Positions 1 to 64,000 of a stretch of DNA of 64,000 nucleotides are shown here, piece after piece. Made by a program: the position numbers and the translations under genes. This stretch comes from Balneolaceae bacterium (GTDB lineage: Bacteria; Bacteroidota; Rhodothermia; Balneolales; Balneolaceae), in the NCBI GenBank assembly GCA_017640605.1, contig JAEPQH010000007.1:124001-188000 (forward strand). Direction: 5' to 3'. Numbering within the stretch: the first letter of the stretch is position 1; every line of letters starts with the position of its first letter. The notes under the pieces were generated by a model. That model saw only the letters and a program-made list of their open reading frames with translations. It had not been told where the DNA came from and did not search any database.

Positions 1-98
1 TATTTTTCACCGGCTATTGCATCAAAAAATGTCTCATAAAAAGAGCGCATCTTTTCAAGATCCTTCACCCACATAGCCACATGTTCAATCCGCATCAT
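1..98 (-). CDS. VOC (glyoxalase/bleomycin-resistance) family protein, N-terminal part only
   Basis: The reverse strand reads from an ATG pair at 98/95 without a stop to the window edge, giving about 32 residues that start MMRIEHVAMWVKDLEKMRSF and continue with YETFF. An initial beta strand with a metal-ligand histidine (IEHVAMWV), followed by the helix DLEKMRSFYETFF, is the typical opening of a vicinal-oxygen-chelate domain (lactoylglutathione lyase-like). Only this first beta-alpha unit is visible, so substrate and function cannot be assigned. The gene is transcribed away from the repeat protein at 237. Confidence 0.6.
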   Translation of the reverse strand, partial: MMRIEHVAMWVKDLEKMRSFYETFFDAIAGEK

Positions 99-236
99 AT
101 CTAAAAAATTTGTTCACAGAAATAAGGCAATCCCACATAATATTCCTACCAAAGTTGGGAAGAATCTTTAATGCATTCTGAAAATAAAAAATAGTACTTT
201 CGTGCGGAAGAGGATCAATCAAAATCGTTAGTAAAC

Positions 237-1217
237 ATGGCTACTGAACGAAATTCAAACTCGGGTGGAATTCGAAATCATCTCAATAACAACGACCCCG
301 ATCACAACGAAGAGGTTAATTGGGATGAAATTAACGAGCAATATGACGAGGAAGGGCATCCCAAATTCGATGATACTCCATCACCAAGTTTTACCGACTC
401 CAAAACCAAGCGAAACCTGTTAGCCGTATTGGTAGCGGTCGTTTTTATACTGGCTGTAGATTGGAGCGGATTTTCTGTTTTTGATTTTGCTGATAATGAT
501 GAGAGCACAGCCAACGAAGCAGTGGCGAGCAATACCGAATCCACTATGTTTAACGAAGAACGGTCTGAGTCTTCCGGCTTTCCATTTTTGGATTACACCG
601 ATGCTCTTAATCGTTTGGAAGATGGAGAAGACTTTTCCGATTCTGATAAACAAGTGTTGTTCCAGAATGACGTTCCCATCGAGTATTTAGAAATGCTAGC
701 GTCGGTGGATTATTTGGATGAGCTGAACAGTAGCGAAATAATTGCATTGTACGGCAATGGGGTAAGTCCCGATTATTTCCAAACATTAGAAGACATTGAC
801 TACCTGGATGAAGTGAATTATTCGGGTTTGATTGGGTTATATGCGAATGGAGTTACCGAGGATTATCTGCGCACGCTCAATCAATTAGACTATCTGGATG
901 AGGTGAATTACTCGGGCATCATTGGATTGTACGCCAACGGAGTTACCGAAGATTATCTTACCGCACTGGATCGGTTGGATTATTTGGATGAACTAAATTA
1001 TTCGGGGATTATTGGCCTATATGCCAACGGCGTTCCCATCGAGTATTTAGAAGCCTTAAACCGAGTTGATTATCTGGATGAGGTAAATTATTCGGGTATT
1101 ATCGGTTTGTATGCAAACGGAGTACCGGCTGAGTTTTATAAAGAACTTTCTTCCCGCGATATGCTTGACGATCTAAGCTATTCAGAAATTATTAGCCTGT
1201 ACAACAATAACCGTTGA
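237..1217 (+). CDS. single-pass membrane protein with six 30-residue helical repeats
   Basis: A 326-residue protein of unknown function. Residues 1-58 are acidic and Asn/Asp-rich with no signal peptide. Residues 60-75 (NLLAVLVAVVFILAV) form one membrane segment, a type II anchor that would place the C-terminus in the periplasm. Residues 147-326 are six exact 30-residue units with the pattern (P/T)xEYLxxLxxxDYLDE(V/L)NYSGIIGLYANGV, and residues 118-146 look like one more degenerate unit. The periodicity resembles the GVTPEYIxxLxxxGYxxLSxxxLIxLxxHGV repeats found on some M56/BlaR1-like and HEAT-like proteins of Bacteroidota and Acidobacteria (knowledge of the pattern, not a search). No catalytic motif is visible. 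A TACTTTCG box at 195-202 may be its promoter. The stop overlaps the TTG start of the next gene. Confidence 0.85.
   Translation: MATERNSNSGGIRNHLNNNDPDHNEEVNWDEINEQYDEEGHPKFDDTPSPSFTDSKTKRNLLAVLVAVVFILAVDWSGFSVFDFADNDESTANEAVASNTESTMFNEERSESSGFPFLDYTDALNRLEDGEDFSDSDKQVLFQNDVPIEYLEMLASVDYLDELNSSEIIALYGNGVSPDYFQTLEDIDYLDEVNYSGLIGLYANGVTEDYLRTLNQLDYLDEVNYSGIIGLYANGVTEDYLTALDRLDYLDELNYSGIIGLYANGVPIEYLEALNRVDYLDEVNYSGIIGLYANGVPAEFYKELSSRDMLDDLSYSEIISLYNNNR
675..1214 (+). repeat. tandem 90-bp coding repeat, six units
   Basis: Six in-frame units of exactly 90 bp encode residues 147-326 of the preceding protein. The core DYLDE(V/L)NYSGIIGLYANGV is nearly invariant in units 2-5, while the flanking positions vary. 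The first unit (LNSSEIIALYGNGV) and the last (LSYSEIISLYNNNR) are more divergent, as is usual for capping repeats. The DNA differs at many third-codon positions between units, so the array is kept by selection on the protein or is old, and is not a fresh expansion. Confidence 0.9.
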
Positions 1218-2455
1218 TTTCTCAGCCCGCAAAAAAACTACTCGTAATTGGGAAGGTTTGGCCGGAGCCAAGCTCATCGGCAGCCGGTAGCAGAATTCTG
1301 CACATTCTGAACACATACCAACATGATGGATATTCCATCACGTTTGCAAGCAGTGCCGGGAAAAGTCCTTTTTCGTTTGATTTGAATTCGATCGGAATCA
1401 GGGAAGCTGACATCCCATTAAACGATTCTGCTTTTGATACGTTTGTCAAAAACCTGCACCCCGATGTAGTGCTCTTTGATCGATTTACCTCCGAAGAACA
1501 ATTTGGATGGCGCGTTTCGGAAGCTTGTCCGAATGCATTACGAGTACTCGACACCGAAGATCTTCACTGCCTGAGAGAAGGCAGGAGGCAGGCACTTAAA
1601 GAGAAAGCGACGTTTAACAAAAACCATCTCAACAACGAAATTGCTAAACGAGAAATAGCGAGTATTCTTCGATGTGATCTTTCCATTATCATCTCCGAAT
1701 TCGAAATGAATCTTCTTCAAACTCATTTTCGCATCGCTCCGGAATTGCTGCAATATCTACCGTTTATAGTTTCAGAATTTTCGGATGAGAACTGGAAAAC
1801 GTATTCTGAACGCGAGCACTTTATCAGCATAGGTAATTTTCTTCACCCGCCAAACTGGGATGCGGTGTTGTATCTCAAACAAACCATTTGGCCATTAATT
1901 AGAGCAAAGTTGCCGTATGCTGAATTGCACATTTACGGTGCGTATCCTTCTCTAAAAGTATGGCAGCTTCATAACGAAAAAGAGGGATTCATTGTAAAAG
2001 GCAGGGCCGATGATGCACTCGATACCGTTTCTCTATATCGAGTTCTGTTAACACCACTTCGGTTTGGTGCAGGACTGAAAGGAAAATGTTTAGATGCCAT
2101 GTGTACCGGCACGCCAAGTATTTGTAGCGTAATCGGGGCAGAAGGTATGAATGGAGATTTAGACTGGCCCGGAGTTATTGTAGATAATCCCGAAGAATTT
2201 GCAAATGCCGCTGTGGATGTATATCAAAATCAAGAAGATTGGAAAAGCTCGCAATCCAGGATTAAGCCAATGTTAACTGAACGTTTTGGGGCAGCCCATC
2301 CAAAAAACCTCATGGATTCAACAAATAAACTATGCGAGGAGCTGGATCAACACCGCTCTGCTAATTTTATGGGTCAAATGTTGATGTACCACACTATGGC
2401 GAGTACAAAGTATATGAGTAAATGGATTGAAGAAAAAAACAGGAGAACCGATTAA
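1214..2455 (+). CDS. GT-B glycosyltransferase (family 4/1-like)
   Basis: 413 residues, probably a cytoplasmic or membrane-associated transferase that moves a sugar from a nucleotide donor to a glycan or lipid acceptor. The N-terminal fold opens with KLLVIGKVWPEPSSSAAGSRI, the typical glycine-rich acceptor-side start of GT-B enzymes. The C-terminal half has GAYPSLKVWQL, then LLTPLRFGAGLKGKCLDAMC and TGTPSICSVIGAEGM, the donor-binding region of GT1/GT4 families. The start is a TTG at 1214 overlapping the upstream TGA (TTGA). No in-frame ATG precedes the conserved N-terminus, so translational coupling is likely. Acceptor and pathway are unknown, and no other polysaccharide genes adjoin it. Confidence 0.8.
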   Translation: MISQPAKKLLVIGKVWPEPSSSAAGSRILHILNTYQHDGYSITFASSAGKSPFSFDLNSIGIREADIPLNDSAFDTFVKNLHPDVVLFDRFTSEEQFGWRVSEACPNALRVLDTEDLHCLREGRRQALKEKATFNKNHLNNEIAKREIASILRCDLSIIISEFEMNLLQTHFRIAPELLQYLPFIVSEFSDENWKTYSEREHFISIGNFLHPPNWDAVLYLKQTIWPLIRAKLPYAELHIYGAYPSLKVWQLHNEKEGFIVKGRADDALDTVSLYRVLLTPLRFGAGLKGKCLDAMCTGTPSICSVIGAEGMNGDLDWPGVIVDNPEEFANAAVDVYQNQEDWKSSQSRIKPMLTERFGAAHPKNLMDSTNKLCEELDQHRSANFMGQMLMYHTMASTKYMSKWIEEKNRRTD

Positions 2456-2456
2456 T

Positions 2457-3479
2457 ATGAAAACTAGGATTATTCTTTTTGCGGCCCTTTCTTTTGGAGT
2501 ATTAACCAATGTTGAAGCACAAAATTCAACCTATCAAGTACAGAAAGATATAGTATTTGCATCACCTGAAGGGTTTGATTTAACTATGGATATTTATACT
2601 CCGGATACGGATAAAGAACAATATCCGGTGGTTGTAATTTGGCACGGCGGTGGTTGGTTGATTAATACAAATGAGATTATGGATGAAATGTCTCAATATT
2701 TGGCTGAAATCGGCGAATTTGTAGTTTGCAACGTCAATTACCGTTTATTGGGCGATCAGAATAATACGGTAACACTCAATGAAATTGTGGAAGATGTGTT
2801 TGGTAGTCTGCTTTGGATTAAAGCAAATATTGCGTCCTATAAAGGCGATCCGGAACAGATAGCAATCACAGGAGATAGCGCGGGTGGACATCTAACTGCG
2901 ATGGTGATAGCTCAAGGTCATGCATTGGAAAGCGATGGTTTTGATGGGCTTTCTTATGGCTTTAATCCGACCTGGCTTCCAGAGGGCAAAACGGCTGAAG
3001 AAGTTGCGAATAATAACGGACTCAAAGTGCAAGCGGCAATTCCAAGTTACGGGGTTTTCAACATGATACTACGAGCGGAACAAGGATTCGAAACAGCGAA
3101 AAATGGATTTTGGGAATGGGGTGGAGCGAAGCCTCGCGGTTTATTTGGGGCAAGTTTTAACGCAAACGAGCACCCGGAAATGTATAAAGCTGCTTCCCCG
3201 ATTCACAATATCGCCGATACCAGCGACACGAAATATCCACCGATGTTTTTTCATGTGGGATCTGAAGACTCAACTACTCCACCGGAGACAGTAGTGGCAT
3301 ATGTTTCAAAACTGAAGGAGGCGGGGCACCCGGTAGAGTACAAAGTATATGAAGGACTAAAACACGCTTATCTTGATAATGGGTGTAACGACTATTTTCA
3401 ACAGTGTTTTGATGAGGACGCTGTTCCGGTTATAAATGACATGATTGAATTCTTAAACAAGCACCTGATTAGAAATTAA
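2457..3479 (+). CDS. secreted alpha/beta-hydrolase, esterase/lipase (BD-FAE/HSL-like)
   Basis: 340 residues with a Sec signal peptide (MKTRIILFAALSFGVLTNVEAQ). The mature protein is an alpha/beta-hydrolase: oxyanion-hole motif WHGGGW at about residues 72-77, nucleophile elbow GDSAGGH at about 140, acid region HVGSEDSTTPP and catalytic histidine in EGLKHAY. It probably hydrolyses a carboxylic ester in the periplasm; the substrate is unknown. I chose ATG 2457 rather than the longer frame from 2427 because AGGAGAA lies 9 nt upstream and a signal peptide begins exactly there. The gene follows the glycosyltransferase stop by 1 nt, so the two are co-transcribed. It ends 4 bp inside the convergent gene. 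Confidence 0.85.
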   Translation: MKTRIILFAALSFGVLTNVEAQNSTYQVQKDIVFASPEGFDLTMDIYTPDTDKEQYPVVVIWHGGGWLINTNEIMDEMSQYLAEIGEFVVCNVNYRLLGDQNNTVTLNEIVEDVFGSLLWIKANIASYKGDPEQIAITGDSAGGHLTAMVIAQGHALESDGFDGLSYGFNPTWLPEGKTAEEVANNNGLKVQAAIPSYGVFNMILRAEQGFETAKNGFWEWGGAKPRGLFGASFNANEHPEMYKAASPIHNIADTSDTKYPPMFFHVGSEDSTTPPETVVAYVSKLKEAGHPVEYKVYEGLKHAYLDNGCNDYFQQCFDEDAVPVINDMIEFLNKHLIRN

Positions 3480-4051
3480 CTCTTCTTTTTGGTACAACTA
3501 ATTTTCCAAGTCGGGTAGCTAAAGCTTTCATCCACATTTACCCATTCTCCAAGCCAATTAAATGAGTGGTAAGTGATATCGGTAAAATTAATTTTAAAAA
3601 AGCCATCCATTCCATTGGGTGCCGTTTGTTCGCGATACAGCGTAATAGTCTGATCATCGGTTTTACCGCCTTCCCAGGCAGGAAGAATAGGAGTTGCAGA
3701 ACCAGAAGTATAATAATGCACATACCAAGCAGCGCTATCTGCATTAAACTGTCGGATACTTCCCGAATGAATTCCATCCGGTTTTAGTGTCTCATCCTGA
3801 ACCGCTAATCCATTCATAATATACTTCCAACGCCATATCATTGGCATCGGTTCGGCCCAACTACCATCCTGATTTCTGCTTTCGCTTAAACAATCCGATT
3901 CGCCGATTAAAGGTGCGAAATCTGCAACTTCAGCAGGTGCCTCAGGGTTTAACAATCCGAATGGGTTAGAAGAAGAAGCTTCGTATTCATATTGTGCATT
4001 AGCAAGAGGTGCAAAGCAAAGAAGAACAAGTGAAGGGAGAAGAGTTTTCAT
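3476..4051 (-). CDS. secreted hypothetical protein
   Basis: 191 residues with a signal peptide (MKTLLPSLVLLCFAPLANAQ). The mature part is tryptophan-rich and looks like an all-beta fold: W-R-W-KYIMNGLAVQDE, SIRQFNADSAAWYVHYY and DGFFKINFTDI. This pattern is similar to the lipocalin-like DUF1579-type proteins that Bacteroidota export, but I cannot name the family with confidence. There is one disulphide-capable pair (DC near residue 53 and SC near the C-terminus). The stop codon overlaps the convergent esterase stop by 4 bp. Confidence 0.7.
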   Translation of the reverse strand: MKTLLPSLVLLCFAPLANAQYEYEASSSNPFGLLNPEAPAEVADFAPLIGESDCLSESRNQDGSWAEPMPMIWRWKYIMNGLAVQDETLKPDGIHSGSIRQFNADSAAWYVHYYTSGSATPILPAWEGGKTDDQTITLYREQTAPNGMDGFFKINFTDITYHSFNWLGEWVNVDESFSYPTWKISCTKKKS

Positions 4052-4120
4052 TGTAGTCCCGTTAAATTATAAAATGAACTAACGGGAAATGCACCGAGAT
4101 GTTACGGAAAGCTAAATGGG

Positions 4121-4149
4121 AAATAAAAAAGGCTCCGTTTGGAGCCTTT
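4121..4149 (-). terminator. rho-independent terminator after the TPR protein
   Basis: Stem GGCTCC (4131-4136), loop GTTT, stem GGAGCC (4141-4146). Read on the minus strand, the hairpin is followed by TTTTTTATTT (complement of 4121-4130). It lies 11 bp past the stop codon at 4160. The AAA/TTT flanks could extend the stem. Confidence 0.85.
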
Positions 4150-4159
4150 GAAGAGTTTC

Positions 4160-4843
4160 TTACTTAACAGCAATTTTACCGGTTAACCGCTGTGCCTCGG
4201 TTACTTCAGCACTGCCAGAATATTCGGTGAGAATGCGATTGGCTAATTGTCCTGCCATTTCTAAGTTACCAGCTTCGAAATAGGTTTCTGCAGCACGTTG
4301 CAAATTGTATGGAGTGGTTGAGTCATTTTCGTCCCACTCAGCCGCACGAACGTACGTTTCAGCAGCTTTTTCTAAGCTTCCGTTAGCTTTAAGAATACTT
4401 GCATAGTAGCTGAGCGGACCAACACCTAAAATGCCTTTAGGTGGATTGTAATCTTCAAAATGAGCGAGCGCATCTTCGATATTTCCAAGTTTAAAGCTAC
4501 TTACCGATGCATAATAGTTGGCTAAGTTTCCGGCATCAGTACCGGAAAACTCGTTCGAAATTGCAAGGAATCCATAGGTCAGCTCAAAATCATCGCCGTT
4601 TAAGGCACGTGCAAAATCGCCTTCGTTGTAGTAGCCTTCTGCAATGGCAAGAAGCTCTTGCGCTTGTTGTTCCTGAGAGCCTGAATAAAAACGATATCCA
4701 ACCAAAGAACCTACGATTACAACAACACCAATAATTACGGCTAGTATAACGGTTCGGTTTTCATTAAAAAAAGCAGTGGCTTTTTGAACATTTTCGATCA
4801 ACGGATCGGTTTGCAATTCTTCCTTTGAAAGGTGTTTCGACAT
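4160..4843 (-). CDS. TPR-repeat single-pass membrane protein (YfgM-like)
   Basis: 227 residues. The N-terminus is cytoplasmic (MSKHLSKEELQTDPLIENV), a membrane segment runs from about 32 to 54 (TVILAVIIGVVVIVGSLVGY), and three to four tetratricopeptide-like helix pairs follow: EGYYNEGDFARAL, YYASVSSFKLGNIEDALAHF, YASILKANGSLEKAAETYVRA and AAETYFEAGNLEMAGQLA. The architecture matches YfgM/BamD-like envelope scaffolds, which hold chaperones or assembly factors near the translocon; that role here is inference. It has its own promoter upstream (4880-4911) and terminator downstream, so it is probably monocistronic. Confidence 0.8.
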   Translation of the reverse strand: MSKHLSKEELQTDPLIENVQKATAFFNENRTVILAVIIGVVVIVGSLVGYRFYSGSQEQQAQELLAIAEGYYNEGDFARALNGDDFELTYGFLAISNEFSGTDAGNLANYYASVSSFKLGNIEDALAHFEDYNPPKGILGVGPLSYYASILKANGSLEKAAETYVRAAEWDENDSTTPYNLQRAAETYFEAGNLEMAGQLANRILTEYSGSAEVTEAQRLTGKIAVK

Positions 4844-4879
4844 GATGTAATAGCGTTTTCGATGTTATTGTACAGACTC

Positions 4880-4911
4880 CAAAAATACGTCGCTTTTAGG
4901 GCTATCACAAA
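4880..4911 (-). promoter_or_regulatory. Bacteroidota-type promoter of the TPR gene
   Basis: On the minus strand TTTG (4911-4908), 20 nt, then TATTTTTG (4887-4880), an exact match to the Bacteroidota consensus TTTG-N19..21-TAnnTTTG. The ATG is 36 nt downstream. A short dyad, TTTAGGG/CCCTAAA, surrounds the upstream half. Confidence 0.65.
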
Positions 4912-4913
4912 CC

Positions 4914-5609
4914 CTAAAGTACCTGAAGTTTCCCTTTTTTCATTTCAAGAATGGTGTCTGATCGTTTTGCAATATCTTCTTCGTGCGTGATCAAGAGCAC
5001 AGATACTTTGTATTGGTCGCGCAGTTCAAACAACAAGTCCAGAATTATTTCTGTGTTCTTTTCATCCAGATTCCCCGTGGGTTCGTCAGCCAGAATCAAT
5101 GAAGGATTATTCATTACGGCTCGTGCCATAGAAACCCGTTGTTGCTCTCCACCGGAGAGTTGAGTAGGCCGGTGAGATTTCCTGTTCTCCACTCCAAAGC
5201 GCTGTAATAATTCCGTTGCTCGATCGGTCGCTTCCTGCATATTTATACCGGCAATCAAAGCGGGCATGCTTACATTTTCGAGCGCAGTAAATTCGGGCAG
5301 CAAGTGATGAAACTGAAATACAAAGCCAATGTTTTTATTTCTGAATTCCGCCAGTCGATCAGAGTGCATTTCTGCGAGATTAGCATTTCCCCAAAAAACA
5401 TTGCCCGAATCGGGAGTATCGAGTCCACCCAAAATATGTAATAAGGTACTTTTTCCACTTCCGCTGCTTCCAACAATACTGGTGATATGCGAATCGGGGA
5501 TATCCAAACTGGCGCCGTCTAGTACTACTAATGGATCGTCTTTTTCTTCCGATTTATAGCTTTTACGGATATTCTCGGCTCGTAAGATGTAAGAAGCCTG
5601 TTCAGTCAT
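4914..5609 (-). CDS. lolD: ABC transporter ATPase, LolD/MacB class
   Basis: 231 residues, the full length of a single nucleotide-binding domain. Walker [10 protein letters not shown] near residue 47, Q-loop [11 protein letters not shown], signature LSGGEQQRV, Walker [13 protein letters not shown] and switch histidine in LLITHEED are all intact. The [16 protein letters not shown] segment is characteristic of LolD, the ATPase that drives lipoprotein release from the inner membrane, and of the related MacB/FtsE class. No permease (LolC/E) gene lies next to it, so the transporter partner must be elsewhere and the LolD name is by similarity. It overlaps ymdB by 8 bp and ends the long minus-strand operon. 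Confidence 0.85.
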
Positions 5610-6423
5610 TGTCTAATTTAGAATGCTCAAATTCAGGATAAATAACGGACTCGATGTGAACACATTTTCCGCTTTCTGCATCCACAATAGCAAAAGCTCC
5701 GCAAAGGTGATTGTCGCCATTTGCAGCTTTATATTTTTGATGAACACCGGTGGTAAATCGCTTGATGGCTACTTTTTTATCCATTCCCAGCGATGAATTA
5801 TAAGAACCGGTCATTCCCGCATCGGTTAAATATCCGAGCCCATCAGGAAATAGTCGCGCATCGCCGGTTGGAATGTGCGTGTGCGTACCAATCAGCACCG
5901 AAGCTCGACCATCTAAATGCCAGGCCATCGAAATTTTTTCTGCGGTTGCTTCGGCGTGCATATCCACAAAAATGATATCGGTTTCTTCTTTCATTTTGGA
6001 TACTGCCCAATCGGCAGAAGAAAACGGATCGTCTATGGCTTTCATGAATGTGCGTCCCTGAATATTCAACACGCCTATTTTATGACTGCTACCGGGAATT
6101 TCATACACTCCAAAACCTACTCCGGCATTACCTCTTGGATAATTCAGCGGTCGTAAAATGGTGTTGTTTTCGCGCATGTACTGGAACACTTTCCACTTAT
6201 CAAAAGAATGATCGCCACCGGTTATCACATGCACACCGCTATTGTGCAACGCTTTGATTATTTCCTGATTGATGCCATGTCCTTCGTGAGAATTCTCACC
6301 ATTGGCGATCACAAAATCAGCTTTATAGTTTTTAATCAGTCCGGGTAGAAAAGTCTGTGTGATATTAAGTCCGGGGTCAGCTACAATATCACCAATAAAT
6401 AAAATACGAACGTGTTCTGCCAA
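5602..6423 (-). CDS. ymdB: YmdB-family metallophosphoesterase
   Basis: 273 residues, the usual length for this family of dinuclear-metal phosphodiesterases (2',3'-cyclic-nucleotide phosphodiesterase activity is known for Bacillus YmdB). Conserved elements in order: FIGDIVADPG, ANGENSHEGHGI, GGDHSFDK, RPLNYPRG, VDMHAEATAEK, GTHTHIPTGDAR and DAGMTGSYNSS. Metal ligands D11, E, N, H, H and H are therefore present. The start is TTG at 6423, directly before the first strand, with no obvious Shine-Dalgarno. In Bacillus and many others ymdB follows rny (RNase Y); here it directly follows zapA. Confidence 0.9.
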   Translation of the reverse strand: MAEHVRILFIGDIVADPGLNITQTFLPGLIKNYKADFVIANGENSHEGHGINQEIIKALHNSGVHVITGGDHSFDKWKVFQYMRENNTILRPLNYPRGNAGVGFGVYEIPGSSHKIGVLNIQGRTFMKAIDDPFSSADWAVSKMKEETDIIFVDMHAEATAEKISMAWHLDGRASVLIGTHTHIPTGDARLFPDGLGYLTDAGMTGSYNSSLGMDKKVAIKRFTTGVHQKYKAANGDNHLCGAFAIVDAESGKCVHIESVIYPEFEHSKLDND

Positions 6424-6458
6424 AATATTCGGGGTAAGAGGAGAGGGGGTTAAGTTGC

Positions 6459-6752
6459 TTAGCTTTTGATGTCTTCGATCAGGCGTTGCAAACTGTTGTT
6501 TACTCTCTCCATCATTAATTCTTCATTTTTTTGAGCGTCGGAAGTATGCTGCCGAGCTTCAAATAATTCTTCTGCAATGCTTAAAGCAGCAAGTACCATT
6601 ACCGTGCTTTCAGGCTGCTGCACCAATTGATTACGATAGGTTTGAAAGCGTTCGTCAACAAAATTGCAGATTCGAACCATGTTCTCTTCTTCATGATCTT
6701 CTACTTTTAGCGGATACTGTTTGCCAAGTATGTTGACCTTAATCGATTTCAT
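6459..6752 (-). CDS. zapA: cell division protein ZapA
   Basis: 97 residues. The N-terminal globular part has the ZapA pattern SIKVNILGKQYPLKVEDHEE followed by the helix RICNFVDERFQTYRNQL, then MVLAALSIAEELFEARQ and a C-terminal coiled coil. ZapA bundles FtsZ protofilaments at the septum. It starts at an ATG that overlaps the stop of the upstream coiled-coil gene (ATGA, 4 bp), so the two are translationally coupled and probably act together in division. Confidence 0.9.
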   Translation of the reverse strand: MKSIKVNILGKQYPLKVEDHEEENMVRICNFVDERFQTYRNQLVQQPESTVMVLAALSIAEELFEARQHTSDAQKNEELMMERVNNSLQRLIEDIKS

Positions 6753-7003
6753 GCCTGATCGTTTAAGTGATTATCTATTTTGGAAATCAAGCCCTGTACG
6801 TGCTGTCGCATAGCAAGTCGCTCAGATTCGGTTATTGCCGAAAAGATATCGGTTTGCTTGCCTCTCAGATCTTCCAGTTTCCCGGTTAGTTTAGCGTTCT
6901 CGCGCTTCAGATCTTTGATCTCTAGTTTAAGGGCTTTTACTTCCTCATCAATCTCTGCAAGCAGGGCTTTAAATTTTAAAGATTGTTGAGATAGTTGATT
7001 CAT
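6749..7003 (-). CDS. small coiled-coil protein upstream of zapA
   Basis: 84 residues from ATG 7003. A GAGG site 8 nt upstream supports this start over a longer frame from 7054 that would run into pheT. Residues 10-60 form one heptad-rich coiled coil (LKFKALLAEIDEEVKALKLE, then IKDLKRENAKLTGKLEDLRG), with the C-terminal helix QHVQGLISKIDNHL. Size and fold resemble ZapB or the conserved small coiled-coil gene often found between pheT and zapA. A ZapB-like bridging role between ZapA and other divisome parts is inference. Confidence 0.8.
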   Translation of the reverse strand: MNQLSQQSLKFKALLAEIDEEVKALKLEIKDLKRENAKLTGKLEDLRGKQTDIFSAITESERLAMRQHVQGLISKIDNHLNDQA

Positions 7004-7007
7004 GATA

Positions 7008-9413
7008 TTAACCTCGTAGTTGGGCTCCGAACTGTTTTTCGAGTGCTTTAACAATGCGGTTAATAATAGGTTCTACTTCTTTGATATTCAAGGTCTTGTT
7101 GGGATCAATGAAATTTAGTCTGAAGGCCAGACTTTTCTTGTCATTTCCAATGGATTCTCCTTCAAAAACATCAAAAATATCAAGCTTTTGCAACTGATTG
7201 CCCGCCTTATTTTTAATCGCATCCATCACTGTTCCTGCAGAAATATTCTTATCAAGAATTACGGCAAAGTCGAACTCGAAGGGAGGAAACTTTGGAATGG
7301 AAGTATAGCTGAATGCTTTCTGTTTTTTGAGCGCTTCATGAATATCATTTACAGAAAATTCCGCTACAAATACCTTTTGATCAATGTCGTAGGTTTTTCT
7401 TAACTCTTTAGAAACCTCTTCAATGGTTCCAAGGTGTGTATTCTTAATAAACACCTCAAGTTTTCCATCTTTCTCTGAATAAGAAAGTGCTTTATCTAAT
7501 CCGACTTTTCCGAAAAAAGCAGCAATATCAGACTTTAAATCAAATACCGAGTACGAAACAGGTTTGCTGGTCCAGTGCTCAGTTTTACGTAAGCCTGCTA
7601 CACCGAACAATACATGAGTTTGTTCTTTAATGCCTTCGTGATACGAATAGTCTTCGCTTTGCTTAAAAACATTTCCTGTTTCAAAAAACCGAATTCCGGT
7701 TGCCTGTCGGTTAAAATTATAAGCAGTAGCTTTTAAGAAACCATGCAATAACGACGGACGTAAAGTCGTCATGTCGGCCGTAAGAGGATTCAGCGTGTTA
7801 ACCATAGTGTCTACTGCCCCAAAGTGTGAAGCTTCCTTCTCAGAAATTAGCGAGTTGGTATAAATTTCTTTATATCCGAGTTCAACACCAATGGTTCTGA
7901 TCTTCTCCATCAGAAGCTCCCAAGGCGAAAACGTTTCGGTAGAAACATAAATACCATGACTGGGTGCTTCGATATTGTTGTAGTCGAACAGTCTGCCCAC
8001 TTCTTCAATCAGATCAACTTCTCGTTCTAAATCCGGTCGGAAGGTGGGAATAGCATAAGTGATGGAATCAGGGGAGATTTCAATCGTCTCAAGTTCCAAT
8101 CCTTCCAAAATGTCCACGATTTGGCGCTCGGTTAAATCCGTTCCGAGCAAGCGGTTTACATAGCTTTTGCGAAGTGTTAGCGTACGTTTTTCAGTTTTTA
8201 CAGGATGAATATCGATGATTTCATCCGCCAGAGTTCCACCAGCCACTTCCTGAATCAACTTGGCGGCGCGTTCAACGGCAATCGCTTGTAAATTTGGATC
8301 GATGCCGCGCTCGAACCGATAAGAAGCATCCGTTTGTAGTGTTTCCGCTTTGGCTGTTTTTCGAACGGTTCCCGGATCGAAATAAGCACCTTCAAGGAAG
8401 ATATTCGTCGTTTTATCGCTTACTTCGCTGTATAAACCACCCATCACGCCGGCAATTCCAACCGGACCTTCACCATCGCAGATAAACAGAGTTCCCGGAG
8501 CACAGTTTCTTTTTACGTGATCGAGCGTTTCGAATTCAACTTCGTGATCGAAATCTTTTACCGAAATTTCTTTTCCTCTGATTTCATCATAATCGTAAGC
8601 ATGCAGGGGTTGCCCAAGTTCGAACATCACATAGTTGGTAACATCAACCACATTATTAACCGGGCGAGAACCAATCGCTAATAATTTGTCTTTCAGCCAT
8701 TTAGGAGATTCTTTAATCTCCACACCTTTGATCATCTTCCCAACAAAACGATGACATTTCTCCGAATTTTCGATGGATACTTTTATGTCCTCACTTTCTG
8801 TAACAACCTCAGATAGCTTTACCTCAGGCTTTTTTAGCTCAAGATTTAAAGCCGCCGCTAAATCGCGTGCCACGCCTACATGGCAAGTTGCATCCGGACG
8901 GTTTGGAGTGATGGCAATATCTATGATGTGATCGGTGTAAAGATCAAAAACCTCAGAAATTGGAGTTCCGGGTGTAAGAGCTGCATCCAAAACCATGATT
9001 CCGTCATGATTGGTGCCAAGTCCAAGCTCGTCTTCGGCGCAAATCATCCCGTGAGATTCTTCACCACGAAGTTTTGCTTTTCGGAGCTTCAAAAAAGATC
9101 CATCATCCAATTTAATGGGAAGGGTAGAACCAACAGTGGCAACCGGTACTTTTTGTCCGGCAGCAACATTGTTTGCACCGCACACAATCTGTACGGTTTC
9201 ATCGCCGAGATTTACCTTGCAAACTTTAAGTCGGTCGGCATTCGGATGTTGATTGGTTTCTAGAACTTCTCCAACAACAACACCGTCGAGCTTACTGCCA
9301 TATTCGAACGATTCTTCTTCTTCGAGTCCGATGAGGGTTAGTTTTTCGGCAGTATCAGCCGGAGAAAGGGGGAGATCAATAAATTCTTTTAGCCAGTTGT
9401 AAGATATTTTCAT
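7008..9413 (-). CDS. pheT: phenylalanine-tRNA ligase beta subunit
   Basis: 801 residues, the normal length for the bacterial beta subunit. In order: N-terminal KLTLIGLEEEE, the EMAP/tRNA-binding OB fold (residues about 40-150, GEVLETNQHPNADRLKVCKV and CGANNVAAGQKVPVA), the B3/B4 editing domain with HAYDYDEI and GIAGVMGG, B5, the catalytic-like core with RPSLLHGFLKATAYN, and the C-terminal FDX-ACB anticodon-binding domain (FPPFEFDFAVILDKNISAG). Together with PheS it forms the (alpha-beta)2 enzyme that charges tRNA-Phe. It starts 14 bp after pheS and ends 4 bp before the coiled-coil start. Confidence 0.97.
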   Translation of the reverse strand: MKISYNWLKEFIDLPLSPADTAEKLTLIGLEEEESFEYGSKLDGVVVGEVLETNQHPNADRLKVCKVNLGDETVQIVCGANNVAAGQKVPVATVGSTLPIKLDDGSFLKLRKAKLRGEESHGMICAEDELGLGTNHDGIMVLDAALTPGTPISEVFDLYTDHIIDIAITPNRPDATCHVGVARDLAAALNLELKKPEVKLSEVVTESEDIKVSIENSEKCHRFVGKMIKGVEIKESPKWLKDKLLAIGSRPVNNVVDVTNYVMFELGQPLHAYDYDEIRGKEISVKDFDHEVEFETLDHVKRNCAPGTLFICDGEGPVGIAGVMGGLYSEVSDKTTNIFLEGAYFDPGTVRKTAKAETLQTDASYRFERGIDPNLQAIAVERAAKLIQEVAGGTLADEIIDIHPVKTEKRTLTLRKSYVNRLLGTDLTERQIVDILEGLELETIEISPDSITYAIPTFRPDLEREVDLIEEVGRLFDYNNIEAPSHGIYVSTETFSPWELLMEKIRTIGVELGYKEIYTNSLISEKEASHFGAVDTMVNTLNPLTADMTTLRPSLLHGFLKATAYNFNRQATGIRFFETGNVFKQSEDYSYHEGIKEQTHVLFGVAGLRKTEHWTSKPVSYSVFDLKSDIAAFFGKVGLDKALSYSEKDGKLEVFIKNTHLGTIEEVSKELRKTYDIDQKVFVAEFSVNDIHEALKKQKAFSYTSIPKFPPFEFDFAVILDKNISAGTVMDAIKNKAGNQLQKLDIFDVFEGESIGNDKKSLAFRLNFIDPNKTLNIKEVEPIINRIVKALEKQFGAQLRG

Positions 9414-9427
9414 CTAAATAGGTCGCC

Positions 9428-10435
9428 TTAATTGAATTGTTCTAAGAAGCGGATGTCGTTTTCGTAAAAGGTGCGGATATCGTCGATGCCGTATTTTAAA
9501 ATGGCAATTCGTTCAACACCCATGCCCCAGGCAAAGCCGGTATATTTTTCAGGATCAACGCCGGCTGCTTTAAATACATTGGGATCAACCATACCTGATC
9601 CAAGTATTTCTAGCCATTTTCCATCCTTTTCAGATCCCCACCAGATGTCCATTTCTAAACTGGGTTCGGTGAATGGGAAGAAACCGGGACGTAATCGATA
9701 CTTCACATCACTTCCATACATCAGTTTTACAAAGGTGATCAGAGTTTCTTTAAGATCAGCAACACTCACATTTTCATCTACATATAGTGCTTCTACCTGA
9801 TGAAATAGAAAATACGATTTTGGCGAAACGGCTTCATTGCGATATACACGTCCGGGCATGATAGATCGGATTGGTGGAGTGGTATTTTCCATCAAACGAA
9901 TCTGTACCGGAGAAGTGTGGGTACGAAGCACCAAATCCATCACCTCAGGGTCATCACTTTTGCGTACGAAGAAGGTATCCTGTTCATCGCGTGCAGGGTG
10001 ATTAGGTGGGAAGTTGAGCGCGGTAAAGTTATGGAAGTCATCTTCAACCTCAGGTCCATCAGCGATGGTAAAACCTAAGCGATAAAAGATATTCTTCATT
10101 TCTGATAATGTTTGAGTAAGAGGATGCAACGAACCAATGATTGGCTCTGGAGCGGGGAGAGTAATGTCATCCACTGCAGCTTTAACCGATTGTTCGGAGG
10201 ATTCCAGCGCATTTTTAAGTTCTTCGAATCTATGCTGTGCAAGTTGCTTGGCTTCGTTCATCGCCTTACCAACAGCGCCTCGTTCTTCTTTTGGAACGCT
10301 CCCTAGATTTTTAAACATCGATTGAACACGCCCGTTTCTGGATAAAAACTCCAATCGAAAAGCTTCGAGTTCTTCTTTTGTAGCTACGGCGTACGACTTA
10401 ATTTCGTTTGTAAGATCTTTTATTTGATCAATCAT
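9428..10435 (-). CDS. pheS: phenylalanine-tRNA ligase alpha subunit
   Basis: 335 residues. An N-terminal coiled coil (1-90) is followed by the class II catalytic core: motif 1 region LSEMKNIFYRLGFTIADGPE, then FHNFTALNFPPNHPARDEQD, TFFV, LRTHTSPVQIR (motif 2), GRVYRNEA, FHQVEALYVDE and motif 3 GMGVERIAILKYGIDDIR. It aminoacylates tRNA-Phe together with PheT. A strong terminator separates it from rplT, so pheS is either read through from the ribosomal block or uses a promoter in the short gap 10436-10472; I see no clear TAnnTTTG box there. Confidence 0.97.
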   Translation of the reverse strand: MIDQIKDLTNEIKSYAVATKEELEAFRLEFLSRNGRVQSMFKNLGSVPKEERGAVGKAMNEAKQLAQHRFEELKNALESSEQSVKAAVDDITLPAPEPIIGSLHPLTQTLSEMKNIFYRLGFTIADGPEVEDDFHNFTALNFPPNHPARDEQDTFFVRKSDDPEVMDLVLRTHTSPVQIRLMENTTPPIRSIMPGRVYRNEAVSPKSYFLFHQVEALYVDENVSVADLKETLITFVKLMYGSDVKYRLRPGFFPFTEPSLEMDIWWGSEKDGKWLEILGSGMVDPNVFKAAGVDPEKYTGFAWGMGVERIAILKYGIDDIRTFYENDIRFLEQFN

Positions 10436-10472
10436 AAATATGGTGTAAGAGGGTATAGCTGTTTCCCGAAAA

Positions 10473-10513
10473 TAAAAAAACCGGTAAACCTAATGTGAGT
10501 AAGATTTACCGGC
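10473..10513 (-). terminator. rho-independent terminator between rplT and pheS
   Basis: On the minus strand CCGGTAAA (10512-10505), a 16-nt loop, TTTACCGG (10488-10481), then TTTTTTTA (10480-10473). It ends the thrS-infC-rpmI-rplT unit. It could also act as an attenuator in front of pheS, but no Phe-rich leader peptide is visible. Confidence 0.9.
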
Positions 10514-10538
10514 TTCTAAAAAAATAAGCAAGTTTAGC

Positions 10539-10886
10539 TTAAGCGTGAGCTTCCTTTACAATGGCAGCAAACGTTTCCGGATCGTGAACTGCGATATCAG
10601 CCAAAACCTTACGGTTAATTTCCATGCTTTTTTTAGACATGGCGCTGATTAAACGGGAGTATGTTGTTCCGTTTAACCGAGCTGCGGCATTAATTCTAAC
10701 AATCCATAATCTACGGAATACACGCTTGCGATTTTTCCGATCGCGGTACTGGTACTGAAGACCTTTTTCTACCGCATTTTTCGCAATCGTGTAAACATTC
10801 TTACGCTTGCCCCAGTAACCTTTCGCTTGATTCAAGATCTTTTTGCGACGGCGACGGGAAGCCACTAAGTTTAATGAACGTGGCAT
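10539..10886 (-). CDS. rplT: 50S ribosomal protein L20
   Basis: 115 residues, canonical length. Typical N-terminus [20 protein letters not shown], with [21 protein letters not shown] and the C-terminal [11 protein letters not shown] and [12 protein letters not shown]. It binds 23S rRNA early in 50S assembly, and in several phyla it represses its own operon. It follows rpmI by 28 bp in the conserved infC-rpmI-rplT order. Confidence 0.97.
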
Positions 10887-10914
10887 TTTGTCAAGATTTA
10901 GAGGTTAAAGTTGA

Positions 10915-11103
10915 TTAGATCATTTCTTTTACGCGTGCTTCATCTGCTTTCGCAACAAGCGTAGTTTGACCTAAATTTCTTTTAGTTTTACTGCTTTTCT
11001 TTGTTAGGATGTGACGCTTAAAAGCTTTTTTACGCTTAATTTTACCGCTTCCGGTAACTTTAAAGCGCTTTTTAGCACCACTGTTTGATTTCATTTTTGG
11101 CAT
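10915..11103 (-). CDS. rpmI: 50S ribosomal protein L35
   Basis: 62 residues, very basic. [20 protein letters not shown] is the typical L35 start and [17 protein letters not shown] the conserved centre. The 77-bp gap to infC is long for this operon and holds a promoter-like sequence and a dyad (see 11130-11179), so rpmI-rplT may be expressed or regulated separately from infC. Confidence 0.96.
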
Positions 11104-11129
11104 TGTGATTCCACTTGCTTTGTGAAAAT

Positions 11130-11179
11130 TTTACAGACTCCCAAAATAGGGATAACTAAAGCGTTTATCAATCTGTAAA
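11130..11179 (-). promoter_or_regulatory. dyad and promoter-like sequence between infC and rpmI
   Basis: On the minus strand TTTACAGA (11179-11172) pairs perfectly with TCTGTAAA (11137-11130), and inside it TCCC (11152-11149) pairs with GGGA (11142-11139) around TATTTT. The same stretch holds ATTG (11172-11169), 20 nt, then TATTTTGG (11148-11141), one mismatch from the Bacteroidota -7 consensus TAnnTTTG. It can be read as an RNA structure in an L20-type leader or as an internal promoter for rpmI-rplT. L20 autoregulation at this place is established in Enterobacteria and Firmicutes; here it is inference. Confidence 0.45.
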
Positions 11180-11180
11180 G

Positions 11181-11717
11181 TTACTTTAATGGAGTTAAAA
11201 TCATGATCATTCGTCGGCCTTCCAAGTTTGGCTTGGATTCGACTTTGGATACATCTTCGAGGGCTTTAGCTAACTTCAATAATACCAACTCGCCTTTCTC
11301 GGTGTATAGCATATCACGGCCCCGAAATTGAACCGAAGCTTTCACTTTATCGCCACTTTCTAAAAATTCACGCGCATGCCGAGTTTTAAACTCTAAATCA
11401 TGATCGTCGGTATTAGGGCGGAAGCGCAGTTCTTTTACAGTAACTGTGTGTTGCTTCTTCTTAGCTTCTTTTTCTTTTTTCTTCTTCTCGTATTGGTATT
11501 TACCAAAGTCGATGATCTTACAAACCGGAGGGCGGGCGTCCGGTGCAATTTCTACTAAATCCAAATTGTATTGCTCGGCCAATTGCAGAGCACGATCGGA
11601 GGTAGTTATTTCGTGGGAGTTGTCGGGCTTGATTACCCGAACCTGTGCTTCGTTAATCTCGTCGTTTAGCCGAGGTCGGTCTTCTTTCACCGGGCCTCGA
11701 AAGTTTCGTCTTGCGAT
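11181..11717 (-). CDS. infC: translation initiation factor IF-3, likely ATC start
   Basis: 178 residues if started at ATC 11717. The IF3 N-domain (RPRLNDEINEAQVRVIKPDN, LALQLAEQYNLDLVEIAPDA type pattern), the lysine-rich linker (YQYEKKKKEKEAKKKQ) and the C-domain (VKELRFRPNTDDHDLEFKTR, VKASVQFRGRDM) are complete. The first conventional start, GTG 11690, has only a badly spaced GAGG 3 nt away. Nine residues further upstream an in-frame ATC is preceded by GAGGAAAACT with 6-nt spacing and gives fMet-ARRNFRGPVKEDRPRLNDEI, the basic N-terminus usual for this family. IF3 rejects non-AUG/GUG/UUG starts, so a non-canonical start is the classic autoregulation device. The gene begins 19 bp after thrS. 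Confidence 0.93.
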   Translation of the reverse strand: MARRNFRGPVKEDRPRLNDEINEAQVRVIKPDNSHEITTSDRALQLAEQYNLDLVEIAPDARPPVCKIIDFGKYQYEKKKKEKEAKKKQHTVTVKELRFRPNTDDHDLEFKTRHAREFLESGDKVKASVQFRGRDMLYTEKGELVLLKLAKALEDVSKVESKPNLEGRRMIMILTPLK

Positions 11718-11727
11718 AGTTTTCCTC
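11718..11727 (-). promoter_or_regulatory. Shine-Dalgarno site that fixes the infC ATC start
   Basis: GAGG on the minus strand (complement of CCTC 11724-11727), then AAAACT, then ATC (11717-11715). The 6-nt spacing is good, and the next in-frame codon upstream that could start lies before a stop at 11735-11733, so the reading frame cannot extend further. Confidence 0.6.
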
Positions 11728-11736
11728 GTAGTTTAA

Positions 11737-13680
11737 TTAATCTTCTGGCAGTGTCTTTTCACTGATTTCTGTTGTTACTTGGGAAAGAAAATCAGAAAAA
11801 TTGAAAGTTCCAATATCTCCCTTACGATGTTTTCGTACAGAAACCGTGCCATTCTCCATTTCTTTGGCTCCAATGATCACCATGTATGGTATTTTGGCAG
11901 TTTCAGCGTCTCTGATTTTAGCGCCAATCTGCTCGCTTCTGTCATCAACGGATAATCGTACACCTTTTGAACGGAGAATTTCGGCATATTCGTTCGCCTG
12001 CTCGTTTTGTGTATCACTTATTGGTAAGAATCGAATTTGTTCCGGTGAGAGCCAAAGCGGGAAGTTTCCGGCAAAGTGCTCGATTAAAATACTAGTAAAT
12101 CGCTCCATGCTTCCGAATGGGGCACGGTGAATAATAACCGGACGATGCTTATTGTTATCCGAGCCGATGTAAGTAAGATCAAAACGCTCCGGCATCACAT
12201 AATCTACCTGAACGGTTCCTAACTGCCATTTTCTACCGATGGCATCACGGATGATAAAATCAATCTTTGGACCGTAAAAACTAGCTTCACCGGGAGCTAT
12301 GAAATAATCCAGCTCCATTTCGTCAGCCACATCTTTAATCTCTTGTTGCGCGCGTTCCCAGTATTCTGAACTACCACCGTATTTGTCGTCATTCTCATCG
12401 CGGAAGGAGAGACGAATATCCACCGGCATTCCAAACGTAGTGAACACAAACTGAGTGAGTTCAATAGTGTTTCTGATTTCCTGCTTTAGTTGATCGTGTG
12501 TACAGTAAATGTGCGCATCATCTTGGGTGAAACCACGAACTCTGCTTAGTCCACTCAATTCCCCGGATTGCTCATATCGATAAACGCTACCAAATTCTGC
12601 AAGGCGAAGCGGAAGGTCGCGATAACTGCGCATATCCGAAGAATAAATTCGATGGTGATGCGGGCAGTTCATCGGTTTGAGCATATATTCTTCGTCATCC
12701 ACCTGAATCGGATCGTATTGCGATTCCTGATAATACGGGTAGTGACCGGATGTTTTGTAAAGCTCTAAATTTCCAATATGCGGTGTGATTACTTCCTTGT
12801 AACCACGTTTAACTTGTTCGTCGCGTAAAAAAGCTTCCAAAGTTCGTCGAAGTACGGTTCCATTCGGTAACCACATCGGTAAACCGCTGCCAACCATCGA
12901 GTCGATCATATAAATGCCAAGCTCTTTACCAAGTTTTCTGTGATCTCGGCGCTTAGCTTCTTCCATTCGATGCAGATACTCTTCCAACAGCTTTTGCTTT
13001 GGGAAAGTTATGCCATAAATGCGCGTTAACTGTTTCGAGTTAACATCACCACGCCAGTAAGCACCGGCTAGATTGGTGAGTTTAACGGCTTTCACGATTC
13101 CTGTATTTGGAATATGCGGCCCGCGACATAAATCGGTAAAGTTACCCTGCGTGTAAAAGGTGATGTCGCCATCTTCCAGCCCTTCAATCAGATCAACTTT
13201 ATACTCATTGCCTTTTTCTTTGTAAAAGGAGAGGGCTTCTTCTTTAGAAACTTCTTTTCGATCGAAGGTGGATTTTCTTCGAGCTACTTCAATCACTTTC
13301 TTCTCGATGGCAGCCAGATCGTCTTGGGTTATTTGTGTATCCCCGAAGTCGATGTCATAGTAAAACCCAGACTCAATAGGCGGACCGATACCAAATTTTG
13401 CTTCTGGATAAAGCTCTTGAACAGCCTCGGCCAATAAGTGCGCCGATGAATGCCAAAACGTGTATTGGCCGTCGTCAGTGTCCCAGGTATTAATGGCTAT
13501 AGTTGCATTTTCTGTGATGGGTCGGTCTAAATCACGGATTTCGTCATTAACCGTAATACTTAATGCTACACGTGCTAATCCTGCTGAAATTGACTCGGCA
13601 ATTTCTTGTCCGGTTGTTCCATGCTGATAGGTTCTGCTTGAGCCGTCGGGTAAAGTAATTTTTATTTGGTCGGATGCCAT
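11737..13680 (-). CDS. thrS: threonine-tRNA ligase
   Basis: 647 residues, full length. N-terminal TGS domain (ITLPDGSSRTYQHGTTGQEI), editing domain with HSSAHLLAEAVQ, FGIGPPIESGFYYDI and CRGPHIPNTG, class II catalytic core with MLKPMNCPHHHRIY (zinc cysteine and histidines), RVRGFTQDDAHIYC, GPKIDFIIRDAIGRKWQLGT and HRAPFGSMERF, and the C-terminal anticodon domain from about residue 540. It charges tRNA-Thr and clears mischarged Ser. A TATCTTTA box at 13722-13715 lies 35 nt before the ATG and may be the operon promoter, although no TTG sits at the right distance. Confidence 0.97.
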   Translation of the reverse strand: MASDQIKITLPDGSSRTYQHGTTGQEIAESISAGLARVALSITVNDEIRDLDRPITENATIAINTWDTDDGQYTFWHSSAHLLAEAVQELYPEAKFGIGPPIESGFYYDIDFGDTQITQDDLAAIEKKVIEVARRKSTFDRKEVSKEEALSFYKEKGNEYKVDLIEGLEDGDITFYTQGNFTDLCRGPHIPNTGIVKAVKLTNLAGAYWRGDVNSKQLTRIYGITFPKQKLLEEYLHRMEEAKRRDHRKLGKELGIYMIDSMVGSGLPMWLPNGTVLRRTLEAFLRDEQVKRGYKEVITPHIGNLELYKTSGHYPYYQESQYDPIQVDDEEYMLKPMNCPHHHRIYSSDMRSYRDLPLRLAEFGSVYRYEQSGELSGLSRVRGFTQDDAHIYCTHDQLKQEIRNTIELTQFVFTTFGMPVDIRLSFRDENDDKYGGSSEYWERAQQEIKDVADEMELDYFIAPGEASFYGPKIDFIIRDAIGRKWQLGTVQVDYVMPERFDLTYIGSDNNKHRPVIIHRAPFGSMERFTSILIEHFAGNFPLWLSPEQIRFLPISDTQNEQANEYAEILRSKGVRLSVDDRSEQIGAKIRDAETAKIPYMVIIGAKEMENGTVSVRKHRKGDIGTFNFSDFLSQVTTEISEKTLPED

Positions 13681-13836
13681 TAATTCTGTTTTACTTTAAA
13701 ATTTTTCACAGCCTTAAAGATAGAAAAAAACATACACAGGAGCATTTAAGATGCGCAGTATTATTTTTTCATTTTTTGGTAGAAATAATTGCAAAACCCT
13801 TGCATATTCGTGCGGCAAAAATAATTGATTTTTTTA

Positions 13837-15939
13837 ATGATTAAGGACACAAAAGGCTTTTTCAATTCGCAGGCTATGTTCATCTGCGATCAACTTTCTC
13901 TCAAAATTCTGGATTCGAATGAGGCAGCATGTCAATTATTAAATAAGTCGGAGTTAGAATTTGCTGAATTAACTCTCCACGATTTAGTGGAAGAAGTTAC
14001 CCCCGATTTAGCGAACAGAATACAGCAGAATAGTCAGGCTTCTACCTACGATAAAGTTTGGAAGATTAAATCGTTCGGGTCCACAGATCGCCTGGTTCAA
14101 TTTTCTTCTCATATTATAACATACAAAGGAAAGCCGGCTAAAATACTGGTTGCCCATGACGTTACCGAGCTGGTTGAAGAACTTGAAGAGCCGTTGATTA
14201 GCACCCCCGTTGGATTTCAAGGATTTCCTTTAGCCGAAGTTGAATGGAAACCAACAGGAGAAATTTTAAGATGGTCGGATAAAGCAACCGAAATGTTAGG
14301 CTGGGAAGAAGTGGAAGTAGTGGGCAATGGTACTTCTATAAAAGATTTCGTGCACGACGAAGACAAAGAGCTTGTATTCGGATCAATTCAGCAAATGATT
14401 GATCAAAAGGGTGAGGATATTTCGATTTCAAATCGGGTTTTTACCAAGGACGGTAAAATGGTGTATAGCGAATGGCACAATTCCATTTTATACGATACAG
14501 ATGGCGAAGTGATTTCAGTGTATTCACTGATTGCAAATGTAACGGAGCGCGCGTTAGCCTTTAAGGAGTCGCAGAAGAGCATACAAAGTTATCAGGATTT
14601 ATTTGATTCCATGACAGATGCCATCTACATCCTGGACGATGACAATAAGATTGTTATAGCGAATAAAGGCATTAAACTCACGTACGGATACAAATTGAGA
14701 GATTTGGTGGGTAAAGATCAGTCGATATTAAGAGCGCCCGGTAAGTTTGATGAACAAGCCATGACAGAAATAAGGGAGCGCTCAAAAACCCAGAAAGCTC
14801 AAAAACTCGAAGTTTGGTCAAGAAAGGCGAATGGAGAAGTGTTTTTAACCGAAATGCTGGTAAATCGGGGAAGCTATTTTGGCAAAAATGTACTCATTAT
14901 CATCGAAAGAGATATTTCGGATCGAAAGTTTGCGGAAGAAGAATTGATCCGTAGGGAAACACTTTTTAGTGAGTTATTTAATACCAGTCCACTTGCCATA
15001 ACTTTATTGAACACACACAACGAAGTAGAACTCGTAAACAAAGGATTCGAGCAATTATTCGGCTATCAGTTCGATGAAATAAAAGGGCTCGAAATTGATA
15101 AAATTATTGTACCTGAGTATGGAATAGAAGAAGCAACTCGGCTAACTAATTCGCCCATTGTAGAAGAAAAGCAATTGGTTAGAATTGCGAAAAATGGCGA
15201 CAGATTAAATGTAATTGTGTATTCGGTTCCGGTTATGATTGAAGGGAATATACAGGCCAAATTCGGTTTGTATGTGGATATCACGGAGCGAAAACAAGCC
15301 GAGGAAACCATCAAGAAGTCGCTCAAAGAAAAGGAAGTATTACTTGCCGAGGTTCATCATCGAGTGAAAAATAATCTGGCAGTTATCACGGGCTTGCTTG
15401 AACTTCAATCGTATGCATCGGACAATTACCATGCGCAAAAAGTACTCAAAGACAGCCAAATGCGGGTGAAATCCATTGCATTGGTTCATGAGAAACTCTA
15501 CCAGAACGATAACTTATCAGAGGTAAATGTTTCGAGTTATATGGAGGAATTGATTACGAGTGTAAAACGTGCTATCGGATCTCGAGATGATCATATCTCT
15601 ATCGAAATGGACATCGACAACTTAACGCTACCGGTTACGCAAGCCATTCCATGCGGCTTGTTGGTAAACGAAATAGTTACCAATAGTTATAAACATGCAT
15701 TTAAAGGCCTAGATGAAGGGTTGATTGAAGTATCCTTAAAAACAAAGGGAGAATTTGTTCAAATTACCGTTCAGGATAATGGAGTGGGCTTTGATCAAGA
15801 AAATTATACAAAACCCGGGCTGTCATTAGGTATGAAATTAATACGAACACTCTCGAAACAATTGCGGGCATCAACTGAGGTGCGTTCTAAAGATGGAACC
15901 AGTTACAGTATTGAGTTTAAAATTACCGGAAGTGGTTAA
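13837..15939 (+). CDS. four-PAS HisKA_2 sensor histidine kinase
   Basis: 700 residues from ATG 13837 (a TTG four codons upstream is also possible); no membrane segments. Four PAS-type sensor modules at about 10-110, 125-240, 245-365 and 370-490, the last two ending in the typical ERDISDRKFAEEEL and YVDITERKQAEE linkers. Kinase core: [20 protein letters not shown] (His pair near residue 507), NEIVTNSYKHAF N-box and DNGVGFD G1-box. This is the HisKA_2 (PF07568-like) family, known from soluble light, redox or ligand sensors. Unlike five other HisKA_2 kinases in the window it has no receiver domain. It is convergent with the next kinase and divergent from thrS. Confidence 0.92.
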   Translation: MIKDTKGFFNSQAMFICDQLSLKILDSNEAACQLLNKSELEFAELTLHDLVEEVTPDLANRIQQNSQASTYDKVWKIKSFGSTDRLVQFSSHIITYKGKPAKILVAHDVTELVEELEEPLISTPVGFQGFPLAEVEWKPTGEILRWSDKATEMLGWEEVEVVGNGTSIKDFVHDEDKELVFGSIQQMIDQKGEDISISNRVFTKDGKMVYSEWHNSILYDTDGEVISVYSLIANVTERALAFKESQKSIQSYQDLFDSMTDAIYILDDDNKIVIANKGIKLTYGYKLRDLVGKDQSILRAPGKFDEQAMTEIRERSKTQKAQKLEVWSRKANGEVFLTEMLVNRGSYFGKNVLIIIERDISDRKFAEEELIRRETLFSELFNTSPLAITLLNTHNEVELVNKGFEQLFGYQFDEIKGLEIDKIIVPEYGIEEATRLTNSPIVEEKQLVRIAKNGDRLNVIVYSVPVMIEGNIQAKFGLYVDITERKQAEETIKKSLKEKEVLLAEVHHRVKNNLAVITGLLELQSYASDNYHAQKVLKDSQMRVKSIALVHEKLYQNDNLSEVNVSSYMEELITSVKRAIGSRDDHISIEMDIDNLTLPVTQAIPCGLLVNEIVTNSYKHAFKGLDEGLIEVSLKTKGEFVQITVQDNGVGFDQENYTKPGLSLGMKLIRTLSKQLRASTEVRSKDGTSYSIEFKITGSG

Positions 15940-15943
15940 TCGA

Positions 15944-17380
15944 TTAATAATGTGCAGCGTAATTATCGTCTATTCCACTAGATTTACTGAAGCTTAACTG
16001 AAAGCGAGTGCCGGGTTCGGATTGCTCGAAACTAAAGGTGCCTTCTAATTGTGTGGTAAGTGCCGATATAATTGATATTCCGATAGTATTTCGGTTGGAT
16101 TCGGTTACATCTTCGGGAATTCCTTTCCCATAATCTCTAACGTTAAGAGTTATTTCGGCTGCTTCCTCAGAGAGTGAAATGTCAATTTTTTTCGGTATGG
16201 TTTCATCGGCGTAAGCGTGTTTCACCACATTAGAAACAATTTCAGTAAGAATTAATGCAACCGGAATAGCTTGTTGAATGGAAGATATCTGAGTATCAAT
16301 CGAGTAATTAATTTCGAATTCATCGCCATTTCCAAGCGTTTCAATCACCGATTTAACTAAATCAATAATGCCATCTTCAATCGAATAGCTATCAAATTTT
16401 TCTTTTTGATAGACAATATCATGCACAATGGCCATGCTTTTAATTCGGTTAACGCCTTCAATTAACTTGATTTGTACATCGGGTTGTTGTTCGGTGAGTG
16501 CTTGCAGCTGAATCATGCTAGAAATTACAGCCAGGTTATTTTTTACCCGATGATGTAGTTCCGAAATCAGTTGCTCTTTCTCGTTAAGTGATTGATTCAG
16601 GCTTTTTTCGTTTTCCTTTATTTCAGTGATATCAACCATTAAACCCTGTACCTTATCACCATTATCAGCATCTGAAATGAAGGTTAAGATATCTCGAAAC
16701 CAACGGATTTTACCCTCAGCGTCAATGATTCGATATTCGATTTCTTTCAGGTTGTTGTCTTTTGCAGCAGTATAAAACTCTATAACTCGATAATAATCCT
16801 TCGGGTGAATATAATCACCCCACAAATCGGGATGGCGTTCAATTTTTTCAGTTTCATATCCCAAAATGCTTGTGAAAGTAGGACTGAGATAAGTGAGACG
16901 AAGATTTTCGGCTTCCGATTCCCATGCAAAACCCTCCATCGTAGATTCTAAACTGGAAATAAACGCTTTACTCTGTTTAAGGCTGTTTTCAATAGTTCGG
17001 CGCTGCACATAATTTAATAATTCACGTTTAGCAGCAGGGATGATTTTGCGAAGATTATCTTTAATCAGAAAGTCGGTTACTCCATTCATCATCGCATCAA
17101 TCCCTTCCGACTCATTCATGTAACTCGAAATCAGTATGAAAGGAACTTCATCGTTTTGTTTGCGAAACAATTTAAAAGCATCGAGTCCACTAAAATCGGT
17201 AAGCAGAAAGTCGCTAATCACCAAATCGTATTCGTTTTTTGTGATAGCATTCAGATAAGCCTTTTTTGTAGAAACAACTGAGATGCTTAACTCCAGATCA
17301 ACTTTTTTGAGATAGTCGAGAAGGATTTTCACATGCAATGAATCATCCTCAACTAACAACACTTGAAAGAGCTTTTCCAT
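15944..17380 (-). CDS. REC-PAS-HisKA_2 hybrid histidine kinase
   Basis: 478 residues. An N-terminal receiver (1-125) has the acidic pair VEDD at 11-13, phospho-acceptor Asp57 in LVISDFLLTDFSG and a conserved lysine in FLIKDNLRK. One PAS domain follows (about 145-255; TYLSPTFTSILGYE, RWFRDILTFISDADNGDKVQ), then the HisKA_2 core [19 protein letters not shown] near residue 275, N-box TEIVSNVVKHAY, G1 DYGKGIPED. No DNA-binding output is present, so the receiver probably gates the kinase. It is convergent with the four-PAS kinase; both stop codons lie inside TTAATCGATTAA. A 14-mer shared with another kinase gene lies 59 bp upstream. Confidence 0.92.
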   Translation of the reverse strand: MEKLFQVLLVEDDSLHVKILLDYLKKVDLELSISVVSTKKAYLNAITKNEYDLVISDFLLTDFSGLDAFKLFRKQNDEVPFILISSYMNESEGIDAMMNGVTDFLIKDNLRKIIPAAKRELLNYVQRRTIENSLKQSKAFISSLESTMEGFAWESEAENLRLTYLSPTFTSILGYETEKIERHPDLWGDYIHPKDYYRVIEFYTAAKDNNLKEIEYRIIDAEGKIRWFRDILTFISDADNGDKVQGLMVDITEIKENEKSLNQSLNEKEQLISELHHRVKNNLAVISSMIQLQALTEQQPDVQIKLIEGVNRIKSMAIVHDIVYQKEKFDSYSIEDGIIDLVKSVIETLGNGDEFEINYSIDTQISSIQQAIPVALILTEIVSNVVKHAYADETIPKKIDISLSEEAAEITLNVRDYGKGIPEDVTESNRNTIGISIISALTTQLEGTFSFEQSEPGTRFQLSFSKSSGIDDNYAAHY

Positions 17381-17438
17381 TGTGAACCTAAAAAATTAAA
17401 AATTACTCCTGATGGAACCGATAGTACTAAAACGAAAT

Positions 17439-17452
17439 GTAAAAGACTAGTA
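17439..17452. repeat. 14-mer shared by two kinase upstream regions (copy 1)
   Basis: GTAAAAGACTAGTA occurs here, 59 bp before the REC-PAS-HisKA_2 start at 17380, and again at 24011-24024, upstream of the paralogous kinase at 23875, in the same orientation relative to the gene. It contains the palindrome ACTAGT. Confidence 0.5.
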
Positions 17453-17531
17453 GGTGGAAGCTCTTATTATAATACTTACAATAAGATAAACACATGGATA
17501 ATTGAAATGCCCTTGGAGAGAATGGGTTAAG

Positions 17532-17605
17532 TGCGTCCGACTGGATTCGAACCAGTGACCCCCACAATGTCAATGTGATACTCTAACCAACTGAGCTACG
17601 GACGC
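17532..17605 (-). tRNA. tRNA-Val (GAC)
   Basis: 74 nt cloverleaf on the minus strand. Acceptor stem GCGTCCG/CGGACGC with discriminator A; D-arm GCTC-AGTTGGTTA-GAGT; anticodon stem TCACA/TGTGG (one G-T pair at the top) with loop TTGACAT, giving anticodon GAC (valine); T-arm ACTGG-TTCGAAT-CCAGT. CCA is not encoded. A well-placed TATATTTG promoter box sits 7 nt before the 5' end. No integrase or duplicated 3' end is nearby. Confidence 0.95.
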
Positions 17606-17611
17606 AAAGCT

Positions 17612-17644
17612 CAAATATACGATAATCAGCAAGCAGTAATCAAT
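17612..17644 (-). promoter_or_regulatory. promoter of tRNA-Val
   Basis: On the minus strand ATTG (17644-17641), 21 nt, then TATATTTG (17619-17612), an exact TAnnTTTG box. Transcription would begin about at the first base of the tRNA (17605). Confidence 0.6.
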
Positions 17645-17663
17645 GTACAAAGCTCAGGGATTA

Positions 17664-17697
17664 TTGAATATTATTACCTGTGAAATGGTTATCTTTG
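17664..17697 (+). promoter_or_regulatory. promoter of nusB operon
   Basis: TATCTTTG at 17690-17697 is an exact Bacteroidota -7 box, 22 nt before the nusB ATG. The nearest upstream TTG (17664-17666) is 23 nt away, slightly longer than the usual 19-21. Confidence 0.5.
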
Positions 17698-17719
17698 CAG
17701 CGAATTCTAAAGACCAGGC

Positions 17720-18184
17720 ATGATTAATCGCAGAAAAGTACGCGAAACCGTTCTTCAATCTATTTACGCATATCTACAAAGTGGCGACACTGTTCAACAC
17801 ATCGCCGATACCGTGTTGAAAGAACAATTAGGAACGGAGAAAGAACTCAGAAGGTTTGGTGAACGTCTGTTTTTCAAAACACTTGATAATCAGACCCAAT
17901 TTGATGAAATCATTACCAGACATATAAAAAACTGGGAAATCAGCAGGTTAGCAATGATCGACCGAATAGTGTTGAAAATTGCACTTTGTGAATTCATGTA
18001 TTTTGAAGATATCCCCACAAAAGTGTCGATTAATGAAGCCATCGAGTTGGCAAAAAAATACTCTACTGCAAAATCTGGACGGTTTGTAAACGGAATTCTG
18101 GATGCTTCACTAGAGGATTTAAAGCAGGAGGGTTTAGTTAATAAATCAGGAAGAGGACTAATCGACAGGTCAACCCATCAATGA
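17720..18184 (+). CDS. nusB: transcription antitermination factor NusB
   Basis: 154 residues, typical length. The all-helical NusB pattern is present: RRKVRETVLQSIYAYLQSGD, FGERLFFKTLDNQTQFDEII, NWEISRLAMIDRIVLKIALC, EDIPTKVSINEAIELAKKYS and SGRFVNGILD. NusB joins NusE/S10 on boxA RNA for antitermination in rRNA transcription. The stop overlaps the next ATG by 4 bp (ATGA), so the phosphatase gene is coupled to it. Confidence 0.95.
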   Translation: MINRRKVRETVLQSIYAYLQSGDTVQHIADTVLKEQLGTEKELRRFGERLFFKTLDNQTQFDEIITRHIKNWEISRLAMIDRIVLKIALCEFMYFEDIPTKVSINEAIELAKKYSTAKSGRFVNGILDASLEDLKQEGLVNKSGRGLIDRSTHQ

Positions 18185-18855
18185 CAAAACACACAAACGG
18201 ATATATTGCCATCGGCGATATCCACGGCTGCGTTGAAACATTAAATATACTGCTTACACGATTACACGAAGAATACAGCAACACAAAGACGTATGTTTTT
18301 TTAGGCGATTACGTAGATCGTGGGCCATCATCTAAACAAGTAATTGATACACTTTTAGAGTTTAAGAAAGATCATAATTGCATTTTTATTCGAGGCAATC
18401 ACGATCAAATGCTGCTCACTTACTATTCAGATAATCGATATTACGAGTATTTGAACCACGGTGGCGCGCATACATTGGAATCTTATTATGAGTCTTGTCC
18501 GGATAATAAAATACCATACGCTCACCTAAAATTTTTGATAGGAACCAAGCTCTTTCATGAGGCAGAACATTGGGTATTTGTACACGGAGGCTTACCGACC
18601 GATCGAACCATCAAAGAAGCGTTGGCTGATGAAAGTATATATAACAGCTTTTTGTGGAGTAGAGAACATTTAGAAAAGGCTGATAATGAATGGGAAAAAA
18701 CCGTAGTTTTTGGTCACACCCCGGTACGCCAACCTATTGAAGGAAAAAATATGATAGGCATAGACACTGGATGCGTGTATGAACAATTTGGCAAGCTAAC
18801 GGCTTTGATCCTGCCCGAGCGAGAATTTGTTCAACAAAAAAGAATCGATTTTTAA
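18181..18855 (+). CDS. PPP-family metallophosphatase
   Basis: 224 residues. The signature sequence of PPP serine/threonine phosphatases and ApaH/PrpE-type hydrolases is complete: GDIHGCVET at about 12, GDYVDRGPSSKQ at about 43, RGNHDQMLL at about 75, VHGGLPTD at about 138 and FGHTPVRQ at about 182. It binds two metals and cleaves phosphoesters, from protein or from dinucleoside polyphosphates; the sequence alone does not separate these. It is translationally coupled to nusB and followed 18 bp later by ychF. Confidence 0.88.
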   Translation: MTKHTNGYIAIGDIHGCVETLNILLTRLHEEYSNTKTYVFLGDYVDRGPSSKQVIDTLLEFKKDHNCIFIRGNHDQMLLTYYSDNRYYEYLNHGGAHTLESYYESCPDNKIPYAHLKFLIGTKLFHEAEHWVFVHGGLPTDRTIKEALADESIYNSFLWSREHLEKADNEWEKTVVFGHTPVRQPIEGKNMIGIDTGCVYEQFGKLTALILPEREFVQQKRIDF

Positions 18856-18873
18856 TTTTTTGAAAGCTAATTA

Positions 18874-19968
18874 ATGAGTTTAAAATGTGGAATTGTTGGT
18901 TTACCAAATGTGGGTAAATCAACATTATTTAACGCGTTAAGTAACGCGGGTGCAGAATCAGCAAACTTTCCTTTTTGTACCATCGACCCGAATGTAGGGC
19001 AAGTAGCAGTACCGGACGAACGATTATTGAACCTGGCAAAGCTGGCAGAATCAAAAAGTATTGTTCCAACCAGTATTGAGTTTGTGGATATTGCCGGTTT
19101 AGTAAAAGGGGCAGCTGAAGGAAAGGGAAAAGGAAACGCATTTTTATCTCATATCCGCGAAGTTGACCTGATTATTCATGTTGTTCGTTGTTTTGAAGAT
19201 GATGATATCATTCATGTAGAAGGGGATGTTGATCCTGAACGCGACATAGCCATTATCGAATCAGAATTAATCTTAAAAGATCTCGAAAGCGTAGAAAAAC
19301 GCGTTGAGAATTTAAAGAAACAAGCAAAGAGTGGTGATAAAACCATCAAAGCTCAGATGGAAATAGTTGATCGCCTTAGAGCTCACTTAGAAGATGGTAA
19401 TACTGCACGCACTTTTGAGGTTACCGAAGATCAAAAAGCCGCATATAAGGATCTATTTTTACTCTCTGCCAAGCCGGTTTTATACGCCTGTAATGTTGGG
19501 GAAACGGATCTTGAGTCAGGTAATTCGCTGGTTGATACCGTTAAGGACGTTGCTTCTAAATTCGGTGACGAAGTAGTAATGTTTTGCGCTAAAATAGAAG
19601 CAGAAATCGCCGAATTGGATGAGGAAGAAAAGGAAATGTTTCTAGAAGAATTAGGCGTTGCAAGTGCAGGTTTAGATCGCTTAATCCACGCTGCCTACGC
19701 AGAATTAGGGTTGATTACTTATTTTACAGTAGGACCAAAAGAAGCTCGTGCATGGACCATCAAAAAAGGAACTAAAGCACCTCAAGCTGCCGGTGTAATA
19801 CATACTGACTTTGAACGCGGTTTCATTCGAGCTGAAACGATTGCCTACGACGATTACTCGGAGTTGAAAAGCGAAAAAGCAGCTAAAGAAGCAGGTAAAA
19901 TGCGACAGGAAGGAAAAGAGTACGTGGTTGCCGATGGCGATGTGTTACTTTTCCGCTTTAACGTTTAG
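18874..19968 (+). CDS. ychF: ribosome-binding ATPase YchF/Obg-like
   Basis: 364 residues, canonical size. G1 GLPNVGKSTLFNALSNAG, switch region NFPFCTIDPNVG, G3 DIAGLVKGAAEGKGKGNAFL, the YchF-specific NxxE-type specificity region (YACNVGE), a coiled-coil insertion (ERDIAIIESELILKDLESVE) and a C-terminal TGS domain ending in VADGDVLLFRFNV. YchF prefers ATP and binds the ribosome in stress control. The stop is 1 bp from the stop of the convergent kinase. Confidence 0.97.
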   Translation: MSLKCGIVGLPNVGKSTLFNALSNAGAESANFPFCTIDPNVGQVAVPDERLLNLAKLAESKSIVPTSIEFVDIAGLVKGAAEGKGKGNAFLSHIREVDLIIHVVRCFEDDDIIHVEGDVDPERDIAIIESELILKDLESVEKRVENLKKQAKSGDKTIKAQMEIVDRLRAHLEDGNTARTFEVTEDQKAAYKDLFLLSAKPVLYACNVGETDLESGNSLVDTVKDVASKFGDEVVMFCAKIEAEIAELDEEEKEMFLEELGVASAGLDRLIHAAYAELGLITYFTVGPKEARAWTIKKGTKAPQAAGVIHTDFERGFIRAETIAYDDYSELKSEKAAKEAGKMRQEGKEYVVADGDVLLFRFNV

Positions 19969-19969
19969 G

Positions 19970-21766
19970 CTAAATCATGGAATGCGAACCTTTATGTTTC
20001 ACTTGAAAGGTAAAGGTTAATTCAAAACCATTGTTAGTGTTAATTGCATGTGAAGCTCCTAGCTGTTCAAGTAAAGTATGAATCAGCGTAAAACCAAAAC
20101 TGTTACTTTCCGAGCATTTATGGGCCTTACATCCACTGCCATTATCTTTATAGATACATTGAATACTATTTTCCAGATGTAGCACGGTAAATGAAATTGC
20201 TGGTTCATTTTGCTTTTTAAAGGCATGTTTAATGGAATTTGTAATTAATTCGTTAAGCAATAAACCAAGTGGTACACCTTGGTTTATGTTTATGTTGAAA
20301 CCTTCATCTATAAACACCAGCGATGTTGGGGTTACAGACTTTGATTGTACATTTACGGCATTGTCAAAAATCTTCTCTGCATATTTTTTAAGATTGATAT
20401 TAGAAAATGAATCGGATTGGTAGAGCATTTCATGGACATCGGCAATGCTTTTTATTCGCCGACTCATTTGATCATAAAAACAACTCAATTCTTCATTATC
20501 TACACTAAAGGCTTGCAAATGTAGTAAGCCTATGATGATCGCCAGATTATTTTTTACACGATGATGTATTTCTTGAAGCAAAATGGTTTTCTCTGCTAAA
20601 GAACTATTGAGTTCATCCTCCAGCGTTTTCTCGGCTGTAATATCTAAATGGGTTCCAATTATTCTACGTACTGTGCCATCGCCAAATCGCTTTATTACTC
20701 GACCTCTATCCCGAATTATTCGATATTCACCATTCTTGTGGCGGAGTCTTATATCAAAATCGAATACATTTACACCAGAATTGACTTCAGCAAATGCATC
20801 AGCAATTATGGGAAAATCATCAGGGTGTAATAGTTGATAGAAGCTATCTAGATTAGGAATAAGCTCACCTTCCTGATACCCAAGCATATCGTACCAAAAA
20901 TCGTTGACAAGGATGATTTCAGTTTCCATGTCTAAGTCCCATACTCCCAAATCGGCACCGTGAATGGCTACATCCAATCGGTCTTCGCTTTCTTTTAATT
21001 TCTTGTACGATTCCACTCGATCAGAAATTTCTTCTTGGATAGCTACATAACCTGTAAACTTACCCTGTTCGAAAATGGGGGTGAAGTCGAGCTTTATCCA
21101 ATATTGCTCCCCATTTTTACGGCTCGAAACTAGTTCTTTACTAAACGACTGCCTTTTTTCTAAGTGTTCACGGATATTTTTAAGAACCTCAACTGAAGTT
21201 TCGGAGCCTTGTAATAATGCAGCCGGACGTTTACCAATAGATTCTTCGAGGCTAAAACCAGTAATGGTAGTATATGCCTCATTTACCCATTCAATTTCAA
21301 TGTCTTGATTTAGAATGACTACACCATTGTGCGTGTGTTTTGCTACCAGCGAAAGCTTTCTAACTTCCTCTTTTTGATCTCTCAACAACTGTTTTGCTCT
21401 GTAGGATTCAATTTGTGTAACAATAGAATCATGCAGTTTGCTTAGCTCAGACTTAAGCACAATTTCATTCACTTTATACTCCATGATAAAGCGAACGATT
21501 TCGTGATTTAACAAAGAACCGGATAGAATGATGATGGGTAAGTCAGCATTTTGTTTTCGAACAAGCTCGATTACCTCAAAACTATTGCCATCCCCTAAAT
21601 TGTGATCGGTAATTACGATATCAGTTGCCGATGCATTCCAATTATTTTTGAACTCTCCAAAGGATTGGTACTGTTGAATCTCCAGGTTTGAAATCTGTTT
21701 ATTCAGATTTCTTTTTGTCAAATAAACGTCGTTCTGATCGTCCTCTACTAAAATTACTCGAATCAT
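19970..21766 (-). CDS. REC-PAS-PAS-HisKA_2 hybrid histidine kinase
   Basis: 598 residues. Receiver 1-120 with VEDDQ (8-10), Asp54 in [14 protein letters not shown] and [12 protein letters not shown]1 about 135-250 ([40 protein letters not shown]), PAS2 about 260-380 of the PAS_3 type ([32 protein letters not shown]). HisKA_2 core [20 protein letters not shown] near residue 400, [15 protein letters not shown] and DNGSGCKAH. It is a close paralogue of the kinase at 22061-23875 in the same order and orientation, about 295 bp away. There is no output domain. An ACCGATAA box at 21852-21845 may be part of its promoter. Confidence 0.92.
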
Positions 21767-22060
21767 ACTCTTTATTTCCTACGCTTAATCTCTTGTGTCC
21801 CAGTTGTTTTATCTCTATTGTAGGATATTTATACCGTGCGTTAATTATCGGTAGGGTACAAAGTTTTATAATCAATTTTAAGCGTGCAAATCAATTTAGG
21901 TAGGTTCATAAATCTAATAACATCTAGTTAAAGATTGTCCGAGTTGAGCTAAAATCTAAGTCATAACTTCGATTTTCTGCGAGTGATTTGAGAGGAGCTT
22001 CGATTTCTTATCAAAAAAGAGAAATGGAAAGTATCGTTGGTTGCTCTTTATGTTTGGTGC

Positions 22061-23875
22061 CTAATCAGCTACGGCCAGACTTGAATGCGAACCGGTATGC
22101 ATTACTTCAAAAGAGAAATCGATACCGAAACCACTTTTATCAATAAACTCAAAATTAGATTCTAATTGCTGCAACAGAGTTTGAATTAGCGTAAAACCGA
22201 GACTTTTTGATTGCCCAATTTGAACAGAGGAGAGGCCTTTGCCATTATCCGCATAAGAACAGAAGATAGTTTCATCAACGCGATAAATGGTAAGGCTTAT
22301 TTCTGGTGATGGTATTCCATCGAATGCATGCTTCATGGAGTTTGTAAGTAGCTCATTAAGCAATAATCCTATGGGAATGGCTTGATTGATATTAATTTCG
22401 AAATTTCGATCTATTGAAATATTTATTGCCGGACTTATCCCATTGTTAAAGAGCGACTTTATATTTGTGGTTAGGCTACCGATGTATTCGTGTAAATTAA
22501 TTCGCGTAAAAGACTCAGAATTATATAACAGTTCATGAACGTCGGCTATGGTTTTAATACGGGTGGTCATGTCCGAATAAAAGCTGCGAACTTCGTTATT
22601 GTCGATGCTGAATGATTGTAAATGCAATAAACCGGTTATGATAGCCAAATTGTTTTTCACTCTGTGATGGATTTCCTGAAGCAGTATCGTTTTTTCTTTC
22701 AACGAAGCATTCAATTCTTCACTTAGTCTCGTTTCGTTAGTAATATCCAGATGAGTGCCAATTAAACGCTTTATTTCACCATTTTTGTCACGATGTACAA
22801 CTCGTCCTCGGTTTCGTATGATTCGGTAATTTCCATCTTTATGGCGGCAATGAAGCATTAAATCAAAGGTGTTTGCTCCGGCTAGCAAAGTTCTCGTTGT
22901 GTGCTCGATTTTATGTTTACAATTCGGGTGCACCAAATCAATAAAGCTTTGAAGGTCAGTTTCGATTTCACCTTCCTCAAATCCCAACATACTATACCAC
23001 CGATCATTTACTACATTTTTGCCACTTATTAGATCTAAATCCCACACTCCAAGGTCGGCTCCATGTATGGCGGCATCAAGACGATCTTCACTTTCAATAA
23101 TTTTTTGTTCAGCAATCTTTTTCTTCGTGATGTCTTCTTGTATGGCTACAAAACCGGAATGCACTCCTTGATCAAACATGGGAGTGATGCTGAGTTTGAT
23201 CCAATATGCATCACCTTTTTTATTGTAGTTCAGTATTTCTTCGGATAGTGGAGTCCTTTCGTTTAACTTTTTTCGAATACGTTTTCTTGTTGCTATGTCA
23301 GTAAGTTTGCCTTGAACTAGAAATGAAGGTTTTTTACCAATAATTTCTTTTTCTGTGTAGCCGGAAATATCGCAGAAAGATTTATTCACCCAGATAATCT
23401 CTTCTTTCGAATTTGTAACAATCACTCCGTTTTGTGTCTGCTCGGCAACCATAGAGAGCATTTTGAGCTCTTTAGTTTGCTTTTCTAACAATACAAACGA
23501 TTTATTTGCATGAAGTTCTTTCAGAATAGAGAGGTATAAACGATGTACATCAGTTTTTAAGATCACATCATTTACTCGAAAATCAATAATCAGTTGGGCG
23601 ATATCTTTATCCTTAAGCGTAGCAGAGAGTATGATAATCGGGATTTCTGTAGACTGATTACGAATATATTTTACGACGTCAAAACTATTAGCCCCGGGAA
23701 TCTGATGATCTGATATTACTAAATCGGTGTGGTCCGCTTTCCAATTAGATTTAAACTCTTCTAAATCACTATAGGTATCAATTTGAAAGTTATAATCAGT
23801 TTGATTCAACACTTGCTCAATCATGTGTGAGTGTGTTGCATTATCCTCAATCAAAGCAAGTTTAATTTTTTCCAT
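22061..23875 (-). CDS. REC-PAS-PAS-HisKA_2 hybrid histidine kinase (tandem paralogue)
   Basis: 604 residues with the same architecture as its neighbour: receiver with IEDNATHSHM and Asp56 in DLVISDHQIPGANS, PAS1 (GVIVTNSKEEIIWVNKSFCD), PAS2 ([36 protein letters not shown]), HisKA_2 [20 protein letters not shown] near residue 401, N-box NELLTNSMKHAFDG, G1 DNGKGLSS. The two genes align along their whole length, so this is a tandem duplication that has diverged considerably. A STAS-like gene lies upstream on the same strand. GTAAAAGACTAGTA lies 136 bp before the start. Confidence 0.92.
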   Translation of the reverse strand: MEKIKLALIEDNATHSHMIEQVLNQTDYNFQIDTYSDLEEFKSNWKADHTDLVISDHQIPGANSFDVVKYIRNQSTEIPIIILSATLKDKDIAQLIIDFRVNDVILKTDVHRLYLSILKELHANKSFVLLEKQTKELKMLSMVAEQTQNGVIVTNSKEEIIWVNKSFCDISGYTEKEIIGKKPSFLVQGKLTDIATRKRIRKKLNERTPLSEEILNYNKKGDAYWIKLSITPMFDQGVHSGFVAIQEDITKKKIAEQKIIESEDRLDAAIHGADLGVWDLDLISGKNVVNDRWYSMLGFEEGEIETDLQSFIDLVHPNCKHKIEHTTRTLLAGANTFDLMLHCRHKDGNYRIIRNRGRVVHRDKNGEIKRLIGTHLDITNETRLSEELNASLKEKTILLQEIHHRVKNNLAIITGLLHLQSFSIDNNEVRSFYSDMTTRIKTIADVHELLYNSESFTRINLHEYIGSLTTNIKSLFNNGISPAINISIDRNFEININQAIPIGLLLNELLTNSMKHAFDGIPSPEISLTIYRVDETIFCSYADNGKGLSSVQIGQSKSLGFTLIQTLLQQLESNFEFIDKSGFGIDFSFEVMHTGSHSSLAVAD

Positions 23876-24010
23876 GTCCTATCTCTATTACAAGCATATC
23901 TCCAACATTCAGCCGGGCTGTCGAAGTTGTTTTATTATCGACTCGAATCACATTCAGATAAGTAAGATTTTGTTGTACTTAAAGTGACAACAATACTATT
24001 GAAGTAATAG

Positions 24011-24024
24011 GTAAAAGACTAGTA
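24011..24024. repeat. 14-mer shared by two kinase upstream regions (copy 2)
   Basis: Second copy of GTAAAAGACTAGTA, between the STAS-like gene and the kinase starting at 23875. A weaker look-alike (ATAAACGACTAATGA) lies at 44159-44173 before the four-PAS kinase starting at 44081. Confidence 0.5.
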
Positions 24025-24039
24025 AGAAGTACGAAGACT

Positions 24040-24408
24040 TTACTGTTTTCTGGACAGCCAATTTTGTGCTTCTTCTATTGAATTAAAGCCTTTCATACAC
24101 ACTTCTTTGCAGTAAGAGACAATCCGAATTACAAATTCCACCTGAATATTAGACGGGCAGTATAACATGGCAAAGTTCATTCCTTTCAGGTTTCTTCGGA
24201 TGGAGCGGGCAAATTTATAATCGTCACGTAAATCAGTTGCAGAAGTAGTAGATGTTAAATCTACAATTAGATTTCTAATTTGATGGGTATTGCAATAATC
24301 AATCGCTACTTGAAGGTTTTTAAAACGATCTTTTTTGCTGATTACTTTTTGATGCACTTTTAAATAAGCGATGCTTGTATTTGGAAGGGTAATAATTTCA
24401 GTTTCCAT
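24040..24408 (-). CDS. STAS/SpoIIAA-like protein
   Basis: 122 residues with an alternating beta-alpha pattern: EIITLPNTSIAYLKVHQKVI, then FKNLQVAIDYCNTHQIRNLI, VDLTSTTSATDLRDDYKFAR, NFAMLYCPSNIQVEFVIRIV and FNSIEEAQNWL. It fits the STAS-like or SpoIIAA-like fold common in Bacteroidota, where a usual Ser/Thr phosphosite lies after the third strand (here TSTTSAT). Two short serine/threonine runs are therefore candidates, but function is unproven. It lies upstream of the tandem kinases on the same strand, which suggests a switch protein that works with them. Confidence 0.6.
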   Translation of the reverse strand: METEIITLPNTSIAYLKVHQKVISKKDRFKNLQVAIDYCNTHQIRNLIVDLTSTTSATDLRDDYKFARSIRRNLKGMNFAMLYCPSNIQVEFVIRIVSYCKEVCMKGFNSIEEAQNWLSRKQ

Positions 24409-24489
24409 ATTTCAATAAATAATAAAACCGAAATGGTAGGGAGAAAGAGTAAGTATTGAATCACAAAACTGTAAAACCTAACAGCGCGA

Positions 24490-25158
24490 TTACTTTGACT
24501 CTTCCTTTAGCTTGTGCTTATTGAAATACAAAAATGCGATCCAAACAAGGCTTAATCCACCAAAAATTGCGATAAACGTAAAAATGGCCGGACCGGGATC
24601 GCTTACCGTAGAAATAGATCCGGAATAAGCCGCAATTACCGCGTAAGGCAATGTCCCGATCGAATAGAAAAGCAAGTATTTCCAATAGGGCATTTTAGTA
24701 ACCCCTGCAAGACACGACGTTACTTCGGGTAGCATCGGCGCGGCACGGCAAAGCATTAAACTGAATGGACCAAACATGGAGAATAGTCGAGTCATTTCTT
24801 CGATCTGTTGCTCATCTTTACTTACAAACCTAAGTAGTTTATCTCCGTGAAATCTACTAATCAGATATCCCATAGTTCCGGCACCCAGCATTCCTAGCGA
24901 AGAGTAAAAAACACCAAGTTCTAACCCTAAAAAGAATCCTGACAGAATAGTGAGTGAAAGGGTAGGGATTGCGATAAACAAATCAACCAACATCAGCAAA
25001 ACAATGATAGTACCAACGATCCATGGTGACAGCTCCATAGCGGCTTCGAGCCATAGCTTGATGTCGTCTGTACTGAGTACACCCAGTAGTTTAAAAACCA
25101 CAAGAGTAAAGGTAAAAAAAGCTCCTAGTAGGAGAACAAACTTGATTAAGGCTTTCAT
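24490..25158 (-). CDS. VTT-domain (TVP38/TMEM64, DedA-like) membrane protein
   Basis: 222 residues with five to six hydrophobic segments. The VTT domain is seen in LTILSGFFLGLELGVFYSSL, LGMLGAGTMGYLISRF, LMLCRAAPMLPEVTSCLAG and YWKYLLFYSIGTLPYAVIAA. The R-x-x-P motif region (CRAAPMLPE) matches the family's FxR..P..P core. These proteins scramble lipids or transport small molecules across the inner membrane (known for DedA/VTT relatives). It stands alone; a TACCTTAG box at 25214-25207 is a possible promoter. Confidence 0.82.
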   Translation of the reverse strand: MKALIKFVLLLGAFFTFTLVVFKLLGVLSTDDIKLWLEAAMELSPWIVGTIIVLLMLVDLFIAIPTLSLTILSGFFLGLELGVFYSSLGMLGAGTMGYLISRFHGDKLLRFVSKDEQQIEEMTRLFSMFGPFSLMLCRAAPMLPEVTSCLAGVTKMPYWKYLLFYSIGTLPYAVIAAYSGSISTVSDPGPAIFTFIAIFGGLSLVWIAFLYFNKHKLKEESK

Positions 25159-25314
25159 AAAAATGCTGTGATCGTTGCCAAAACCTGAACCTAAGAATTG
25201 ACGTTCCTAAGGTATAAAACAAAGCTCAAAAATTCTTAACCCCCAATCATTTACAGATTGATTTCATCTTGCAGGTTGATAGGCTACACCAATCAAAATC
25301 AGATGAGTAATGCA

Positions 25315-25893
25315 TTAACGCTTAATGTAAATCATGGTAGTATCGTCAGGAACGTTGTATGGATTTACGCGATCGTAAACTACCCAGGAATCACGGAATC
25401 TTCGCTTGAGCAAATTGGAAAACTCAATGGCTTTTTCGCGATCATGAAAATCACCAACATGCACTCGATAATGCGGTGGCTTAAAAAAGGTATAGGTTTC
25501 AGGAACATACCCATCAATATTTGCAGCACTCCAAACTCTGAAATGTTTTGCAGTAGTGTCAGCCAGAGCTACATCCGGACCAGAATAAATCTGTACGCGA
25601 TATCCTTCAAATAAATCCGTTTCCTTTTCTTCGATTTCTTCCTTTATGCGTGCATAGCCTGCCGGAATTTCATTTCGACGATTGAGATAAGTGTCAGATA
25701 ATGAACTCAGTAACGGGTAAGAATCTTCGATTTCTTCGTTTGATTCTGCTTGGTTTTCAGGTTCATTATTGGGAATAACTTCGGCGCTAGATTTCTCACT
25801 TGTCCCTTCCGTTTGTGAATTGGAGGGCAGGGTAGTTTCACTTGATGCGCAACTCATCAAAATCAAAAAAGAAAATATGAATAGCTGTTTCAT
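25315..25893 (-). CDS. SPOR-domain lipoprotein
   Basis: 192 residues from ATG 25893, where a lipoprotein signal begins (MKQLFIFSFLILMSCASS, lipobox LMSC). A low-complexity Ser/Glu/Asn linker (22-65) is followed by the SPOR domain from about residue 105: GYRVQIYSGPDVALADTTAK, then KPPHYRVHVGDFHDREKAIE and LKRRFRDSWVV. SPOR domains bind septal peptidoglycan without stem peptides. A longer frame from 25974 lies inside the ALDH-like gene and lacks a signal, so I rejected it. The start is 1 bp after the upstream stop, so it may be the last gene of the deo operon or simply adjacent. Confidence 0.85.
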   Translation of the reverse strand: MKQLFIFSFLILMSCASSETTLPSNSQTEGTSEKSSAEVIPNNEPENQAESNEEIEDSYPLLSSLSDTYLNRRNEIPAGYARIKEEIEEKETDLFEGYRVQIYSGPDVALADTTAKHFRVWSAANIDGYVPETYTFFKPPHYRVHVGDFHDREKAIEFSNLLKRRFRDSWVVYDRVNPYNVPDDTTMIYIKR

Positions 25894-25894
25894 G

Positions 25895-26758
25895 TTAAAA
25901 TCCCACAGGATGCCAGGTAGTTTTGGTTTCCTGAAATTGAGTAAGGAAATAAGGACTTTCAGCGTCTTCATCATACCAGTCTTCTATCTGATTTTTGTGA
26001 ATACGTTTAATGTTTTCAGTAGCTAACTCATCAATTTTGGTCACCATCTCGGTGGGCAATTTATCGGTGTAGCTGAGTGCGTTTACATCCATATGTCCGG
26101 CCAAATGTTCCACTAATTCTTCTCTTTTTCCGGTAATAATATTCACCACTCCACCGGGAACATCCGAAGTGTTCAGAACTTCAGCAAAAACGATGGAAGG
26201 TAGAGGGAATTGTTCCGATGCGAGCACCACACAGGTATTCCCACCTGCTATTGCAGCAGCAACTATTGAGCTCAATCCCAGAAGAGGACTTTCTTCCGGT
26301 GCAATCAATCCCACAACGCCTGTTGGTTCCAACAAACTGAAATTAAAATGAGCACTCGCAACAGGGTTCACACTACCAAATACTTGTTGGTACTTATCAG
26401 TCCAGCCCGCGTAATACACCAATCGATCAATAGAAGCGTTGATTTCTGCTTCGGCTTTTTTCTTAGTAAAACCAATATTACCGAGTTCTTTTTCAAACTC
26501 TGAACGTCGGCTTTCCATCATTTCAGCAATACGATAGAGGATTTGTCCACGGTTGTAAGCACTGCGCTTACTCCATCCACCAAAAGCACCACGAGCCGAT
26601 TTTACGGCTTCACGCACATCTTTTCGGCTACCAAGACAAGCATTTGCCAAAAGGTCACCTTCTTTATCGAATATTTTGTAAAAGCGGCCGGATTCGGTAC
26701 GGGGAAACTGCCCGCCGATATACATTTTGTAGGTTTTTAATACTTCTAAATGACTCAT
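25895..26758 (-). CDS. truncated aldehyde dehydrogenase-like protein without catalytic cysteine
   Basis: 287 residues, well short of the usual 480-500. The first part follows the ALDH N-terminal domain (YKMYIGGQFPRTESGRFYKI, REAVKSARGAFGGWS, YNRGQILYRIAEMMESR, EPTGVVGLIAPEESPLLGLS, GGNTCVVLASEQFPLPSI, DVPGGVVNIITGKREELVEH). The general-base motif LELGG and the active-site cysteine motif are absent, so it cannot be a normal dehydrogenase. Combined with the 498-residue enzyme upstream, the pair matches ALDH16, which has a catalytic ALDH domain followed by a shortened ALDH-like domain. Its likely role is structural or regulatory, in a complex with the neighbour (inference). Confidence 0.85.
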   Translation of the reverse strand: MSHLEVLKTYKMYIGGQFPRTESGRFYKIFDKEGDLLANACLGSRKDVREAVKSARGAFGGWSKRSAYNRGQILYRIAEMMESRRSEFEKELGNIGFTKKKAEAEINASIDRLVYYAGWTDKYQQVFGSVNPVASAHFNFSLLEPTGVVGLIAPEESPLLGLSSIVAAAIAGGNTCVVLASEQFPLPSIVFAEVLNTSDVPGGVVNIITGKREELVEHLAGHMDVNALSYTDKLPTEMVTKIDELATENIKRIHKNQIEDWYDEDAESPYFLTQFQETKTTWHPVGF

Positions 26759-26810
26759 GAATTAAACCAGTTAGTGGTCAAAAATTTATTTTTAATTAGA
26801 GATGATGAAT

Positions 26811-28307
26811 TCAAAATTTCAGGTAAGCACCCAGTCCATGCATGCCACCTTCTCGGCCTACGCCACTTTCCTTGTAGCCTCCAAATGGTGAGGTTGGGTC
26901 AAATTTATTGTAGGTATTTGCCCAAACAACTCCGGAACGCAATCCCGAACCTACTTTGAAAATCTTGGAACCTTTGTCGGTCCAAACTCCACCTGCCAAC
27001 CCATAAGGAGTATTGTTTGCTTTTTGAATGGCCTCATCTGCGGTTCTGAATGTTTGAATTGTAAGTACAGGTCCAAATATCTCTTCCTGAACTACCCGGT
27101 TTGATTGAGAAACATTCATCAAAAGCGTAGGGCGAACGAAATAGCCATTATCGGGGATAGAGCACGAACTTTGATATACATCAGCCCCTTCGTTTAACCC
27201 AATCTCTAAATACTTATTGATGGTTTCGAATTGTGCTTGTGAGTTGATAGCACCCACGTCCGTATTTTTATCTAATGGATCGCCTACGATGAGCGATTCC
27301 ATGCGGTCTTTTAGTTTTTGAATTACTTTTTCCGCAACACCTTCTTGTACCAACAAACGTGAACCGGCACAACAAACATGACCTTGATTAAAGAAAATAG
27401 CATTGATAATCCCTTCGACCGCTTGATCGATCGGGGCATCTTCGAAAACAATCATTGCACCTTTACCGCCTAATTCGAGCGTGAATTTTTTGTCAGTACC
27501 GGCAAGAGATCGTTGAATAAGTTTTCCAACACCGGTAGATCCGGTAAAAGCAATTTTGTCGATGTCTTTGTGATTTACAATCTCTGCACCAGTTTCACCG
27601 GCTCCTGTAACAATGTTTACAACACCATCAGGTAAACCCGCATCCTTAACCAGTTCAGCAAACTTAAGCGCAGTTAGAGATGTGGTTTCAGCTGGTTTTA
27701 AAACTACGGTATTACCACAAGCCAAAGCCGGAGCAATTTTCCACGCAAGCATTAAAAGCGGGAAGTTCCATGGGATTATTTGTCCGCACACGCCGAGTGG
27801 TTTCGGTTTTTTGCCCGGAAAGGCATACTCAAGTTTATCGGCCCAGCCCGCATAATAGAAAAAATGAGCAGCAACGAGTGGAACATCAACATCACGAGAT
27901 TCTCGAATAGGTTTTCCGCCGTCCATACTTTCAAGTACAGAAAACTCTCGAGCTCTTTCCTGAATCATGCGTGCAATGCGGTACAGATATTTGCCACGTT
28001 CTTTCGCAGAAATGGAACTCCACTCACCTTCAAATGCTTTTCGAGCGGCCTTAACAGCTTTGTTTACATCACTTTTTGAAGCTTCAGCAAATTCGGTAAT
28101 CGTTTCGCCTGTGGCCGGATTCATAGACTTGAAATAATTACCCTCTGCCGGCTTTACAAATTTCCCACCGATAAACAGGTCATATTTTTCCTTGATCTCT
28201 GCATGAGAAGCACTTTCGGGTGCCGGAGCATATTCCCAAACCGAAGCAAAATCCAGTTTAGAGTTTGGTGAAGTTGGTTTGTATGTGGTATCTGTGTGTT
28301 GAGACAT
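26811..28307 (-). CDS. aldehyde dehydrogenase (catalytic partner)
   Basis: 498 residues, full length. NAD-binding elements PWNFPLLMLAWKIAPALACG and FTGSTGVGKLIQRS, general base in LELGGKGAMIV, nucleophilic cysteine in FFNQGHVCCAGSR, and EEIFGPVLTIQTF and NNTPYGLAGGVWT are present. It oxidises an aldehyde with NAD(P)+. With deoC in the same operon, acetaldehyde from deoxyribose-5-phosphate cleavage is a plausible substrate (inference). It lies 53 bp upstream of the truncated ALDH-like gene, with which it may form a split ALDH16-type enzyme. Confidence 0.93.
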   Translation of the reverse strand: MSQHTDTTYKPTSPNSKLDFASVWEYAPAPESASHAEIKEKYDLFIGGKFVKPAEGNYFKSMNPATGETITEFAEASKSDVNKAVKAARKAFEGEWSSISAKERGKYLYRIARMIQERAREFSVLESMDGGKPIRESRDVDVPLVAAHFFYYAGWADKLEYAFPGKKPKPLGVCGQIIPWNFPLLMLAWKIAPALACGNTVVLKPAETTSLTALKFAELVKDAGLPDGVVNIVTGAGETGAEIVNHKDIDKIAFTGSTGVGKLIQRSLAGTDKKFTLELGGKGAMIVFEDAPIDQAVEGIINAIFFNQGHVCCAGSRLLVQEGVAEKVIQKLKDRMESLIVGDPLDKNTDVGAINSQAQFETINKYLEIGLNEGADVYQSSCSIPDNGYFVRPTLLMNVSQSNRVVQEEIFGPVLTIQTFRTADEAIQKANNTPYGLAGGVWTDKGSKIFKVGSGLRSGVVWANTYNKFDPTSPFGGYKESGVGREGGMHGLGAYLKF

Positions 28308-28330
28308 AGTGATTGAATTACACCAATTAA

Positions 28331-28906
28331 TTAATTTTGTAGTCGTCGAATAGTAGCTTTGATTGGATTATTTCTGATATAATCTTCTATCCGGAGGAGT
28401 TCATGTTCATCTCTAACTATTCGATCATGAAAACTTTTTTGCCATGAAAAATGCGGATGTTGTAAACGAATTCTTTTGGTACATGAGGCTTTGAAACTTC
28501 TAACCAAAGCAGATAAGTTTTTAGATTGAGGACCAAATTTGTTTTTATAGGGTACAGCCAGTAACGGCGCATGGCCATGCGCTTTTACTGTGTTAGTACG
28601 ATAATTACCAGTAGTACTTTTATCCAATAATTGCTTATCAATGAGCAGAAGGGCATGAAAATGATCAGGCATAATTACAAATTCACCTAATGTAATCTCT
28701 TTGCGGATATCTGAAGTTTTTAGCCATTCTTCATTCACTATTTTCCCAAGTGAATTTAAGTGCACCTCATTATCGTTAATCTCACCAAAGAAGTGCTCCC
28801 GGTTCTTCGTGTTGATAGTGATGAAGTACATTCCTTCATTCGAATAATCATACCCTTGAAGTCGATACGATCTCTTACGGTTATATGTATTCTGATTACG
28901 ATGCAC
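28331..28906 (-). CDS. REP-associated tyrosine transposase (RAYT, Y1 family)
   Basis: 191 residues. The single-strand endonuclease fold has the typical N-terminus SYRLQGYDYSNEGMYFITIN, the HUH motif in MPDHFHALLLI and the catalytic tyrosine in RIEDYIRNNPIKA. RAYTs are domesticated relatives of IS200/IS605 transposases, usually single-copy and acting on palindromic REP elements. The GTG start at 28906 shares one base with the deoC stop and no upstream start is possible because of a stop at 28912. No inverted-repeat ends flank the gene. It is placed between deoC and the ALDH and in their direction, so it is probably co-expressed with them. Confidence 0.9.
   Translation of the reverse strand: MHRNQNTYNRKRSYRLQGYDYSNEGMYFITINTKNREHFFGEINDNEVHLNSLGKIVNEEWLKTSDIRKEITLGEFVIMPDHFHALLLIDKQLLDKSTTGNYRTNTVKAHGHAPLLAVPYKNKFGPQSKNLSALVRSFKASCTKRIRLQHPHFSWQKSFHDRIVRDEHELLRIEDYIRNNPIKATIRRLQN
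28567..28582. repeat. 16-bp perfect palindrome inside the RAYT gene
   Basis: GCGCATGGCCATGCGC reads the same on both strands and encodes AHGHAP in the middle of the RAYT. It is GC-rich in an AT-rich gene and sits in the variable segment between the HUH and tyrosine motifs, so it may be a REP-like sequence carried within the gene. Confidence 0.6.
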
Positions 28907-29805
28907 TAATCAACTGAAAAATAATCCGGGCTTTGATATTGCCCCGTAGTTTGTTTTACGATTTGCATGAGTACGTCGTTGGCTAGTGAGCTGGCACCAA
29001 ACCGGAAGTAGTCTTTATTCAACCATGCTGCACCTAAGGTTTCTTTTACCAGTACCAGATATTGAATGGCTTGTTTTGCAGTTCTGATTCCACCTGCGGG
29101 CTTCATGCCAATCATCTTTCCGGTTTTGTAGTAATAATCTCGAATGGCTTCCAGCATTACCAAAGTAACGGGTTGTGTGGCGGCTGGACTAATTTTCCCT
29201 GTAGAAGTTTTAATAAAATCAGCGCCTGCATCCATCGCAATATCGCTGGCTTTTCGCACATTTTCGTAAGTAAGTAATTCGCCTGTTTCTAAAATCACTT
29301 TTAGATGTGCAGCGCCACAAGCTTCTTTAATAGCTGCGATTTCGTCAAACACCTGCTGATATTCGCCCGAAAGAAATGCACCACGACTGATAACCATATC
29401 CACTTCGTCGGCGCCTTCATCTACGGCAAATTTTGTGTCATCAATTCGTACTGAAAGAGGTGCCATTCCACTGGGGAAAGCAGTTGCTACAGAGGCAACA
29501 TTTATATCGGTACCTATTACTGCTTTCTTCGCAACCCCCACCATTGTTGGATACACACAAACTGCCGCAACGCTTGGTAAATCGGGCATGGGTGCGTAAG
29601 GCACTTTCGCTTTCTGGCATAATTGAATCACTTTTCCTTCCGAATCCTTACCTTCTAAGGTTGTTAAATCCATCATACTTAAGGCAAGTTTAAGCGCAAA
29701 GATTTTCGATTCTTTTTTAATACTTCGTTTGTTTAAACGAGCTACTCGTTCCTCTACTGCAACATGATCGATGGGAACCGTGACGGAAAAATCAGGATAA
29801 TTCAT
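28906..29805 (-). CDS. deoC: deoxyribose-phosphate aldolase
   Basis: 299 residues. The class I aldolase TIM barrel is clear: MMDLTTLEGKDSE, VAAVCVYPTMVGVAK, VASVATAFPSG, GADEVDMVISRGAFLSGEY, LKVILETGEL, DFIKTSTGKISPAAT with the Schiff-base lysine, and GMKPAGGIRTAKQA with the second lysine. It splits 2-deoxyribose-5-phosphate into glyceraldehyde-3-phosphate and acetaldehyde. It is the first gene of an operon with RAYT and two ALDH genes, behind a TACCTTTG promoter box. Confidence 0.95.
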   Translation of the reverse strand: MNYPDFSVTVPIDHVAVEERVARLNKRSIKKESKIFALKLALSMMDLTTLEGKDSEGKVIQLCQKAKVPYAPMPDLPSVAAVCVYPTMVGVAKKAVIGTDINVASVATAFPSGMAPLSVRIDDTKFAVDEGADEVDMVISRGAFLSGEYQQVFDEIAAIKEACGAAHLKVILETGELLTYENVRKASDIAMDAGADFIKTSTGKISPAATQPVTLVMLEAIRDYYYKTGKMIGMKPAGGIRTAKQAIQYLVLVKETLGAAWLNKDYFRFGASSLANDVLMQIVKQTTGQYQSPDYFSVD

Positions 29806-29849
29806 TCTAAAATTTATGGGAGATGACAGGATTCAGTCTTTTCGGAGGG

Positions 29850-29857
29850 CAAAGGTA
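29850..29857 (-). promoter_or_regulatory. -7 box of the deoC operon
   Basis: TACCTTTG on the minus strand (followed by CC) is an exact Bacteroidota -7 element, 45 nt before the deoC ATG. No clear TTG is seen at the -33 distance. Confidence 0.5.
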
Positions 29858-30083
29858 CGAAATTATGAGAAAAGCATTTTCAGAAGCATCGGAGTTTGTA
29901 GATGATTTTGGCGAAAAGATAAATAACCATCTTTCTATCGCATAACACAACATAGAATTCCAATTCTTAGCTTAATCAGTTACTCAATTGGAAGTTGCGG
30001 TGTAACCTTTTTTCTTGTTAATTCTATGTGTCTCAATGTTCTATTGATACGATATCATCAAACAAAATAATAAGAGGTACAAC

Positions 30084-30497
30084 ATGGAAGGAATAAATTG
30101 GTTAGCGGTTTTAGCTGCTTCGTTGGTTGGATTTGGTGTCGGATTCTTGTGGTACGGTCCATTATTCGGGAAAGTATGGATGGCAGAATCGGGCATGACT
30201 GAAGAGAAAGTTGCTGAAGGAAATATGGCAAAGATATTTGGGTTATCGCTCGTTTTTCAAGTGATAATGGCTTTTTGCCTGGCAATGTTTTTCTTCGGAA
30301 CACCTGAAGGAGCAGCACAAATGACGGTTGGTAGTGCTACTTTTTATGGATTTTTAACCGGAGCAGGATGGATTCTTCCAGCATTTGCAATCAGTGGATT
30401 ATTTGAACAGCATTCCTGGAAATTGATTCTTATCCATGGTGGCTATTGGGTGATAACTTTCACAATTATGGGACTGGTATTAGGACTGTGGCGATAG
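30084..30497 (+). CDS. DUF1761 membrane protein
   Basis: 137 residues with four hydrophobic segments: NWLAVLAASLVGFGVGFLWY, MAKIFGLSLVFQVIMAFCLA, ATFYGFLTGAGWILPAFAIS and HGGYWVITFTIMGLVLGLW. The LWYGPLFGKVWM motif after the first helix is typical of DUF1761, a family of unknown function. AAGAGG 7 nt before the ATG supports the start. The 278-bp region upstream shows no gene apart from a doubtful 26-codon frame at 29865. Confidence 0.85.
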   Translation: MEGINWLAVLAASLVGFGVGFLWYGPLFGKVWMAESGMTEEKVAEGNMAKIFGLSLVFQVIMAFCLAMFFFGTPEGAAQMTVGSATFYGFLTGAGWILPAFAISGLFEQHSWKLILIHGGYWVITFTIMGLVLGLWR

Positions 30498-30509
30498 CCT
30501 AATAAAATG

Positions 30510-31139
30510 TTAGCTACTAAGACCGACTTTCTCGAGATCTGCGCTAAGGTCAATTGAAGTCGGTTTTTTTATGTTAAGGATTGGAAGTATCAAACCAAAC
30601 AGTAAGCAAAGCACCCCAATTACAAACATAATCCAGGCAATTTCGCGGTAGTAATCCAACAAGTCTAAAGCGTTGAGTAGGTTCGTGAAATCATGTGCTG
30701 ATTTAGGCAAGTTACCAATCAGTGGTAGATCCTGAAATTTAGCATCAGCACAGTAGGCAGCAGAATCAAACCAGCTAAAACCCAGCCAGAAAAATGAGAG
30801 CTGCATCAACCAATTTTGCCGATTCCAATAACCCGAGATCAAAATAATGGTGGGAATCAGAAGTTGCATCAAAGTGCCACCTAATATAGCTAAGAAGCGA
30901 AATCCAAATATCCCAAAAATGGTATGTCCGGCTTCATGAATCAGTAAGGTGGTAAAATCCATTACTACCAAAAAAGGCGAAATTAGAGCAGGGTAATCAT
31001 AGTTCACGGCCATCAGTATATTTCTGGCCAAAGCCTTCCAAAATTGATGAAACACGATGATTGAAGGGTAGAGCAAGAGCATCGACCAACCCCACTTTTT
31101 GATAAAACCAAGTACTATGTCGATGTTTTCTTGTTTCAA
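30510..31139 (-). CDS. membrane protein with HEAGH zinc motif (M50B-like)
   Basis: 209 residues with about five membrane segments. The third segment carries LLIHEAGHTIFGIFGFRF, the HExxH zinc-protease motif of site-2-type and M50B-like proteins. I do not see the usual third ligand motif (NxxPxxxLDG), so protease activity is uncertain. The start appears to be TTG 31139, overlapping the upstream TGA (TTGA), so translation is coupled to the glycosyltransferase. It converges with the DUF1761 gene. Confidence 0.7.
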   Translation of the reverse strand: MKQENIDIVLGFIKKWGWSMLLLYPSIIVFHQFWKALARNILMAVNYDYPALISPFLVVMDFTTLLIHEAGHTIFGIFGFRFLAILGGTLMQLLIPTIILISGYWNRQNWLMQLSFFWLGFSWFDSAAYCADAKFQDLPLIGNLPKSAHDFTNLLNALDLLDYYREIAWIMFVIGVLCLLFGLILPILNIKKPTSIDLSADLEKVGLSS

Positions 31140-32149
31140 TGCTTAATTATATCAGAAAATTTTTTTCGCCTTAATATGAAATAGTGCCAAATCATTAGCA
31201 CCGGCTTAAGTATTGAAGTTCGTTTAGACTGATGTATTGAACCACGTTTAGAACTTAGCTTTGATAATGCTGCATAAAAATGAAGATGCGCCTTAAAAAT
31301 TACAGCTAATTCTTTAGGTCGGCCACCAAGTAATGAGCGAATAGCTGCGATTCCATCCAATATCATTCTAAGAGGTAATTTATACCACAGCTGAGAGCTT
31401 GGAAGGTTTTTATACAGCATGTATAAACTGTTCCTGAAATTGTAATAGACTTTGCGCGGCGAGCCCATTGGCAACGAACCACCACCTAAATGATACACCA
31501 CACTCTTGGGAGTGTAGGAAGCTTTATGTCCCATGTTCAAAGCTCTCCAACATAAGTCAATTTCTTCCATGTGAAATTCGAAGTCTTCGTCAAATCCGCC
31601 AAGTGATTTAAAAATCTCTTTTCGTATAGCAAAAGCAGCACCGGAAGCCCACACAATTTCAGTCTCATCATCATATTGTCCACTATCTATTTCCACGGTA
31701 TCCAGTACTCTTCCTCTACAAAAAGGGTAACCCAACATATCCAAATAACCTCCAGCAGCACCGGCGTATTCGAAATATTCAGGCTGTTCAACGCTTAATA
31801 ATTTTGGCTGAACAATAGCGACTTCTTCGTCCGCTTCAAATGCAGTTGAAATTCCAACTAACCAATCGGGAGTCACTTCTACATCATTATTTAGAAAAAG
31901 CAGAATTTCTTTTTCAGCATAGGGAACAGCTCTGTTATTACCACCGGTGTAGCCATAGTTGCCATCGAAAGCGGCAATTTTCACATCGGGATAATGCTCC
32001 TTAATCCATTCTTTACTTCCATCGGTCGAGTTATTATCAGCAATAATGATTTCAAAATCCGGATAATTAGTGGCGGCAACCGACGGGAAAAATCGTTTTA
32101 AATGATGCAATCCATTCCACGTAACTATAACAATGCTGAATCCCTTCAA
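31136..32149 (-). CDS. GT2 glycosyltransferase (rhamnosyltransferase-like)
   Basis: About 337 residues. GT-A fold motifs: FSIVIVTWNGLHHLKRFFPS, IIIADNNSTDGSKEWI, FDGNYGYTGGNNRAVPYA, LFLNNDVEVTPDWL with the DxD-like metal site, ASGAAFAIRKEIFKSLGGFD and FHMEEIDLCWRA. The C-terminal tail has a hydrophobic helix (LMIWHYFIL). The open frame runs up to 32281, but that overlaps the divergent phosphodiesterase. The fold begins at TTG 32149 (KGFSIVIV), which I prefer; no ATG is available, so the start is uncertain. Acceptor unknown. Confidence 0.82.
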   Translation of the reverse strand: MKGFSIVIVTWNGLHHLKRFFPSVAATNYPDFEIIIADNNSTDGSKEWIKEHYPDVKIAAFDGNYGYTGGNNRAVPYAEKEILLFLNNDVEVTPDWLVGISTAFEADEEVAIVQPKLLSVEQPEYFEYAGAAGGYLDMLGYPFCRGRVLDTVEIDSGQYDDETEIVWASGAAFAIRKEIFKSLGGFDEDFEFHMEEIDLCWRALNMGHKASYTPKSVVYHLGGGSLPMGSPRKVYYNFRNSLYMLYKNLPSSQLWYKLPLRMILDGIAAIRSLLGGRPKELAVIFKAHLHFYAALSKLSSKRGSIHQSKRTSILKPVLMIWHYFILRRKKFSDIIKH

Positions 32150-32252
32150 TGAAATAAAATCTTTGGTGTTTTGGTTATGGTTTTTATAGGAGAATACGGC
32201 GAAAAGTCGTTTCTTTGGTACCCAACAACAGCCATGATGATACCAAAATTGT

Positions 32253-32768
32253 ATGATCAAAATTGGTCTTATTTCAGACACCCATAACTACCTGGATCCT
32301 CAGGTTTTTGATTATTTTGAAGGATGCGATGAGATTTGGCATGCCGGTGATTTTGGTACGATTAAAATAGCGCAACAGCTCGAAAAAATTGCACCGGTGC
32401 TTGGGGTATATGGCAATATTGATGGCAAAGACATTCGGGATGAATACCCGCTACACCAACGGTTTACGCGACAAGGAATCGATTTTTGGATGACCCATAT
32501 TGGTGGAATACCCGGACGATATTGTATTCCTATTCGTGAGGAGATGGAAAGTAATCCACCGGATGTATTCATTTGTGGTCATTCACATATTCTGAAGGTA
32601 GCACGTGATCAAAATCTGAATAAGATGTTGTTCATCAATCCTGGAGCTGCGGGGAAGCAAGGATTTCAGGAAATGCGCACCGTGTTACGCTTCGAGATTG
32701 ATGAAGGTAACATTCAGAATGTTGAGGTTATAAACCTTGGGAAGATGGGGAGAGCGCTTCCTATTTGA
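32253..32768 (+). CDS. YfcE/MJ0936-family phosphodiesterase
   Basis: 171 residues, full family length. Metal-binding motifs of calcineurin-like enzymes: GLISDTHNYLDP, WHAGDFG, GVYGNIDGKDIRDEYP, WMTHIGGIPG, ICGHSHILK and INPGAAGK. It hydrolyses phosphodiesters; the natural substrate is not known for this family in general. The ATG is preceded by an inverted repeat TTTGGTA (32214-32220) / TACCAAA (32241-32247). Confidence 0.88.
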   Translation: MIKIGLISDTHNYLDPQVFDYFEGCDEIWHAGDFGTIKIAQQLEKIAPVLGVYGNIDGKDIRDEYPLHQRFTRQGIDFWMTHIGGIPGRYCIPIREEMESNPPDVFICGHSHILKVARDQNLNKMLFINPGAAGKQGFQEMRTVLRFEIDEGNIQNVEVINLGKMGRALPI

Positions 32769-32771
32769 GTT

Positions 32772-34244
32772 CTAGGATTCGTATCTGTGAATCAGGTTTA
32801 CTGCATTTAGCGCTGATTGTACTACCAAAGGAATGCCTCCGCCGGGATGAGTAGATCCGCCAACTAAATACAACCCATCTACGCCTTTAAATTTGTTTCT
32901 GGGGCGAACAAATGCAGAAAACATACTATTTGATGAGGTTCCATAAATTGAACCTTTGTTCGAAGAATATTTGTCGTAAAAATCGGTTGGGGTAATGATT
33001 TGCTTCACCTTAATGTATTCCGAAAGATTGGTTAATGCTCGGTCTTCCAAGTCTTTAATGATAAAATTAGCATAAGATTCACTTTCTGCATCCCAAGAGA
33101 AGGCATCAGATAAATACGGTGCATTCACCAAAATAAATAAATTGGAACCGTTATCGGGTGCATGTTCGGGGTTTGATTGCGAAGTATTAGCCACATAAAT
33201 AGTGGGATCATCCGGCATTATTTTATCCGTGAAGATATGCTCAAATTCACGCTGATAATCTTTTGTGAAGAATATATTGTGATGTGCTAGTTCATCATAT
33301 TTACGATCGATTCCAAGTAATAAAACAAACCCGGAGCATGATGGCTCAATGGTAGATGCTTTTTGCTTTTTTGATTCAGGCACCGCATCATTATCGAGTA
33401 ATCTGGTAATCGTTTCTGTGGCATCACTGTTGGATACTACAATATCAGAATGCACAATCTGATTGTTGGTTCTAACACCGGTAATTCTTCCATTTTCGGT
33501 AATGATTTTTTCAACCGAGGCGTTAAAATGAAAAGTACAACCCAATGATTTAGCCAGATTAAGCAAAGATTCAGCCAGTGTGTACAATCCACCTTTGATA
33601 TAGTATCCTCCCTGATTGATCTCAACATGTGGAATAACATTTAATGTAGCAGGGGCGAGGTATGGCGAACTTCCGTTATAGGTAGTAAATCGTTTGAAGA
33701 ATTTTCGTAGATACTCTGATTGAAACTTCGAATCCACACGAGTAGAAACTGTGCTGAATGCATCAATCCCGAAGAATGAAAGCAAATCCAATTTCTTGAA
33801 ATCCGAGAAACTGTACAATGGATTGTAGATAAAAGCATCCGCTGTTTTGGTGTAGATATTCTCAGCATAATCGAGGAACTCGGTATAAGCTTCGACATCT
33901 TCCGGTGCTATTTTTTTGATTTCATCTAAGGTTTTTAAGCGATCATCAAAGCAATTAAAGATGGTGTCATCTTGATAAAAGTATCGGCAAATTGGGGAGA
34001 GAGGTTGCAACGACAATTGATCGCCTAAAGTAGTTCCGCATCGTTTGTATAATTCATCGAGTATGTGCGGCATGGTGAGTAAACTTGGGCCTGTATCAAA
34101 AGTAAACCCATCTTTTTCGAAGCGATTCATTTTACCGCCTACCTTCGCTTGTTGCTCAAAAATTGTGACTTCATGATTCTCTGCCACCAATAAACAAGCA
34201 GTTGCTAAGCCGCCAATGCCTGCCCCGATTATACTTACCTTCAA
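32772..34244 (-). CDS. phytoene desaturase-family oxidoreductase (CrtI-like)
   Basis: 490 residues. N-terminal FAD-binding Rossmann motif VSIIGAGIGGLATACLLVAE with GGKMNRFEKDGFTFDTGPSL, the CrtI centre YFYQDDTIFNCF and SPYLAPATLNVIPHVEINQG, and the C-terminal GLYLVGGSTHPGGGIPLVVQ. This is the carotenoid desaturase/isomerase family (CrtI, CrtN, CrtD, CrtO). The exact step cannot be decided, because no crtB, crtE or crtY lies nearby. Start TTG 34244, 32 bp from the divergent methyltransferase ATG, so the two promoters must overlap. Confidence 0.88.
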   Translation of the reverse strand: MKVSIIGAGIGGLATACLLVAENHEVTIFEQQAKVGGKMNRFEKDGFTFDTGPSLLTMPHILDELYKRCGTTLGDQLSLQPLSPICRYFYQDDTIFNCFDDRLKTLDEIKKIAPEDVEAYTEFLDYAENIYTKTADAFIYNPLYSFSDFKKLDLLSFFGIDAFSTVSTRVDSKFQSEYLRKFFKRFTTYNGSSPYLAPATLNVIPHVEINQGGYYIKGGLYTLAESLLNLAKSLGCTFHFNASVEKIITENGRITGVRTNNQIVHSDIVVSNSDATETITRLLDNDAVPESKKQKASTIEPSCSGFVLLLGIDRKYDELAHHNIFFTKDYQREFEHIFTDKIMPDDPTIYVANTSQSNPEHAPDNGSNLFILVNAPYLSDAFSWDAESESYANFIIKDLEDRALTNLSEYIKVKQIITPTDFYDKYSSNKGSIYGTSSNSMFSAFVRPRNKFKGVDGLYLVGGSTHPGGGIPLVVQSALNAVNLIHRYES

Positions 34245-34276
34245 AATTTCGGTACCTTCTGCATTATTACATTGTT

Positions 34277-35464
34277 ATGATTCAATCCCTTCAAAACCCC
34301 AAAGTAGTTCAATTCATTCAGGAAAATCTGCATGTAAAACCTACAGATTTAATTCTAGGGGCGCACAAATATCCGGAATTACCTATTAAAGAAATTGCTG
34401 TACAAATAGAATCGCGCCAACAAATTCAAAAGAAACTGCCGAAGTGGTATGCGAATCCGAAGTTATTATTTCCAAAAAAGAGTAATCTGGAACAGGCAAG
34501 TTCTGAATTTACCGCCGAATTCAAAGCGAATTTGGTGCAAGGAAAAAGCGTGCTAGACTTAACTGGTGGGAGTGGAGTTGACACGTTCGCGTTTTCGAAA
34601 GTTTTCGAACAGGTAGATTATGTTGAGCCTAATGTTGAGCTTTGTGCACTGGCCCGCCATAATTTTAAAGTGTTAAATGCGAACATAAATGTAATTGAGT
34701 CTACTGCTGAGGAATTTCTACAATTGAATCAAAAATCATACGATTTGATTTACATCGATCCTTCCCGAAGAAATACCACAAATCAGCGTTTGATAGCTTT
34801 GGAAGATTATGAACCCAATGTAATTGCTTTGAACGATGCACTATCGGAAATTTCAGATAAGATTTTGATTAAAGCTTCTCCCATGCTGGACATCCAGAAA
34901 GCACTTGGTCAACTTCGTGATGTTTCTAAGGTGTTCTGTGTGTCGGTTGATAATGAGATGAAAGAAGTATTGTTTTTAATCGATCATCAACACAAAGCAG
35001 AGGAAGTGAATATTATTTGCCATAATTTGGGAAACCCGAAAGCTGCAACATTCACCTTTTCTATGGATGAAGAAGACCATGCAAGCTCCGAGTTTTCTGA
35101 ACCGAAATCTTACATTTATGATCCATATACCTGCATAAAAAAAGGGGGAGGATTTAAGCTTTTTGGTAAGCGCTTTCGGCTTGGTAAATTATCAACAAAT
35201 ACACACTTATATACATCAAGTGAATTTATTGAACAGGTTCCAGCCAGAGTATTTAAAGTGATTAAGCATATTTCCAGCGATTCAAAATCCATCAAAAAAG
35301 TATCAGATAATGGAGCAATAAATGTGATTTCAAAGAATCACCCGCTTAACGCAAATCAGATTAAAAAGAAGTACCGATTAAAAGATGGTGGTAATCAATT
35401 TTTGATATTCTGCTCCGATCAAAATCAAAAACAAATTCTATTGTGCGAAATGCTTACTAGTTAA
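34277..35464 (+). CDS. class I SAM methyltransferase with THUMP-like C-terminus
   Basis: 395 residues from ATG 34277; the longer frame to 34202 would run into crtI. N-terminal helical part with QIQKKLPKWYANPKLLFPKK, SAM-binding core VLDLTGGSGVDTFAFSKVFE and VDYVEPNVELCALARHNFKV, catalytic-loop region YIDPSRRNTTNQR (DPSRR is a hallmark of this family), then a THUMP-like C-terminal domain (LNANQIKKKYRLKDGGNQFL). It is widespread in Bacteroidota. RNA is the likely substrate, judging by the domain, but unproven. Confidence 0.85.
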   Translation: MIQSLQNPKVVQFIQENLHVKPTDLILGAHKYPELPIKEIAVQIESRQQIQKKLPKWYANPKLLFPKKSNLEQASSEFTAEFKANLVQGKSVLDLTGGSGVDTFAFSKVFEQVDYVEPNVELCALARHNFKVLNANINVIESTAEEFLQLNQKSYDLIYIDPSRRNTTNQRLIALEDYEPNVIALNDALSEISDKILIKASPMLDIQKALGQLRDVSKVFCVSVDNEMKEVLFLIDHQHKAEEVNIICHNLGNPKAATFTFSMDEEDHASSEFSEPKSYIYDPYTCIKKGGGFKLFGKRFRLGKLSTNTHLYTSSEFIEQVPARVFKVIKHISSDSKSIKKVSDNGAINVISKNHPLNANQIKKKYRLKDGGNQFLIFCSDQNQKQILLCEMLTS

Positions 35465-35465
35465 T

Positions 35466-36515
35466 TTATCGGCTTAACAGTGAATCTACGTTCGAATCTT
35501 GATCTAACTCATTAGCTAAAAACTGAAAATTGAGTCGGAATTTGTCGGTAGTATCCAAGGTGTAGGTACACTCAAGTTGCTGAAGCTGTAATTTAACAAG
35601 AGTTTGTCCGAGATTTGTAGAATTCTCGAACGATTCGCCGGTTGCATAACCATTGCCATCATCTTCATAAATAAATCGTAGTTCTCGACCAACAGCTGCC
35701 ATGCTGATGTATATGTTGCCTTCAGTTCGATTCACAAAGGCATATTTAACACTATTAGTAAGTAATTCATTAAACATCAATCCGAGCGGGATGGATTGAT
35801 TCATATCTAAACGATAATCGGGGACATCCAAATGCAGATGAATGGTACGATCGCCTTGCAAGGTTTTTTGAATGCTTGGAAGGATACGACCCAAATATTT
35901 GCTGATGTTAACCGCATCCATATCGTTAGAATCATAAATGAGTTCATGCACTTTGGCGATAGAATGCACTCGATTAATACTCTGCTGAAAAGGTAGTTTT
36001 AAACTAGGATCGTTAAACTCGTTCACCTGAAGTTCTAACAAACTTGAAATGATGGTTAAGTTGTTTTTAACTCGATGATGAATTTCGGCGAGTAGGATGG
36101 AAGCTTTATCCTGCAAATAATACTGCTGAAGGCCACGATCGACGGTAAGAAGAAAATCGTCTTCGTTCCAAGGTTTGGTTAGATAGCGGTACAAGTCGGC
36201 CTTATTGATCGCGTTCATAGCAGAATCGAGCGCTGCCTGACCTGTTAAAAGAATTTTGATACTTTTTGGATGCGACTCGTGGAATTGCGTGAGGAATTCA
36301 TCGCCATACATGCCCGGCATAATTTGATCAGAAATAGCCATAACCACGGTTTGGCCCATTTCGTCTAACTCTTCCACAATTTCAAGAGCTTCTTCGCCAC
36401 TTTCAGCGAATTCGTACTCAAATCGGGTTCCAAACTTTCTGATCAGCTGTTTGCTTAACGAATTCAGAATGATCTGTTCATCATCTATGCAAAGAATCAC
36501 ATCCTTTTTATTCAT
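35466..36515 (-). CDS. REC-HisKA_2 histidine kinase (no PAS)
   Basis: 349 residues. Receiver 1-125 with CIDDEQIIL, Asp63 in AISDQIMPGMYGDE and YRYLTKPWNEDDF, then directly the HisKA_2 core [20 protein letters not shown] near residue 145, N-box NELLTNSVKYAF and DDGNGYATG. It is a nearly collinear paralogue of the kinase at 40769-41821. It overlaps the HAMP kinase gene by 8 bp and is the last gene of the 40101-35466 operon, so the HAMP kinase is its probable phosphodonor. There is no DNA-binding output, so the signal leaves through its own kinase domain. Confidence 0.92.
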   Translation of the reverse strand: MNKKDVILCIDDEQIILNSLSKQLIRKFGTRFEYEFAESGEEALEIVEELDEMGQTVVMAISDQIMPGMYGDEFLTQFHESHPKSIKILLTGQAALDSAMNAINKADLYRYLTKPWNEDDFLLTVDRGLQQYYLQDKASILLAEIHHRVKNNLTIISSLLELQVNEFNDPSLKLPFQQSINRVHSIAKVHELIYDSNDMDAVNISKYLGRILPSIQKTLQGDRTIHLHLDVPDYRLDMNQSIPLGLMFNELLTNSVKYAFVNRTEGNIYISMAAVGRELRFIYEDDGNGYATGESFENSTNLGQTLVKLQLQQLECTYTLDTTDKFRLNFQFLANELDQDSNVDSLLSR

Positions 36516-38418
36516 AATTAAGCTCCGTATCTAAAGGTTCTGTACCCGACTCATCCTCGTCTTGTTTTTTATTATCGGCCACTTTATGTGGAATAATAAC
36601 CGGAATTTTCACGATAAAACGAGTACGTCCGGGTTCTGATTCAACATCGATTGTACCTGAGTGATCGTTAATGATTTCTTTGCTGATACTAAGTCCAAGT
36701 CCGGTTCCTTCACCTTTGGCATTCGTGGTAAAGTAAGGATCAAAAATACTGCTTAGATTCTCTTCCGGTATGCCAGGGCCATTATCTTCAACTTCCACAG
36801 AAACCCAATCTTCATCAATATTTTTAAGTCGAATTATGATGGTACCACTGCCTTTCATAGCCTGAATGGAATTATGTATCAGGTTTGTCCACACTTGATT
36901 TAGGCGACCCGGATAACATTTTACATTCGGAACTTCTTCAAACTCTTTTTCTATAGTAATTGCTCGTTTCGTCTTGTTGTGCAGAATAATGAGTGTATTT
37001 TCAAGATCATCTTTCAACGAGGTATAAGATTCAGTTTCATTATCTACCCGGGAATAGGTTTTCAATGCTTTTACTAATTGAATAATTCTTGAAATTGCGA
37101 TTCGAATATCACGAACATGAATCTGCGACATCCCGATATTATGAAATGAGTTAATGACCATTGGGCCGAGTTCATCTTCAAACAGAGGCTTAATCTCATC
37201 AACATTTTCTGCCGTAAACCCAACCTGAGCAAGCAAACGGCTGTAAAAAGCGGCATCCATCATCGAAAAGATTGAATCAACTTTTTTGATTTTGCGAGCT
37301 TCCTTTCTCACTTCAGAAGTAGTCAGAGTTTTTTCGGCTCCGATAATTTGCTTGCAGGTGTTTAAGTACAACACCTTTTTAGAATTAGGCAGTGCTTCGG
37401 TAACAACTATTAAATCGTTTAGTATGTCGATGTAATCGCGATTAATCTCATCGATAGCACTATTGATTGCACCGGAAGGGGTATTTATTTCGTGTGCAAC
37501 ACTTGCTACCAATTGGCCTAAAGCAGCCATTTTTTCTGATTGAACAAGCTGAACCTGTGCATTTTTCAGATCATCTAAGGTATTGGTAGCACGTTCTTTT
37601 TCTTTCTGTAATTGAATACTTTGATTTTCTAACTTAGTGAATGCCCTAGACAAACTTTTATTCCGTTCAGCAAGGGACACATTAAATTGCTCCATCTCCA
37701 AAATTCGCTGCTTTTGCGTTTCAATAAGTGTATCGAGCATGGTATTGAAAGATCGCGCGAGAACTTTAATTTCTACACTACCTTGTGAGTCATCCGCTCT
37801 TAATTCAGGATTTTCAGCCGAGAATTCCTCGGCCACTCTTTTTAAAGATTCAACAGGTTTTGTAATGTTTTTTGCCACTACATACGCGCAAAAAGAAGCA
37901 CCGATAGCAATGAGGATGGTTAAAAACGTTAGATTTATGTTTGCCTCTTTTTGCGAATCTTTAATGTAATCTGTATTAAACACCATATAAATTTGACCGT
38001 TGCCAGAAATAGAAGAAAACCATTGTATTTGTTTTACAAACCGATCAGATCCCTTATGAAAAGAACGGGGAGTTTCACTTAAATCGATGTTTTCTGAATC
38101 TATCGTGTCAGGGTAACTTGCTAGTAACTCCTGGTATTCGTCATAGATTAGTATATAATCAATATTTTGGTTTCTGGTTGCCCACGAAAAAACTTCACTA
38201 ATACTTTCGAAATTCTCCTCGCGTAGTCCAATTTCAAGACCAAGTCGGACCGCTTCTAACTGGATTTGTGCACTAGAATTATATTCTTTGTAGACTAGTT
38301 TGTTTTGAATAGTGCCGTTTAAATACGCAAACAAAACGGTTGCAATTACTGTAATGGAGGCAACTACAAGTATAAGTTGGTGTTTTAATGGGATATTTAT
38401 GTTTGTATTAGAGATCAT
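36508..38418 (-). CDS. membrane HAMP-HisKA histidine kinase
   Basis: 636 residues from ATG 38418 (a TTG four codons upstream is possible). TM1 at about 12-34 (QLILVVASITVIATVLFAYL), a periplasmic sensor region of about 130 residues, TM2 near 170-190 (LTFLTILIAIGASFCAYVVA), HAMP domain (NITKPVESLKRVAEEFSAEN), coiled coil, HisKA motif GQLVASVAHEINTPSGAINS, an unusually long insertion before the ATPase, then N-box NQVWTNLIHNSIQAM, G1 DNGPGIPEEN, F FDPYFTTN and G2 GEGTGLGLSISK. It starts inside the end of the PBP-like gene, so a periplasmic solute-binding protein as its sensor partner is likely. Confidence 0.92.
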   Translation of the reverse strand: MISNTNINIPLKHQLILVVASITVIATVLFAYLNGTIQNKLVYKEYNSSAQIQLEAVRLGLEIGLREENFESISEVFSWATRNQNIDYILIYDEYQELLASYPDTIDSENIDLSETPRSFHKGSDRFVKQIQWFSSISGNGQIYMVFNTDYIKDSQKEANINLTFLTILIAIGASFCAYVVAKNITKPVESLKRVAEEFSAENPELRADDSQGSVEIKVLARSFNTMLDTLIETQKQRILEMEQFNVSLAERNKSLSRAFTKLENQSIQLQKEKERATNTLDDLKNAQVQLVQSEKMAALGQLVASVAHEINTPSGAINSAIDEINRDYIDILNDLIVVTEALPNSKKVLYLNTCKQIIGAEKTLTTSEVRKEARKIKKVDSIFSMMDAAFYSRLLAQVGFTAENVDEIKPLFEDELGPMVINSFHNIGMSQIHVRDIRIAISRIIQLVKALKTYSRVDNETESYTSLKDDLENTLIILHNKTKRAITIEKEFEEVPNVKCYPGRLNQVWTNLIHNSIQAMKGSGTIIIRLKNIDEDWVSVEVEDNGPGIPEENLSSIFDPYFTTNAKGEGTGLGLSISKEIINDHSGTIDVESEPGRTRFIVKIPVIIPHKVADNKKQDEDESGTEPLDTELNYE

Positions 38419-38860
38419 TGCTAATCTCAAATAATATCCTCATATCCGGGCTCACTCTGGAAGTTGGAACATACCCAATAGTCCCGGGCAAGTCGGTCAC
38501 AGCTTCAATCATTTCAGCCACAGAGTTCACTACGTTTGGTGGAATCGACTTTCCTGTGAACTGAGCTCTAAGCCAGATTTTCTTAATTTTGGAAGGGGTT
38601 AAATCAAGCTTCGAGTAAAACCGAATCCTTAGGTAATTATCACCTTTGTAATCTGCCAGACGAATTCGGTTTCCATCTTTCCAATTCAAAGTGTTTAAGG
38701 TATAAAATGCTTTTAACTGAGCGATATTTATAGCATCAGTTTCAATGCTTTCATGTACCACAATCGAGATTGATTCTTCTGAATACTGTGCTTCCAGAAG
38801 CGAAGGCTCAGTTACACTCGTCAAAATAAATACGAAACAAAATAAGGAGAAGGTTTTCAT
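38408..38860 (-). CDS. small periplasmic PBP-like protein (phosphate-binding type)
   Basis: 150 residues with a signal peptide (MKTFSLFCFVFILTSVTEPS). The rest resembles one lobe of PstS-type substrate-binding proteins (PBP_like_2): IVVHESIETDAINIAQLKAF, YTLNTLNWKDGNRIRLADYK and DLPGTIGYVPTSRV. It is about half the size of a full binding protein and no ABC permease is present. It shares a base with the barrel gene upstream and overlaps the HAMP kinase downstream, so it probably delivers a ligand signal to the kinase and does not feed a transporter (inference). Confidence 0.78.
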   Translation of the reverse strand: MKTFSLFCFVFILTSVTEPSLLEAQYSEESISIVVHESIETDAINIAQLKAFYTLNTLNWKDGNRIRLADYKGDNYLRIRFYSKLDLTPSKIKKIWLRAQFTGKSIPPNVVNSVAEMIEAVTDLPGTIGYVPTSRVSPDMRILFEISNDL

Positions 38861-40101
38861 CAGAATATGGTACTTATGCCAACAGTAAGCATGTTAAAGT
38901 TGTATTCCAGATATTCGTTTTTATTTAAACTACTCCTTAGGAGCTGTAGTTTGAACGCAGTAACCTCATTTATTCGCCAGCCTCCGCCTAGTGAGATGAT
39001 GTTAATTCCTGCTCTTGATGGCGAGTTAGGTGCTACAAATTCGTATGTGTAATCTTTATTGGTAGAGTAATAACCGAATGCGTAAAGTTTTTCAGAAAAA
39101 TCATAAGTGAGATTCCCATAAAAGAAATATTTATTAAGCTTAGCTGTCCTAAATGCTTCTTTTTTTCTGATTTTAGAATGATCATGAAAAGCTCCCATAT
39201 ATTCAGATTCGAAAGAAAAATTCTTAATGGTAAAGGAAAGATCGACACCTAACCGATAACGAGCTACTTCTCCAAGCACCGGAGTTGTTAGCTGGGGTAA
39301 TCTAAATACTGAGTTTTCTGTTTTGGTTTTATTGTCCTCATCAAAAGTAAAAGAAACCCCCATTTTTTTTGTACTTATAAAATTTTCGATGCCTATTCTT
39401 CCACCAAAAAGGAGTGCGGTGTTAAGATTTTCACCGCGATAGAGTGTAGTATTTTCTTCTTCTGCCCCTAACTCGTTAGATCTAATCGACGATAAAAAAG
39501 AATTTTCAGCATTGCCTATATAAAATGCATAATCAAAAATGTAATTCTTGAATACATTATTACTCCCACTTAATTGTACGTATGCATTTTGTGGTTTGTA
39601 GTCTTCCGGTTTAAAAATATTACTGAAAAGTGTCTCGTAAACGATGGGTCTTATTATATAAGGGAATAAAGGAAGTCGGTTTTTTATTTCTGTAAGATTA
39701 TTAAACTTTGGGAGGAGTAAGCCCGTCTTTAGCAATAAATTTTCATTTAATTTGAATGAGATCCAGCCTTCGGGTATCTCAAACTCTCCACTTGGTAGCC
39801 TGGATGAGTATGAACCGGAAGCTTCGAAATTGAGGAAGAAGGTGGTTTTATTGTTGATTGATTTTTGAAAGAAAAGATTTACCTGATGGAGAGCAAACGT
39901 GGAGGTTTTGGAACTTATCGAATAGCCAGCGGGAAATAGGGTATTGGGATAAATATTCGAATCTAGTTGACGGTGATTGAATATAATCTGAGAGAACCCA
40001 AAAATGTATAAATCATCGTCATTAACTTGACTAAAGGCGTTGTTATTTACCTGTGTAAGAATGGTCAATAACAAGATTAAACCAACTATTCTGTTACTCA
40101 T
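38860..40101 (-). CDS. outer-membrane beta-barrel protein (porin-like)
   Basis: 413 residues with a signal peptide ending near NNAFSQ. The rest is built from alternating hydrophobic and polar strands with many aromatic ends (STFALHQVNLFFQKSINNKT, TFFLNFEASGSYSS, EGWISFKLNENLLLKTGLLL, YFFYGNLTYDFSEKLYAFGY), ending in NFNMLTVGISTIF with the C-terminal aromatic of barrel proteins. The LLLKTGLLLPKFN segment resembles phosphate/anion porin-like proteins. It is the first gene of the PBP-kinase operon, preceded by a sigma-28-like promoter. Confidence 0.8.
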   Translation of the reverse strand: MSNRIVGLILLLTILTQVNNNAFSQVNDDDLYIFGFSQIIFNHRQLDSNIYPNTLFPAGYSISSKTSTFALHQVNLFFQKSINNKTTFFLNFEASGSYSSRLPSGEFEIPEGWISFKLNENLLLKTGLLLPKFNNLTEIKNRLPLFPYIIRPIVYETLFSNIFKPEDYKPQNAYVQLSGSNNVFKNYIFDYAFYIGNAENSFLSSIRSNELGAEEENTTLYRGENLNTALLFGGRIGIENFISTKKMGVSFTFDEDNKTKTENSVFRLPQLTTPVLGEVARYRLGVDLSFTIKNFSFESEYMGAFHDHSKIRKKEAFRTAKLNKYFFYGNLTYDFSEKLYAFGYYSTNKDYTYEFVAPNSPSRAGINIISLGGGWRINEVTAFKLQLLRSSLNKNEYLEYNFNMLTVGISTIF

Positions 40102-40155
40102 TTTAATATTGAAATGCGTTGTATATACACTCTTCGGTGTTGTTGAATAGTCGAT

Positions 40156-40182
40156 TTATCGGTAGTGTTAATGAATTATTAA
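40156..40182 (-). promoter_or_regulatory. sigma-28-like promoter of the barrel-PBP-kinase operon
   Basis: On the minus strand TTAA (40182-40179), 15 nt, ACCGATAA (40163-40156); the consensus is TAAA-N15-GCCGATAA. The ATG at 40101 lies 54 nt downstream. An opposing TCCGATAA (40189-40196) faces the lipoprotein gene, making TTATCGG/CCGATAA an inverted repeat across this divergent gap. Confidence 0.4.
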
Positions 40183-40232
40183 GTAATGTCCGATAACAGC
40201 ATCAATAATTTTCATTTCATAAATAACATAGT

Positions 40233-40688
40233 ATGAGAACCTTAATAATTTTGGCTGTATCCCTTTTTATCTTAACAAACTGTAATGACGTTACAGGGTC
40301 TGAAGAAATAAAAACACCAAGTGAAATGATTCTCGGAAAGTGGAAAGTAAGCGAAGCCACTATCGATGGAAGTGTATATCCGGTTACAAACCCTGGATTC
40401 GGTCAAATTGAAGTTACCTTCACTGAAAACGATGTTGAGTATATTTACCCGGGAGTTGATGATAGTGGTATGCCTACTGCTAGTACAGATACCTTGATTG
40501 CCAATTGGCAATTGGAAAATGAGTCAACACTTATTCATATCACGCACCCCATCAACAATGTAACGTTGTTTGAGTGGGAAGTTGTTAATTTAGGAGTGGG
40601 CTTATTAAAAACATCTTTCATTTCACAGTCGCCGCTCGATCAGCAAAGTACGTCAACCTACATTCTTACTTACCAATTGATTGAGTAA
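40233..40688 (+). CDS. lipocalin-like lipoprotein
   Basis: 151 residues with a lipoprotein signal (MRTLIILAVSLFILTNCNDV, lipobox LTNC). The rest is beta-rich: ILGKWKVSEATIDGSVYPVT, EVTFTENDVEYIYPG, LIANWQLENESTLIHI and FEWEVVNLGVGLLKTSF, which matches the lipocalin-like domain of Bacteroidota lipoproteins in pattern. The function is unknown. It lies between two sensory operons and is divergent from the barrel gene, so it may respond to the same signal. Confidence 0.75.
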   Translation: MRTLIILAVSLFILTNCNDVTGSEEIKTPSEMILGKWKVSEATIDGSVYPVTNPGFGQIEVTFTENDVEYIYPGVDDSGMPTASTDTLIANWQLENESTLIHITHPINNVTLFEWEVVNLGVGLLKTSFISQSPLDQQSTSTYILTYQLIE

Positions 40689-40697
40689 TACTTTATC

Positions 40698-40728
40698 CCA
40701 AAAAAAGCTAGTACTTAAGTGCTAGCTT
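40698..40728 (-). terminator. bidirectional-type terminator between lipoprotein and kinase genes
   Basis: AAGCTAGTACTT (40705-40716) and AAGTGCTAGCTT (40717-40728) form a 12-bp stem with one G-T pair. On the minus strand it is followed by TTTTTTGGG, so it terminates the kinase gene ending at 40769; it may also serve the converging lipoprotein gene. Confidence 0.7.
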
Positions 40729-40768
40729 AAATATATACTAAGACACATTCTTCGAACTAAAGAGGTGG

Positions 40769-41821
40769 CTAAGTAAGAATATTTTGAACAGTATTATTTA
40801 ATCTTTTTGCTCGTCCGGTATCAAATGAAAAGTTCAGTTCGAAAGTGTCATTGGTATTTAAGGTATAGATACTTTCCAGCTGTTGCAGCTGAATATTGAC
40901 GAGCATCAGACCAAGAGATTTCGAAGTTCTAAGAGTTCCTTCACTTTCGAAACCGGGGCCGGAATCTTTATAGGTAAAAGCTAATCGTTTTCCATCCACC
41001 TTCATCGAAATCGTAATTTCGCCATCTTTTTGATCATCGAAGGCATATTTAAACGAATTGGTAATCAATTCATTAAAAATTAACCCAAGGGGAATAGCTT
41101 GATTTACCTTCAGGCGATAACTGGGAATATCAAATAGGAAAGTAACTTGTTTGTTGTGGCTGTTTAGTGTTGCTCGAATGGTAGGGACGATTTTCTCGAG
41201 ATATTTTTTGATGTCAACACTCGTCATATCCTCCGATTCATAGATAAGCTCGTGTACTTTTGCGATAGAATTGATACGATTAATGCTTTGCTGAAAGTAG
41301 ATTTTGCTACCAGAATCACTTATCTCGTTCACTTGAAGCTCCAACAAGCAGGTAATAATGGTAAGATTATTTTTTACTCGGTGATGGATTTCTGCAAGTT
41401 GTAGCTCGATATTTTCTTTGATGTAAAACTGCTGAACTCCTCGGGTAACAATGTTGATGAAGTCGGCTTCATCCCAAGGTTTTATCATATAACGGTAAAT
41501 TTCAGCTTCATTGATGGCAACAATCACCGATTCAAAGTCCGATTTACCTGAGAATAAAATTTTAATCACATTTGGGAAAGTTTGGGCAACCTCTGTTAGA
41601 AATTCTGTGCCTTGTTTTCCCGGTAGAATTTGATCGACGATAGTCATAACCAGACGTTTATCCTCGTTCTTCAGATTTGCAAGTAATGTTTCCGCTTCTT
41701 CTGCCGATTCTGCAAACAAGAACTCAAATTGCTCACCAAAATGAGCCTCGAGTTGACCTTTCATCAGTCGTAGGATGATAGGTTCGTCATCGATGCAGAG
41801 GATTACATCTTTTGTATTCAT
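40769..41821 (-). CDS. REC-HisKA_2 histidine kinase (paralogue)
   Basis: 350 residues with the same layout as the kinase at 35466. Receiver with CIDDEPIIL, Asp63 in TIVDQILPGKQGTE and YRYMIKPWDEADF, then HisKA_2 [20 protein letters not shown] near 145, N-box NELITNSFKYAF and DSGPGFESE. The two proteins align end to end, so they come from a duplication, and this copy lies about 4 kb upstream of the operon copy. It has the best sigma-28-like promoter in the window (41872-41898). No output domain is present. Confidence 0.92.
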   Translation of the reverse strand: MNTKDVILCIDDEPIILRLMKGQLEAHFGEQFEFLFAESAEEAETLLANLKNEDKRLVMTIVDQILPGKQGTEFLTEVAQTFPNVIKILFSGKSDFESVIVAINEAEIYRYMIKPWDEADFINIVTRGVQQFYIKENIELQLAEIHHRVKNNLTIITCLLELQVNEISDSGSKIYFQQSINRINSIAKVHELIYESEDMTSVDIKKYLEKIVPTIRATLNSHNKQVTFLFDIPSYRLKVNQAIPLGLIFNELITNSFKYAFDDQKDGEITISMKVDGKRLAFTYKDSGPGFESEGTLRTSKSLGLMLVNIQLQQLESIYTLNTNDTFELNFSFDTGRAKRLNNTVQNILT

Positions 41822-41871
41822 TCTGTACTACCTGTTGTTTATAAAGGGACCTCATTTCACCTTCATAACTT

Positions 41872-41898
41872 TTATCGGCAGTGAATGCGCTAGGTTTA
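41872..41898 (-). promoter_or_regulatory. sigma-28 (FliA)-type promoter
   Basis: On the minus strand TAAA (41898-41895), exactly 15 nt, then GCCGATAA (41879-41872), an exact match to the flagellar sigma-28 consensus TAAA-N15-GCCGATAA. The start codon of the kinase at 41821 is 50 nt downstream. Confidence 0.6.
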
Positions 41899-41927
41899 AT
41901 TAGAATTAAAAAAATAATTAACGCTAA

Positions 41928-44081
41928 TTAAAAGGAATTTCTGAAACTTAAGGTATAGCTGAAGCCATGGTCGTTTTCAAAGCTTGATGAAGCATCTATT
42001 TGTTTGGTAAGATTTTCTACCAAACTTAATCCCATCGACAGTGATGAGTGTTCCTTAAAATTCTCATCAATTCCACATCCGTTATCGCGGATAGATAGTA
42101 CAATCGACGATTTAAACTTCTTTAGTGATATCCAAAGTTTGGGATCGGGCTCATTTTCAAAAGCATGCTTAAATGCATTCGATACAACTTCATTAACAAT
42201 TAAAGCGCAAGGAAGAGCTTGATTGATATCGAGGTAAAGAGGTTGGAGATCATAATGGATGTCGGCATTTACCTCAGTAAAATGGCTGTCGGTTAACAAT
42301 TGAACCTGATCGCGGATGAATTGCGCAAAGCTGATTTTGGAAAAATCCTGAGATTGATAAAGCTCTTCGTGTATCGTAGCAATACTCTTAATGCGATCCA
42401 TATTGGTAGACAGGCGATCTTTCACTTCTGCATTTTTTGTATCTACAACCTGTAAGTACATTAAACCGGCAACTACCGCAAGATTATTTTTTACCCGGTG
42501 ATGTACTTCTGCAACCAACGCTTCTTTTTCTCTTACTGATTGTTGAATCAATAATTCTTTTTCTTTTCGATCAGAAATATCTTGCACGATACCAATAAAC
42601 CGATCCGGCTCACCCTCGCTATTAAAAACATGTTTGCCGGCAGAATTTAACCAATGGATACTGCCATCATCCCAAACAACGCGATAATCCACGCTATAAA
42701 ACCTATGCTCTTTTAAACTTTCTTGATAAGCTTGGTGAACTTTTTCACGATCATCAGGGTGAATGCAATTAATAAACGTGTCATAATTCCAATTAGGGTG
42801 ATACTCATCAAAGCCAAAACATCGGTCGTGTTCAATGGTGCGTAAGGTTTTTTCTTCTTTGATGTTGTAATCCCAAATTCCAACCTTTGTTGATTCCAAA
42901 ATTACGCGTAATCGTTGCTCGGTAAGTGTTGCTTTGGTCTCGGCCATGTGCAAGTCGGAGATGTCTTTCACAGTAGCGATATAGCTCAAAACATTTCCTT
43001 TGTCGTCACATATTCTGGAAGGAGAAACAATCACCGGGAAAATCTCCCCGTTTTTGCGCTTAAATTTCAATTGAAATTCAACCCTTTCCCCCGACATTAC
43101 CTGCCCGAATGCAGCATTAATTTCGTCGAGGTGTTCCTCCGGCCAATATTTATGAGGTACTCCGGTTCCAATTAATTCGTGTTCTTCGAAGCCTAGCATT
43201 TCACAAAATGCAGAATTGACCACAAGATGATTTCCCTCTAAATCAAGCATAGAAAATCCGTCGTTCATGCTTTCCAGTACATTGGCTGTGAGGTGTTGAG
43301 ACTGTTCCAACTGCAGTTCTGCCTCTTTTCTGCGTGTAACGTCCCGGGAAATCGCAATAATGTATCCTATTTGGTCAATCGTTTCGTAAGTGATCGTAAT
43401 TTCTACCGGAAACTGTTCACCTGTTGTTAGATTGGTATTAGTGCTTTCGAAAATCATTTTTCGGCACTCTTTCATTTCCTCTACGTGGCTATGCCAATCG
43501 TCTCTAGTTTTAAAATCGTCTTCGAAGTCGCAAACATGAGTATTGGTTACTTCGTCTTTTGAAATACCCAGTTGCTTTAAGCCAACGTCGTTTACAAAAA
43601 CTAAATAGCCATCTTCTTTGGCAACCTGAAAAGAATCATAACTATTGTCTAAAAACTTTTTATAGAGCTTGAATATTCGAAGTTCTTCATTTTTAATCTG
43701 TTCGCTATTTACTTGCTCAGTAATATCAGTGAAAAAAACAGATAAGCCATCGGGGGTGGGGTAGATGCGATTCTCGAACCAACGATTCCATGGTTCGAAA
43801 TATTCACGCATGGTTTGCACTTGTTGGGTCTTGAATGCTTCTTTACAAGCTTCATGAAATTTCTTGCCTTCGGCTTCGGGGAAAACCTCCCAAATGGTAG
43901 TTCCAATTAGTTCATCAGCAGATTTGCCGAGCAATGCTCCTGTTACTTGGTTTACGTACGTGTAATTCCACTCTGAATCTAAATGAATAAATCCATCAGA
44001 AATTCTCTCCAATAGCTCTTTTGATGAAATTGGGAAAATCGTTTCTACTTCTACATTCTCTTCTTCGTGAGGTGATTTCAT
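41928..44081 (-). CDS. four-PAS HisKA_2 sensor histidine kinase
   Basis: 717 residues from ATG 44081 (a TTG two codons upstream is the first possible start; AGGG lies 8 nt before the ATG). No membrane segment. Four PAS domains at about 20-125, 140-255, 260-385 and 390-505, each ending in the linker types FFTDITEQV, ISRDVTRRKEAE, VKDISDLHMAE and VQDISDRKEKE. Kinase core [20 protein letters not shown] near 527, N-box NEVVSNAFKHAFEN, G1 DNGCGIDEN. It lacks a receiver, like the 13837 kinase. It could feed the receiver-bearing kinases around it. Confidence 0.92.
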   Translation of the reverse strand: MKSPHEEENVEVETIFPISSKELLERISDGFIHLDSEWNYTYVNQVTGALLGKSADELIGTTIWEVFPEAEGKKFHEACKEAFKTQQVQTMREYFEPWNRWFENRIYPTPDGLSVFFTDITEQVNSEQIKNEELRIFKLYKKFLDNSYDSFQVAKEDGYLVFVNDVGLKQLGISKDEVTNTHVCDFEDDFKTRDDWHSHVEEMKECRKMIFESTNTNLTTGEQFPVEITITYETIDQIGYIIAISRDVTRRKEAELQLEQSQHLTANVLESMNDGFSMLDLEGNHLVVNSAFCEMLGFEEHELIGTGVPHKYWPEEHLDEINAAFGQVMSGERVEFQLKFKRKNGEIFPVIVSPSRICDDKGNVLSYIATVKDISDLHMAETKATLTEQRLRVILESTKVGIWDYNIKEEKTLRTIEHDRCFGFDEYHPNWNYDTFINCIHPDDREKVHQAYQESLKEHRFYSVDYRVVWDDGSIHWLNSAGKHVFNSEGEPDRFIGIVQDISDRKEKELLIQQSVREKEALVAEVHHRVKNNLAVVAGLMYLQVVDTKNAEVKDRLSTNMDRIKSIATIHEELYQSQDFSKISFAQFIRDQVQLLTDSHFTEVNADIHYDLQPLYLDINQALPCALIVNEVVSNAFKHAFENEPDPKLWISLKKFKSSIVLSIRDNGCGIDENFKEHSSLSMGLSLVENLTKQIDASSSFENDHGFSYTLSFRNSF

Positions 44082-44200
44082 GTGCAATCCCTAGCATACA
44101 CTTATCCCGTATGCGGCCTCTCGTTTTTAATATTCTGTACCTTTAAAAAATAACAAGAATAAACGACTAATGATGAGTAGTTGGATAAAATTAATATTCA

Positions 44201-44230
44201 AAAAAAAAGCGGGTGTAAGCCCGCTTTTTT
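44201..44230 (-). terminator. strong terminator after the amidohydrolase operon
   Basis: Stem AAAAAAGCGGG (44203-44213), loop TGTAAG, stem CCCGCTTTTTT (44220-44230). On the minus strand it ends in eight T, 18 bp after the stop at 44248. Read the other way it also has a T-tract. Confidence 0.9.
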
Positions 44231-44247
44231 GGGTGTTAAATTAGTAG

Positions 44248-45558
44248 TTACTGATCTGTAGAAACTGGATTTTTATTTAAACCGGGTACACGATCAAGAA
44301 ACTCATTGTATAATTCAATTTGTCGGGAAGTCATAGGAATTTGATATCCATCAATAAACACTTCCAATATTTGTGTGGAAGTTTCAAATGGATCGCCTGT
44401 AGCGACAAACAAATTAGCTTTTTTTCCAACTTCGATAGATCCTAATTGATCTTCGAGCCCCATTATTTCAGCAGCATTGATGGTAATTGCCTTTAGAGCT
44501 TCTTCACGGCCCATTCCGTATGCAGCGGCAAAACCTGCGTGATAGGGTAGATTTCGTGAATTCTCGGTATCGTTGGTTCTCAAAGCCACTTTTACACCGG
44601 CTTTCTGCATCACAGATGGGTTTTTGTAAGCCGCATCAAAAGCATCACTACGCCGGGTTGGAACGCTTTGAACCGGACCTGTGATTACAGGAATTCCTGC
44701 ATCAGCAAGTTCATCAGCTACACGCCAACCTTCAGCAACACCTGTGAATACAACATCGGTTAATCCTTTTTCTTGTACCCATTCGATGGCACTGAGAATG
44801 TCTTTCGCTGCATTTACTTCGATGTAAGCTTTCATTTCGCCTTTTACCACACGAGCAAGTGCTTCCATTTCAGGATAATAACGCGCGCCATCGGTTCCTT
44901 CGATTTCGGCATATAATTCGGCTTTATCCCAAGTTTCGTTCAGCGTTTTGAGCGCACGCTCGCGGGCACGATCGGCTTCTTCCTGAGTTTGTCGCCATCT
45001 GCGGCCACTACTTGGAAAATTGATCACCAATCCTTTTGAGCCTGCAAACATCTGATCGGGAGTATAGCCAAATAGATTGATAGTAGCGGCTGTTCCGGGA
45101 AAAACACCGCCTGAAGGTCGCGTAATTACCGTAGTAACACCGCTTACTCGTGTAACAGGAATTGCTTCAGAGTTTGGATTTACAGCGGTGAGTGCTTCCA
45201 TCTGAGGTGTTATATCTCCGAATTCTCGAATATCCTGAGCTTCGGCAATACTTCCGATTTCAACCAATCCAAGCTGTGTGCCGGAATCAATCATACCCGG
45301 GTAGATTTCCTGCCCTTCATAATCAATGACAATAGCATCAGTAGGGATGGTAACATTCGCACCAACTGCTTCGATAATTCCATTAGAAATAACAATGGTT
45401 CCATTTTCAATAACACCATTGGTAACTGTGTAAATGGTAGCATTCGTTAAGGCGAATTTATCAGCTCTCGCTTGTCGCATAATGTCATTTTGAGCGAATG
45501 ACAAGGTTGAGCCCAATACTAAAACAAGGATCGTAAGTAGTAGTTTTGTTGATCTCAT
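44248..45558 (-). CDS. secreted amidohydrolase-like protein lacking metal ligands
   Basis: 436 residues with a signal peptide (to FAQ at about 23). The amidohydrolase fold is clear: composite beta-sandwich (ALTNATIYTVTNGVIENGTI), YPGMIDSGTQLGLVE, and the C-terminal ITINAAEIMGLEDQLGSIEV with GKKANLFVATGDPFE. The usual HxH after PGxIDxH is replaced by SGTQ, the second ligand region reads MKAYIEVNAAKD, and the final aspartate region reads LRTNDTENSR, so the metal centre looks lost. It may be a structural or binding partner of the intact paralogue, whose gene stop overlaps this ATG. Confidence 0.85.
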   Translation of the reverse strand: MRSTKLLLTILVLVLGSTLSFAQNDIMRQARADKFALTNATIYTVTNGVIENGTIVISNGIIEAVGANVTIPTDAIVIDYEGQEIYPGMIDSGTQLGLVEIGSIAEAQDIREFGDITPQMEALTAVNPNSEAIPVTRVSGVTTVITRPSGGVFPGTAATINLFGYTPDQMFAGSKGLVINFPSSGRRWRQTQEEADRARERALKTLNETWDKAELYAEIEGTDGARYYPEMEALARVVKGEMKAYIEVNAAKDILSAIEWVQEKGLTDVVFTGVAEGWRVADELADAGIPVITGPVQSVPTRRSDAFDAAYKNPSVMQKAGVKVALRTNDTENSRNLPYHAGFAAAYGMGREEALKAITINAAEIMGLEDQLGSIEVGKKANLFVATGDPFETSTQILEVFIDGYQIPMTSRQIELYNEFLDRVPGLNKNPVSTDQ

Positions 45559-46925
45559 TATTTCTCCTCGTTAACTAATTCGTAAAAATTCACAATCGAT
45601 TCTTCGTGCATGCACATGTCATGGTCTTCACGGCTAAAGATAACCACATCTTCGATTGTTGATTCCGGGTCAATCATAATACGCTGATCGGCAACATCAG
45701 TATTGATATCGAAATACTTTACTCCGTCCACAAAAGTCATTTGTGGAATGGCATAGGTAGATAAGGGGTGCTTATCAAAAATCGCGATATCACCATCTTT
45801 ACCAACTTCGATTGAACCAACACGATCGTCGATGCCTAACTGCATAGCCGGATTTAATGTGATTAATCGTAGTGCTTCATTATCCGAAAGGCTACCGTAT
45901 TTCTGCGATTTAGCCGCTTCGTGGAAAAGGTGACGAATTAACTCTCCGGAATCGGAATTGATAGAAGTATTTACGCCATTTCTGGTTAGAATAGCTGCAT
46001 TGTATGCCGTAGAGTAATACACCTCTAACTTATAAGCCCACCAATCTGAGAAGATAGACGCTGACGCTCCAAATGCTGCAAGTTCTGGTGCAACTTTGTA
46101 TGCTTCGTTAGCATGCTGAAAGGTTAACTTTTCGATGCCAAAATCAGAGAAAACATTCATCAACATGTAGATTTCATCGGCACGGTAGGAGTGGCAATGA
46201 ACCAAAATTTCACCTTCCAGAATGTCTACCATAGTTTCCATGCGTAAATCATATTCCGGCGCAATTTTACGGTTGCTTCGGTTTGCATTATAAGCGGCCC
46301 ATTCATCGCGGTACTCAATAGCATCGTTAAATGCGTTTCTGATCATAGCTTCCACACCCATACGGGTTTGTGGCTGAATACCTCTCGCTCTACCGCCACG
46401 AGTTGGGTTTTCGCCAAGAGCAAACTTAATAGTTCTAGGCGCTCCTTCGAAGCGTAAATCATCAGGATTGGTGGTTCCGTAACGAAGTTTTAATGTTTCA
46501 TTTTGGCCACCAATAACATTCGCAGAGCCATGCATTAAATGAATGGAAGTTACGCCACCTGCAAGAGCACGGTAAATGGATACATCCATAGGGTTTACCA
46601 CATCTTCCATACTTACTTCGGCTGTAACCTGGCTGGTACCTTCGTTGATGGAAGTTCCTGCAATATGCGAATGCGCATCGATAATACCCGGCATTACAAA
46701 CATACCTTCAGCATCAATTACTTCTACATTGTTAGGCTGACGTAGATTTTGACCGATACTTTTGATTTTACCGTCTTCGATCAGAATATCGGTATCCTCA
46801 AGAGTTCCATTTGTGATGGTCAAAACGGTAGCGTTTTGAATAAGTACATCACCTTTTGGAACCTGAGCAAACACAACTGAGCTAAAGCCCAGTATTAAAA
46901 AGAGATTCAAAATTAATTTCTTCAT
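45558..46925 (-). CDS. secreted amidohydrolase with intact metal site
   Basis: 455 residues with a signal peptide ending near FAQVPK. All ligands of the amidohydrolase superfamily are visible: MPGIIDAHSHIAGTS (HxH), the second-shell LVHCHSY, FQHANEAYK and the aspartate in NSDSGELIRH. The C-terminus has ITLNPAMQLGIDDRVGSIEV and GKDGDIAIFDKHPLS. It probably hydrolyses a cyclic amide or peptide-type bond in the periplasm. The middle position between two ligand-poor paralogues suggests that the three form a hetero-complex (inference). Confidence 0.88.
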   Translation of the reverse strand: MKKLILNLFLILGFSSVVFAQVPKGDVLIQNATVLTITNGTLEDTDILIEDGKIKSIGQNLRQPNNVEVIDAEGMFVMPGIIDAHSHIAGTSINEGTSQVTAEVSMEDVVNPMDVSIYRALAGGVTSIHLMHGSANVIGGQNETLKLRYGTTNPDDLRFEGAPRTIKFALGENPTRGGRARGIQPQTRMGVEAMIRNAFNDAIEYRDEWAAYNANRSNRKIAPEYDLRMETMVDILEGEILVHCHSYRADEIYMLMNVFSDFGIEKLTFQHANEAYKVAPELAAFGASASIFSDWWAYKLEVYYSTAYNAAILTRNGVNTSINSDSGELIRHLFHEAAKSQKYGSLSDNEALRLITLNPAMQLGIDDRVGSIEVGKDGDIAIFDKHPLSTYAIPQMTFVDGVKYFDINTDVADQRIMIDPESTIEDVVIFSREDHDMCMHEESIVNFYELVNEEK

Positions 46926-46932
46926 AGTACTC

Positions 46933-48612
46933 CTAGTTTTCAGGGTCTTGCTTAATGGCCATTAACGGAAAACTGAAATTGAATGCAGCTATTGAAGCCT
47001 CTGCATCATATTCGTTTCCAACAACATCTCCGGTAACAACTATCTCTATGAGCTGTCCGCCGGCATCAAATTCGATATCAAAGGTTAAAACCCCATCTCG
47101 ATAGCTGATGTTATTCATGTCGATGTCCGGATTACCCGCGTCACTGGTCCACACACCTTCAATGGCTCCATCAACATTAGTAAAAATAAGCTGACCGGTT
47201 TGTTCACCTTGCGGTGTGGTAGAAGAGTAGTTCCATGTTCCGATAACGGCGTCTAAAACCTCATCAGAAACTTCTGTTTTACTACCTTCCTTTATTTCGT
47301 ACTCGTATTTATCACCATCAACAAATACCATTTTAACGTCAGAATCTGATGAAAAATAGGGTCCGGTTGTTACAATAGCATTGCCCATTTTCCCGGCTTC
47401 TAAAGTTCCGGTAATATTGTTAATACCCAAAAGTTCTGCAGGATGAGTGGTAAGTGCTGCAAGTGCATCGGTTGAGTCGAAGCCAAATTCCTGTAGAGCA
47501 ATTAAGTTCTTCTTGATTTTTGAATTGCTTACATCCATAGTCGAAAACCCGAACTTTATTCCTGCTGCTTTTAGAGCTGCAAATTGTTCCATGTATCGGT
47601 TGTAGAATTCTAGTCGGCGTGCTTCGAGTTCTGCAACTTCTTCCGATTTGTCCTCATCGTCAATTTCATCAGGTTTTTCTGGAAGATCTAGTGATAAGAA
47701 CACGGATACATTGTTATTATCAAGTTCATCAATAATTTTCCATGATTGTTCTAGATTCCCAATCATTAAGTTGAAACCCATCTCGTTTTGTAAACGCATG
47801 GCTCTTTGTGCTTCAAGAAGCGAAGAGGCATTAAACAACATAGGTTGCGTTTTCTCTACCACCGGATAAAAGGCTTCCAACACTCGATCGTTAGCCGGGC
47901 GAGCTAAACCTGTTGGATTCGAGGCATACATTTCTGTATTTCTCTTAGACAGCTCTGCATTACGGTATATATTTCTCCACTTGGCCATAATCCCTAATGT
48001 ATTTCCTGGGTAAGATCCTGGAGCCCCTACAAATTGTGAAACCGTAGCAACATTTTCTTTGAGCACCATGTGATCGACGTGCTCAACATCCGTAAGCAAA
48101 ACTAAAGAACTTTTTCCGGGAAGCATACGTCCATAGGGAACGGTATGAGAAACGGTAAATCCAAGTTTACGCATGCTTTCAATGCTACTTTCTTCGATAT
48201 TTAATTGCTCAACCACTGATATTTCCGGTGTAATGCCGGCATAATCGTTGGGTGGATCAGGAGTGAATAAATTATTCGGACGTTCCATAGCATCCGGTCG
48301 GCTTGCTCCAGTATTTGACATCCCATCGATGAATCCTGGATAAATCCATAATTCCGTTCCATCTATCACTTGAGCATGATCGGGGATATTTACAGTAGTG
48401 CCTACTGCAGTAATTACTCCGTCTGATATAAGTAGCGTTCCACCTTCAATTTTGGCACCGGGGGATGGTATAATTGTAGCGTTAGTTATTGCATACGTTC
48501 GAGTTACCGGAGATTCACCGGTTGGGTCGCTTTGTGCATTAACTAAAACAGGTGCCATCAAGAAGGGTAGAAGTACGAACAGACGAAAAGAAAGTATTCG
48601 TAGAAGTTTCAT
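46933..48612 (-). CDS. secreted amidohydrolase-like protein with C-terminal beta domain
   Basis: 559 residues with a signal peptide ending near NAQSDP. The fold is again amidohydrolase (ITNATIIPSPGAKIEGGTLL, YPGFIDGMSNTGASRPDAM, LTTHPAELLGINNITGTLEA), but HxH is replaced by GMSN and no clear metal ligands follow, so it is probably inactive as a metal-dependent hydrolase. Residues after about 460 add a beta-rich domain (GTWNYSSTTPQGEQTGQLIF, ... YDAEASIAAFNFSFPL), missing in the other two proteins. It is the first gene of the three, 7 bp upstream of the next. Confidence 0.83.
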   Translation of the reverse strand: MKLLRILSFRLFVLLPFLMAPVLVNAQSDPTGESPVTRTYAITNATIIPSPGAKIEGGTLLISDGVITAVGTTVNIPDHAQVIDGTELWIYPGFIDGMSNTGASRPDAMERPNNLFTPDPPNDYAGITPEISVVEQLNIEESSIESMRKLGFTVSHTVPYGRMLPGKSSLVLLTDVEHVDHMVLKENVATVSQFVGAPGSYPGNTLGIMAKWRNIYRNAELSKRNTEMYASNPTGLARPANDRVLEAFYPVVEKTQPMLFNASSLLEAQRAMRLQNEMGFNLMIGNLEQSWKIIDELDNNNVSVFLSLDLPEKPDEIDDEDKSEEVAELEARRLEFYNRYMEQFAALKAAGIKFGFSTMDVSNSKIKKNLIALQEFGFDSTDALAALTTHPAELLGINNITGTLEAGKMGNAIVTTGPYFSSDSDVKMVFVDGDKYEYEIKEGSKTEVSDEVLDAVIGTWNYSSTTPQGEQTGQLIFTNVDGAIEGVWTSDAGNPDIDMNNISYRDGVLTFDIEFDAGGQLIEIVVTGDVVGNEYDAEASIAAFNFSFPLMAIKQDPEN

Positions 48613-48775
48613 TCTTAATGTGTTGGTTAAGTATTATAGCTATTTAATTTTGAGGCAGTTAGAAAAGATTTAAAACACCTCAAGACAGTTTGTTCGGCAA
48701 GTATAACAGAAAAAAAGTATCGATATTCCGATATCAATGCTAATTACAAAAATTTGCAAGCAATAGAAGGGCAGA

Positions 48776-49441
48776 TTAAATCGAGCTTAAAGCACTCCAA
48801 AAAGCATCATCAAAAACCTCGGTAGGATAAGAAAGTCCGGGATTAAATTGAACCTGCTTAGAATCAAGTAGTATGCTTGAATTAGAAGCCTCGGGCGCTA
48901 ATAACGCATTCAATAAGACCAAACAGGCCGATTTAAAAGTAATGGTTATCAGCTCAGACTCTGAATCCGATTGCCAATTAACCGGCATAACGCTTTGGCA
49001 AATTAGTTCACCGGCGTCCACAATAGGGGAGACTTTATGGCAACTGGTTCCAATAAATTTTGCATTGGCTTGCCGCGCTGCTTTCAAGGTTTTCATCCCA
49101 ATCATAGCCCCAAAAGCCGGAAGTAATGAATAATGAAGATTAATGAATTTACCTGGAAACTTAGCAAGTGTGCCTTCATCAATGATTTTATGAAAATTTG
49201 TTACAGCAACATCGAATTCACAGTTAGACAAGGCTTCTTGTAATAATTGTGGTGAAGAACGCGAATAAGTCACGATCTGAAAAGGAATGCTATTTTTTTC
49301 CGCAAATGTTGATGCACCACATGCTCTGTCTGCTATTACAGCCGTAATTTCGATCGGTAAGTGAAGTTGTTGTATAGCTAGATGCAAGAACTTGATAGTT
49401 CCACCATTCCCTGAAGCCAAAAAAAGCACTTTTTTATTCAT
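48776..49441 (-). CDS. formyltransferase (PurN-like)
   Basis: 221 residues. KKVLFLASGNGGTIKFLHLA is the N-terminal loop of GART-type formyltransferases; FINLHYSLLPAFGAMIGMKT holds the catalytic Asn and His, and SPIVDAGELICQSV the aspartate. It transfers a formyl group from 10-formyl-THF. True PurN has SGxGSN and NIHPSLLP; here the loop and NLHYSLLPAF differ, and the neighbour is WbqC, so a sugar-amine or other acceptor is possible. The gene follows wbqC-like by 6 bp. Confidence 0.8.
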   Translation of the reverse strand: MNKKVLFLASGNGGTIKFLHLAIQQLHLPIEITAVIADRACGASTFAEKNSIPFQIVTYSRSSPQLLQEALSNCEFDVAVTNFHKIIDEGTLAKFPGKFINLHYSLLPAFGAMIGMKTLKAARQANAKFIGTSCHKVSPIVDAGELICQSVMPVNWQSDSESELITITFKSACLVLLNALLAPEASNSSILLDSKQVQFNPGLSYPTEVFDDAFWSALSSI

Positions 49442-49447
49442 CGATAG

Positions 49448-50137
49448 CTAATCTATAAATTTTAAATACTTCGTGGCTTCATTACCGGTGTTAAAAAGCA
49501 GATCTAGAACAGTTACACCGTGTTCAAAAGGGCCGTATAGTTGTGAATACTCTGGGTATCCTTGATAGTCGAGCCAATGGACGTTTACACCCGCTTGTTC
49601 AAACAAAGAAACCTCTAAATAGTTTTTTGCAGCAGGACCTGATAAATATTCTGTGGCATTTAGTTCTTTGCAGATGTTGAGAAGTTTTTCAGATTTATCT
49701 CCACTCAGTTTAAACTCCCTTGACCATCTAATTTCTGTATCAATCTGAAGCCAATGGCAAATTTGTTCGATAAATGTGCGATTTACATCACTTAAATATT
49801 CATAACTTTTTTGTAGATAAAGCTGCTCTAGTTCAGTAGCAAATTCATCAAAAAAGGGAGCCTTCTTGTAGTTGTGAAGCAGTGAGTTCCAGTGTTTTTG
49901 CTGCCATTCGTCTCCACTGGTTTTAGTCTCATTTATTTTTTGGTGATACTTACCTTTCACCTGAACAGGAATTGAAAGCCATTGTAACCCGTTCGGAGTT
50001 TTTATCTTATTTCTATTGCGCCAATCTCTTTTGGTGTATTGCATTTCATCGTACAATACCACGACATCCGCAAGGGCGATAGCATCGAAAAAACCTTTCC
50101 AGGGTATATAGTTAGATTGTGTAATTAGAGCTTTCAT
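49448..50137 (-). CDS. WbqC-family protein
   Basis: 229 residues covering the whole family: ITQSNYIPWKGFFDAIALAD, VVLYDEMQYTKRDWRNRNKI, WLSIPVQVKGKYHQKINETK, YLSGPAAKNYLEVSLFEQAG and SVEWLDYQ-type VHWLDYQGYPEYSQ. WbqC-like proteins are found in surface polysaccharide and related clusters, function not well defined. It is co-transcribed with the PurN-like formyltransferase; an exact TAGGTTTG promoter box is upstream. Confidence 0.85.
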   Translation of the reverse strand: MKALITQSNYIPWKGFFDAIALADVVVLYDEMQYTKRDWRNRNKIKTPNGLQWLSIPVQVKGKYHQKINETKTSGDEWQQKHWNSLLHNYKKAPFFDEFATELEQLYLQKSYEYLSDVNRTFIEQICHWLQIDTEIRWSREFKLSGDKSEKLLNICKELNATEYLSGPAAKNYLEVSLFEQAGVNVHWLDYQGYPEYSQLYGPFEHGVTVLDLLFNTGNEATKYLKFID

Positions 50138-50175
50138 TCAGCATTGGTTTATCTGATAAACACCAAAAACCTTGC

Positions 50176-50183
50176 CAAACCTA
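50176..50183 (-). promoter_or_regulatory. -7 box of the wbqC-formyltransferase pair
   Basis: TAGGTTTG on the minus strand is an exact TAnnTTTG element, 38 nt before the ATG at 50137. No TTG is seen at the -33 distance; that region lies in the end of rlmD. Confidence 0.4.
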
Positions 50184-50189
50184 TGTTGG

Positions 50190-51605
50190 TTATTTCAAGC
50201 GTAATTTTGCTACTGCTTCCACATGGTAGGTTTGAGGGAACATGTCTACCGGTTGAACTTCAAGAACATCATAAACTTCTGAAAGTAATTTAAGATCGCG
50301 TGCCATTGTAGAGCTATCACAACTTACATACACCATTTTGGGTACTTTAAGCTCACACAATCGATTTACTACATCAGGATGCATACCGGCTCGTGGTGGA
50401 TCGGTAATTAACACATCCGGTGCACCAAATTGCTCGACCATTTCTTGAGTAAATACATCTTTCATGTCACCACGCACAAAGGAAACATTTTCCACCTTAT
50501 TTTCTTTGGCGTTAAAGCGAGCATTTTCAACGGCTACATCAACCAGCTCAATACCAAGAACTTTATTCGCTTTTAGGCTCATGTATAAGCTTAAGGTGCC
50601 TACTCCACAATAGAGATCATAAACCACATCATCTTGCTTTAAATCGGCATATTCACGTGCTACATTGTACAGTTTTTCGGCTTGAGCAGTATTTGTTTGA
50701 AAAAATGCATTGGGATGAATTTTAAACTCAAATTCTCCGATTTTATCACGGATAAATCCTGTACCGTAATACACCTTTTCATAACGCCCAATTGCAGTGG
50801 GATTATGTTGATCGTTTACGTTATTAACGATGGTAGTAATTACTGGAAAAGCTTCAACTAATGCTTCAGACAAAGCCTTCATGGTGTCAGGTTCATCTCT
50901 GAACGTGACCAGGTTTACCATAAAATCATTGGTATGATGTGCAGTTCGAATCATCACATGGCGTAGAAATCCTTCTTTCTCGAAAATGTTAAAGGGCTCA
51001 ATGTCATGCTCTAAGCAATAATTCTTCACGAATTGAAGGATTTGAAACGATTCTTCTCTCTGTAGATGACACTCATTCAGGTTCAGTATTTTATCGAATC
51101 TACCGGGTGCATGAAGCCCAGCAGCAAAAGCCGTATCATCAACAAAATCATCACTTCGGATTTCTTCCTCGGTTAACCAGCGTTTATTGCTGATGCTGTA
51201 CTCCATCTTGTTGCGATAATAGAATGCTTTATCTGAACCAAGAGCAGGTAACACCGGAGTTTCCAATCCTGCAATTCTTCGAATATGATCGCTTACTTGC
51301 TGAGTTTTAAACTCTAACTGCTTCTGATAGGGGACATGTTGCCAGCTGCAGCCACCACACACATTTGCATGCTGGCATTTTGGAGTGATACGATCGGGGC
51401 TTTCTTCAAGTAACTCAAGCATTTTTGCTTCGCGGTAACTTTTCCGACGTTTCACAATTCTAGCTTTCACTACATCGCCGGGCATAGTTCCGGGTACAAA
51501 AATGGCGAGACCGTCAACTTTGGCCACGCCTTTTCCTTTAAATGCTGCACCTTCGATGGTTAGTGTAAGTTCGGCGCCTTTTTTTAAACTGATAGGGGAG
51601 TTCAT
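50190..51605 (-). CDS. rlmD: 23S rRNA (uracil-5-)-methyltransferase RlmD/RumA
   Basis: 471 residues. An N-terminal TRAM domain (GAELTLTIEGAAFKGKGVAK) is followed by the iron-sulfur cluster CQHANVCGGCSWQHV with its fourth cysteine in LNECHLQ. SAM-binding motif VVYDLYCGVGTLSLYMSLKA, DPPRAGMHPDV, catalytic cysteine in YVSCDSSTMARDL and base in VEAVAKLRL. It methylates U1939-type uridines of 23S rRNA (RlmC/RlmCD relatives differ in target). Its ATG shares a base with the stop of the cNMP-binding gene (TAATG). Confidence 0.92.
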   Translation of the reverse strand: MNSPISLKKGAELTLTIEGAAFKGKGVAKVDGLAIFVPGTMPGDVVKARIVKRRKSYREAKMLELLEESPDRITPKCQHANVCGGCSWQHVPYQKQLEFKTQQVSDHIRRIAGLETPVLPALGSDKAFYYRNKMEYSISNKRWLTEEEIRSDDFVDDTAFAAGLHAPGRFDKILNLNECHLQREESFQILQFVKNYCLEHDIEPFNIFEKEGFLRHVMIRTAHHTNDFMVNLVTFRDEPDTMKALSEALVEAFPVITTIVNNVNDQHNPTAIGRYEKVYYGTGFIRDKIGEFEFKIHPNAFFQTNTAQAEKLYNVAREYADLKQDDVVYDLYCGVGTLSLYMSLKANKVLGIELVDVAVENARFNAKENKVENVSFVRGDMKDVFTQEMVEQFGAPDVLITDPPRAGMHPDVVNRLCELKVPKMVYVSCDSSTMARDLKLLSEVYDVLEVQPVDMFPQTYHVEAVAKLRLK

Positions 51606-52141
51606 TACTCTTTTTGAGGTTCGTAGTATGCGTCAAATTCAATTTTTACAGCCGTGTACGCATCACTTAATTCTTCGATTTTATTTTGTGCAGTTTCCAG
51701 CTGTCTTAATGCAATGTTTGTGAGCGTTTGCAGAAATTTTACAGCAATAGCAGGATGGCGTTCCATGAGTACTTCAAAATCCGGCTTAAAAAAACCGAGC
51801 AGGGTAGAATCACTCAAACATTTTGCAGATGATTTTCTTCTTAAGTCATAACCAATGGATAATGCACCAAAGCTATCAGAACTTTCTAACACAAATCCTT
51901 CCCTAATATCTGAGGGAGAATCATCGCCGAGGTTAAAGGTGAGTTCTATGGAGCCTTCTTCAATAAAATACATTCCTGTTCCGGGGTCGTTTCGGTAGAA
52001 TACGTATTCGCCTTCCTTAAACTTTCTGCGATGGCAGAGTTGGAGAAATTCATAGCGCTCTGCTGGAGAAAAGTTTTTCAAAAACTTTGACTTAAAGACC
52101 ACGTTAGTTTGATTTTTGATCCGTTTAAATTTGTCTTTCAT
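51605..52141 (-). CDS. cyclic-nucleotide-binding domain protein
   Basis: 178 residues with a single cNMP-binding domain at about 25-145: FLQLCHRRKFKEGEYVFYRN, GTGMYFIEEGSIELTFNLG and DSFGALSIGYDLRRKSSAKC. There is no helix-turn-helix, so it is not a Crp-type regulator; after the domain only a short helix (TLTNIALRQLETAQNKIEEL) remains. The second-messenger ligand cannot be told from the sequence. It sits between a BamA-type barrel and rlmD in a tight operon. Confidence 0.85.
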   Translation of the reverse strand: MKDKFKRIKNQTNVVFKSKFLKNFSPAERYEFLQLCHRRKFKEGEYVFYRNDPGTGMYFIEEGSIELTFNLGDDSPSDIREGFVLESSDSFGALSIGYDLRRKSSAKCLSDSTLLGFFKPDFEVLMERHPAIAVKFLQTLTNIALRQLETAQNKIEELSDAYTAVKIEFDAYYEPQKE

Positions 52142-52158
52142 ACGCCGCCCTTTATGTT

Positions 52159-54561
52159 CTAGAATGAATGGCCGATGCCAAAGTGAAATTCCATATTACG
52201 GTTGTTAAACCAACCAAGTTGAAGATCATGTGCACGAAAAGCAAAATCAAATCGCACTACTAAATATTCCCAATCAAGACGAAGGCCTAATCCTGAACTT
52301 ACGGCAATTTGATTATAGAAATTATCGAATTTAAAACGACCGTTTTCGAGCTGATCAGTATTATCCTGATCCCGAAAATCATTTCTTGGTCCGTACCACA
52401 CATTACCGGCATCAATAAACCAGGAAGCAATCCAGTCGGCACTTAACAAGTCTCTCACAAAAGTTTGCCGAGCCTCGGTTTGCGCCAATAGTTTTATCTC
52501 GCCACCATTAATGGTGAGTTCATCGTTGTTAATATCACCAGGACCAAGTTGAAAAGGAGCATAACCACGAATGTCGTTACTGCCACCGGCAAAGAAACGA
52601 CGGTTTAGGGGGATGGAAGGATTTTCGCCATAGGGATGAGCAACTCCACCGAACAAACGCCATGCAAACACAGAAGAATTAGAAAGAGGGTAGTAGCGTC
52701 TGTAATCAGCGGTTAAAGTGATAAAACGGCTATAAACAAGTGTATTGTCGCTTAGTTTTAGTAAAGCCGGAAGTTCACCTTCAACAGTTCCCGGAGTAAC
52801 TACAAACCGATCAATTGCATACGGAATATTCCCTGCAGCTGAGATGGAATATTCACTAAAATAGCCCCGGTCTTTTTTGATAAGATCAGTGTTTTGGCTT
52901 CGGATAGTATACCGGATGATAGATGAAATCTGAGGCTCAAAATCCTGTAACGAACGGATAAACTCGAAGCTGTTTTCTCCAAAATTGTTAATTAGCGTCT
53001 GTTTATACTCATCAGAGGGATTTGTATCGATAATATCGAGTTCGATTAGATCAAAGAATGAAGAAAGCCGAGAATTATGCTGTACTTCATATCGGTAGTT
53101 GAATCGGACATCTGAGTTTATATCGAATTGTAATTGATCAGATCGGCTGTAGGCTAAGGTATATCGTGTAATTCCATTGGTGAAGAAGCGCTGATTATCG
53201 AGAAACCGAAACGGCCAGGATATACGAGGCACAGAGTATTCCGTGCGCAACTCATAACTTCTGAATAATGAAGATTGAGCTGAATCAGAAGCAATTTCTT
53301 TTAAGGTGGATGAGCTCACGAATTCAAAACTTGCATTTGCACCAATTACAAGCTGCTCGGCTTTCCCAAATACATTGTTGTTTGTGTAGTCTACTCCTAT
53401 ACCGGTTCCAAATCCATAGCGCTTCATCCCAAAAAATTCAGTGCTGATGTTATGCTTGGTAAAAGTCTCCAGATCAAAAAAAGTGGGAATTAATGGCTTA
53501 CTGAAATCAGGTCGTACCCCATCTTTAGATTGACCAAAACGACGAATGTAGAGATTTCCTAAATTCTGATACTCTTTTACTGTTTCCAGATATAGTTCTT
53601 CGTTATAGGTTTCGCCGGGCTCAAATAACAACTGATCGCTGAGCAAACTAATTTTTGTATCTGTTTCGGGCTCGATCATCAACACGGTTTTTAGCGTATC
53701 CGAATCAGGTTGATCACTTTTAATGCTTTTTTGTTCGGTATAATTATCGGGTCGCACCGGATCTGCCAAACGTACTTCTATATCGCCAAATCGATAAACA
53801 TTTCCGGGATTTACCTGATACAGAATGTGCAATTTGTAATCATCCAATGAATCAGGGCGCACGTACGCTATAACTGAATCTCTTTCAACAGCAGCATATC
53901 CATTGTTTCGTAGAAAATTGATTACTCGCAATTGCTCGTTTTTCAATTCTTGTGCATTGAACTGTCGATTTACTTTGAACGTACTATCATCTATTCCAAT
54001 CCCTGTAAGCGGACTTTGAATAAAAAATCGACGTCGTCTTTCGGGTTCGCTATTAAGTGGAAATCCTGAATAGGTGACTGATTCAATGCGCGATGGTTTT
54101 CCTTCGTTGATAATAAAGGAAACTTCAATTTTATCGGTTCGGTACTCGATAATGGTAGTATCTACCTGTACTTCGCGGAAGCCCAACGATTGGTAATAGA
54201 GTACAATTCGTTCCATATCGGCAGACACAACCTCGCGATCGAGCAGGGCAGGATCTTCACCGAAGCGTCCATTACTTAGCCGATGAAAAAAATACCATGG
54301 CGTAAATCTGGGAATCCCGAGAAATTCTCTATTTGTTTTAGTTCGTACCAGGTTTTCGAGTGTACGATCTTTCACAAACCGATTCCCCGAAAACCGAACT
54401 CTACGCACAACATCTTCTGATTGTATTTGCTCTTGCGTTTGTTCCTGAGCAAATACACCAGAATGCGATGGATAAAAGATTGGTAAAAATAGCACTAAAA
54501 CTACAACGCAGATAGCGTTGTTAAGTGCTCGATTTAATAAATTAGCAATAGATTGCCACAC
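52159..54561 (-). CDS. BamA/TamA-family outer-membrane protein
   Basis: 800 residues, GTG start at 54561, signal peptide ending near GVFAQ. At least three POTRA repeats span about 45-320 (VRRVRFSGNRFVKDRTLENL, ... IVLYYQSLGFREVQVDTTII, ... LRVINFLRNNGYAAVERDSV). The C-terminal 16-strand barrel (about 360-800) includes the lid-loop motif RRFFAGGSNDIRGYAPF and ends in EFHFGIGHSF. It inserts or assembles outer-membrane or surface proteins (BamA or TamA). With a length of 800 and only a few POTRA domains it may be a BamA paralogue or TamA-like protein; the choice is open. Confidence 0.9.
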   Translation of the reverse strand: MWQSIANLLNRALNNAICVVVLVLFLPIFYPSHSGVFAQEQTQEQIQSEDVVRRVRFSGNRFVKDRTLENLVRTKTNREFLGIPRFTPWYFFHRLSNGRFGEDPALLDREVVSADMERIVLYYQSLGFREVQVDTTIIEYRTDKIEVSFIINEGKPSRIESVTYSGFPLNSEPERRRRFFIQSPLTGIGIDDSTFKVNRQFNAQELKNEQLRVINFLRNNGYAAVERDSVIAYVRPDSLDDYKLHILYQVNPGNVYRFGDIEVRLADPVRPDNYTEQKSIKSDQPDSDTLKTVLMIEPETDTKISLLSDQLLFEPGETYNEELYLETVKEYQNLGNLYIRRFGQSKDGVRPDFSKPLIPTFFDLETFTKHNISTEFFGMKRYGFGTGIGVDYTNNNVFGKAEQLVIGANASFEFVSSSTLKEIASDSAQSSLFRSYELRTEYSVPRISWPFRFLDNQRFFTNGITRYTLAYSRSDQLQFDINSDVRFNYRYEVQHNSRLSSFFDLIELDIIDTNPSDEYKQTLINNFGENSFEFIRSLQDFEPQISSIIRYTIRSQNTDLIKKDRGYFSEYSISAAGNIPYAIDRFVVTPGTVEGELPALLKLSDNTLVYSRFITLTADYRRYYPLSNSSVFAWRLFGGVAHPYGENPSIPLNRRFFAGGSNDIRGYAPFQLGPGDINNDELTINGGEIKLLAQTEARQTFVRDLLSADWIASWFIDAGNVWYGPRNDFRDQDNTDQLENGRFKFDNFYNQIAVSSGLGLRLDWEYLVVRFDFAFRAHDLQLGWFNNRNMEFHFGIGHSF

Positions 54562-54579
54562 ATTTAGAGGAGGGGAGTT

Positions 54580-54834
54580 TTAAACGTCGTCGTAGTCGAA
54601 ACCTTCGTCTTCTTCGTTATGAAAGAAGTCTTCTTTTCGAATGTAATCAGGCCAGATATCCTCGATGCTTTCGTAGATGGTGTTTTCACCTTCATCAATT
54701 TCTTCAAGTTCTTCGAGGTTTACGATAACCTGATTCGGTAACCCGTTTCTCTCTGCCCATTCAATTAACTCTTCCCTACTTGCCGGAAAAGGGGCTTCAT
54801 CTAAGGCAGCAGCTAGTTCAACTGTCCAAATCAT
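54580..54834 (-). CDS. DUF2795 protein
   Basis: 84 residues: VELAAALDEAPFPASREELI, EWAERNGLPNQVIVNLEELE and an acidic tail. The ALDEAPFPASREELIEWA pattern is typical of DUF2795, small helical proteins of unknown function. AAGGA lies 6 nt before the ATG. It is the first gene of the operon with the BamA-type barrel. Confidence 0.85.
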   Translation of the reverse strand: MIWTVELAAALDEAPFPASREELIEWAERNGLPNQVIVNLEELEEIDEGENTIYESIEDIWPDYIRKEDFFHNEEDEGFDYDDV

Positions 54835-54954
54835 AGTGTTCCTTACGTTGTTTTCTTTATTTTTTAAGGATTCGGTGTATTAAACACTTGAATGAATTAA
54901 AATTCAAGTATTCAATGAATTATTTTATACTAAAAATCGTGCCGAAAATATTGC

Positions 54955-54962
54955 TATCTTAG
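54955..54962 (+). promoter_or_regulatory. -7-like box before tatA
   Basis: TATCTTAG, one mismatch from TAnnTTTG, 38 nt before the tatA ATG. No -33 TTG is seen. Upstream is an inverted repeat ACTTGAAT (54886-54893) / ATTCAAGT (54902-54909). Confidence 0.35.
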
Positions 54963-55000
54963 CACAAATACATCAACAATTTCCAATCAGGTTTTATTAT

Positions 55001-55216
55001 ATGTTTAATGGTATAGGAGCACCCGAAATAATTATCGTCGCTATATTCGTGCTTGTTTTCTTTGGAGCTAAGCGCATTCCGGAATTAGCGAGAGGTCTGG
55101 GACAAGGAATAAAAGAATTCCGACAAGCGTCAAAAGATATCAAAAAAGAGATTGAAGAGAGCTCAAAAGACATCGAAGACGCCGTAAATTCTGACGAAAA
55201 GAAAACCACAAAGTAA
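55001..55216 (+). CDS. tatA: twin-arginine translocase subunit TatA
   Basis: 71 residues, typical of TatA. One N-terminal helix GAPEIIIVAIFVLVFFGAKR, then the hinge IPELARGLGQGIKEFR with the amphipathic helix, and a charged tail (KDIKKEIEESSKDIEDAVNS). It forms the pore part of the Tat system. gatA follows 11 bp later. Confidence 0.95.
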   Translation: MFNGIGAPEIIIVAIFVLVFFGAKRIPELARGLGQGIKEFRQASKDIKKEIEESSKDIEDAVNSDEKKTTK

Positions 55217-55227
55217 CTGACGATACC

Positions 55228-56760
55228 TTGATTCCGAAGACAATTCAGGAAGCCAAACAACAAATTTTAGCCGGTACACTCACCCTCACCGATTTGGTTG
55301 AGCAGTACTTCACGAACATTGATGCCTCTAATGAGGAAATTAATGCCTTCGTTTATCTAAATAAAGAAGATGCCTTAAAGCAAGCACAGAGCATCCAAAA
55401 AAAAGTGGATGCCGGTAATCACGGTCCATTACTTGGTGCCATCATGGGCATCAAAGATGTAATCTGCGAAAAAGGAAAGCCAACCACTTGTGCCTCTGAG
55501 ATACTCGGCGATTTTCACAGTGTATACGATGCTACAGTAATTGATCGCCTTAAAGCGGCAGACGCCATTCTTATTGGTCGGGTAAATATGGACGAATTTG
55601 CCATGGGCTCTACCAATGAATACAGTAGATATGGAGCTGCTAAAAATCCACATGACACTTCGAAAGTTACAGGTGGATCATCTGGCGGTAGTGCAGCTGC
55701 AGTAGCCGCAAATATGGCAAATACGACTTTAGGTTCAGATACGGGTGGTTCTATCCGACAACCTGCTTCTTATTGTGGTGTAGTTGGTATAAAACCAACT
55801 TATGGCCGAGTCTCTCGATATGGACTAGTAGCCTTTGCCTCTTCGTTCGATTCCATTGGTCCACTTGCCCATTCTGTAGAAGATGCAGCTGCCGTTTTAC
55901 AAACCATAGCCGGCTTTGATGAGCGAGATAATACTTCTGCTCAATTGGATGTGCCTGATTATATCGCAGCGGCTCAAAATCCAACTAAAAACATCAAAAT
56001 TGGTGTACCTGAGGAGTTTTTTGGTGAGGGACTTGATGAAGGCGTAAAAGCTATTGTAGAAGCCAACATCAAAAAGTTGGAAGAAAATGGTGCAGAAATC
56101 GTTCCGATCCATTTGCCACACACCAAATACGGTCTTGCCACATATTACATACTTGCCACTGCAGAAGCTTCGAGTAATCTGGCGCGTTTTGATGGAATCC
56201 GATATGGACATCGTGCCGACAAAAATGAAGTGCTAGATGAACTTAAAGCGGAAGAAGCGGAAATTAAAGCCCGTTTGAAGGCAGCTTCTGATAATGAAAA
56301 GCCGTTGATTGAATCAGAACTTGAAAAACTTGATTCAGCCTTAACTCGACTTTATAAAAAATCCCGTACAGAAGGATTTGGTCCTGAAGTAAAGCGTAGA
56401 ATCATGCTTGGTACCTATGTGTTAAGCGCAGGCTACTACGATGCTTACTACGGAAAAGCTCAGCGTGTACGCCGATTGATTCAAAACGATTTCAAAGAAG
56501 CATTTGAGCAAGTGGATGTAATTGCTTGTCCTACCGCGCCAACTACCGCCTTTGATATAGGTTCAGAAATCGATGATCCTCTCCAAATGTACCTCAATGA
56601 TGCATACACTATCTCTGCGAATTTAGCCGGGATATGTGGCATCAGTGTGCCGGCCGGTACGCATGAAAATGGATTACCGGTTGGAATTCAATTTTTAGGT
56701 GATGTTTTTCAGGAAGAAAAAATCATCAATGCAGGTAGATTGGTAGAAATGCTCCGATAG
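55228..56760 (+). CDS. gatA: aspartyl/glutamyl-tRNA(Asn/Gln) amidotransferase subunit A
   Basis: 510 residues. Amidase signature: catalytic lysine in MGIKDVICEKG and the Ser-cis-Ser pair in VTGGSSGGSAAAVAA and LGSDTGGSIRQPAS. The C-terminal end GLPVGIQFLGDVFQEEKIIN is also typical. It supplies ammonia for GatCAB to form Gln-tRNA(Gln) or Asn-tRNA(Asn). The start is TTG 55228; no ATG is available before the conserved KTIQEAKQQILAG, so this start is likely. gatB and gatC are not in the window. Confidence 0.95.
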   Translation: MIPKTIQEAKQQILAGTLTLTDLVEQYFTNIDASNEEINAFVYLNKEDALKQAQSIQKKVDAGNHGPLLGAIMGIKDVICEKGKPTTCASEILGDFHSVYDATVIDRLKAADAILIGRVNMDEFAMGSTNEYSRYGAAKNPHDTSKVTGGSSGGSAAAVAANMANTTLGSDTGGSIRQPASYCGVVGIKPTYGRVSRYGLVAFASSFDSIGPLAHSVEDAAAVLQTIAGFDERDNTSAQLDVPDYIAAAQNPTKNIKIGVPEEFFGEGLDEGVKAIVEANIKKLEENGAEIVPIHLPHTKYGLATYYILATAEASSNLARFDGIRYGHRADKNEVLDELKAEEAEIKARLKAASDNEKPLIESELEKLDSALTRLYKKSRTEGFGPEVKRRIMLGTYVLSAGYYDAYYGKAQRVRRLIQNDFKEAFEQVDVIACPTAPTTAFDIGSEIDDPLQMYLNDAYTISANLAGICGISVPAGTHENGLPVGIQFLGDVFQEEKIINAGRLVEMLR

Positions 56761-56797
56761 TTTGGGAGTTTATCAGCTAGTAAAGTAATCGCGAACC

Positions 56798-57565
56798 ATG
56801 AATAGACTTTCCGGAAAACAAGCATTAATCACCGGTGCAACAGCCGGAATTGGTAAAGCCATTGCCGAGCAATTTGCTTCGTATGGTTGTCATTTGGTGA
56901 TTACCGGAAGAAGAGAGGATCGATTATCACGATTAGCAGAAGAACTACAAACCAAACATAAAGTTACCGTACTACCTTTTGCGTTTGATGTTCGAGATTT
57001 GGACGCCATTAAAGCGTTTAAAGTGAGTGTTCAGCATATTCAGTTTGATATCCTAGTGAATAACGCCGGACTTGCAAAAAGAGTTGATCCCATCCAGTCG
57101 GGAGATTTTGAAGATTGGGATATCATGATTGACACGAACGTGAAGGGCTTGCTTGCAATGACGCGTTTATTTTTGCCGGAAATGATCGAACGAAATAAAG
57201 GGCAAATCATAAATTTAAGTTCTACGGCAGCCCATGAAGCCTATCCTGGTGGATCGGTCTACTGCGCTACAAAGCATGCGGTTAAAGCGATCACCGAAGC
57301 CACTAAGAAAGATGTGCATGGCACCAATGTTCGTGTAAGTATGGTTTCACCGGGATTGGTAGTAACGGAATTTAGCAACGTGCGTTTTGATGGAAATCAG
57401 CAAAAAGCAGACTCGGTATACAAAGGGATGCAGCCATTAACAGCTGATGATATTGCTGAGATCGTAGTATTTGTGGCGAATCGCCCCGAACATGTAAACA
57501 TTCTAGACACAATAGTGATGCCGGTGGCTCAATCTTCGGCTCAAATGGTTCATCGAAATGAATAA
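56798..57565 (+). CDS. short-chain dehydrogenase (YdfG-like)
   Basis: 255 residues. Cofactor motif ALITGATAGIGKAIAEQFAS with the NADP-type GRREDRLSRLAEEL, NNAGLAK and the catalytic Ser-Tyr-Lys in LSSTAAHEAYPGGSVYCATK. It is close to YdfG/serine 3-dehydrogenase-type SDRs that reduce 3-hydroxy acids or malonic semialdehyde. It follows gatA by 37 bp and overlaps the peptidase by 8 bp. Confidence 0.92.
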   Translation: MNRLSGKQALITGATAGIGKAIAEQFASYGCHLVITGRREDRLSRLAEELQTKHKVTVLPFAFDVRDLDAIKAFKVSVQHIQFDILVNNAGLAKRVDPIQSGDFEDWDIMIDTNVKGLLAMTRLFLPEMIERNKGQIINLSSTAAHEAYPGGSVYCATKHAVKAITEATKKDVHGTNVRVSMVSPGLVVTEFSNVRFDGNQQKADSVYKGMQPLTADDIAEIVVFVANRPEHVNILDTIVMPVAQSSAQMVHRNE

Positions 57566-58526
57566 AATTTACGTTTTACTAGCTGCATCACTCTTAGCTC
57601 TTTCATGCAGTAATGAACAAAAATCCGGACTTCAGTTTTCTGAAAAAGGACGAACAGTACCCGAATTTAATGCTGATTCAGCTTATGCATTTATTCAGGC
57701 TCAAGTAGATTTTGGTCCGAGAGTGCCCAATACCTACGGTCATGTGGAAACCCGAAAATACTTAGAACGCAAGTTCAGGGAATATGCAGGAAATCAAATG
57801 GTTTTCGCTCAAGAGTTTACAGAAGAAGGCTATTCTGGCGACGATTTAAAAATGGCGAATATCATTGCAGCATTTAACCCAACCGCCGAAGACAGACTTA
57901 TGCTTTCTGCACACTGGGATACACGCCCAAGAGCGGATATGGATACAGTTCGAACAGCAGAATACATTTTAGGTGCTGATGATGGTGGGTCCGGTGTTGG
58001 TGTTTTAGTTGAACTAGCACGGGTTTTTTCTGAAAATCCTCCACCTATAGGTGTTGATATCGTGTTATTTGACGGAGAAGATTACGGTGTTCCCAGCGAT
58101 TTAGATATGTATTTTCTTGGATCAAGATATTGGTCTCAAAATCCTCCGGTTGCAGGCTATTCCCCCCGGTTTGCAATTTTACTGGATATGGTTGGTGCGA
58201 AAACGGCGCAATTCCCAAAAGAAGAATTATCGGTAGGATATGCGCCCGATCTTGTGGATGAAATCTGGGAATTAGCCGATGAGCTGGGACACAGTGATCT
58301 ATTTTTGGATGAACTCGGAGCTTCCATTTTGGATGACCATTGGGTGGTAAACACGCAAACCGATATTCGTATGATCAATATCATCAACCACCGAAGAAAT
58401 AGTGAGGGTGAAGTGGAATTGGATGATTACTGGCATACTCACAGAGACAATATGGATATAATCAGCACCGAGACGCTCCAGGCAGTGGGCGAGGTTTTGC
58501 TTGAACTCATTTATAATCGATTGTAA
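57558..58526 (+). CDS. M28 zinc peptidase lipoprotein (glutaminyl cyclase-like)
   Basis: 322 residues with a lipoprotein signal (MNKIYVLLAASLLALSCSNE, lipobox ALSC). The M28 core carries metal ligands in SAHWDTRPRAD (His), GADDGGSGVG (Asp), FDGEDYGVPSD (Glu), LLDMVGAKT (Asp) and YWHTHRDNMD (His). The VDFGPRVPNTYGHVETRKYL opening and the RP/DxxR pattern resemble glutaminyl-peptide cyclotransferases of the M28 family, so either peptidase or cyclase activity is possible. It overlaps SDR by 8 bp and prmA by 1 bp. Confidence 0.9.
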   Translation: MNKIYVLLAASLLALSCSNEQKSGLQFSEKGRTVPEFNADSAYAFIQAQVDFGPRVPNTYGHVETRKYLERKFREYAGNQMVFAQEFTEEGYSGDDLKMANIIAAFNPTAEDRLMLSAHWDTRPRADMDTVRTAEYILGADDGGSGVGVLVELARVFSENPPPIGVDIVLFDGEDYGVPSDLDMYFLGSRYWSQNPPVAGYSPRFAILLDMVGAKTAQFPKEELSVGYAPDLVDEIWELADELGHSDLFLDELGASILDDHWVVNTQTDIRMINIINHRRNSEGEVELDDYWHTHRDNMDIISTETLQAVGEVLLELIYNRL

Positions 58527-59359
58527 TGGATTACATCCGAATTTATATCGCCATTCCAGATGAATTTCAGGAATTATTAATTGCCGAGCTGTTTGATATG
58601 GATTTCGATGGCTTCGAAGAAGAAGAACATCGAATAATAGCATCCATAGCAGCTAAAGATTTTGATGATTACAAACGTGAAGAAATCGAACGAATTTTGC
58701 TCCATTATGGCGATGAAGCGTTTATCGAAAAAGAGGAGATTGTTGCACCGCAAAACTGGAATGCGAATTGGGAGCAAAGCATAGAACCTCAAACCATAGG
58801 CAAGTTTTATGTTCGTCCAACCTGGGGAGAAGCATATTATGGGGATGAATATATCGAGTTGCTGATTGATCCAAAAATGGCGTTTGGAACCGGATACCAT
58901 GCTACCACACGATTACTCCTCGAATGGATTCCGGAAGTTGTAAAAGGAAACGAAGAAGTACTTGATGCAGGAACAGGAACCGGAATACTAGCCATAGCAG
59001 CTCTAAAAGCAGGAGCTAAGCAGGCATTTGGATTCGATATTGATGAGTGGAGCGAAGACAATGCCAAAGAAAATATGGCGCTAAATGGAGTGGATAGTTT
59101 TGAAGTTAAACTGGGATCCACAGAAACCATTCCAGCCGAGAAACAATACGATTTGATTCTGGCAAACATCAATAGAAATGCATTATTAGATCTTATTCCA
59201 ATTTTAAACGCACACCTTAAACCCGGTGGAAAATTATTGCTTTCCGGGTTATTGGAAGCCGATGAATCCACTATTCTGAAAGTAACGGATAAGCAATTGC
59301 TTACCCACGTAGCCACCCGCCAACAAAAAGAATGGATCGCATTATTACTCAGCAAATAA
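58526..59359 (+). CDS. prmA: ribosomal protein L11 methyltransferase
   Basis: 277 residues. N-terminal substrate-recognition domain (YIRIYIAIPDEFQELLIAEL, FDMDFDGFEEEE), linker with PQNWNANWEQSIEPQTIGKF, and the SAM domain VLDAGTGTGILAIAALKAGA, DIDEWSEDNAKENM and YDLILANINRNALLDLIP (NPPY-type NIN motif). DPKMAFGTGYHATT is a family hallmark. It trimethylates L11. It overlaps the Ppx gene by 28 bp. Confidence 0.95.
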   Translation: MDYIRIYIAIPDEFQELLIAELFDMDFDGFEEEEHRIIASIAAKDFDDYKREEIERILLHYGDEAFIEKEEIVAPQNWNANWEQSIEPQTIGKFYVRPTWGEAYYGDEYIELLIDPKMAFGTGYHATTRLLLEWIPEVVKGNEEVLDAGTGTGILAIAALKAGAKQAFGFDIDEWSEDNAKENMALNGVDSFEVKLGSTETIPAEKQYDLILANINRNALLDLIPILNAHLKPGGKLLLSGLLEADESTILKVTDKQLLTHVATRQQKEWIALLLSK

Positions 59360-60270
59360 AAGCTTCAATCGATATCGGAACCAATACCGTGCTGTTATTG
59401 GTAGCAAAAGTAGGTGATCAAAACCTTGAAGTTTTGCACGAAGTATATCGCATGCCTAGGCTTGGTAGAGGAGTAGATGAAAACCGAACTCTGCATACCG
59501 ACAGTATTGCTAGAGTGATGAAAGTTCTAACTGAGTACAAATCAATTCTAGATGCTAAGTTTCCTGAATGTCAGCATGTAATTGTAACAGCTACCAGTGC
59601 GGTGCGTGATGCGCAAAACCGAGATCAATTTATTGAAGCCGTGAACCAAAAAACGGGTTTTGAAATTACTTTGTTAAGCGGAGATGAGGAAGCTCAGTAC
59701 ACATACCGAGGAGCTTTAGCAACGCTTGAACAAACAAGTATCCAACAATCGAATGTTGTGCTCGATATCGGTGGTGGAAGTACAGAAATTGCACTAGGAA
59801 AAGGTAACACGCTAAAGGCTTACACTTCAGTTGATATTGGATGTGTTCGATTTACTGAGCGTTTTTTGTCTCAAAATCCACCAAACAAGGAATCCATTTC
59901 AGCTTGCCGATTAGCTATACGTGAAGCTCTGGCAAACCAATCTCTAGAAATTGCTGAATATACAACGGCAATTGGTGTGGCGGGTACTATGACTTCGTTA
60001 GCTGCTATCGATTTACAGTTAGATGCACTGCAGATTAAACAACTAAACGGGCATAAAATCAGCCGAACCACTATTTCCCGAAATATTGAAGTTTTTAGCA
60101 CTCAAACGTACGATCAATTACTGAAGTTGAATCCATCGGTACTAAATGGCCGTGAAGATATCTTTCTAGCAGGCTTGCTGATTCTGGATGAATTCCTAAA
60201 CTTTTACTCCTTGAACGAAATTAAAACTTCAACAGGAGGAATTCGGCACGGAGCTATATTAAAAGGTTAA
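59332..60270 (+). CDS. Ppx/GppA-family phosphatase
   Basis: 312 residues, the short form without HD domain. Actin-like ATPase core: KASIDIGTNTVLLLVAKVGD, TATSAVRDAQNRDQFIEAV, LSGDEEAQYTYRGAL, VVLDIGGGSTEIALGKG and GVAGTMTSLAAIDLQ. These enzymes degrade polyphosphate or convert pppGpp to ppGpp. Start ATG 59332 is inside prmA in another frame. The spacing is unusual, but the conserved motif begins 10 residues later. Confidence 0.9.
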   Translation: MDRIITQQIKASIDIGTNTVLLLVAKVGDQNLEVLHEVYRMPRLGRGVDENRTLHTDSIARVMKVLTEYKSILDAKFPECQHVIVTATSAVRDAQNRDQFIEAVNQKTGFEITLLSGDEEAQYTYRGALATLEQTSIQQSNVVLDIGGGSTEIALGKGNTLKAYTSVDIGCVRFTERFLSQNPPNKESISACRLAIREALANQSLEIAEYTTAIGVAGTMTSLAAIDLQLDALQIKQLNGHKISRTTISRNIEVFSTQTYDQLLKLNPSVLNGREDIFLAGLLILDEFLNFYSLNEIKTSTGGIRHGAILKG

Positions 60271-60311
60271 AAAAGATTGAAAAATAGAATTTTCATTTAG
60301 CTTAAGCTTTG

Positions 60312-60331
60312 TATTTTAGTCGACTAAAATA
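60312..60331. promoter_or_regulatory. 20-bp perfect palindrome before the ECF sigma gene
   Basis: TATTTTAGTC followed by its exact reverse complement GACTAAAATA, centre GTCGAC, ending 9 bp before the ATG at 60341. AAGCTTTG (60304-60311), one mismatch from TAnnTTTG, lies directly upstream, so the palindrome would cover the start of transcription. It looks like an operator for a dimeric regulator. A second short palindrome AGCTTAAGCT is at 60299-60308. Confidence 0.65.
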
Positions 60332-60340
60332 ACCCCATTA

Positions 60341-60973
60341 ATGCAGGACAAGTCTAAATCATTTACAAACACTTCGCCACGCGAAAATGCTTCAGCAAGT
60401 AGTATCGAAGATGACAAGCTGGTAGCAGAAGCGTTATCCGGAAGAGAGGATTCGTATAAAAAGCTGGTAGACAAGTACGACCGACCCATCTTTTTTCATA
60501 TCCGAAAAATGATCAAAGAACAGGAAATGGTAGAAGACTTGGTGCAGGAAGTGTTCATCAAGGCGTTTAAAAATCTTGGGAGTTACAGCAACGAATATGC
60601 CTTTTCTACCTGGTTATATCGTATTGCAACCAATCACACCATCGATTATTTGCGGAAAAAGAAACTGCAAACATTTTCGATCAGTGATCCCATCAAAACA
60701 AAAGATGGAGAAATGGAAGTGCAATTACCGGATACTTCCTTTGCTACAGATGCTCCTGTAATCAAAAGTGAGCGCAAGGCAATAGTCCAACATGCTATTC
60801 AAAATCTTCCGGATAAATACCGTCGAGTGATTCAAATGCGGCACATGGATGAGCTCAGTTATGATGAGATTGCTACCGAACTCGATTTACCATTAGGTAC
60901 GGTAAAAGCTCATATTTTTCGTGCCCGTGAGTTGCTGTATAAAGCCCTCATCGACAAGAAGGATAAATTTTAA
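60341..60973 (+). CDS. ECF-type RNA polymerase sigma factor
   Basis: 210 residues. Region 2: KKLVDKYDRPIFFHIRKMIK, EDLVQEVFIKAFKNLGSYSN, FSTWLYRIATNHTIDYLRKK. Region 4: IQNLPDKYRRVIQMRHMDEL, SYDEIATELDLPLGTVKAHI and FRARELLYKAL. The N-terminal 25 residues are Ser/Asn-rich and not part of the fold. No anti-sigma gene follows; the next 430 bp hold no clear gene. There is no Shine-Dalgarno in front of the ATG. Confidence 0.93.
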   Translation: MQDKSKSFTNTSPRENASASSIEDDKLVAEALSGREDSYKKLVDKYDRPIFFHIRKMIKEQEMVEDLVQEVFIKAFKNLGSYSNEYAFSTWLYRIATNHTIDYLRKKKLQTFSISDPIKTKDGEMEVQLPDTSFATDAPVIKSERKAIVQHAIQNLPDKYRRVIQMRHMDELSYDEIATELDLPLGTVKAHIFRARELLYKALIDKKDKF

Positions 60974-61403
60974 TTCACTTTTTTGTCAGTCTGGGAGTTG
61001 CATACGCTCTCAGAATTTAATGATGGGAGAGAATCTCATTCATAAATCCATAAAAGTAATAGCATATCTAGTCGCATATTTGGCAGGATCACGTGTTCGA
61101 CTGGCAGAAAATCGCCTACCATATAAAAATTGAGCGTATATATTTTAAAGGAATATTCCGGCAAGATTTGATGGTGAATTAAAAGATCTTGTCATAAAAA
61201 AGAATCTGTAACCAATTGTAGTGGAACGTTTAACAGGTTTTGTTTGTAGTTTAATCGCTATCGCAACGGTAGGTTCTATTTCTGATTTCTTAAGTAGAAT
61301 TTAGATTTATGAAAATCTTTTAACTATTTCGCGCTCAGTAGTTCTAAAGAAAAAATGAGCTTAGCTCGATAATCTCTTCAACATCAAAACAATCTGAAGA
61401 AAT
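60974..61403. other. 430-bp stretch without a confident gene
   Basis: Only short weak frames occur, for example 61021-61134 (MMGENLIHKSIKVIAYLVAY...) and 61221-61304 (VERLTGFVCSLIAIATVGSI...), without good start sites. The weak dyad CTGGGAG/CTCTCAG lies near 60992-61014. The last 60 bp hold a sigma-28-like promoter for the chemoreceptor. I see no anti-sigma gene or remnant that I could prove. Confidence 0.5.
61345..61372 (+). promoter_or_regulatory. sigma-28-like promoter of the chemoreceptor
   Basis: TAAA (61345-61348), 16 nt, CTCGATAA (61365-61372); the consensus is TAAA-N15-GCCGATAA. The match is partial (two mismatches in the -10, one extra spacer base), but placement 31 nt before the ATG and the gene type fit. 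Confidence 0.4.
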
Positions 61404-63335
61404 ATGTCGAACAAAACACGCTCTTTAAAAAGCAGATTACTGCTTACTTCACTATCTATTGGAATAATTCCCGTACTGTTTTTATTGATGGCAACCTATT
61501 TTTCGGTTTCTAACCTCATCGAGCAAAAAGTTGAAGATAGTTTGGTTTCAATAAGAGATTTAAAGGCCAGTCAGATCGATGAATATTTCGAAACCATTCA
61601 TGATCACTTAACCACATTAAGTACCAATAATGCGGTTGCACAAGCAGTTGTTGATTTTGATACCGCTTGGAGTGTGCTTTCGGCGGATCTTGAAGCTTCC
61701 CCCGAGTCTTATTTGAAAGATTTATACATCGAGAAGAATCCAAATCCAATTGGATCAAAACATCTTTTGTTTGCTGCCGATGACGGTAGTTTCTATTCCG
61801 AAATGCATGGTAAGTACCATCCTTTCTATTTTAACACTCAAGAGTCGTTCGCTTATTACGACATTTTTCTATTTAACACTTCGGGAGATTTAATTTATTC
61901 GGTATTCAAGGAATTAGATTTCGCCACTAATATGATCGATGGAGAATATTCAAACTCCGGACTTGCTAAATCTTTTGTAAAGGCCATGAGTTTGCCTGTA
62001 GGTGAAGCCACATTCGTTGATTATGATCCCTACGAACCTTCTTATGGTGCGCCTGCATCTTTTATGGCCGCTCCTGTATACTCAGGCGAAGAAATCATCG
62101 GGGTGTTAGCCTTTCAAATGCCTCTGGATAAAATTACAGATATCGTAAATGCCCGTTCAGGTCAGGGCGAAACCGGCGAAACATACATTATTGGAGCAGA
62201 TCAACGATTAAGATCAGATAGTTATAGAGATGCTGAAAATTCAACGGTGGCAGCTTCTTTTGCTTCTGATAATCCTTTAGCTATCACTCAAAGCAAAAGC
62301 GTACAACTTGCTCTTTCAAATAAATCAGGTTCCAGTATCATTGAATCTTATCTGGGTGATGATGTAATCTCGGCTTATGCTCCCATTCAAATTCAAGGGC
62401 AACGTTGGGCTATTGTGAGTGAAAAAACTAACCGTGAAGCTTTTGCCACTTTCAACCGATTCATGAATATCGCTTATTTAGGATTGATTTTGTTAGTGGG
62501 TGTGATGGTAGCGGTAGCCTTTTATGTAACCGATCGCATTTCCAAGCCCATTAAAGCGGCAGTTGATGTTTTTGCAAAAAGCGTTGAAAAATATTCGGTG
62601 TTCTCATCGCAATTAACAGGCAGTTCCGAAAAATTAGCTACCGGTGCCTCAGAACAGGCATCTACATTCGAGCAAATATCTGCATCAGCCAGCGAAATTA
62701 GTTCTCAAGCTAAACGAAATGCATTGTTGAGCGAAAATGCACTTCAAAGTGCGGTGGAACTTGCCACTATTTCAAGTCAGGGCACAGATACGCTCGAGCG
62801 ATTAAAAAATTCATTTAACAGAATGAAAGACGGCGCTACTGAATCAAAAACGATCATTAACAGAATTAATGAAATTGCATTTCAAACCAATCTACTGGCG
62901 TTAAATGCCGCTGTAGAAGCTGCTCGGGCAGGAGAGGCAGGTTCAGGATTTGCGGTGGTTGCGGAAGAAGTTCGTAGTTTAGCTAAAAGAGCTTCAGAAG
63001 CTGCCGCAGAGACAGAATCCATCATTGTAGGTTCAGTAAATGCAGCGAATGATGGTGAGCAAACCTTAGACATTTACGAGCAATGGTTCGAAAATATCAG
63101 TACTCATTCTTCGCAAATTCAGGTAAAGTTAAACGAACAGGCACTGTCGGTAGAAGACCAAGCAAGAAGTACCGAACAAGTTTCGCTTGGGGTTATTGAA
63201 TCGGAGCATGTGGTTCAAGAAAATGCGGCCTCAGCGCAGCAATTAACAGCTACCGCACAGGAAATGTACGCCGAAAGTGAGACGATCAATGCAACAATCA
63301 GTACACTAAAATACATGGTGTCAGCCAATGACTAA
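61404..63335 (+). CDS. methyl-accepting chemotaxis protein
   Basis: 643 residues. TM1 about 12-34 ([20 protein letters not shown]), a periplasmic sensor of about 310 residues that looks like a double-Cache domain, TM2 near 355-375 ([20 protein letters not shown]), a short HAMP-like part ([20 protein letters not shown]) and the signalling domain with the hairpin tip [40 protein letters not shown] near residue 490. It works through CheA/CheW. There is no C-terminal CheR pentapeptide. It overlaps the barrel gene by 8 bp. No other che genes lie in the window. Confidence 0.95.
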
Positions 63336-63963
63336 TCTGAGAAAAGCTATAATAACTTCTTTATTGATGGTTGTTTTTGCCCCGGGGATAATGGCTCAAA
63401 GAAAGGCTCAGACCAGTTTCGATGTGGTTAGTACATACGTTTGGCGTGGCGTGGCCTTTTCCGGTGTTTCCATTCAACCATCTTTCGAATACGCTACATC
63501 AAAGGCTTCCATTGGAATTTGGGGCTCACAAGGTATTGATGGCTTTCAGGAAATGGATCCTTTTGCCACGTTTTCAATTACGGATGAGATCTCACTGATG
63601 GTTACCGACTATTACCTACCGGGAACTCTATATTTTTCGATCGAAAGTCATGCGATTGAAGCCGGAATCCAATATCAACGAAATAAATGGAGCTTCTCGG
63701 GATACTATATTTTTGCGGGGGAAAGTTCAGTTGGCGACGATCTATATTTCGAAAGCAGTTACAGCACTAATGAGCTTACATTTTTTCTAGGTGCCGGAAA
63801 TGGTTGGCATACCTCAGATTCTGAATATAACCTTGTAAATATCGGAATAACTAAATTCGATGAGCTGAAAATCAATGATACTTTTTCGATTCCGATCAGC
63901 ACCAGCGTTATTTTTAATCCAGATTCCGAACAGCTATTTGTGTTGGTTGGCTTAGGGTTTTGA
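63328..63963 (+). CDS. TorF-like outer-membrane beta-barrel protein
   Basis: 211 residues with a signal peptide ending near IMAQ. Beta-strand pattern with aromatic girdles: [60 protein letters not shown] and the C-terminal [12 protein letters not shown]. The YVWRG(V/I)AFS motif is typical of the TorF-family putative porin. It is translationally coupled to the chemoreceptor (8-bp overlap), so a role in supplying its ligand is conceivable. Confidence 0.85.
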
Positions 63964-64000
63964 AAAGTATCAGCAGTGGAATAGTTAAAAATGCAGAGAG

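Follow-up and report, generated by a model that had tools for sequence, protein, structure and literature searches.

A predicted single-lobe PstS-like protein encoded with an outer-membrane barrel and exchangeable receptors: a candidate trans-envelope sensing module in Balneolaceae

Known systems and layout of the locus

Two described kinds of system resemble the locus analysed here, YfiBNR (TpbB/DgcN) and the SBP-stimulated receptors. In YfiBNR, YfiR binds the periplasmic part of YfiN and thereby represses it, and the outer-membrane protein YfiB sequesters YfiR (PMC3375315; PMC4887326); Yfi relatives have modular, swapped outputs (PMC3375315). In SBP-stimulated receptors, chemoreceptors, kinases and enzymes of c-di-GMP turnover are coupled to a periplasmic binding-protein fold (PMC9602780). 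The present locus shares with YfiBNR an outer-membrane part, a small periplasmic protein as putative regulator, an inner-membrane receptor with HAMP and outputs that vary; the periplasmic domain of the receptor is at best a candidate CHASE8-type domain. It differs in that the regulator is a predicted PstS lobe instead of YfiR/DUF4154, the outer-membrane part is a 413-aa barrel where YfiB is an OmpA/Pal-type lipoprotein, and the output, unlike that of YfiBNR, is a histidine kinase followed by a REC-HisKA_2 kinase. The linkage of fold to receptor is similar to that of the SBP-stimulated receptors; here, however, a single lobe is encoded with an outer-membrane barrel, whereas to our knowledge all SBPs of receptor-stimulating systems are full-size and usually shared with a transporter. 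The front end, consisting of the barrel and a half-size PstS-like protein which we have designated half-PstS, looks like a variant of both Yfi-type tripartite signalling and binding-protein-stimulated receptors. It is apparently undescribed; no publication on a half-size PstS with a porin and a receptor was found in the open-access literature, which, being the only literature covered, is weak evidence.

Analysis of the window (the whole 64,000-nucleotide stretch of DNA under study) revealed a four-gene operon between 35466 and 40101, encoded entirely on the minus strand. The ORFs encoded an outer-membrane, porin-like beta-barrel of 413 aa with a signal peptide (38860-40101), the 150-aa periplasmic half-PstS, made up of a signal peptide and a predicted single PstS lobe (38408-38860), a 636-aa membrane histidine kinase (36508-38418) and a 349-aa REC-HisKA_2 kinase, the presumed downstream partner of the membrane kinase (35466-36515). 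The barrel and half-PstS genes overlapped by 1 bp and the two kinase genes by 8 bp, while the overlap of the half-PstS and kinase genes was 11 bp with the kinase ATG at 38418 and 23 bp with a longer TTG start. The preliminary description, made from the sequence alone, had reported four genes in one direction overlapping by 1, 11 and 8 bp; its coordinates, overlaps and domains were all borne out.

The full four-gene set was present in only one other of the searched genomes, the congener G032; by name, the relatives of the source genome were Fodinibius, Gracilimonas and Balneola. Comparison of the two congeners showed 54% identity for half-PstS, 58% for the barrel, 73% for the sensor domain of the kinase, 78% for the kinase and 89% for the REC-HisKA_2 kinase. 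Between congeners, the envelope-facing parts (54-58%) thus change faster than the kinases (78-89%), and such faster divergence of half-PstS, barrel and sensor is expected for outward-facing receptors.

A second REC-HisKA_2 kinase gene (40769-41821, minus strand), a 53% identical paralogue whose link to the module is unproven, flanked the operon. Together with a PAS-rich HisKA_2 kinase gene it adjoined the module on the same strand (40769-44087), giving three HisKA_2 kinases at the locus; the positions of both neighbours were kept in G032. Between the barrel and these genes, a lipocalin-like lipoprotein gene (Lipocalin_4, slightly under the cut-off) was located at 40233-40688, divergent and pointing away from the barrel, and G032 had a similar-sized gene at this position.

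The half-PstS protein and the barrel

The preliminary description had called the 150-aa protein PstS-like. The window half-PstS had no Pfam match above threshold, and this identity came instead from its relatives and from its fold. The relatives matched PBP_like_2 (E 1e-7) over profile positions 94-190 of 267, and a profile of the half-PstS family retrieved PstS structures, the best being 1twy (1.8e-8). The AF2 model of half-PstS, with 126 mature residues, was a confident single domain (pLDDT 89.6) whose top Foldseek matches were PstS proteins. Alignment of the model with 4gd5 by VIA-align gave a Z of 15.3 and an rmsd of 2.2 Å over 114 residues. On E. coli PstS the alignment covered residues 75-256, which include lobe II, and the model thus predicts half-PstS to be a single PstS lobe (lobe II).

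In PstS, phosphate is held between two lobes. The predicted half-PstS has the lobe II fold of PstS (PBP_like_2) but not its two-lobed, ligand-enclosing build; it consists of one lobe, has lost the anion motif and is without a permease. When aligned through 1twy, the lobe II anion motif S-G-T of E. coli PstS (S139-G140-T141) was N-Y-L in the window half-PstS, and the motif was variable among the 54 half-PstS family members. The N-Y-L of the window copy and the variability of the motif in the family leave a canonical phosphate site unsupported. With a single lobe and these motif data, the earlier suggestion of a phosphate or anion ligand is not supported, and for phosphate it is probably wrong. 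Annotation pipelines label half-PstS as 'phosphate ABC transporter substrate-binding protein', a name that is unsupported here.

The window barrel (413 aa) had no Pfam match, Porin_O_P (PF07396) included. Its homologue in L127 scored above the Porin_4 cut-off and matched Porin_O_P (PF07396, OprO/OprP) weakly and under the cut-off (E 0.029). An AF2 model of the barrel built from eight sequences had a pLDDT of 36 and was discarded.

The membrane kinase, its sensor domain and the REC-HisKA_2 kinase

The membrane kinase was ordered as a TM segment, a periplasmic sensor, a second TM segment, HAMP, a coiled coil, the H-box (H309), an insertion and HATPase_c. It had the transmembrane sensor, HAMP, phosphoacceptor histidine (H309) and intact HATPase N and G boxes of a two-component kinase. 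The REC-HisKA_2 kinase had an intact receiver (D63 and K114) and intact HisKA_2 histidines (H146/H147); its HATPase_c score was under the curated cut-off and the motifs were present. Pfam domains (HAMP and HATPase_c in the former, Response_reg and HisKA_2 in the latter), TM segments and motifs agree with the initial view of a HAMP membrane kinase with a periplasmic sensor and an accompanying receiver-kinase. The REC-HisKA_2 kinase accompanied the module in the two congeneric genomes only.

An unusually long insertion between H-box and ATPase domain had also been claimed for the membrane kinase. The insertion is real (37099-37446, minus strand, limits approximate) but is not unusual for its subfamily; the same arrangement was common to a kinase subfamily with members, mostly ORFs of ~470-520 aa, in 72 of the 128 genomes of the order. 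Three insertion-bearing kinases that were checked (L045, L051 and L059) had an N-terminal cNMP-binding domain. Being common in the order and present also in Leptospira and Paraburkholderia plasmid matches, the insertion was ruled out as a special feature of this kinase.

The periplasmic sensor domain (aa 36-163 of the kinase; 37930-38313, minus strand) was homologous to the sensors of other receptors linked to half-PstS, whatever their output; in a small set, phmmer E values ran from 1e-6 to 1e-16. The first sensor profile (A3) had been built from neighbours of half-PstS, which made it circular for counts of linkage, and the search was therefore repeated with the window sensor domain alone. 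Against 392 Bacteroidota genomes this revealed 12 further matches at E<=1e-3, nine of which had a half-PstS gene within 3.5 kb. The chance expectation is ~2e-4 per match, although the genomes are related and the tiny nominal probability of such linkage cannot be taken at face value. One member of the sensor family, L180, adjoined a full-size Peripla_BP_4 protein.

Matches to CHASE8, which is the periplasmic domain of E. coli DgcN (YfiN), were found in seven of 16 members of the sensor family, all of them weak (best 3e-4). Four distant relatives of the sensor (L183, L185, L187 and L188) had TonB receptor and DUF4154/YfiR proteins as neighbours; the YfiR matches at L183 and L187 were above the Pfam cut-off and those at L185 (3e-4) and L188 (0.003) were weaker, while the neighbour at a fifth tested locus, L186, had no YfiR match. 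These Bacteroidota loci, in which the receptor is a CHASE8-like histidine kinase or chemoreceptor, have the same three-part layout and a homologous sensor, and use a TonB-dependent receptor and YfiR where the window has a porin-like barrel and half-PstS. When the sensor family was compared directly with E. coli DgcN by profile, there was no match; DgcN was retrieved, with 26 bits, by a profile built from the YfiR-linked sensors. The sequence comparisons thus point to an indirect relation of the sensor to CHASE8/YfiN, by way of the YfiR-linked sensors. Since the binding-protein lobe and YfiR appear to fill the same slot beside homologous sensors, recognition by CHASE8-type receptors becomes directly testable.

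A different sensor, of four-helix type, was present on the partner receptors of most Balneolaceae copies, which are chemoreceptors, and on the kinases of L125-L127 (4HB_MCP_1 in L127). In the sensor comparison they formed separate groups. Their presence in part of the family indicates that half-PstS has partner receptors of more than one type and that docking on a CHASE8-like domain could not be its sole mode.

Distribution of the front end and readings of the module

A profile scan of contigs with the half-PstS alignment gave only seven loci, and the counts were therefore taken from the genome search. Across the 392 sampled genomes of the phylum this revealed 42 half-PstS genes in 31 genomes, whose scores and ORF sizes set these genes cleanly apart from full-length PstS. 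A barrel was encoded immediately upstream on the same strand in 41 of 43 half-PstS loci of Bacteroidota (GTDB), and a chemoreceptor, kinase or SpoIIE-phosphatase gene adjoined on the same strand in 31 of the 43. The outputs included chemoreceptors (MCP; L028, L042 and L111-L113), histidine or hybrid kinases (L040, L119 and L128), a SpoIIE phosphatase (L117), a PAS-HisKA_2 kinase (L124) and a kinase followed by a REC-adenylate cyclase (L127). One of the chemoreceptor loci, L042, is in the source genome itself, where contig C9 encoded another barrel/half-PstS pair and, after it, a chemoreceptor whose sensor is of a different type. In Proteobacteria, several plasmids encoded a porin, a 'phosphate ABC transporter substrate-binding protein' and then a chemoreceptor or GGDEF/EAL protein, with varying order and strand. 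The preliminary description had named absence of the four-gene set from relatives as grounds for rejection. This held only in part: the full order was kept in one congener only, but a three-part front end whose output is swapped proved widespread.

The source genome (99.84% complete) encoded one BPD_transp_1 permease protein in all, which has two domains and 550 aa and lies on a different contig, and so has no separate PstC and PstA. Among 18 genomes checked, no such permease was found near half-PstS, the closest being 13 kb away (G195). The view that the locus lacks an ABC permease and serves signalling instead of transport was upheld, as no permease was adjacent in the window or in relatives and the barrel/half-PstS pair was repeatedly linked to receptors with differing outputs. 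A transport role is unlikely. The same front end driving chemoreceptors, phosphatases and other kinases in relatives gives it the look of a trans-envelope sensing module and not of a nutrient transporter.

By analogy with YfiBNR, we favour a Yfi-type trans-envelope sensing relay in which a single PstS lobe takes the place of YfiR and the outputs are exchangeable, with a probability of roughly 0.6. The porin-like barrel would admit a solute to the periplasm or sense the cell surface, and the exported half-PstS would bind either the barrel or some small ligand. One state of half-PstS may dock on the CHASE8-like sensor of the inner-membrane receptor, as either repressor or activator; we infer this docking and the direction of control, as we do the role of the barrel and the ligand. 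The signal could then run via TM2 and HAMP to H309 of the kinase, which would probably phosphorylate D63 of the adjacent REC-HisKA_2 kinase, and this in turn would act on a response regulator. Elsewhere the same front end would drive chemoreceptors, hybrid kinases, a SpoIIE phosphatase and GGDEF/EAL proteins. Sequence data establish the gene order, the domains, the connection of half-PstS with this sensor domain, the exchange of outputs and the lack of a permease, and the model predicts the single lobe. Counting against the relay are the four-helix-type sensors in part of the family, the barrel/half-PstS pairs that have no receptor beside them, the indirect relation of the sensor to CHASE8/YfiN and the restriction of the REC-HisKA_2 kinase to two congeneric genomes. 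The wider proposal, to which we give even odds, is that half of an ABC binding protein became a dedicated signalling adaptor between an outer-membrane barrel and exchangeable inner-membrane receptors (kinases, chemoreceptors, SpoIIE phosphatases and c-di-GMP enzymes), evolutionarily interchangeable with YfiR, and that it represents an undescribed, widespread class in Bacteroidota and Proteobacteria. If this interpretation is right, many genomes carry, under a wrong label, a sensor front end through which information from the outer membrane or periplasm reaches chemotaxis, kinases or c-di-GMP.

Three other readings compete with the Yfi-type relay. Classical ligand sensing, in which the barrel admits phosphate or a small anion and the loaded half-PstS activates the kinase, would agree with the lobe II fold of half-PstS, with the scores of the L127 barrel homologue against Porin_4 and, weakly, Porin_O_P, and with the stimulation of receptors by ligand-loaded SBPs as a known general mechanism (PMC9602780). 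PstS encloses phosphate between two lobes, however, and half-PstS provides one, with N-Y-L for S-G-T in the window copy and a motif that the family does not conserve; we consider this reading unlikely. Less probable still is that the barrel and half-PstS form an uptake or porin-gating pair, with the adjacent receptors sensing the same nutrient separately. In favour of this, some barrel/half-PstS pairs are orphans with no receptor gene beside them (L033, L036, L038 and L039); the single BPD permease protein of a source genome without a PstC/PstA pair, the permease result of 0 of 18 genomes, the gene overlaps and the sensor-half-PstS linkage (9 of 12) argue against it. That the operon is four unrelated genes held together by chance in this genus only is very improbable. 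Its exact four-gene order was found in one other genome only, but the three-part order with swapped outputs recurs across families and phyla, which refutes chance for the first three genes only.

Several loci had further features. In Gracilimonas (L031, genome G022), one chemoreceptor gene was preceded by three tandem barrel/half-PstS pairs. On the Alteromonas plasmids L136 and L140, half-PstS and a downstream barrel-sized gene adjoined a type IV CRISPR (csf) locus. Elsewhere in the window, a Y1_Tnp (IS200-like/REP-type) transposase ORF was encoded on the minus strand at 28331-28906, and three consecutive amidohydrolase-like genes were found at 44248-48612, with a one-base overlap between the first and the second.
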